Origin: a virus
DNA: 26,000 nt
IMG/VR virus record: IMGVR_UViG_3300045107_000048
Location: 1 to 26,000 of that record
Direction: 5' to 3' (one strand)
Shown: piece by piece, positions 1 to 26,000 of the stretch
Layout: every line of letters begins with the position of its first letter
How positions within the stretch are numbered: the stretch's first letter is position 1
Translations under genes and position numbers: made by a program
The notes under the pieces: model-generated
What the model was told of the DNA's origin: nothing
The model's database searches: none
Seen by the model: only the letters and a program-made list of their open reading frames with translations

Positions 1-2
1 GA

Positions 3-1676
3 GGCGCGCAGGGGACAACGGCTCAGTCCTTCAGCGCCGGCATGTTCATCGAAGAGCGCCCTACGGCGCGGCACCACACGACCTTAGCCGACGCCATCAT
101 CGCGATCGAGACCAAACTCGGGGCGGGGGCCTCGATCGACGCCTCGAAGATCGCCGACGGCACGGTCAGCAACGCGGAATTCCAGCGGCTCAACGGGGTG
201 AGCGCGGATATTCAGACGCAGCTCGACGGCAAAGCCTCGTCAGTCCATACCCACGCGATCGCCGACGTCACCGGCCTGCAGGCGGCGCTCGACGATAAGT
301 CCGATCTGGGCCACATCCATCTGCTGGCCGACATCACGAACGCCGGTTCGGCCGCCGCGCGCAACGTCGGGCTGTCGATCGGCAACCTGGTCGAGGTCAG
401 CAGCGGGGGCAAGATCGATTCGAGCCTGCTGCCGGCGATCGCCATCACTGACACCTTTCCGGTTAGCTCTCAGGCTGCAATGCTCGCGCTCACGGCTGAG
501 ACGGGCGACATTGCCGTCAGGACCGATCTCAATAAGTCGTTCATTCTGGCCGGGAGCAACCCCGCCACGCTCGGCGACTGGCAGGAACTACTGACGCCGA
601 CGGACGCGGTTCTCAGCGTCTTCGGTCGACCGGGAGCGGTTACGGCACAGGCCGGTGACTATTCCTTCTCGCAGATCTCCGGCTCGATCGCCGCGGGACA
701 GATCCCCTCGAGCGTAATCACTTACGCGAAGATCCAGAACGTCGCGGCCGCGCGCCTCCTGGGCAATTCCTCGGGCTCGGCCGCGGCCCCGGTAGAGATC
801 GCGCTCGCGGGCTCGCTCGTGTTCAGCTCAAACAATCTCCAGCTCGCCGGCGACGACCCGGCGCCGGGCAATTCCCGGTATTACGGGACAGACGCCAGCG
901 GGGCGAAGGGCTATTTCGATTTGCCGAGCGGCGGGGGCGGATCGGGAACGGTGAACGCCGGAACCGGCGGCCAGATCCCCTATTACGACGGGGACGGGAA
1001 TACGCTGAGCGGCCTACCTGGCTCATTGATTGATCCGACGGGCGAACCGCAAATTAGACTGACGGCCTTCATCGACGCCTTTACCCATTCGTTGGTTCAG
1101 CTCCGCGAGCCGTCCAGCACGGGCCAACCGCGCGTCGGAGGCTTCGCGACTTATCAAACGTTTAACTACGCTGACAGCAGTTTTTTTTATGCCCTTGGCT
1201 ACAAGCATGACTCAGCGCAGATCGGCGGCCAGCCACTAGGATGGGCGAACTATCCCCACTCTGATGGCGGGCTGCTGTTTGATGCCTACACGGATGACGT
1301 CAATTATTACGGCTCGATCTATTTCTATCACGGCGCTTTTGAAGGCTACAGCGGGGGCGGAGCCCTATACCTACACCCGTTCGGGGTTAGTTTTTTTAGC
1401 AATTCAGCAACCTACTATGGAGCGGTCTTTGAGCGGTCAAGCGACCATTTTGCGCTGGGCGTTACGGGGGCGGCGCATATTGATAGTGGGAACATCCCCG
1501 CGCTTACCTGGGGCGATTTTGGGGTAATCGTGAAAGTGCCGACCTCGCTGGTCGCGGATGCGGATCTCGCAGAAGGGGAGGGGCATATCGCGGTAGACGA
1601 GGGGAGCGATCTCCTAAAGATTAAAGTCAAATATTCCACCGGGACTGTAAAAACGTTTTCCGGCCCTTTGGTTTAA
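3..1676 (+). CDS. Tail fibre / receptor-binding protein, 5' end outside window
   Basis: Probable tail fibre or appendage protein that contacts the host surface. The frame is open from base 3, and the first ATG (42) has no Shine-Dalgarno sequence, so the gene almost certainly begins upstream of the window. The N-terminal part has fibre-type repeats: HHTTLADAIIAIETKLG soon after the ATG, then ADVTGLQAALDDKSDLGHIH, a pattern common in phage fibres. The middle has YYGTDASGAKGYFDLP and a Gly/Ser linker (SGGGGSG) around residue 300. The C-terminal third is rich in Tyr, Phe, Gly and Ser, as expected for a beta-rich receptor-binding tip. That part (about 1140-1450) is visibly richer in A+T and TTT codons than the rest. 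Fibre identity comes from repeat style and composition; no receptor or enzymatic function can be read. Confidence 0.75.
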   Translation, partial: GAQGTTAQSFSAGMFIEERPTARHHTTLADAIIAIETKLGAGASIDASKIADGTVSNAEFQRLNGVSADIQTQLDGKASSVHTHAIADVTGLQAALDDKSDLGHIHLLADITNAGSAAARNVGLSIGNLVEVSSGGKIDSSLLPAIAITDTFPVSSQAAMLALTAETGDIAVRTDLNKSFILAGSNPATLGDWQELLTPTDAVLSVFGRPGAVTAQAGDYSFSQISGSIAAGQIPSSVITYAKIQNVAAARLLGNSSGSAAAPVEIALAGSLVFSSNNLQLAGDDPAPGNSRYYGTDASGAKGYFDLPSGGGGSGTVNAGTGGQIPYYDGDGNTLSGLPGSLIDPTGEPQIRLTAFIDAFTHSLVQLREPSSTGQPRVGGFATYQTFNYADSSFFYALGYKHDSAQIGGQPLGWANYPHSDGGLLFDAYTDDVNYYGSIYFYHGAFEGYSGGGALYLHPFGVSFFSNSATYYGAVFERSSDHFALGVTGAAHIDSGNIPALTWGDFGVIVKVPTSLVADADLAEGEGHIAVDEGSDLLKIKVKYSTGTVKTFSGPLV

Positions 1677-1678
1677 CT

Positions 1679-1939
1679 ATGCAAGTTGAAAGAAACAGCG
1701 ACACTCTCATTATCACGACCGACCTCCAGGAAATGCCCGCACGAGTCTGGCCCGGACTCAACCCCATCGTCGATGAAATTCTCGCGGCCGTCGAAGAAGC
1801 GCTCGACGTCGGCCCGCTGGATAAAGTCCAAATTCGCGCCGGCGGCAAAACGGCCTCAACGCCTGCCGCCGGCATTACCCGAAGAATAATCGTAAGCGCC
1901 ATGCTCGCCGCGGCGCGGCCGGCACAACCTAGCAATTGA
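1679..1939 (+). CDS. Small hypothetical protein (86 aa)
   Basis: Unrecognised. The ATG follows the fibre stop by two bases (TAA-CT-ATG) with no clear Shine-Dalgarno sequence, so translation is probably coupled to the fibre gene. The protein begins with a short beta-like stretch (TLIITTDL), then a helical acidic segment (IVDEILAAVEEALDVGPLDKVQIR), and ends in a basic, Ala-rich segment. No signal peptide or membrane helix is evident. Another frame overlaps (1686-1889), but this one fits the gene packing: its TGA stop sits three bases before the next ATG. A virion-associated or fibre-assembly role would be a guess from position only. Confidence 0.6.
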   Translation: MQVERNSDTLIITTDLQEMPARVWPGLNPIVDEILAAVEEALDVGPLDKVQIRAGGKTASTPAAGITRRIIVSAMLAAARPAQPSN

Positions 1940-1942
1940 ACT

Positions 1943-2197
1943 ATGGAAATCGGAAAACAGATCGAACAAGCTCAGAACCAGGCTAACCAGCTCGCAATTC
2001 AGGAGGCGAACCTCCGCGAGTATATCGGCGCGCTCCAGGCTCAACTTGACCAGGTCGTTCGCTCGAAACACCAGGCGATCGGCGCGGTCGAGGCCTTTAA
2101 GACCATCGCCAAGAACCAGGCCCCGCCGGCGGCCCCGCCTCAGACGCCCGACCGGCCCCCGACTCCCGCCGAACGCAAGGCGGCGAAAGGGAAGTAG
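1943..2197 (+). CDS. Small coiled-coil protein (84 aa)
   Basis: Unrecognised. Residues 1-55 are a strongly helical, Gln/Ala-rich segment with heptad-like spacing of Ile, Leu and Val (QANQLAIQEANLREYIGALQ), predicted here as a coiled coil. Residues 60-84 are a Pro/Ala-rich tail ending in basic residues (AERKAAKGK). There is no membrane helix, so it is not an obvious spanin or holin. It starts three bases after the previous stop (TGA-ACT-ATG) without a Shine-Dalgarno sequence, and its own TAG abuts the next gene. Possible roles are a trimerisation or assembly helper for the fibre or a small structural protein; neither is demonstrated. Confidence 0.6.
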   Translation: MEIGKQIEQAQNQANQLAIQEANLREYIGALQAQLDQVVRSKHQAIGAVEAFKTIAKNQAPPAAPPQTPDRPPTPAERKAAKGK

Positions 2198-2200
2198 GTG

Positions 2201-2497
2201 ATGGCCAGCGGCGCATTCAATAGTTTTCCCTTCAACGGCGCGCCTTTCAACGGCGCGCCAGCTGAGGACGACACGCCGGCGATCGTGGCGGCTTGCCTGC
2301 ACGGCGAATACCCGGCGATCGCGCCCCTGGTTGCCAGCTTCCCCTCGATCGCGGCGTTGAGCAAACCGTATCCAGTCGCCGCGGAGCTGGTCGGAGCCCT
2401 GGGCATTACGGCGTTAAGCGCGCCCTGGCCGGCCGTAAACCCGCTGATGGGGCAATACCCGGCGATCCCGGAGATCGCGGTCAATTTGGAGTGTTAA
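2201..2497 (+). CDS. Small repeat protein with decapeptide [YFW]P repeats (98 aa)
   Basis: Unrecognised. The start is taken as ATG 2201; an in-frame GTG at 2198 directly precedes it, and a purine-rich AAAGGGAAG lies upstream. The N-terminus has a short FNSFPFNGAPFNGAP segment in which the 14-nt unit TTCAACGGCGCGCC occurs twice with a 15-nt period (2231-2244, 2246-2259). From about 2309 to the end the protein is a series of roughly 10-residue units: YPAIAPLVAS, FPSIAALSKP, YPVAAELVGA, LGITALSAP, WPAVNPLMGQ, YPAIPEIAV. The regular aromatic-Pro start suggests a repetitive, possibly elongated structural protein. It sits between the fibre and terminase genes. No function is assigned. Confidence 0.6.
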   Translation: MASGAFNSFPFNGAPFNGAPAEDDTPAIVAACLHGEYPAIAPLVASFPSIAALSKPYPVAAELVGALGITALSAPWPAVNPLMGQYPAIPEIAVNLEC

Positions 2498-2501
2498 GGC
2501 G

Positions 2502-2864
2502 ATGGCCACGAAGTTACTCAGAGCGGATGGGCAGCTACCGGTAATCGGCGACGACATCGACGTCCCCGTCAGCGTGTCGAGCGTCCCCGGGGGCGTGTCG
2601 ATCACGAAGGCCTGGATAACCTTCAAGGCCGATAAGGATGCGGCGGACGATAGCGTATTGCAGAAGATCCTCACCAGCGGCTTCACCGGAACCAGAACCG
2701 TCAGTTTTACCTTCCCCTTGAGCAAAACGGACACGGCTCGTTTTACATCAGGAACGAGATACTTCTTTGACGTCCAGGTCCTCGATAGCAGCGGCAAGCT
2801 CAGCACGCCGATCGCGGACGGAGAGGCCAAATTCCAGGCGGGTATTACGAGTGCGACAAGCTGA
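2502..2864 (+). CDS. Small virion-type beta-sandwich hypothetical protein (120 aa)
   Basis: Unrecognised by name. The composition and alternating pattern (DIDVPVSV, ITKAWITFKA, TRTVSFTFPL, RYFFDVQVLDSSGKLSTP) suggest a single Ig-like or beta-sandwich domain of the sort found in small phage appendage proteins. It starts with ATG four bases after the preceding stop, with AAGG just upstream, and has no signal peptide or membrane helix. The context (end of the fibre cluster, just before the terminase) suggests an accessory fibre or baseplate part. That role is inferred from fold-like pattern and position only. Confidence 0.6.
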   Translation: MATKLLRADGQLPVIGDDIDVPVSVSSVPGGVSITKAWITFKADKDAADDSVLQKILTSGFTGTRTVSFTFPLSKTDTARFTSGTRYFFDVQVLDSSGKLSTPIADGEAKFQAGITSATS

Positions 2865-2884
2865 TAGGACACGGGCTTAAAGAA

Positions 2885-3439
2885 GTGAAACTTTCCCGCT
2901 TACAACGCAACGCAGTGATCGCTTGGGCGGCCGAGGGGCTGGAACTCTGGGAAATCAACGAGCGCGCAAAAGAGTCCGATCCCAAGTTCGACGTCGAACC
3001 GCTCCAGCTCAAGCACATCCGAAAGCAGTCAAGGAAGAAGTATTCGGAGCTGGTTGCGGCGTTCGAGACCGAGGCGCGAGAAAACGGCCTGGCCCGGCGT
3101 GGCGTCAGGCTTATCAAGAAAATGGCGCGCCACGCGTTGCTCGAGCAAATCATCGACGAGCGCGGCGACGCCGATTACATGCAGGAGATCCCCGGCGGGA
3201 AAACCGGATTGTTGGTGCGCGATTACAAGGGCTCGGATTCAACGCCGGTTTATAAATTAGACGTCGCGCTGTTGAAAGAAATGCGCGACCTGGAGCGCGA
3301 GATCGCGATCGAGCTTGGCGAATGGACCGAGAAGAGGGAACTGACCGGGAAGGATGGCCAGCCGCTGCTTGATCCGCTGGCGGCCGCGCTGGAAAAAGCC
3401 TATGGCAACGGCAAACAGCAGCCAGATCCGACGGATTGA
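2885..3439 (+). CDS. terS: Terminase small subunit
   Basis: Likely small terminase, which recognises phage DNA and recruits the large subunit for packaging. The 184-residue protein opens with a helix-turn-helix-like region (LSRLQRNAVIAWAAEGLELWEINERAKE, then LKHIRKQSRKKYSEL), as expected for DNA binding. A long charged helical segment follows (KEMRDLEREIAIELGEW, about 130-150) suited to oligomerisation. The start is GTG 2885; no better in-frame ATG is available near it. The gene overlaps the start of the large terminase gene by 38 bases, the classical TerS-TerL arrangement. Assignment rests on position, size and the HTH-like N-terminus, since small terminases are poorly conserved. Confidence 0.75.
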   Translation: MKLSRLQRNAVIAWAAEGLELWEINERAKESDPKFDVEPLQLKHIRKQSRKKYSELVAAFETEARENGLARRGVRLIKKMARHALLEQIIDERGDADYMQEIPGGKTGLLVRDYKGSDSTPVYKLDVALLKEMRDLEREIAIELGEWTEKRELTGKDGQPLLDPLAAALEKAYGNGKQQPDPTD

Positions 3440-4850
3440 GGAATACGCCACGGAATGCGCCCTGACCGCGCGGGATCTGGGCGTCCCCCGGGATCAGCTT
3501 ACGAATTTCTTCCGCGGGCGGTACATTCCTCAACCGAAGCAGCTGCAGTTTCACGCCGCCTGCAGGCTGGCGGATCTTCCAGACGGGCCGGACCAGATCG
3601 GATTTGGAGGCGCGCGCGGGCCAGGAAAATCGCATGCGGTCTTTGCACAGATCGCTCTCGACGACTGCCTGCGTATTCCCAACCTCAAAGTCTTATACAT
3701 CCGTAAGGTCGCAAAGAACGCGCGCGAACAGTTCGAGGACCTGCGGCGGAACGTCCTCGCGCATGTCCCGCACGATTACAACCGGACGGGCGTAATCACC
3801 TTCGCGAACGGATCCCGGATCGTCATCGGCCACTTCAGGACCGAGGCGGACGTTGATCAGTATCTCGGCCTCGAATATGACATCATCGTGATCGAGGAAG
3901 CCACCACCCTCAGCCTGTCGAAGTACAAGACTCTCCGCGATTCGAACCGGACCTCGAAGCCGAACTGGCGGCCGCGGATCTACGCGTCGACTAACCCGGG
4001 TAACATCGGCCACGTCTGGTTCAAACAGCGCTTCATCACGCCGGCGCGAAAGCGCCAGGAGACAGACACCCGCTTCATTTTCGCTACGATCGACGACAAC
4101 CGGTTCGTCGACGACGGGTACACGAAGAAACTGGAAGACAACACTGGTTGGAAGCTGCAGGCTTATAGGTTCGGCGATTGGGATATCCAGGCTGGCCAGT
4201 ACTTTTCGACCTGGCATTATGAGAGTCACACCTGTAAGCCGTTCATCATCCCCGACCACTGGCCGGTGTGGGGCGCGTTCGACTATGGGTTCACCCATCC
4301 GACTGCGTTCTATTTAATGACGGAGTTCGACGGAACGATTTTCATAACCGGGGAGAACGTCGAGGCCAAAAAACTGCCGCGCGATCACGCCGAAGCCTTC
4401 GGGCGGATCGCGACCAAGCACGGGCGCAACATCTCCGATATTGCGGTCTTTGCCGGTAAGGACGTCTTTGATCAGAAGGGCGACGAGAACGCCAAAACGA
4501 TCTCGGACCAGTACGCTGATCGGGGCGTGTATCTGGTGAAAGCCCCGATGGACCGAGTTTCGGGATGGGGCGAGCTGCTCGACCTGCTGGGCGATCCGCT
4601 GCGCGAGAAAAACCCAATTCCGTCGAGGTTGAAAATTACCAGGGATTGTGAGCGGCTTATCGAGTGCATTCCGGCGTTACAACACGACCCGCATAAGGTG
4701 GAGGACGTTTTGAAGTGGGATATTGACGACGAGGGAAGCGGCGGCGATGACCCGGCGGACGCCGCCAGGTACGGACTCATGGCTCGGCTCATGGATCCCG
4801 AGGACGCGCCGGCGGTTGGCGGTTCTCGGGCGCAATTGGTGCCCCGCTGA
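3402..4850 (+). CDS. terL: Terminase large subunit (ATPase/nuclease)
   Basis: Packaging motor ATPase and nuclease. ATG 3402 is preferred (482 aa, GGAAAAA upstream); the longer in-frame start at 3354 would overlap terS by 86 bases and add a low-complexity leader. A Walker A-like P-loop is seen at residues 70-77 (GARGPGKS), and a Walker B with catalytic glutamate at about 160-167 (DIIVIEEA). A coupling motif STNPG lies near 196-200. The C-terminal RNase H-like nuclease begins with FDYGFTHPTAF (Asp294), has further acidic residues around AGKDVFD (about 351-357), and ends with DDPADAARYGL (about 449-459), the usual terminal Asp motif. Length and motif order are complete, so the protein looks functional. 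A hairpin terminator follows. Confidence 0.95.
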   Translation: MATANSSQIRRIEEYATECALTARDLGVPRDQLTNFFRGRYIPQPKQLQFHAACRLADLPDGPDQIGFGGARGPGKSHAVFAQIALDDCLRIPNLKVLYIRKVAKNAREQFEDLRRNVLAHVPHDYNRTGVITFANGSRIVIGHFRTEADVDQYLGLEYDIIVIEEATTLSLSKYKTLRDSNRTSKPNWRPRIYASTNPGNIGHVWFKQRFITPARKRQETDTRFIFATIDDNRFVDDGYTKKLEDNTGWKLQAYRFGDWDIQAGQYFSTWHYESHTCKPFIIPDHWPVWGAFDYGFTHPTAFYLMTEFDGTIFITGENVEAKKLPRDHAEAFGRIATKHGRNISDIAVFAGKDVFDQKGDENAKTISDQYADRGVYLVKAPMDRVSGWGELLDLLGDPLREKNPIPSRLKITRDCERLIECIPALQHDPHKVEDVLKWDIDDEGSGGDDPADAARYGLMARLMDPEDAPAVGGSRAQLVPR

Positions 4851-4874
4851 GATTTCGCTTGCAATCGGCGAACC

Positions 4875-4908
4875 TAAGTCCGTAGAATCCGGGCTCGGAC
4901 TTATTTTT
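4875..4908 (+). terminator. Rho-independent terminator after terL
   Basis: Perfect 8-bp inverted repeat TAAGTCCG (4875-4882) / CGGACTTA (4896-4903) with a 13-nt loop, followed directly by TTTTT (4904-4908). It lies 25 bases after the terL stop and would separate packaging genes from head genes, or allow partial read-through. Confidence 0.6.
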
Positions 4909-4955
4909 GACATTTTCCGCGCGCGCCACGAGCGCCAAGCGGCCAGCGTCTCTCG

Positions 4956-5019
4956 AAGGCCAATTCGTCCAGAAAAAATGGGCGGGTTGGCCTTTTTCGT
5001 TTTATGCGCAAAAGGCCAA
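4956..5019 (+). promoter_or_regulatory. Two competing hairpins over the portal start (possible attenuator)
   Basis: Three copies of one 8-mer lie in alternating orientation: AAGGCCAA (4956-4963), its complement TTGGCCTT (4987-4994), and AAGGCCAA again (5012-5019). The middle copy can pair upstream to give an 8-bp stem followed by TTTCGTTTT (terminator-like), or downstream to give a perfect 10-bp stem TTGGCCTTTT (4987-4996) / AAAAGGCCAA (5010-5019). The second stem holds the portal ATG (5004) in its 13-nt loop. The two stems are mutually exclusive. A regulatory role is inferred; the pairing is directly visible. Confidence 0.5.
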
Positions 5020-6554
5020 GGAGCAAGAACAGATTCCGCACCGCGGGCGCGAATGCGCTGGCGGACGTGTCTTTCCAGGCCGCCGAGACCGCAACCTCGT
5101 CCCCCCAGGGCGGCCCCGCCTCAGCCCTCGACACCCTGGATCCGAAGCTTGAGTACGTTGGCGGCTACGGCATAGCGAATAGCACGCTCGAGCGCACTCT
5201 CCCGTCTCAGCTCCGCGACCCGCGCGCGCCCGAGGTCACCTTCGAGACCTACCGGCAGATGCTCAACGATCCGGAGGTCTGCTCCGACGTCCGGACGCTG
5301 CGCGACATGGCCCTCGCCGATGGCATCCAGATTTCGCCCGGGATCGACCGGAATCTGGCAGACGACGACGCGCCAGAATTCGCCCGAGCGGTCGAGATGG
5401 CGGAGTTTGTCGAGCGGAACCTGGTGGGGCTCCGCAAGCCTCTGGAGGACACGCTCGAAGGGATCGTCGAGTCAGCCCTGACCTACGGCCATAAAACGGC
5501 GGAAATCACCTGGAAGCTCGCCACGGGGCAGGACGCCGGCAAATTGATGCTCGATCGGATCGCGCAAAAGGATTACCGCACGCTCGATTTCGTGGTCGAC
5601 CGGTTCTGGAATCATCTCGGTTTTACCGCCCGCACGCCGGCGCAAAGCGTCACGACGATGACCGTCATCCCGCGGGAAAAGTTTTTTCACCTGGCGCTTC
5701 ACGAGGAGGACGAAGACCCGCGCGGCCGCTCGTCGATCCGGTCGGTGTATACGGCCTGGACGTTTAAGTGCCTGACCTGGCCGGAATATTTCCGCTGGCT
5801 GCAGAATTGCGCGTTGCCTTCCGTCATCGGCGTGACGGCGCCGAAACAGCCCGGCGACGTCCAGCGTAACGCCGACGGATCCAAGACCGCCGGCGGCAAA
5901 GCGCTCTCGCCGGCGGAGGCCATGTTGCAGGCCCTGCTCGGCCTGAAAAGCGCCTCGGTCGCGATCGTCCCTAACGGGGCGCAGATCGAGCAGCTGGAAG
6001 TGATGGGTGAGGGGGCAGGTTTCGAGCGCGGCATTAACGTCGCGGACTCCCAGATCTCTAAGGCGATCCTTTTCCAGACGCTCGCCACGTCTGAGGCTCA
6101 GTTCGGCACCCGGGCGCAGTCCGAAACTCATATGGGCGTGCTCGACATGGTGGTCTGGTGGTTGAAAGGGCGCATCGCCAAGGCTCTCAAGTCTGACCTG
6201 GTCGAGAAAATCATCCGCTACAACTTCGGCGACGAAGCGCTGCGCTTCACGCCGCAGATCTCCCTCGGCGACACCGAGCGGCGCGACTGGGCGACCGACG
6301 CCGCGGCCGCCGTCCAGCTCTCGTCCGAGATCACTGATTCACAGTGGAACGCTGTTACCGAGCAGATCGGCCTGCCGCCGCCCCTCCCGGGCGAAGAGCC
6401 ACGCGGAATGGCCCGCCAGGCGCAGATCGCCGAGCAGTCCGGCAAGCCAGTACAGACGCCTGTACCGCCCGACAACAAGAGACAGGCGGCCTTACGCCGC
6501 TTCAAGCCGCGCGCCGGCGCTTTCGTTACCGTCAAGATGAGGAGGGCCGCGTAA
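5004..6554 (+). CDS. Portal protein (DUF935/Mu gp29-like)
   Basis: Dodecameric portal at the unique capsid vertex, through which DNA enters and to which the tail connector binds. At 516 residues it is the usual portal size, and it sits between terL and the head protease, the canonical position. Recognisable segments include ALTYGHKTAEITWKLA (about 156-171) and EYFRWLQNCALPSVIGVT (about 260-277), which resemble the conserved core of the DUF935 (Mu gp29) portal family. The N-terminus is basic (MRKRPRSKNRFR). ATG 5004 lacks a Shine-Dalgarno sequence and lies in a hairpin loop, and no better in-frame start is present downstream. Family assignment is from memory of motif style and context, so the family name is less certain than the role. 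Confidence 0.85.
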   Translation: MRKRPRSKNRFRTAGANALADVSFQAAETATSSPQGGPASALDTLDPKLEYVGGYGIANSTLERTLPSQLRDPRAPEVTFETYRQMLNDPEVCSDVRTLRDMALADGIQISPGIDRNLADDDAPEFARAVEMAEFVERNLVGLRKPLEDTLEGIVESALTYGHKTAEITWKLATGQDAGKLMLDRIAQKDYRTLDFVVDRFWNHLGFTARTPAQSVTTMTVIPREKFFHLALHEEDEDPRGRSSIRSVYTAWTFKCLTWPEYFRWLQNCALPSVIGVTAPKQPGDVQRNADGSKTAGGKALSPAEAMLQALLGLKSASVAIVPNGAQIEQLEVMGEGAGFERGINVADSQISKAILFQTLATSEAQFGTRAQSETHMGVLDMVVWWLKGRIAKALKSDLVEKIIRYNFGDEALRFTPQISLGDTERRDWATDAAAAVQLSSEITDSQWNAVTEQIGLPPPLPGEEPRGMARQAQIAEQSGKPVQTPVPPDNKRQAALRRFKPRAGAFVTVKMRRAA

Positions 6555-7969
6555 TGGCGTTAAGGGCTTTCGGCCTGGCCTGCTCAATCCCATGGGCGAT
6601 CACGCCCGAGGCGCTACAGCAGATCCTCGAAATTTCGACGCGCGAACACATCCCGAACTTCGAGGCCGTCGCCGCGAAGAGGGCGAGGCGCATGGATAGC
6701 GCCGACGAGGCGAGGGTCCGAGAAGGCGGCGTGGCGGTTTTGTCGATAACCGGCCCAATTTTCCGCTACGCCGACTTTTTTACCGACATTTCGGGGGGCT
6801 CAACGATCGAAGGCCTGGCGAAAGACTTCAACGCGCTGCTCGCCGACCCGACCGTAACTTCGATCCTGCTCAACATCGACTCGCCCGGCGGGGAAGTCGG
6901 CGGGGTGAGCGAGTTCGCCCAGATGGTCTTCGGCGCGCGCGGCCGCAAGCCGATCGTCGCCTACGTGGACGGCCTGGGGGCCTCGGCGGCCTATTGGATC
7001 GCGAGCGCAGCGGACGAGATCGTCGCCGACAGGACCGCCATGATCGGGTCAATCGGCGTGGTCGCGACCGTTCCTAACCCTGACGCGCGAACAGCCAAGG
7101 AAGTCCAGTTCGTGTCGTCCCAGTCCCCGAAGAAACGCCCGAACCCGAACACGGAAAGCGGCAAGGAGCAACTGCAGACCCTCGTAGATGACCTGGCGGA
7201 GGTCTTCGTCGAGACCGTAGCGCGCAACCGGGACGTGGACGCCGATACCGTTTTGAGCGACTTCGGCCGCGGATCCGTGATGGTTGGTCAGCGGGCCGTC
7301 GAGGCGGGTCTCGCCGACCGGTTGGGCTCTTTCGAGCAAATTGTTTCTGAACTCGCGACCGGCAAGAAGCCGCGCCGCTTCAAACCAAAAATGGCGGCCT
7401 CGGCCGCGGAGGTAGAGGAAATGAAAGCGAACGAAATTCTGGACAAGATCAAATCGGTGATTTCCAAAAGCGACACGGAAGCCTCCGAGGCGAAAGAGAC
7501 GCCGGCGACCGAGCCGACCGCGAAGGCCGGCCTCGACGAGCTAACCGCGAAGGCCGGAGAGGAATCCGCGCGCGCGGCCGCCGCGGAGGCGGAGAACGAG
7601 CGGCTCCGGAAACAGGTCGCTGAGCAGCGCCAGCAGAAGGTCGAAGCCGACGCGCAGGCTTTCGTCATTGCGCAGATCGCCGCGAACAGGATCCTGCCGG
7701 CGGAAGCGGAGGCGACCAAGGCCGACTACCTGCAGGCCGCGGCTGATGATGCCGCCATGCCGATGGCCGCCGGTTCGCGCGTCGACAACCTGCGCAAGAG
7801 GGTCGAATCGCGCCCGTCCCACAAACTCACCCAGGAATTGACCGTCGGCGCGACCGACAAGGTCCTGAAGGCCGACGAGAACAAGCAGACCGAGATGAGC
7901 GCGGAACGGCGCAGCGAACTGCTCAACATGACCAGCGCCGGCAAAGCCGCGCTCAGCGTCGTCAAGTAA
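6554..7969 (+). CDS. Head maturation protease, S49 (SppA/lambda C-like), with C-terminal scaffold region
   Basis: Serine protease of the SppA/S49 clan that processes head proteins during assembly. ATG 6554 is chosen because AGGAGG (6540-6545) lies 8 bases upstream and it overlaps the portal stop as TAATG; a longer open frame reaching back to 6344 lies inside the portal gene. In the 471-residue product, residues 58-170 carry the fold: LLNIDSPGGEVGG (105-117) and GLGASAAYWIASAADEI (140-156) with probable nucleophile Ser144. A Lys in SSQSPKKRPN (Lys193/194) is a likely general base. From about residue 285 the protein is acidic, Ala/Glu-rich and coiled-coil-like, as in lambda C, whose C-terminus doubles as the scaffold Nu3. 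An internal start here supports the same design. Confidence 0.88.
   Translation: MALRAFGLACSIPWAITPEALQQILEISTREHIPNFEAVAAKRARRMDSADEARVREGGVAVLSITGPIFRYADFFTDISGGSTIEGLAKDFNALLADPTVTSILLNIDSPGGEVGGVSEFAQMVFGARGRKPIVAYVDGLGASAAYWIASAADEIVADRTAMIGSIGVVATVPNPDARTAKEVQFVSSQSPKKRPNPNTESGKEQLQTLVDDLAEVFVETVARNRDVDADTVLSDFGRGSVMVGQRAVEAGLADRLGSFEQIVSELATGKKPRRFKPKMAASAAEVEEMKANEILDKIKSVISKSDTEASEAKETPATEPTAKAGLDELTAKAGEESARAAAAEAENERLRKQVAEQRQQKVEADAQAFVIAQIAANRILPAEAEATKADYLQAAADDAAMPMAAGSRVDNLRKRVESRPSHKLTQELTVGATDKVLKADENKQTEMSAERRSELLNMTSAGKAALSVVK
7421..7969 (+). CDS. Probable internally started scaffolding protein (Nu3-like)
   Basis: In-frame ATG at 7421 (codon 290 of the protease gene) is preceded by GGAGGT at 7408-7413 with 7-base spacing, an excellent initiation site. 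It would give a separate 182-residue acidic protein starting MKANEILDKIKSVISK, with a coiled-coil centre (AAAEAENERLRKQVAEQRQQ) and an Ala-rich C-terminus. In lambda the scaffold Nu3 is made exactly this way from the 3' end of gene C. Site and frame are seen directly; production of the short form is inferred. Confidence 0.55.
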   Translation: MKANEILDKIKSVISKSDTEASEAKETPATEPTAKAGLDELTAKAGEESARAAAAEAENERLRKQVAEQRQQKVEADAQAFVIAQIAANRILPAEAEATKADYLQAAADDAAMPMAAGSRVDNLRKRVESRPSHKLTQELTVGATDKVLKADENKQTEMSAERRSELLNMTSAGKAALSVVK

Positions 7970-7981
7970 GCCCTTCGGGGC
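7970..7981 (+). other. Small UUCG-tetraloop hairpin after protease gene
   Basis: GCCC-TTCG-GGGC begins at the base after the protease stop. A C(UUCG)G loop makes this short stem unusually stable. No T-run follows, so it is not a terminator; it could protect or delimit mRNA 3' ends. Confidence 0.35.
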
Positions 7982-8020
7982 GATTCACGATCACCGATTC
8001 AATAACCGGAGGGTAAGAAG

Positions 8021-8440
8021 ATGGGTCTAGCAATCACTTTCCAGAACACGAAGCTTGAACCTGCCCGGGCATGCGATTCCCGCATGGAGGCCGTTCCGTT
8101 CGGGGCCTCGCTGACGATCGCCAAGGGAACGATCGTCGCGCGGAAGGCCTCGGACAACAAGTGGTACGCGTACAACGACGCGGGCTCGGGCGGCCTGGAA
8201 GTCGCCCGCGGGATCGCGATGTACTCAATCGTTACCGATTCGAGCGGCAACGTGTTTTACGGAACGTCCGCGGTGTCGGAGCAGGGGGCGTTCGACCTGA
8301 CCGCGCCGATTTACGTAAGCGGCGATTTCAACGTGGCCGATCTCACGGGCCTGGACGCCAACGGTTTGGCGGACCTCGGCGGCCACCTGATCTATGGCGA
8401 CGACCTGGCCGACGCGAACGCGATGGTTCGCATCGGCTAA
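8021..8440 (+). CDS. Head decoration protein (lambda D-like)
   Basis: Probable capsid decoration protein that stabilises the expanded head. The 139-residue product lies between protease and major capsid genes, the position of lambda gpD, and its sequence is the usual beta-rich pattern with an early FGASLTIAKGTIVARKA segment and a late GAFDLTAPIYVSGDFNVADL segment. ATG 8021 has CCGGAGGG about 10 bases upstream, a strong ribosome site fitting a protein needed in hundreds of copies. It is slightly longer than lambda gpD (110 aa). Assignment is from position, size and sequence style. Confidence 0.8.
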   Translation: MGLAITFQNTKLEPARACDSRMEAVPFGASLTIAKGTIVARKASDNKWYAYNDAGSGGLEVARGIAMYSIVTDSSGNVFYGTSAVSEQGAFDLTAPIYVSGDFNVADLTGLDANGLADLGGHLIYGDDLADANAMVRIG

Positions 8441-8488
8441 CAACCAGCGAGGCATTGACGCCGAGCGCTTTCAAGGAGTGAACAGAAA

Positions 8489-9511
8489 ATGGCAGTCACT
8501 TACATCTATCCGTCGAATGCCGAGCTGGATCAGATCGCGCAGACCAAGCTGCCGAACCTGGTCAAGGATCGGCCGATCTTCGACATCCTCCCCGTCGTCT
8601 CGAAAGACGTGGACATCCTGCGGTGGGAGCAGAAGGACAATTACGTCGGGCTGCAGCAGGTCCGCGGGCTAAACGGCCGGCCCGGGCGAGTGGTCCGCAT
8701 CGGGGGCAAGGCCTACGTGATGACGCCGGGCGTCTACGGCGAATTCACGACGATCGACGAGCTAGAGATGACGCGCCGGCGGCCTTACGGCCAGTTCAGC
8801 GGCGCGATTTCGATCGACGACCTGGTCATGGAGTGCCAGGACCAGCTGCTCGGCCGCCGGCTCGACCGGATCGAGAAGATCGGCTGGGACCTGCTCACCG
8901 CGGGGACTTTCAGCGTCGCCGGGCCCGACGGGGTGACGATGCACACCGACACCTTCTCACTGCAGACGGCCTCGGCCGCTGTGGCGTGGGCGACCTTCGC
9001 GACCGCGACCCCTTTAAAGGATTTCCGCGCGGTCCAACTGCTCTCCCGCGGCATCTCGGTCAGCTTCGGCGCCGACGCCAAGGCCTACATGAACCGGGTG
9101 ACCTTCAACAACCTTGTCGCGAACACTAACACGGCGGACCTGGCCGGCCGCCGCACCTCGGGCCTGCAAACCGTGCTCACGCTGGGCGAGATCAACAGCG
9201 TGCTCGCGGGCGAAGGCCTGCCGCAGATCGTCATCTTTGACGGCGGATACCTGGACAGCTCCGGGACCTTCCAGCCGTTCATCGCCAACTCGAAGGTCAT
9301 CATCGTCGGTCGCCGCCTCGACGGCGCCGCGATCGGCAATTACGTCTACACGCGCAACGCGAACAACCCGGGCGCGCAGCCGGGCCCCTATCAGAAGGTC
9401 GTCGATCGGGGCGAGAACGAAGTGCCGCGCGTGATCGAAGTTCACGACGGGCACAACGGCGGCCCAGTCATCGAGTTCCCGAGCGCGATCGTCATCCTGA
9501 CGGTTTCCTAA
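8489..9511 (+). CDS. Major capsid protein (lambda E family)
   Basis: Main shell protein of the head. Length is 340 residues, practically that of lambda gpE (341), and the gene follows the decoration gene as D-E do in lambda. Recognisable family-type stretches are the N-terminal YPSNAELDQIAQTKLP, the central GRRLDRIEKIGWDLLTAGTF, which corresponds to the long spine helix, and the C-terminal PGPYQKVVDRGENEVPRVIE. AAGGAG (8472-8477) lies upstream of the ATG. A strong terminator follows within 80 bases, consistent with a highly expressed last gene of the head operon. No sign of truncation. Confidence 0.9.
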   Translation: MAVTYIYPSNAELDQIAQTKLPNLVKDRPIFDILPVVSKDVDILRWEQKDNYVGLQQVRGLNGRPGRVVRIGGKAYVMTPGVYGEFTTIDELEMTRRRPYGQFSGAISIDDLVMECQDQLLGRRLDRIEKIGWDLLTAGTFSVAGPDGVTMHTDTFSLQTASAAVAWATFATATPLKDFRAVQLLSRGISVSFGADAKAYMNRVTFNNLVANTNTADLAGRRTSGLQTVLTLGEINSVLAGEGLPQIVIFDGGYLDSSGTFQPFIANSKVIIVGRRLDGAAIGNYVYTRNANNPGAQPGPYQKVVDRGENEVPRVIEVHDGHNGGPVIEFPSAIVILTVS

Positions 9512-9562
9512 GTTTCGTCGTGCGGCAAAGTCGAACTTGCATAGTGTAAGTTCTCCTGTTTA

Positions 9563-9590
9563 CCGGCCTCGGCAACGGGGCCGGGTTTTT
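9563..9590 (+). terminator. Rho-independent terminator after capsid gene
   Basis: Stem CCGGCCTC (9563-9570) / GGGGCCGG (9577-9584), 8 bp with one G-T pair, 6-nt loop GGCAAC, then GTTTTT to 9590. It lies between the capsid gene and the connector genes and would lower their transcription relative to capsid. Confidence 0.75.
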
Positions 9591-9607
9591 AAAAGGCGGA
9601 AGACGTT

Positions 9608-9958
9608 ATGAAAACTTACATCGTTGAACACGGCGCGCTCAGCCTGGTGGATGGCGAAGCGAAGTATAGGGGCGATTTCGTGACGGAGAAGGAACTCGGG
9701 GACCAGCGCGACCGCCACGTGAAGAACGGCGCGGTCCGCGAGGCGACACAGGCGGAGATCCGCGCGGGCAAGGCCGGCGCCGTAGAGGATCCCGCAGAGT
9801 TGACGCTCGAGCAGCAGGTCGAGCAGGAGAAGGCGGCGATCGCGTCCGCGGAGCTCCGGATCAAGTCGCTCGAGCAACAGATCGACGAGCGCGACAAGAA
9901 AGCCAAGGCCGAAGCCGACGCCAAGGCGAAAGCCGAGGCCGATAGCAAGAAGAAGTAA
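9608..9958 (+). CDS. Small hypothetical protein, KYRxGD-type N-domain plus coiled coil (116 aa)
   Basis: Unrecognised by name. Residues 1-50 form a compact beta-like domain (TYIVEHGALSLVDGEAKYRG, then FVTEKELGD), followed by a helical, Lys/Glu/Ala-rich region (70-116) that ends in a very basic run (ADSKKK). The N-domain is clearly related to the whole 73-residue protein encoded at 11925. It is the first gene after the capsid terminator, with AAGGCGGA about 7 bases before the ATG. A small head-tail or virion role is suggested by position only. Confidence 0.65.
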   Translation: MKTYIVEHGALSLVDGEAKYRGDFVTEKELGDQRDRHVKNGAVREATQAEIRAGKAGAVEDPAELTLEQQVEQEKAAIASAELRIKSLEQQIDERDKKAKAEADAKAKAEADSKKK

Positions 9959-9961
9959 CCG

Positions 9962-10591
9962 ATGCCCACAGTCGCCCAGATCGAGAACGCCGACGCCCTG
10001 ACCGCGAGCCAGGCCCTTCGCCTGATCGCGCGGATCCGCGCGTCCGACCGCTACCGCGACAACCGCGCGGCGTACCCCGATCTGGAAACGACGATCAAGG
10101 CGAAGATCAACCGGCGCGTGCCGATCACCGGGGCGACCAATGCCGCGCCGGTCGTCATCACCGCGGCCGGCCATGGCTTCAAGGACGGCGACCTGGTCAC
10201 CGTCCAGGGAGTCGGGGGCAACGAGAGCGCGAACGGGGTCTGGGTCGTGGCGAACGCCGCGGAAAACACCTTCGAACTCCGGGGCTCGGCCGGTATAGAC
10301 GTCTACACCTCGGGCGGGGAAGTGGTCGACCTGCAGTCGCAGCACCTGGCGGCGATCACCGACCTGCTCCGCGACGGGACGGTAGGCGTAAACGGGGGCC
10401 GCGACGGCGTGGATTTTTCCCTCTCGCGGGACCGCGAAGACCTGATCGCCGAGGCGCTCGACCTGATCTATTCGGCCGAAGACTCCGGGGCGATCGTGGC
10501 GGTGGGCCAGCGCGGGACATCTCCCTGCGTCCGCTGCGGCTGCTGGCCCTGTAGGTGCGGAAGGTGTCACGGGTTTTTATGGGAATTTTGA
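9962..10591 (+). CDS. Connector-region protein with FCCH-like domain; probable frameshift near 3' end
   Basis: Unassigned protein of the head-tail connector cluster. Residues 1-50 are helical (ENADALTASQALRLIARIR). Residues 53-121 form a beta domain resembling the E1 FCCH-type domain seen in many phage proteins (ITGATNAAPVVITAAGHG, then NTFELRGS), also present in the tail gene at 19032. Residues 125-175 are helical again. The last 20 residues are abnormal: six Cys in CVRCGCWPCRCGRCH, unlike anything else in the window. Shifting to the -1 frame after codon 185 (10514-10516) gives DISLRPLRLLAL and a TAG at 10552-10554, with normal high-GC3 codons and normal spacing to the next gene. A lost G in the GGG run, or a real shift, is likely; the intact product would be about 197 residues. 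Confidence 0.7.
   Translation: MPTVAQIENADALTASQALRLIARIRASDRYRDNRAAYPDLETTIKAKINRRVPITGATNAAPVVITAAGHGFKDGDLVTVQGVGGNESANGVWVVANAAENTFELRGSAGIDVYTSGGEVVDLQSQHLAAITDLLRDGTVGVNGGRDGVDFSLSRDREDLIAEALDLIYSAEDSGAIVAVGQRGTSPCVRCGCWPCRCGRCHGFLWEF
10118..10324 (+). repeat. FCCH-like domain, copy 1 (protein-level repeat)
   Basis: Encodes residues 53-121 of the connector-region protein. About half the residues match the copy at 19428-19643, including TGATNA, GGN, NTF and YTSGG. Confidence 0.7.
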
Positions 10592-10926
10592 CCGGCCCCT
10601 ATAAGACGATTTTGGGAGCGCTCAACCTCGTCAAACACGAGTTGCAAGGCGACCCCACCCACGGGAATTTGATGTCCTACAACCAGGGCACCGGACAGTT
10701 GGAGCCCTTCAAACCCGTGATGGTCGTAAAGGGCGACACCCCCATCGGTTTGGGGGTTACGGTCGAAGAGTTCCGGGTCGCGGAAGAGGACATGACGGGC
10801 GAGGACGCAAAGAAACTGGCCGCCATTCAGTACGGCGATAGGATCTATTCGATCGGCAAGCGCGTTTCGCCCAACGGCTTGCAGCGTTTCTGGTCGCTGC
10901 AAGTAAAACCAGCGGAATCGGCCTAG
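10579..10926 (+). CDS. Small connector-region hypothetical protein (115 aa)
   Basis: Unrecognised. The frame is open from GTG 10555, but ATG 10579 gives a natural N-terminus (MGILTGPYKTILGALNLVKH) and is preferred; GTG 10564 is also possible, and no start has an ideal ribosome site (GGAAGG at 10559-10564). The protein has a helical N-terminus, then a beta-rich body ending RIYSIGKRVSPNGLQRFWSL. No membrane helix. It lies between the FCCH-containing gene and an HK97 gp10-like gene, where head-completion or stopper proteins are encoded. A neck role is therefore plausible but inferred from position only. Confidence 0.65.
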   Translation: MGILTGPYKTILGALNLVKHELQGDPTHGNLMSYNQGTGQLEPFKPVMVVKGDTPIGLGVTVEEFRVAEEDMTGEDAKKLAAIQYGDRIYSIGKRVSPNGLQRFWSLQVKPAESA

Positions 10927-10930
10927 AGAG

Positions 10931-11395
10931 ATGATCGACGTGGTCGTGACAATCAGCCCAGGATTATTGGCGCTACCGGACGCCCTGGAAGCCGCAATTG
11001 AGGCGGGCCAACGGGACGCCGGCGACCTGCTCGTCGAACGATTCCGGGAATCAATGAAGGCGGTCGGCGCGAACGCGACCGGCGCCACGGCTGAGGGGAT
11101 CGCGGTGGCCGAATCCGGCTTCGAAAAAACCACGATCGTCGCGCCGGCCCCGTCCCGGGTGATTGAGGAAGGGCGGCCCGCCGGCAAGAAGGTCCCGCAA
11201 TGGTCGGTCTTCGAGCCGATACTCCAAAAGTGGGCGAAGGCGAAGGGACTGCAAATCGACAATCTCTATCCCATTGCGGTGAAGATCCGCAGGGACGGTT
11301 ACCCGGCGCGCTTTCCGTTCAAGCGCGCGCTGGAAGGGTCGGGCGGGGAAGTCAAAGCGGTCTTCGTACGAGCGGTGGAGAAAGGATTGAGCTAA
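10931..11395 (+). CDS. HK97 gp10-like / minor tail (neck) protein
   Basis: Likely neck or tail-completion protein of the HK97 gp10 / lambda Z type, joining the finished tail to the head. The 154-residue product has the usual long N-terminal helix (ALEAAIEAGQRDAGDLLVERFRESM), a central EEGRPAGKKVPQW segment, and the C-terminal signature-like YPARFPFKRALEGSGGEV. The start follows the previous stop after four bases (GAGAG before ATG), and its stop overlaps the next ATG (TAATG). Assignment rests on pattern and on its place two genes before the tail tube. Confidence 0.7.
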   Translation: MIDVVVTISPGLLALPDALEAAIEAGQRDAGDLLVERFRESMKAVGANATGATAEGIAVAESGFEKTTIVAPAPSRVIEEGRPAGKKVPQWSVFEPILQKWAKAKGLQIDNLYPIAVKIRRDGYPARFPFKRALEGSGGEVKAVFVRAVEKGLS

Positions 11396-11916
11396 TGGCC
11401 ATACCCTTAGCGTCGGACGACGTGTTGACCGCGATAAACGGGATCCTCGCCGAGGCGGATTCGCCCGGGAAGATCGTCCCGCTCGAACTGCTCGGCATCG
11501 AGGACGGCGACTCTCCTGACCTTTTTCGCTCCGATGACGACGGAGGGCTCGTACACGCCTGGCAGGTCTTTCGCGGCGCCGCGGGGATCAAGCGCCAGGG
11601 CGACGTCGCGTACGTGCTCGAGCACGCGAACCGCACGCGCCGGGCGGACAAGACCTGGTCTTACACAATCAAGCTCTATTACGAATACGCGACCGGCTCG
11701 ACGGCGAGCAATTCGCGTAAGCGAGTGGATTCTCTGATCGACACCGTGCAGAAGGCGTTCTTCAAGCGTCCCAAACTCGGACTGGCTAACGAGAATCTCA
11801 GGCAACACAACGATCTTCAATTCGGCTCGATTAAGGTCATACCGGCGGGCGACCTGAAGATTCATTTGGCGGTCGGCAGGCTGGACGTGGTCGTCTGGGA
11901 GTCGATCGACGCATAG
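11395..11916 (+). CDS. Tail completion / terminator-like protein (173 aa)
   Basis: Probable tail completion or tail terminator (lambda U-like position) that caps the tube. ATG 11395 overlaps the previous stop (TAATG), with AAAGGA about 8 bases upstream; the longer open frame from 11200 lies wholly inside the preceding gene and is rejected. The protein has a helical start (DDVLTAINGILAEA), a central AWQVFRG segment and strongly alternating strands (YTIKLYYEYATG, LKIHLAVGRLDVVVWE). Size and position, directly after the gp10-like gene and before the tube gene, fit this role. The exact family is not recognised. Confidence 0.6.
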   Translation: MAIPLASDDVLTAINGILAEADSPGKIVPLELLGIEDGDSPDLFRSDDDGGLVHAWQVFRGAAGIKRQGDVAYVLEHANRTRRADKTWSYTIKLYYEYATGSTASNSRKRVDSLIDTVQKAFFKRPKLGLANENLRQHNDLQFGSIKVIPAGDLKIHLAVGRLDVVVWESIDA

Positions 11917-11924
11917 GAGAGATC

Positions 11925-12146
11925 ATGGCGGCTGAGAAGCGCGAATGGTGCGTCATTCGGGACGGCGCGGTGACCGTCGAAGAGAAGGTTTTTCGACAGG
12001 GCGAACTCGTCAAAATCACCGAGTTGGGCGACAAGGTCGACTGGCTGTTCGATCAAAATTCTGTGCGCTGGGCCAGCGCCGCGGAAATCGAATCGCGGCG
12101 CCTGGGCGAGGCTCCGAAAGCCCCCGACAGTAAGCCCGGGGCGTAA
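11925..12146 (+). CDS. Small hypothetical protein, paralogue of the 9608 gene N-domain (73 aa)
   Basis: Small protein preceding the tail tube gene, with AGGAG overlapping the previous stop. Residues 8-56 align with residues 3-51 of the protein encoded at 9608: aliphatic CVIRDGAV against YIVEHGAL, then an R-x-G and V spacing, identical ELGD, and a shared VR-x-A...AEI end. Such small phage proteins often lie in connector clusters, but no function is established here. The C-terminal 15 residues are Pro/Lys-rich and probably disordered. Confidence 0.65.
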   Translation: MAAEKREWCVIRDGAVTVEEKVFRQGELVKITELGDKVDWLFDQNSVRWASAAEIESRRLGEAPKAPDSKPGA

Positions 12147-12189
12147 TCACGGGCGTAACGGCAATCAATTTACAAGACGGAGGTAGGTC

Positions 12190-12942
12190 ATGTTTTTCAG
12201 CGGTCAAGGGCCCGTGTTCGCGGGAGCGATCGATCCGACTACGGGAGCCATCGGCGCGATGTTCGACCTGGGCAATATGGAGTCGGTCAAGTTCGGCTTT
12301 GAGGCCAACGTCATTACGGACAAGGAGAGCAAATCGGGCAACCGGCTCGTCGCCGCCCGCCTTGAGACGGAACTCAACTCCACTTTCGAAATCGTGATGA
12401 AAGAGCCGAATATGAAGAACATCGAGATGATGTTACGCGCGGCTCGCGTCACGAACGTCGGGGCCACGGTGACCGACGAGATCAACTCGCAGTCCGGACT
12501 CGTGGCAGGGGACTACATCATCACTAAATTCCAGAACATTTCATCCGTGAGCGTCAAGGACAGCGCCGGCTCGCCGGCCACGCTCACCGTAACGACCGAT
12601 TACGTGGTTGAATCGACCAAGTTCGGTCGAATTCGAATCGTCAACCCCGGCAGCTACACGCAGCCCTTCAAGGTCAGCTATACCTACGCCAGTCGCGTCG
12701 TCATCCCGCTATTCAATTCCAGCCAGAAAGATTTTTTCATCCACATGGAGGGAATCAACACGGTAGACAGCACGAACTTTTTGGCCGAATTCTATAAGAC
12801 CCGTTTCAGCCCGCCATCCGAATTCAACCTCCTCCAGGACGAGTTTGGCAGGTACACGATTTCGGGCGAGGCGCAAATCGATCCCATTCGCGAGCCGGAC
12901 ACGAATTACGGACGGTTTGGCCGACTGGTCAATCCGCTATAA
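12190..12942 (+). CDS. Major tail (tube) protein
   Basis: Probable tube subunit that polymerises around the tape measure. The 250-residue size is right for a siphovirus tube protein, the sequence is beta-rich throughout (FGFEANVITDKESKSGNRL, LETELNSTFEIVMKE, RIRIVNPGSYTQPFKVSYTY), and the C-terminus GEAQIDPIREPDTNYGRFG resembles tube proteins that end in a conserved strand. ATG 12190 has GGAGGT about 6 bases upstream, a strong site suited to high copy number. It immediately precedes the chaperone pair and tape measure, the invariant siphovirus order. No sheath gene is present, so the tail should be non-contractile. Confidence 0.82.
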   Translation: MFFSGQGPVFAGAIDPTTGAIGAMFDLGNMESVKFGFEANVITDKESKSGNRLVAARLETELNSTFEIVMKEPNMKNIEMMLRAARVTNVGATVTDEINSQSGLVAGDYIITKFQNISSVSVKDSAGSPATLTVTTDYVVESTKFGRIRIVNPGSYTQPFKVSYTYASRVVIPLFNSSQKDFFIHMEGINTVDSTNFLAEFYKTRFSPPSEFNLLQDEFGRYTISGEAQIDPIREPDTNYGRFGRLVNPL

Positions 12943-13006
12943 CAAACACAAAGCCACGAGTAACGGCGGCTCGGGGCCATGCAATAGGGCCGCAAAATGG
13001 ATGGAG

Positions 13007-13053
13007 GCGTCGGCGAAGGTCGGTTGACTGTCGCCGGCGCCGCATTCCCTTTT
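13007..13053 (+). terminator. Possible weak terminator after tail tube gene
   Basis: The 155-base gap 12943-13097 contains a 10-bp stem with one G-T pair (13007-13016 / 13031-13040, loop 14 nt), followed nine bases later by TTTT (13050-13053). The T-run is displaced, so termination would be poor; partial attenuation between tube and chaperone is plausible. No convincing promoter is seen in this gap. Confidence 0.3.
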
Positions 13054-13097
13054 ACCAGGTCAGAACACCGCAGGCCTATTTATACGGAGAAACATTA

Positions 13098-13673
13098 ATG
13101 TCAGCCAATCAAGAAACCTTATCCGACGTGCTCGGACGCAAGACTATCAAACTGCGCTTTGGCAAGCTCGGCGTCACCGTCCGGCAGTTCACGCTCAAAC
13201 AACTGGACGACGTCAAAGACCTCATCTTCGACGTGGTCGAACTGTCGGCCGTTACTCGGACGTATCAGACGCCCGGGCAGGAGCCGATGACATTCACCGA
13301 CCGGGATCTGATGCAGGGCTTCCTCAAGTCTCGAAATCTGATTCCGCGCTTCCTCAAATTCTGCACGGATGTCGAATTGGACCCACAGGCCCAGGGCGTG
13401 GGAGACACTACTGGCAGCCTCGAAGACCTTTCCCTGACCCAAACGATGCAGGTGTTCCGCGCCGCCATGGAGCTGAATGCTGATTTTTTTCGCGAGTTTT
13501 TGGCGTTCGTTACAGAGACGGCCGCTTTCATTCGGTCGGCGCAGGGCGCGATCGAAGGGGCCAATCCGCCGGCGGCGGAAGCCCGGGAAGCGGACCTGAC
13601 GCAGAGCGGTACGCCAGTTGGGGAGAGATCGCCGCAACTCTTCTCAGGGCAGGTATCCGGCCCGACCAGCTAG
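13098..13673 (+). CDS. Tail assembly chaperone, G-like
   Basis: Cytoplasmic assembly factor expected to bind the tape measure during tail assembly (lambda gpG role). It is the 191-residue protein directly between tube and tape measure genes; GGAG lies about 10 bases before the ATG. The sequence is mostly helical and acidic (FTLKQLDDVKDLIFDVVELS, QTMQVFRAAMELNADFFREFLAF) with a Pro/Ala/Ser-rich C-terminal tail. Codons 129-131 read GAT TTT TTT, giving the ideal -1 slippery heptamer T-TTT-TTT at 13484-13490. A second coding frame overlaps its 3' end and continues to 13828, as in the G/GT pair of lambda. The zero-frame product ends at TAG 13671-13673. Confidence 0.75.
   Translation: MSANQETLSDVLGRKTIKLRFGKLGVTVRQFTLKQLDDVKDLIFDVVELSAVTRTYQTPGQEPMTFTDRDLMQGFLKSRNLIPRFLKFCTDVELDPQAQGVGDTTGSLEDLSLTQTMQVFRAAMELNADFFREFLAFVTETAAFIRSAQGAIEGANPPAAEAREADLTQSGTPVGERSPQLFSGQVSGPTS
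13484..13490 (+). promoter_or_regulatory. Candidate -1 ribosomal frameshift site (T-TTT-TTT)
   Basis: Run of seven T in the X-XXY-YYZ phasing of the chaperone frame. The -1 frame has its last stop, TGA, at 13481-13483, immediately before the run, and is then open to 13825. I checked the overlap by eye and found no other canonical heptamer in the right phase. Confidence 0.5.
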
Positions 13674-13828
13674 GCGACTTGACCATCCGGCAATCCGAGA
13701 TTTTTTACCGCGAGGAACACTTGTTCGAGCGCGAGCAGTGGGGCCGGATGATCCACGCGGTAAATTTCGGAAGCCACGGCAAAGCCGACCAAGTGGGCAG
13801 GACGGTGCGGCGCATGATGCGAGAATGA
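13490..13828 (+). CDS. T-like chaperone extension in the -1 frame (no start of its own)
   Basis: This frame has no ATG, GTG or TTG near its beginning yet clearly encodes protein: from about 13607 it reads ERYASWGEIAATLLRAGI, then LGDLTIRQSEIFYREE, REQWGRMIHAVNFGSHGK, ending RTVRRMMRE and TGA at 13826-13828. This style matches the T-type chaperone domains made only by frameshift from a G-type gene. Fusion at the T7 run would give 131 + 112 = 243 residues. The first 35 or so residues after the shift are Arg/Gly/Ser-rich and look like linker or out-of-frame reading, so the exact shift point is uncertain. It ends one base before the tape measure start. Confidence 0.65.
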   Translation, partial: SRVFGVRYRDGRFHSVGAGRDRRGQSAGGGSPGSGPDAERYASWGEIAATLLRAGIRPDQLGDLTIRQSEIFYREEHLFEREQWGRMIHAVNFGSHGKADQVGRTVRRMMRE

Positions 13829-13829
13829 C

Positions 13830-16800
13830 GTGACTGATCTTTCCCTTTCAATCGACCTCTTGATTAACGGCCCCGGGAAAATCGCGGCCATCCGTCGAGA
13901 GATCGAATCCCTTCAGAAGTCCGCCAACAAGGGCCCCTCTTCGGACGGGGCCCGTAAAGCGAAAGAGGCCGGCGACGCCGAGGAAAAGGCGGCCCGGTCC
14001 ACGCTCGCGCACGCGCAGGCCCTTGCGCGTCTCCAGGCCGCCAATGGCGACACCGCCGGGGCGGTCGCCACGCTGGCCAAAGCCCTGGACACCGTTAACC
14101 AGAAGACCCTGGCGGCCGTCCGCGCGCAGACCCAGCTCGCAGGCCTCCGCAACCAGCTCGCGGCCAACGCTACCGCCGGCGCGAAAAATGAGCGCGCTCT
14201 GCTCCAGCAGGCGCAGGCCGCCGCCAGGCTCCAGCAGGCGCAGGGTAACGTGGCAGGGGCCGCTAATACGCTCCAGGGAGCTCTGGGACGCGTCACGCAA
14301 GGAACGCTTGCCGCAACCCGTGCGCAGATCCAGCTCACCAACCTACAAAACAACTATGCCAACTCGCCGCTGATAGGCGCGGTTCGACAGATCTCGCAGT
14401 CCATCACCAATCTCGTGCCGGGCCTGGGTAAAGTTCAAAACGTGGTCGGGAATGTTCTGAACAGCGTTAACCGCCTGGGCTCGTCTTTTTCAGGACTCAG
14501 CAGTGGCGCTGGGCAGGCCTCCGCCAGCATTGGAGACATCGGGGCAGCCGCCGGGGCCTCCGACCTGCTGGTGGCCGGCTTGGGCGCAGCTGTGGCCGCT
14601 CTGGTGATCGGTATTGCGGCGGTGGTTGCCGCCGGCGCCGGGTTTGTGGCGCTACTGAAAAATATCGGCGAACGCGGCATCGAGGCCAACGCCCAGCTAG
14701 AACAGACGCGAATCGGAATCGCCTCGGTCATCGCATCGGTCGCGTCGATCAAAGACAATAAAGGGATCGAGCTAAAAGGGCTGGATGCGCTCAATGCTAC
14801 AATCCCGATCGCGGATAACTTGCTCAAACAACTCCGCGTGCGAGCGCTGGAGACATCGCTTTCGTTCGAAGAGCTCTCCCAGGGGCTTTTGCAGGCGCTC
14901 GGGCCTGGTCTTCAGGCGGGAATCAAACCGGATAAGATCCTCGATTTCGTGGTGTCGATGTCTCAGTTGGTCGGGCCGCTGACCGGACACGTCGAACAGC
15001 TGGGGCAGGAAATCCGGGCGCTCTTCTCGGGAAACATTTCCCCCCGATCGGCGCAAGTAGCTTCGGCGCTCGGCATCACGTCGAAAGACATCAAGGCCGC
15101 GAAAGAAGCAGGCCAGCTGACTGAATTTCTTGATCAGAAACTCAAAGTCGCCGCGGCCACCGGCAAGCTCCTCGGCCAGACCTTCACTGCGGCGAAAACC
15201 AACTTGGCTGAGGCGTTGAATATCTTTTCGGCGACCGTCACTGAAGGCTTGTTCAACACGCTGCGCGACAAGATCAACCAGGTCCTGCCAGAACTCTTTG
15301 ACGCGAAGAGCGCGAACTTACTCAGTAAAAATCTGTCGGCCGTCGGCGATACCCTTACGGCGATTTTCAATTCCGCCGGCTCCCTGCTCTCCGATCTGAT
15401 CGACGCCGGATTGTCGGCGCTGAAGCAGATCAACACCTTCCTGGATAACAACCGGGAGACGGTGGCAGTCATTATTCAGACGGTAGAAGAGATCTTTCGC
15501 GCCGTCGGCGGCCTGCTGGCCGACATACTGGGCCTCAGCGGAGGGACGCAAACCTGGAGCGACAGACTAAAGCTGGTCAGTTCTATTTTGCAATTCGTCC
15601 TGACCTACGTGGAACGGCTCCGGCTGTTGGTCGGCATTGTCGGAAACGGGTTCGTGATCGTCGGGGCGACCATTGTAAAAGCCGTTCTCCTACCCCTCGG
15701 CCTCGTAGCCAAGGGCATCGCCGCGCTGACAGAAGGCATCCCCGTCATCGGCGACCAGTTTAAAGGGGCGGCCCAATTCATCGATCAATTGCTTGCCACG
15801 GCCACGAGCGCTTCGAACGACGCGACGAAAAACTTGGCCGAGAGTCTGAGCAGGGTCGGGAAGGCTAGCGAGGAGGCCGGGAAGAGAATTGAGAACGCCC
15901 GTAAAAACGCTCTCAAACCGCCGCCGGCGTCCAAAAAGACCAATCCATTCCCCGGAGCCAGCGTTACTGCCAATCCGAAGGATGATCAGAAGAAGCAGAA
16001 ACAGGCGACGGCCAACCAACTCCTTGCGATCGATAAAAAGCTCCGTGAAGCGGAACTGATCGAGCAGCGGGCCCGGACTGAACAAAGGCTGGCGATCGCG
16101 CGCGCCGCTGACGAGGCAGAGACGGCGAGCCTGGAGCGAGCGCTCAGTGACCGCACGATTTCGCTCAACCAGTATTACGACCAGCGAAGGGCCCTGACTG
16201 AGGCGGCGACCTCGCGTGAACTTAATAGTTTGCGCGAACAATTATCGATCGAGAAGCAGGCCTTAGCAGACATCCAAAAGGCTGTCGCCGACGCCAGCAA
16301 GCGCGCAAAGAACGATAAAGAACGCGACCAGGTAAAGGCAGAGGGAAAGATTGAGGAGGCCCGCCAGCTCGCCAAGGTCCTGGACCTCGAAGGCAAAATC
16401 GCCGAGACGGGCATTAAGGGCGGTCAGCAGCTCGCGGATCTCGACCACCAGCGCATCGAGGCCTTGAAACAACTCAGCGACGAACTGGCTAACGTCCAGG
16501 CCGAACTGCTCGAAGCCACGGGCCGCGGCCTGGACGCCGCGGCAATTCGCATCTCGCTTCAGTTCCGCGAGATCCTGAAAAAAGCGATCGCCGAGTTCGG
16601 CGCCGACTCGGGGATCGTCCTGGCCATCAAGCAGGCCGAGGCCGCGGCCCTCCTGCAGGCGCAGATCGCCGACGCCGGCGAGAAGTCCAGCGCCAAGGCG
16701 GCCGAGCTGGACCTGGAGCGCACGAAAATTCAAAACGACTTGAATGCGGGCGTCATCAGCGAGCGCCAGGCCAAACAGGAAATTTTGAATCTTGAGCGCC

Positions 16801-18077
16801 AACGCGTCGACGCCCTGATCCAGGCCAAGCAAAAGGAGATCGACCTGGCCGAGGCGCTGCTGGGGCCCGACAACGCGCGCGTCATCCAGCTTAAAAAAGA
16901 GCAGGAAGAGCTGAAGAAATTGGGCGTGGACGGGGAGACGGCCTTCCTGCGGATTAAGAAGTCCGCAGAGGAAGGGCTGACCGACACGCTGACGAACCTC
17001 TTCAACGGCACAAAGGGACTTAAAGAAGCCTTCCTGGACCTGTTTAAAACCGTCCAGAACACGATTTCACGGATTGCGGCCGAGGAAATCACCGACGCGA
17101 TTTTCAAACGCCAACCGCGCAACGCGCCCACCGGACCCAATGCCCCGCGGACGGGCCTGGGCGGCATCCTGGACAAGATCCTGGGCCGCAACAAGCAGCA
17201 GACCGACCAGACGGCCGCCGCGGTGGGCAAGACCACTAACGCCGTGACCGCGCACCAAAACTCGACGCAGCCCCGGCTGGATCAAATCATCGCCCTGCTC
17301 CAGCAGATGCGCGACAAGATCCAACAGGAGAGCGGCCAAGGCTCCGACGCCTTCGAGATTGCGGGCGTGAGCGGAATCCTCGGCGCGCTGGCGGGCAGCG
17401 CCACTAAAACGAAGAGCACCAGCGAGGCCCCAAAAGTTCTGGACGAGGACGGCAACCCCGTAGGCGGTGGGGACATTGGTGGCGACATTGCCGACAAGAT
17501 CACCGGCGGCCTCAAGAGCGTGTTTTCCGGTGTGTTTTCCACCTTCAAATCGATTTTCGGCGGGCTCACCAGCTCGCTGGGCTCGCTATTCGGCGGGCTG
17601 ACGGGCGCGCTGGGCTCGATTTTCGGCAGCATCGGCGGCGCGATCGGCGGGGCCGCCGGCGGCATCGGTTCGTTCCTTTCCACGGCCCTGGGCTTCCTGG
17701 GCCTGGCCGGCGGCGGATCCGTGTACGGTCCAGGCGACGGGACCAGCGATTCTATCCCGGCGCTTCTCAGCCGCGGCGAATTCGTGATTCCGGCCCATGT
17801 GGTCGACCGCTGGGGCCCTGGCTTCTTCGAGCGCATCCGCACCGGGATGCTGATGCCCGCCTTTGCCGACGGCGGCATTGCCACCACGGTGGTGGATCCG
17901 GGTTCAAACTCCGCAGCGCCGGCGGGACCTGGCGGCCGGCGGCTGACCTTGATTAACACCACGGACCCCAAAGAGGCGCTGGACGCGTTGGACAGCGCCG
18001 CCGGCGAAGACGTGATTTACAACATCCTGCGACGGGGCCGGGGTCGGTTCCGCTCAGTTCTCAATATCGGAGGTTGA
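13830..18077 (+). CDS. Tape measure protein
   Basis: Sets tail length and travels with DNA into the cell. At 1415 residues it is by far the largest gene, in the standard place after the chaperones. The start is GTG 13830 (TDLSLSIDLLINGPGKIAAI), just after the T-frame stop. Residues 59-111 and 125-177 are an internal duplication. Residues 246-276 are a strongly hydrophobic segment (LVAGLGAAVAALVIGIAAVV) and about 600-650 are another. A long charged coiled-coil region covers about 720-1080. About 1230-1292 is a Gly/Phe-rich hydrophobic stretch, followed by the typical tape-measure end GGGSVYGPGDGTSDSIPALL and SRGEFVIPAHVVDRWG. No lysozyme or peptidase domain is recognised. Confidence 0.95.
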   Translation: MTDLSLSIDLLINGPGKIAAIRREIESLQKSANKGPSSDGARKAKEAGDAEEKAARSTLAHAQALARLQAANGDTAGAVATLAKALDTVNQKTLAAVRAQTQLAGLRNQLAANATAGAKNERALLQQAQAAARLQQAQGNVAGAANTLQGALGRVTQGTLAATRAQIQLTNLQNNYANSPLIGAVRQISQSITNLVPGLGKVQNVVGNVLNSVNRLGSSFSGLSSGAGQASASIGDIGAAAGASDLLVAGLGAAVAALVIGIAAVVAAGAGFVALLKNIGERGIEANAQLEQTRIGIASVIASVASIKDNKGIELKGLDALNATIPIADNLLKQLRVRALETSLSFEELSQGLLQALGPGLQAGIKPDKILDFVVSMSQLVGPLTGHVEQLGQEIRALFSGNISPRSAQVASALGITSKDIKAAKEAGQLTEFLDQKLKVAAATGKLLGQTFTAAKTNLAEALNIFSATVTEGLFNTLRDKINQVLPELFDAKSANLLSKNLSAVGDTLTAIFNSAGSLLSDLIDAGLSALKQINTFLDNNRETVAVIIQTVEEIFRAVGGLLADILGLSGGTQTWSDRLKLVSSILQFVLTYVERLRLLVGIVGNGFVIVGATIVKAVLLPLGLVAKGIAALTEGIPVIGDQFKGAAQFIDQLLATATSASNDATKNLAESLSRVGKASEEAGKRIENARKNALKPPPASKKTNPFPGASVTANPKDDQKKQKQATANQLLAIDKKLREAELIEQRARTEQRLAIARAADEAETASLERALSDRTISLNQYYDQRRALTEAATSRELNSLREQLSIEKQALADIQKAVADASKRAKNDKERDQVKAEGKIEEARQLAKVLDLEGKIAETGIKGGQQLADLDHQRIEALKQLSDELANVQAELLEATGRGLDAAAIRISLQFREILKKAIAEFGADSGIVLAIKQAEAAALLQAQIADAGEKSSAKAAELDLERTKIQNDLNAGVISERQAKQEILNLERQRVDALIQAKQKEIDLAEALLGPDNARVIQLKKEQEELKKLGVDGETAFLRIKKSAEEGLTDTLTNLFNGTKGLKEAFLDLFKTVQNTISRIAAEEITDAIFKRQPRNAPTGPNAPRTGLGGILDKILGRNKQQTDQTAAAVGKTTNAVTAHQNSTQPRLDQIIALLQQMRDKIQQESGQGSDAFEIAGVSGILGALAGSATKTKSTSEAPKVLDEDGNPVGGGDIGGDIADKITGGLKSVFSGVFSTFKSIFGGLTSSLGSLFGGLTGALGSIFGSIGGAIGGAAGGIGSFLSTALGFLGLAGGGSVYGPGDGTSDSIPALLSRGEFVIPAHVVDRWGPGFFERIRTGMLMPAFADGGIATTVVDPGSNSAAPAGPGGRRLTLINTTDPKEALDALDSAAGEDVIYNILRRGRGRFRSVLNIGG
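14004..14360 (+). repeat. Tandem 66-residue duplication in tape measure
   Basis: Two units (14004-14162 and 14202-14360), period 198 bp, encode 53-residue segments matching at about 31 positions. Each contains an ARLQxAxG...AGAxxTLxxAL pattern and ends RAQxQLxxLxN. Confidence 0.75.
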
Positions 18078-19016
18078 ATGGCAGTCGAAATTTCGGACGG
18101 CGGATCTACGCCGCACGCCACCAACTACAGCGACCTGCTGGCCAAGCTGAAGACGTTTCTGCTGGCGCAGGGGTGGACGAGCGTGGCCAGTCTCACCAAC
18201 GAGGAATATCTGAAGGGCCCGGGGTCCGGCTCCGATAACATCTACGTCGGCATTCAGAAGTTCGCGGACGTCCCGAACGACAATTACGCGTGGGTGCTTC
18301 AGGGGCTCACGGGCTACGTCCCGGCGACGTCCTTCAATTCCCAGCCGGGGGCCATCCCGTCAAATCCGCCGGCGCTCGCCCTGTGGAACTCGACCATTCC
18401 CTACTGGTTCGTCGCCAACGGGCGGCGCTTCATCGTCGTGGCCAAAGTGTCGACGCTTTACATGTCGGCGTACTGCGGCTGGATGCTCCCGTACGCGATT
18501 CCGGCCTCCCAATGGCCCTACCCGCTGGTGATCGGCGGATCCACGTACGCCGAATCGAACAACAACCTGGTCCCGCTCCGGTACTCGGGCGTGAACGGGA
18601 AAACCTCGAATTACATGATCCCCATCAACACCGACAGCAACGCCGGCCAACTCTGCCTGCGCGACCCGTCGGGGACCTGGCAGCGACCTGTCAACCGCTC
18701 GAACGCCGAAAGCACGATTTACAACTACTGGGATGGGGAGGGCGTCTGGCCGTGGTCCAACGCGACTTTGGACGACCTGGGCGGGTTCAACGATATGGAG
18801 AAATCGCTGGACGGCAACTACTCGCTTCAACCCGCCATCCCGCACCTGGAAGTGGCATCGAGGAACGTCTACGGCGAGCTGGACGGGGTGTTTCATGCGC
18901 CCGGGCGTGGGCAGTCGGCCGAGAACATCATCCAGCGTGGGGGCGTTGACCACCTGGTCATTCAAAACGTTTTTCGCACGGCGAAGGACGCCTACGCGGC
19001 AATCAAACTTTCGTAA
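18078..19016 (+). CDS. Minor tail / tail-tip protein (312 aa), paralogue of next gene
   Basis: Virion protein of the tail-tip cluster with no recognised name. ATG 18078 follows the tape measure stop directly, with GGAGG four bases before that stop region. The N-terminal helix (DLLAKLKTFLLAQGWTSV) and a following KGPGSGSDNIYVGI strand suggest a domain that is repeated in the neighbouring protein at 19032. The rest is Trp-, Tyr- and Asn-rich and beta-like (WNSTIPYWFVANGRRFIVVA, YNYWDGEGVWPWSNATL), typical of surface-exposed tail proteins. No enzyme motif is visible. A tip or side-fibre attachment role is inferred from position. Confidence 0.7.
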   Translation: MAVEISDGGSTPHATNYSDLLAKLKTFLLAQGWTSVASLTNEEYLKGPGSGSDNIYVGIQKFADVPNDNYAWVLQGLTGYVPATSFNSQPGAIPSNPPALALWNSTIPYWFVANGRRFIVVAKVSTLYMSAYCGWMLPYAIPASQWPYPLVIGGSTYAESNNNLVPLRYSGVNGKTSNYMIPINTDSNAGQLCLRDPSGTWQRPVNRSNAESTIYNYWDGEGVWPWSNATLDDLGGFNDMEKSLDGNYSLQPAIPHLEVASRNVYGELDGVFHAPGRGQSAENIIQRGGVDHLVIQNVFRTAKDAYAAIKLS

Positions 19017-19031
19017 TAGTTGGGTGAAACT

Positions 19032-20273
19032 ATGGTTGTGTATCAATCGGGGAGTGTGTCGGGGGTAGTCGCGCTGCTGGGCGCGCTGAAGGACTTCGCC
19101 GTGGCGCAGGGGGCCACCAATAACAGCTACACCACGGACGGCTCGGGCCAACGCCTGCACCTGAAGCTGGGCTCCGGGTACTTCAATTTCAAGGCCCTGG
19201 TCGGAGAGTTTATCCCCGGGGGCGCGGCGTCCGCTCTATGGGCCATCACCGGCTACGGCTCCACCGGGTACAATGGGTCGAATGCCTGGTACGACCAGCC
19301 GGGCGGCCCAAAGTTCGGGAGCACGACTTATCCGGTTTCCGGCCTGCACGGCCTCGGGACGTCGCCCACGCCCTCGCCCACGATCAACTACCACCTGTTT
19401 TACGTCGACCGCCCGCGCTCGCCCAAGGTCATCACCGTGACAGGCGCCACGAACGCCAGTCCCATCGTCATCACGTCGAACGGGCATCGCCTGGCGACGG
19501 GCGACCGGGTAGCCATCGCCAGCGTGGGAGGTAATACGGCGGCGAACGGGACCTGGGAAGTCACGAAGGTCAACGCCAATACCTTTTCGCTGAACGGGTC
19601 CACGGGAAACGGCTCATACACGTCGGGCGGCACGGTGACGCTGCTCGCCGAATGTATCTACCTGGTCATCGAGTACCCGGCCGGCCAGTTCTCCCGGATG
19701 ATGTTCGGCCAGCTCGACCGCTCGGAGACGGGCGAAGTGGCGGGGGCCTGGTTCCTAACCAGTCAGAACCAATACAACCAGGGCAACAGTCCCAACCCGA
19801 CTTTGGGCTTTTTCGGCTACGGCGTGAAATTCGGCTTCAATGAAGGCCCGCGGCCGGCGGGGATGGTGTACGCGACGGTGGACGCGCTCACGGGCTGGAA
19901 GATTAGCCGGGACAACGGCAACGGCTCGCCGGCGAATGGCCAGCAGTTCGCGATCGACAACACCCGGAAATTCCAGAACCTGGTGAACTGCGCCCCCAAC
20001 GCGATCAACTCGCAGACGGTGGGCTTTCCGGTGGGCGTGTTCGTCACGCGCGACGGGACTAACCAAATCAGCAGCACCACGCCCTGGACCCTGTTGGGAT
20101 ACCTGCCGGAGCTGTACTTTTGCAACATCCGCAATCTCTCGCCGGCGGGCCAATTCGCGGTTGGCTCGGACAATTATCGAGCGTTCCCGGCCTATCAAAA
20201 GTCTGACGACGCCTTCACGCTAGGCAATCCCTTTCTGACCCAGCATGTAGGCTACTTCATTCGGGAGAGCTGA
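19032..20273 (+). CDS. Minor tail / tail-tip protein with inserted FCCH-like domain (413 aa)
   Basis: Second member of the tandem pair. ATG 19032 is preferred over TTG 19020; the start has the AAACT-ATG context without a good Shine-Dalgarno sequence. The N-terminal LLGALKDFAVAQGAT helix corresponds to the one in the 18078 protein. Residues 133-204 are an extra beta domain (ITVTGATNASPIVITSNGH, then NTFSLNGS and YTSGG) closely related to the domain in the connector gene at 9962. It interrupts the shared fold between HLFYVDRPRS and IYLVIEYPAGQFSRMM, which correspond to an uninterrupted WFVANGRRFIVVAKVS in the paralogue. The remaining C-terminal half is beta-rich and Asn/Gly-rich. Its stop overlaps the next ATG (TGATG). 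Confidence 0.7.
   Translation: MVVYQSGSVSGVVALLGALKDFAVAQGATNNSYTTDGSGQRLHLKLGSGYFNFKALVGEFIPGGAASALWAITGYGSTGYNGSNAWYDQPGGPKFGSTTYPVSGLHGLGTSPTPSPTINYHLFYVDRPRSPKVITVTGATNASPIVITSNGHRLATGDRVAIASVGGNTAANGTWEVTKVNANTFSLNGSTGNGSYTSGGTVTLLAECIYLVIEYPAGQFSRMMFGQLDRSETGEVAGAWFLTSQNQYNQGNSPNPTLGFFGYGVKFGFNEGPRPAGMVYATVDALTGWKISRDNGNGSPANGQQFAIDNTRKFQNLVNCAPNAINSQTVGFPVGVFVTRDGTNQISSTTPWTLLGYLPELYFCNIRNLSPAGQFAVGSDNYRAFPAYQKSDDAFTLGNPFLTQHVGYFIRES
19428..19643 (+). repeat. FCCH-like domain, copy 2 (protein-level repeat)
   Basis: Encodes residues 133-204 of the 413-residue tail protein. About half its residues equal those of copy 1 at 10118-10324, while the surrounding protein sequences are unrelated. 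Confidence 0.7.
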
Positions 20274-21973
20274 TGTCCACAATCGGAGGGGATGGCTTTG
20301 CCCCGGTCCTAATTCTGGACGGTTTGAACGCGGGCGCCGGCGCCATCGATGCGCCGCTCACCGACCCCGTGCTTTCGGTCGTTAGGGAGCAGCTAATCGC
20401 CGGGGGCCTGACAATAGGCCTGCCGGAGGTGGAGCCGTCGGCCCTGTTCGGGGGCGACCTGTATCTGACTTTTGGGTATCTGTGGTTCAACCGGATTCAC
20501 ATTTTCCCGAACCCGCTCGACTTCGGGGCGATCCTCACGCCCACCACGCGCAACGTGGAAGTGTGGAACGCCTATCTGGAAGTTGCGCAGACGCTCGACA
20601 CGGTGACGCCGACAACCCTGCCGGGTGTGAGTATCGCCACGGGCGTGCTGCCGCGCAATCTGAACCCGCTCCAGTCCATCCTGCTCCCGATCACTGCCAC
20701 GCTCGACGGGCCGCCCAAAATCGACGGCTCGTACGAATACGACTTCGCCAGCGGCATCGTGGCCATCGGCCGCGTGATTGGCACCAGGTCGTTCGTGTGG
20801 CCGCTGCGCCATAACTGGTCGACGCTGCCCGAGGAAGAAATCGAGTGGAGAACCGAACGGCTCCCAGGCGGCAGCGGCTACGAGCAGCGCATCACGCTCC
20901 GGGGTGAGCCCCGGCGCTTCGCCAGCCTGAGCTACACGGCGCAGGGCCACAAGTTCAACGCCTTCATGCGGCGGATGCTTTGGTTCGGGCAACCCTACCA
21001 GTTCAGCGTCCCGATGTGGCAGGACGCCACCGTGCTCACGGCCGACGCCCCGGGGGGCTCCGTGGCCCTGGCGGCGAACACCGTCGGGCGCGACTTCGAG
21101 GACGGGGGGACGGTGCTCATCTGGCGCGACTCCGGGACGTTCGAGGCCCTGCAAATCTCGACCGTAGCGACGTCGGCCATCAACCTCGCCGGCTCCACCG
21201 TGAATAACTGGCGCGCGGGCGACTACGTGGTCCCGGTGCGCTCGGCTACGGTGCCCGAAGATTTTGAGTGGCAGCGAATCACGGACCGCATCGGCAGTTT
21301 TAGCGTGCGCTGGGAGCTGACGCCCGGGCAGATGTCCACCAACCGGTGGACGTCAGTGGGATTGGGCACGTATCGCGGGCTGTACATCATCACGCGAGAC
21401 AGCGAGGCCTCCGAAGACCTCGGGCACGACCAGCCGCGGCTCATTCATGTGGACGACGACGGGATGGGCATCCCGCGGCGCTTCGCCGAGCACCTGCGGC
21501 CGCAACCGGGCTTCGATTACCGGCGGGTGCTGCGCGATCGCGCGGACTTCGCCGACTTCCTCGGCCTGCTCTACTATCTGCGCGGCGTGCAGCGCCCGGT
21601 GTGGCTGCCCAGCTGGCAGATGGACTTCAACCTGGCGCAGGACATCCTTTCGGGCGACACGGCCATTAAGGTCGATGACTGGGGCTATGCCGCCTACTAC
21701 AACGTCGCGCCCTCGCGCCGGGACATCGCGATTATCAAGACCGACGGGACGATGATTTTCCGCCGGATTCTGTCGGTGATCGCCTCGGCCGGGAACACCG
21801 AAACCATTCAACTCGATTCTGCCGTGGGGCAGGCGCTGACCCTGGGTCAGGTGGACCGCATATCGTTTCTCCGGTGCGCCCACCTGGCCGGGGACGGCGT
21901 TAAGTTCACGTACGAAACCGACACTGTGGCCACCATCACCGTGCGGTTCCGCGAGCAAACGACGACCCCGTAA
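20273..21973 (+). CDS. Tail-tip / distal-tail-like protein (566 aa) with duplicated domain
   Basis: Large virion protein just before the DUF2163-type gene; distal-tail-like by position. GGGAGAG precedes ATG 20273. Residues 1-225 are beta-rich with a LYLTFGYLWFNRIHIFP segment. Two related modules follow. Module A (about 227-345) has FMRRMLWFGQPYQFSVPMWQ, a TVLIWRDSGTFEALQIS strand pair and SFSVRWEL. Module B (about 425-560) has FLGLLYYLRGVQRPVWLPSW, DIAIIKTDGTMIFRRILSV and ATITVRFRE. The shared order (helix, aromatic-Pro-x-W-Q turn, strands, terminal strand) indicates an internal duplication. No catalytic motif. The stop and next ATG are separated by two bases. Confidence 0.7.
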   Translation: MSTIGGDGFAPVLILDGLNAGAGAIDAPLTDPVLSVVREQLIAGGLTIGLPEVEPSALFGGDLYLTFGYLWFNRIHIFPNPLDFGAILTPTTRNVEVWNAYLEVAQTLDTVTPTTLPGVSIATGVLPRNLNPLQSILLPITATLDGPPKIDGSYEYDFASGIVAIGRVIGTRSFVWPLRHNWSTLPEEEIEWRTERLPGGSGYEQRITLRGEPRRFASLSYTAQGHKFNAFMRRMLWFGQPYQFSVPMWQDATVLTADAPGGSVALAANTVGRDFEDGGTVLIWRDSGTFEALQISTVATSAINLAGSTVNNWRAGDYVVPVRSATVPEDFEWQRITDRIGSFSVRWELTPGQMSTNRWTSVGLGTYRGLYIITRDSEASEDLGHDQPRLIHVDDDGMGIPRRFAEHLRPQPGFDYRRVLRDRADFADFLGLLYYLRGVQRPVWLPSWQMDFNLAQDILSGDTAIKVDDWGYAAYYNVAPSRRDIAIIKTDGTMIFRRILSVIASAGNTETIQLDSAVGQALTLGQVDRISFLRCAHLAGDGVKFTYETDTVATITVRFREQTTTP

Positions 21974-21975
21974 CT

Positions 21976-22785
21976 ATGAGCTATCTTGGACAAGAAACCA
22001 GCGAGTACGCCGGGCAGCCCGTAGAGCTGTACAAGTTCACGCTCGGCAGCCAGGAATGGAATTACTGTTCGGGCGACGCGGACCAGTCCTACCTGGGGCG
22101 GACGTACCTTCACGAGCAGATCGGCCTGGACGACAACATCAGCAGCACGGAGGTGTCGCGCGCCGAGCGGACGCTTACGGCCCCGAGGGACCTCCCGCTG
22201 GCTCAGCTCTTCGTGAAGATGCTCCCGGCCGGTGTGATAACCCTCGATGTCTTCCGCCGGCACCTGACCGATGGCGGGCTCGAAACCATCCTGGGGTGGA
22301 CGGGCGTAGTGGTCGGCAGTTCGTTCAAAGCCGGGGGCGTGGAAATGCGCGGCGTACCACTCATCAACGTGATGACGCGGCTGGGCGTCCGGCGCCAGTT
22401 TCAGGTGTCGTGCAATCACATGCTCTACGACCCGGACACCTGCCGGCTGAACCCCGACGACTATAAAACTATCGGGCCCATCACCGTCATCAACGGGAGC
22501 ACCTATTCAGCCGCCATCTTCGCCGCGCAGGCGTCCGGCTATTACACCGGCGGATTCCTCCGTCGGCCGTCGAACGGGGATATGCGAATGATCGTCGGGC
22601 ACACCGGCGGCGACGTCCAGGTGTGGTTCCCTTTCGAGGACATGGTGGTCTTCGAGACTATCGAGGCCTACGCCGGGTGCGATCATTCCGACATTACCTG
22701 CCTCAACAAGTTCAACAACCTGGTGAATAACGGGGGCTGGCCGCTGGTCCCGATCAAAAACCCCGCCGAACAGAAGTTCGCGTAA
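21976..22785 (+). CDS. Tail-tip hub protein, DUF2163/BR0599 family (lambda gpL / GTA gp13-like)
   Basis: Component of the tail tip/baseplate hub. The 269-residue product matches the family layout: an N-terminal domain with QPVELYKFTLGSQEWNYCSG (about 14-33) and a C-terminal BR0599-type end AGCDHSDITCLNKFNN (234-248) followed by GGWPLVPIKNP. Cys146 and Cys156 (CNHMLYDPDTC) plus Cys235 and Cys242 form a two-pair arrangement comparable to lambda gpL-type tip proteins, which are known to coordinate an iron-sulfur cluster; metal binding here is inferred. The start context is TAA-CT-ATG without a Shine-Dalgarno sequence, implying coupling to the upstream gene. The gene directly precedes the large tip protein, as in GTA-like clusters. 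Confidence 0.85.
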   Translation: MSYLGQETSEYAGQPVELYKFTLGSQEWNYCSGDADQSYLGRTYLHEQIGLDDNISSTEVSRAERTLTAPRDLPLAQLFVKMLPAGVITLDVFRRHLTDGGLETILGWTGVVVGSSFKAGGVEMRGVPLINVMTRLGVRRQFQVSCNHMLYDPDTCRLNPDDYKTIGPITVINGSTYSAAIFAAQASGYYTGGFLRRPSNGDMRMIVGHTGGDVQVWFPFEDMVVFETIEAYAGCDHSDITCLNKFNNLVNNGGWPLVPIKNPAEQKFA

Positions 22786-22803
22786 TTGTCGGGCTGAACT
22801 ATC

Positions 22804-25281
22804 ATGCCTTTCCCTATCATCGCCCTGGCCATCGGCGTCATTTCCTTCGTCGCTCAATCCCTGCTCAGGCCGAAGCAGAAGCCTCCGAAGGCTGCCAACA
22901 TTAGCGATTTCAACGTGACGGCCGAAGAGGCGGTTTCGATTCCGTACCTGGCGGGCACTCGAAAGCTTGCGCCTAACATCACGTTTTTCGGAGATCTGCA
23001 GGCGCGGCCGATCACCAAGACTATCAGCCGAATCTGGCTCGGCTTCTTAGTGCCGGACATCAAAAACCAGCAGGTCATCGGCTATCGGTACAACGTGGGG
23101 ATGGAACACGGGCTATGCTTCGGTCCGGGCGTCACGCTCAAGCGTATGACGATGGACGATAAGGAGCTGTTCAGCGGCTCGCTGATCGGCTCGCCCGGCA
23201 CCACCACCATCCTGAAGGAGAATCTTTTCGGCGGCGAAGACAACGACGGCGAGGGCGGCGTGAACGTCATTCTGGACTTCTACGAGGGGACCAGTTCCCA
23301 GACTGCCAACTCGTACATGGTTAGCCAGTACGCGCGCCAGAGCGGCCACCGTGACGTCAGCTACGCGGTGTGGCGGGGCCCGTCGCAGGGCGCGATCTAC
23401 GTGGGTGGAAAATACGTCTCGGGCTGCGGATACCTGGGGAAAAACCCGATCGTGCGCCCCATCGCCTACTACCTTCAACGCCTGCCCAATTTCCTCGGGG
23501 ACGCTTATAAGTCGGTGGGGGCGAACGGAGACGCCAACCCGGCCAATATCATCTATGAGCTGGCCATCTCCAAACTGTTCGGCGGTGGCCTCCCCACCAG
23601 CAAGCTCGACACCCCGGCGTTCCAGGCCGCGGCGCAAACCCTCTTCAACGAAGGGATCGGCATTAGCCCCATCTGGGACCGCACGGACTCGATGGAAAAT
23701 CTACTTCAGCAGATTGTGAACATCGCGGACGCGGCCCTCTACAGCGACCCCCTGACCGGGCTCATCACCTTCAAGCTGATCCGCAACGATTACGACCCGA
23801 ACACGCTGCTGGAGCTGACCGACGACGACGTGCTGGAAATCGAGGACTACACGCGCGGGGCCTGGGACGACACGAAAAACGAAGTCCGCCTCACCTACAC
23901 CAGCCGGGCCGACGACTATAAAGCGAAAATCGCGCTCGGGCAGGACCTGGCCAATCAGCGAATCCGCAACGCGACCGACCCTCTGGCGCTTCAATACGAT
24001 TACGTCTTGGAGCCGGACCTGGCGCAGAAATTGGCCTTCCGCGAGACGCGCGTAGCGGCCACGCCCCTGGCGCGCGCCACGATCCGCTGCAACCGCAAGG
24101 CGGCCGTCCTGGGGCCGGGCTCAGTCTTCAAATGGACGACCAACCGAATCGTGCCCGGGTTGAGCTCGAAAATAATGCGCGTGGCCAAGGCCAATTACGG
24201 GCGCCTGGGCGACTCGCGCGTGACCCTCGAAATCACCGAGGATATCTATTCGCTCGGCGGCACGATCTACAGCCCGCCGGCGACGTCCGCTTACAACGAT
24301 CCGGTCGGGACGCCGCAGGCCTCGCCCAACATCGTGGCGCAGGAAGCTCCCTACTGGTACGCGAAGGAAAAATTCCTTCCCTGGTCCTTCGTGCAGCAGC
24401 CCAGCGGCTCCCACGTCTCCTATGACGTGTACGCGTCCACGGACGGCGGCACGGTGTATAACCTAACGGACAGCAGCCAGTTCTTCACCCCGGTGGGCGC
24501 GCTAGCCTCCAGCTATCCACAGGTGAGCGTTGGGGCCTACGACGCGACGGGCTTCGAGGTCACCAACGTCGCGGGCCTGGTCGACGTTTTCGCGAATGAT
24601 CCGGCCTACGCCAACCAGGGCTCGAACCTTCTGTACTTCGAGGACACGGGCGAAATCTGCGCCTTTGAAACGGTTACGTTCTCGAACATCACGGGTCGCT
24701 ATACCTTCGCCGGCATCTGGCGCGGAGTGCTGGACACGACGCCGGCTGCGCATGGCTCGAGCACGCGCGTGTGGGTGTTCACGCTGGGGCAGTCGGTCAG
24801 CTCCGTGGAATATCCGGCCCTGTCCACCGTCAAGCTGAAGCACCTGCCGCGCAACGGCAACGGGCAGATCGACCTGTCGGCCGCCACCGCCAAAACCATC
24901 GCCGCGGACGATCGCGCGCTGAAGCCGTACCCGCCGGGGGATTTCCAGGTGGATGGGTCGTACACCAGCAACACGCACACCGGCGACGTGGCCCTGAGCT
25001 GGGTGGAGCGCAACCGGGTGACGCAGGCCACCATCCTGAAGCAGTCCGACAGCACCGTGACGCCCGAGGCCGGCACCACCTACAAGCTGGTCATCAAGAA
25101 CGCGTCCAACACCGTCATCCGCACGGAAACGGGGCTCAGCGGCACCACGTACAATTACACGCAGACCACCGAAATGGCTGACAACAGTGGGGTGCTTTCA
25201 ATTTCCCTGACATTTGAATTGCAGGCGGAATGCGGCGGGCGTTTGTCGAACGTGTGGCGGCGGACCTCGACTAGAGTTTAA
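22804..25281 (+). CDS. Large tail-tip protein (gpJ/GTA gp15-type host-specificity or hub protein)
   Basis: Last large plus-strand tail gene, 825 residues, probably the central tip/hub that carries host-contacting domains. The N-terminus is a hydrophobic segment (IIALAIGVISFVAQSLL, about 5-21) followed by RPKQKPPKA, a layout common in this family. Residues 40-400 resemble the phage tail protein core (EEAVSIPYLAGTRKLAP, ALYSDPLTGLITFKLIRNDY, WDDTKNEVRLTYTSR). The C-terminal part (about 500-825) is made of beta-domains, the last resembling a fibronectin-like module (DVALSWVERNRVTQ, then TYKLVIKNASNTVIRTETG), consistent with variable receptor interaction. ATG 22804 follows a short gap and lacks a Shine-Dalgarno sequence. 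The stop overlaps a possible small ORF (TAATG). Confidence 0.85.
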   Translation: MPFPIIALAIGVISFVAQSLLRPKQKPPKAANISDFNVTAEEAVSIPYLAGTRKLAPNITFFGDLQARPITKTISRIWLGFLVPDIKNQQVIGYRYNVGMEHGLCFGPGVTLKRMTMDDKELFSGSLIGSPGTTTILKENLFGGEDNDGEGGVNVILDFYEGTSSQTANSYMVSQYARQSGHRDVSYAVWRGPSQGAIYVGGKYVSGCGYLGKNPIVRPIAYYLQRLPNFLGDAYKSVGANGDANPANIIYELAISKLFGGGLPTSKLDTPAFQAAAQTLFNEGIGISPIWDRTDSMENLLQQIVNIADAALYSDPLTGLITFKLIRNDYDPNTLLELTDDDVLEIEDYTRGAWDDTKNEVRLTYTSRADDYKAKIALGQDLANQRIRNATDPLALQYDYVLEPDLAQKLAFRETRVAATPLARATIRCNRKAAVLGPGSVFKWTTNRIVPGLSSKIMRVAKANYGRLGDSRVTLEITEDIYSLGGTIYSPPATSAYNDPVGTPQASPNIVAQEAPYWYAKEKFLPWSFVQQPSGSHVSYDVYASTDGGTVYNLTDSSQFFTPVGALASSYPQVSVGAYDATGFEVTNVAGLVDVFANDPAYANQGSNLLYFEDTGEICAFETVTFSNITGRYTFAGIWRGVLDTTPAAHGSSTRVWVFTLGQSVSSVEYPALSTVKLKHLPRNGNGQIDLSAATAKTIAADDRALKPYPPGDFQVDGSYTSNTHTGDVALSWVERNRVTQATILKQSDSTVTPEAGTTYKLVIKNASNTVIRTETGLSGTTYNYTQTTEMADNSGVLSISLTFELQAECGGRLSNVWRRTSTRV

Positions 25282-25367
25282 TGTCGGCGGCCGTTACAGC
25301 TGTTGACTCAGCAGGGAAGCGCGAGCAAAATTGGTTCAACTGGCAGCGGTATAACCCTAATGGCTGA
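25281..25367 (+). CDS. Possible 28-codon ORF after the tip gene
   Basis: ATG 25281 overlaps the tip-gene stop as TAATG, the same junction used by two confident genes here. The product is 28 residues: a hydrophilic start (MSAAVTAVDSAGK) and an aromatic end (NWFNWQRYNPNG). No Shine-Dalgarno sequence is visible, so translation would have to be coupled. It ends 11 bases before the terminator stem, so it occupies the rest of the transcript neatly. Function unknown; chance is a real alternative. Confidence 0.35.
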   Translation: MSAAVTAVDSAGKREQNWFNWQRYNPNG

Positions 25368-25378
25368 GGACGCTGCTG

Positions 25379-25411
25379 AAATTAAGGGGGGCGAAAGCCC
25401 CCTTTTAATTT
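25379..25411 (+). terminator. Strong terminator at end of structural operon (GAAA tetraloop)
   Basis: Left arm AAATTAAGGGGGGC (25379-25392), loop GAAA (25393-25396), right arm GCCCCCTTTTAATTT (25397-25411), with one G-T pair and one bulged T. A C(GAAA)G loop and a G/C core make it very stable; the right arm supplies the T-run. A-rich and T-rich flanks on both sides suggest it can act in both directions, between convergent operons. Confidence 0.9.
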
Positions 25412-25437
25412 GAGTGCAGACGTCTGCACTCAAATTA
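25406..25437. repeat. Perfect 32-bp palindrome
   Basis: Sixteen-base arms with no spacer, centre between 25421 and 25422; core TGCAGACGTCTGCA, outer ends TAATTTGAG / CTCAAATTA. It shares bases 25406-25411 with the terminator. It could be a dimeric protein site, a second hairpin, or a recombination or resolution site. No T-run follows on the plus strand. Confidence 0.85.
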
Positions 25438-25461
25438 GGATAATCGGAATCAAGGGAAGGG

Positions 25462-25509
25462 AAGAGACAAAGGGCCAAGAGATTGAAACCCCTTGGCCCT
25501 TTGTCTCTT
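25462..25509. terminator. 18-bp perfect inverted repeat between convergent genes
   Basis: Left arm 25462-25479 (AAGAGACAAAGGGCCAAG) and right arm 25492-25509 (CTTGGCCCTTTGTCTCTT) pair perfectly around a 12-nt loop. It ends 17 bases before the stop of the minus-strand membrane gene, so it most likely terminates that gene, and could also act from the plus side (CTCTTTGATC follows). T-runs are short, so an mRNA-end stabiliser is an alternative. Confidence 0.6.
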
Positions 25510-25526
25510 TGATCGCTCAGGTCGGC

Positions 25527-25877
25527 TCAGGCTCTCGCGGCGCTGGATCTCGGCTTGAGCCCGGCGACTAGGGCAGAAAGAGCAGCCATCACCACTCCCA
25601 GAAATAGCGCAAGAATCAATAAGGTCCACATCGGCGCAGGCGCCGCCGAGCGCCCTACAGCCAGAGCGATGCCGTGCCCTGTGCAGAGAATCGCCGCTCC
25701 AGGCAGGACCGACCAAAATCGGGTCGAGAAGCCCTTCACATCCCGGCTCACATAGAGCAGAAAGACGATCAGCGCCAAATAGGCCACAAGGGAGGGCAGC
25801 GCGCTTCGCACATAGAGGGATACGACGACCGACAGAGCGGCAATCGCGAGACTGCCGAATATAGACTGAGATTTCAT
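25527..25877 (-). CDS. Four-helix membrane protein of unknown function (116 aa)
   Basis: Minus-strand gene, convergent with the structural operon. AGGAG lies five bases before the ATG (25877) on its strand, a good ribosome site. Four hydrophobic helices are visible at about residues 4-23, 28-44, 54-75 and 83-107, with basic residues in the connecting loops (R24, R45, K48, R53) and a basic C-terminus (LKPRSSAARA). No enzymatic motif. A holin or another lysis-related inner-membrane protein is possible because lysis genes often follow tail genes, but four helices is atypical for a holin. A superinfection or membrane moron is equally possible. Confidence 0.7.
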   Translation of the reverse strand: MKSQSIFGSLAIAALSVVVSLYVRSALPSLVAYLALIVFLLYVSRDVKGFSTRFWSVLPGAAILCTGHGIALAVGRSAAPAPMWTLLILALFLGVVMAALSALVAGLKPRSSAARA

Positions 25878-25896
25878 CTGAACTCCTGAGAGAAGG

Positions 25897-25928
25897 GCGC
25901 GGCCGGAGAATGGCTCCCCCGGCCGCGC
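25897..25928. repeat. GC-rich inverted repeat between minus-strand genes
   Basis: Perfect 10-bp arms GCGCGGCCGG (25897-25906) and CCGGCCGCGC (25919-25928) with a 12-nt loop, between the stop of an upstream minus-strand frame and the start of the membrane gene. No good T-run, so an intercistronic hairpin or weak terminator. Confidence 0.5.
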
Positions 25929-25940
25929 GGGTTGATTGAT

Positions 25941-26000
25941 TTAGGCGGGGCGACATACCCCGTCACAGACGGCGCTCCAGCCCCAACCGCATCCGATACC
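25941..26000 (-). CDS. 3' end of a minus-strand gene (partial)
   Basis: Reading in from base 26000 on the minus strand, a frame ends GIGCGWGWSAVCDGVCRPA and TAA at 25943-25941. The Cys/Trp/Gly-rich end is 19 codons long in the window and continues outside it. It is placed 63 bases upstream of the membrane gene on the same strand, so the two may form an operon. Too short for assignment; it could be chance. Confidence 0.35.
   Translation of the reverse strand, partial: GIGCGWGWSAVCDGVCRPA

What the first reader, a model, noticed from the sequence alone, without database searches (positions are those of the whole stretch)
25406..25437. Perfect 32-bp palindrome welded to the operon terminator
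Sixteen-base arms without a spacer are far longer than chance predicts and than a terminator needs. It overlaps the T-tail of the GAAA-loop terminator and lies between convergent operons. Possible readings: operator for a dimeric protein, a second hairpin that protects or insulates transcripts, a recombinase or resolution site (telomere-resolution sites of linear phage-plasmids are palindromes of this kind, though usually longer), or a replication-related cruciform.
Basis: partly seen in the sequence, partly recalled or inferred. Interest (0 to 1): 0.6.

Follow-up and report, generated by a model that had tools for sequence, protein, structure and literature searches.

The report
Scattered ParB-type docking site in phages
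The 32-base mirror-image sequence carries an exact copy of a 16-base palindrome that many unrelated bacterial viruses scatter through their genomes, together with a gene for a ParB-like DNA-clamp protein, so it is most likely a landing site for such a protein rather than part of the transcription terminator next to it.

Summary
The palindrome is real: perfect, 32 bp, at 25406-25437, beside a GAAA-loop terminator, between convergent genes. It is not part of the terminator. The closest relative found (60% identical tail hub) keeps the terminator and lacks the palindrome. Its central 16 bp, GTGCAGACGTCTGCAC, is a recurring dispersed site: the 18-mer core occurs in 64 stretches of IMG/VR against 0 for a same-composition control palindrome. 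Contigs with it usually carry 3-8 copies, about 7 kb apart, in coding and intergenic DNA. 35 of 50 site-bearing contigs encode a large orphan ParB (ParB_N + HTH_ParB), and none of those 35 has a ParA. In the reverse direction, 66 of 80 contig stretches picked only by ParB homology carry a site; shuffled controls gave 0. One copy lies inside parB, where codon choice is held at exactly the 16 bases (AGT 24/30, GCA 37/50) and its Val codon covaries with the other sites. The window has two further degenerate copies (6450, 10293; 0.01 expected). Best reading: a parS-like loading site for an orphan phage ParB clamp, as dispersed as KorB operators on RK2. Not shown: ParB binding, the cellular function, and a ParB gene in this phage, of which only 26 kb is held. 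Some long site-bearing contigs lack ParB.

The parts
25406..25437 (.). Perfect 32-bp palindrome, arms 16 nt, no spacer
25414..25429 (.). Conserved 16-bp core GTGCAGACGTCTGCAC; inferred parS-like site
6450..6465 (.). Degenerate second copy GTACAGACGCCTGTAC (3 mismatches, 7 of 8 pairs self-complementary), at the portal/head-protease junction
10293..10308 (.). Degenerate third copy GTATAGACGTCTACAC (3 mismatches, 7 of 8 pairs self-complementary), inside a tail gene
25384..25404 (+). GAAA-loop intrinsic-terminator-like hairpin, matched on both strands; conserved in L250 without the palindrome; a neighbour, not part of the site
22804..25281 (+). Last late-operon gene: tail hub protein (phrog_1101)
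25527..25877 (-). Convergent small ORF (116 aa), no confident family
25462..25509 (.). Separate 48-nt hairpin (23-nt arms, 91%), -31.7 kcal/mol as RNA; neighbour, not part of the site

Best explanation
The palindrome holds one copy of a dispersed 16-bp parS-like site, GTGCAGACGTCTGCAC. A class of temperate phages scatters this site about every 7 kb, in genes and at gene ends, and encodes a large orphan ParB-family protein (CTP-binding N-domain, ParB HTH, Cys motif) that most likely reads it. Expected mechanism, inferred from the ParB family: a ParB dimer with CTP binds the two half-sites, closes as a clamp and slides along phage DNA, so that a few loading sites coat the genome. With no ParA, the output is more likely regulation or organisation of prophage or replicating DNA (KorB-like or Noc-like) than partition. 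Shown here: the site class, its exclusivity and dispersal, its genetic link to parB, DNA-level selection on the copy inside parB, and extra copies in the window. Inferred: that ParB is the binder, the clamp step, the function, and that the window phage encodes its own ParB in its unsequenced half.
For: 18-mer core: 64 stretches of IMG/VR against 0 for a same-composition control palindrome. 20 site-bearing contigs that encode ParB carry 3-8 copies each (0-1 mismatch; 16-mer chance about 1e-5 per contig), median spacing 7.3 kb. The cultured phage VarioGold has one exact and several near-exact copies and a ParB. ParB_N found in 35 of 50 site-bearing records. In 80 loci chosen by ParB homology alone, 66 have a site and 38 have one outside parB; all 14 shuffled controls gave 0, and 672 kb of tail-hub relatives gave 0. 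Copy inside parB: Ser AGT 24/30 against 6.8% background, Ala GCA 37/50 against 13%, while the Thr third base just outside the core is near background. Val codon GTC/GTG covaries with the half-site outside parB (19:1 against 2:7, p=1.7e-4). The same DNA is read in different frames in different genes (SADVCT, VQTSAL), which excludes a protein repeat. 399 Burkholderiales genomes hold only 14 copies in 8 genomes, some grouped within about 17-33 kb. ParB keeps GERRxR and ENxQR motifs and matches ParB/Noc/KorB structures. Two extra near-palindromic copies in the window, 0.01 expected.
Against: No binding data. No ParB in the window, which is a 26 kb fragment of late genes. 15 of 50 site-bearing records lack a ParB_N match; several are fragments, but G024 (52 kb), G025 (44 kb), G037 (51 kb) and four AT-rich contigs (42-60 kb) are long. 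The closest relative L250 lacks both site and ParB in the part read. 14 of 80 ParB loci show no site within about 10 kb. The eight extra complementary pairs flanking the window core are not typical of the class. The Val-codon covariation is not corrected for phylogeny.
Confidence: 0.75

Rival explanations
1. The core is the dispersed operator of another phage or host DNA-binding protein (a CI-like repressor with stoperator-type sites, or a host factor), and ParB is merely carried by the same kind of phage.
For: 15 of 50 site-bearing records have no ParB_N match; G024 has three copies within 130 bp, operator-like, and no ParB; dispersed phage repressor sites are a known kind (L5 stoperators, phiC31 inverted repeats; own knowledge).
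Against: VarioGold has no copy in its CI/Cro region (annotated 32996-34052; nearest copies 31899 and 37753). The parB gene itself holds a copy under codon-level selection that tracks the outside sites. No other protein cluster was as constant; the most widespread overall looked primase-like. Host chromosomes lack the site.
Confidence: 0.17
2. The palindrome is an RNA element: a second hairpin that backs up or protects the late-operon terminator.
For: It abuts the terminator and folds well (-19.0 kcal/mol for 32 nt; the region has z = -9.1). Its arms are perfect over 32 bp, longer than the protein-site core needs.
Against: L250 keeps the terminator and lacks the palindrome. No T-run follows it. 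The core is found inside coding sequences and in different contexts, and flank complementarity in the class is at background beyond two pairs. A structural element would not fix 16 exact letters across phages.
Confidence: 0.05
3. Telomere-resolution or recombination site of a linear phage-plasmid.
For: It is a perfect palindrome, which protelomerase targets also are (own knowledge).
Against: Related phages carry 3-8 interior copies, many in genes, which resolution would shred. VarioGold has cos ends, attP and a tyrosine recombinase.
Confidence: 0.01
4. The perfect arms of the window copy were made by a template-switch (inverted duplication) event or by assembly error at a pre-existing half-site or imperfect site; only the extra 8+8 flanking bases are accidental.
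For: The flanking extension is absent from the class as a whole; the right arm repeats the terminator tail in reverse.
Against: It does not explain the core match to the class or the two extra copies in the window. It is compatible with the best explanation and concerns only the flanks.
Confidence: 0.3

Closest known systems
KorB and its dispersed OB operators on plasmid RK2 (PMC11790492)
   Same: ParB-family protein with CTP-clamp motifs; several short palindromic sites dispersed over one mobile genome; regulation at a distance (dispersal of OB sites from own knowledge).
   Different: Different palindrome (TTTAGCSGCTAAA, own knowledge); plasmid, not phage; KorB works with KorA and IncC, while no ParA was found here; regulation not shown here.
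Chromosomal ParB-parS and Noc-NBS
   Same: 16-bp perfect palindrome like parS (TGTTTCACGTGAAACA, own knowledge), same protein fold and HTH family; a copy inside the parB gene, as in B. subtilis spo0J (own knowledge).
   Different: Sites dispersed over a whole 35-45 kb phage rather than clustered near the origin; ParB much larger with a Cys-rich motif; no ParA or ParA-binding motif.
Orphan ParB-CTPase-fold proteins on prophages (PNAS 2025 survey, PMC12704722)
   Same: ParB-like proteins on prophages without ParA partner or ParA-binding motif.
   Different: The passages of the survey that I read name no DNA target for prophage orphans; this report proposes one.
Phage N15 dispersed centromere repeats, phiC31 conserved inverted repeats, mycobacteriophage L5 stoperators (own knowledge)
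   Same: Short sites scattered over one temperate phage genome and read by one phage protein.
   Different: Different sequences and proteins; N15 has a full SopAB system; phiC31 and L5 use repressors, not ParB.

Membership tests
ParABS partition system | ParB-family DNA-binding CTPase encoded by the same replicon | tested here: inconclusive
   Present in 35 of 50 site-bearing records; the window is a 26 kb fragment with no ParB in it.
ParABS partition system | Short palindromic parS-like sites | tested here: met
   Fixed 16-bp palindrome, multiple copies.
ParABS partition system | ParA ATPase partner | tested here: not met
   PF13614 in 0 of 35 ParB-bearing site records; all 14 control genomes positive.
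ParABS partition system | ParA-binding motif in ParB | tested here: not met
   0 of 15 ParBs.
KorB-like dispersed regulator | ParB-family protein with canonical nucleotide motifs and HTH | tested here: met
   GERRxR and ENxQR motifs in relatives; PF02195 + PF17762; matches KorB 8qa8.
KorB-like dispersed regulator | Sites dispersed over the replicon | tested here: met
   3-8 per contig, median spacing 7.3 kb.
KorB-like dispersed regulator | Represses promoters from the sites | not testable with these tools
   Needs expression data; sites are mostly inside genes.
Intrinsic terminator | Hairpin followed by a T-run and kept with the operon end in relatives | tested here: not met
   No T-run after 25437; absent in L250, which keeps the true terminator.
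Telomere-resolution site | One resolution site per genome with a protelomerase | tested here: not met
   Multiple interior copies in relatives; protelomerase itself was not searched for.
CI-type or stoperator repressor sites | Copies at the repressor/cro promoters | tested here: not met
   VarioGold has no copy at its CI/Cro region; other phages were not examined for this.

The most novel reading that the evidence does not exclude
A widespread, undescribed phage DNA-organising system: an orphan CTP-clamp ParB without ParA, loaded at one nearly invariant 16-bp palindrome dispersed over the phage genome, including a copy embedded in the codons of parB's own Cys motif, which coats prophage or replicating phage DNA to silence or organise it; some phages carry the site without the protein and may use or evade a resident prophage's ParB.
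Probability: 0.45. Interest if true: 0.8.

Novelty: new variant of a known kind. Interest (0 to 1): 0.66.

Why it matters
Orphan ParB proteins on prophages have recently been catalogued as common, and the survey passages I read name no DNA target for them. A near-invariant site, tied to one subfamily of these proteins and present in a cultured temperate phage (VarioGold) with its protein, makes their function directly testable: binding, CTP-dependent sliding, ChIP, and the effect of site or parB removal on lysogeny and lysis. The copy inside parB, where codons are held for the DNA and not the protein, is also a clear example of overlapping information.

Tried and rejected
Exact 32-mer in IMG/VR: no other copy, so the long flanks are not shared; only the core is. 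blastn of the palindrome against named phages and plasmids found nothing useful. A single-protein search for tail-hub relatives found none; an alignment did. Rfam gave only chance microRNA matches below threshold. Protein-repeat explanation rejected: different reading frames in different genes. Host-genome motif rejected: 14 copies in 399 genomes. A test of which ParB residues track the half-site variant gave many columns inside and outside the HTH and is confounded by phylogeny, so it is not used as evidence. The position-weight matrix is built from copies within two mismatches of the core, so its information content is inflated; only its calibration against simulated sequence is used. Structure prediction was not run: a protein-only fold would not test DNA specificity. 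The literature library holds open-access papers only.

Full report
OBSERVATION. The sequence at 25406-25437 is TAATTTGAGTGCAGACGTCTGCACTCAAATTA, a perfect palindrome with 16-nt arms and no spacer, and the strongest perfect spacerless palindrome in the window. It follows a GAAA-loop terminator whose hairpin is recognisable on both strands, between a late operon that ends with a tail-hub gene (phrog_1101) and a small convergent ORF. The window is the entire held record, a 26,000-base virus contig of late genes (terminase, portal, head protease, capsid, tape measure, tail).

THE CORE RECURS. The exact 32-mer is not found elsewhere in IMG/VR. The central 20-mer is, in 6 viral contigs and 3 genome contigs with unrelated flanks. 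The central 18-mer occurs in 64 stretches of IMG/VR, while a palindrome with the same half-site composition occurs in none. The copies lie in intergenic DNA and in several unrelated genes, in different reading frames (SADVCT, VQTSAL, CRRLH), so the conserved thing is DNA and not a peptide.

DISPERSED SITE. I read 20 site-bearing, ParB-encoding contigs, full length or their first 40 kb. Each was picked because it held at least one copy, but each holds 3-8 copies of GTGCAGACGTCTGCAC with at most one mismatch (counts per contig and median spacing 7.3 kb). The expected number per contig is about 1e-5. Information falls to almost nothing outside the 16 bp, although two flanking pairs are complementary more often than chance. 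In 399 Burkholderiales genomes (about 1.3 Gb) only 14 exact copies occur, in 8 genomes, with three copies over 17 and 33 kb in two of them, as expected for prophages. The cultured phage VarioGold has an exact copy right after its major capsid gene and near-exact copies at 15.6, 21.0 (end of the late operon), 29.5 (inside parB), 31.9 and 37.8 kb. Acidovorax phage Aval carries mostly a symmetric variant, GTGCACACGTGTGCAC.

LINK TO AN ORPHAN ParB. A ParB_N protein, typically 500-790 aa, is found in 35 of 50 site-bearing records, and none of those 35 has a ParA-type ATPase. In the reverse direction, 80 loci fetched by ParB homology alone contain a site in 66 cases and one outside parB in 38 (66 outside copies). 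All 14 shuffled control palindromes give zero, and 672 kb of tail-hub relatives of the window give zero. These ParBs keep the GERRxR and ENxQR nucleotide motifs and the ParB HTH, lack the ParA-binding motif, and match solved ParB, Noc and KorB structures.

DNA-LEVEL SELECTION INSIDE parB. A conserved Cys motif of ParB, [S/G]-A-D-[V/I]-C-T, is written with the palindrome's bases. In 61 parB genes Ser is AGT in 24 of 30 (background 6.8%) and Ala is GCA in 37 of 50 (background 13%), whereas the Thr third base, just outside the 16 bp, is near background. Where outside sites carry the half-site GTGCACAC, the Val codon is GTG; where they carry GTGCAGAC it is GTC (19:1 against 2:7, p = 1.7e-4, without correction for phylogeny). 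So the copy inside parB behaves as a site that tracks the others.

THE WINDOW AS A MEMBER. Besides the perfect copy the window holds GTACAGACGCCTGTAC at 6450 and GTATAGACGTCTACAC at 10293, each with three mismatches and 7 of 8 pairs self-complementary. Simulated sequence gives 0.01 such sites per window, and 672 kb of hub relatives give one. The closest hub relative, L250 (60% identity), aligns through the operon end: the block GCTGAGGACGCTGC and the terminator are kept and the palindrome is missing. The palindrome is therefore a separable site beside the terminator. Six of 23 intergenic copies in other contigs also lie between convergent genes, so the window's location is ordinary for this class. 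The additional eight complementary pairs in the window are not typical of the class and may come from template switching; they do fold into a stable hairpin (-19.0 kcal/mol).

MECHANISM. Most likely, a ParB dimer with CTP binds the two half-sites, closes on DNA and slides. A few loading sites every several kilobases would then coat the phage genome. Without ParA, and with integrases in VarioGold and Aval, partition is unlikely to be the main output; KorB-like long-range regulation or organisation of phage DNA is more likely. Binding, sliding and function are inferred from the family, not shown.

WHAT DOES NOT FIT. Some long site-bearing contigs show no ParB (G024, 52 kb, with three copies within 130 bp; G025, 44 kb; G037, 51 kb; the AT-rich G028/G038/G039/G048 with one 24-28-bp copy in a phrog_1748-like gene). 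They may have a divergent reader, use a resident prophage's ParB, or have lost the gene. Some ParB loci show no site nearby. The window phage's own ParB has not been seen.

LITERATURE. No open-access paper in the library contains the 16-mer. Orphan ParB-fold proteins on prophages are described in PMC12704722; the passages I read give no DNA target for them. The VarioGold paper reports the ParB-like domain only (PMC9658991). KorB switching between clamp and repressor is described in PMC11790492 (abstract only).

Noticed in passing
window 25462-25509: 48-nt imperfect hairpin (23-nt arms, 91%), -31.7 kcal/mol as RNA, without a clear T-run on either strand.
   Followed up: partly
L120 5430-5570 (G024): Three exact copies of the 16-mer within about 130 bp in a 52 kb contig without ParB_N: operator-like or loading cluster.
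   Followed up: partly
L006 84-190: A CI-like repressor gene with the site in its linker, followed by other palindromes (GTCCGCACGTGCGGAC, GTGCGTACGTACGCAC).
   Followed up: no
L040, L054, L055, L058, L065, L067: AT-rich phage contigs with one GC-rich 24-28-bp copy of the site inside a conserved gene of about 300 aa (phrog_1748 in L055, unknown function), no ParB_N in those searched.
   Followed up: partly
L282, L283, L299: A different perfect 22-bp palindrome, CATTGATTTTATAAAATCAATG, shared by three tail-hub relatives.
   Followed up: no
L022, L023, L026, L056: The site is encoded near the C-terminal end of lambda-type terminase large subunits (GpA) in three of these, and in a similar-looking protein in L056.
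   Followed up: no
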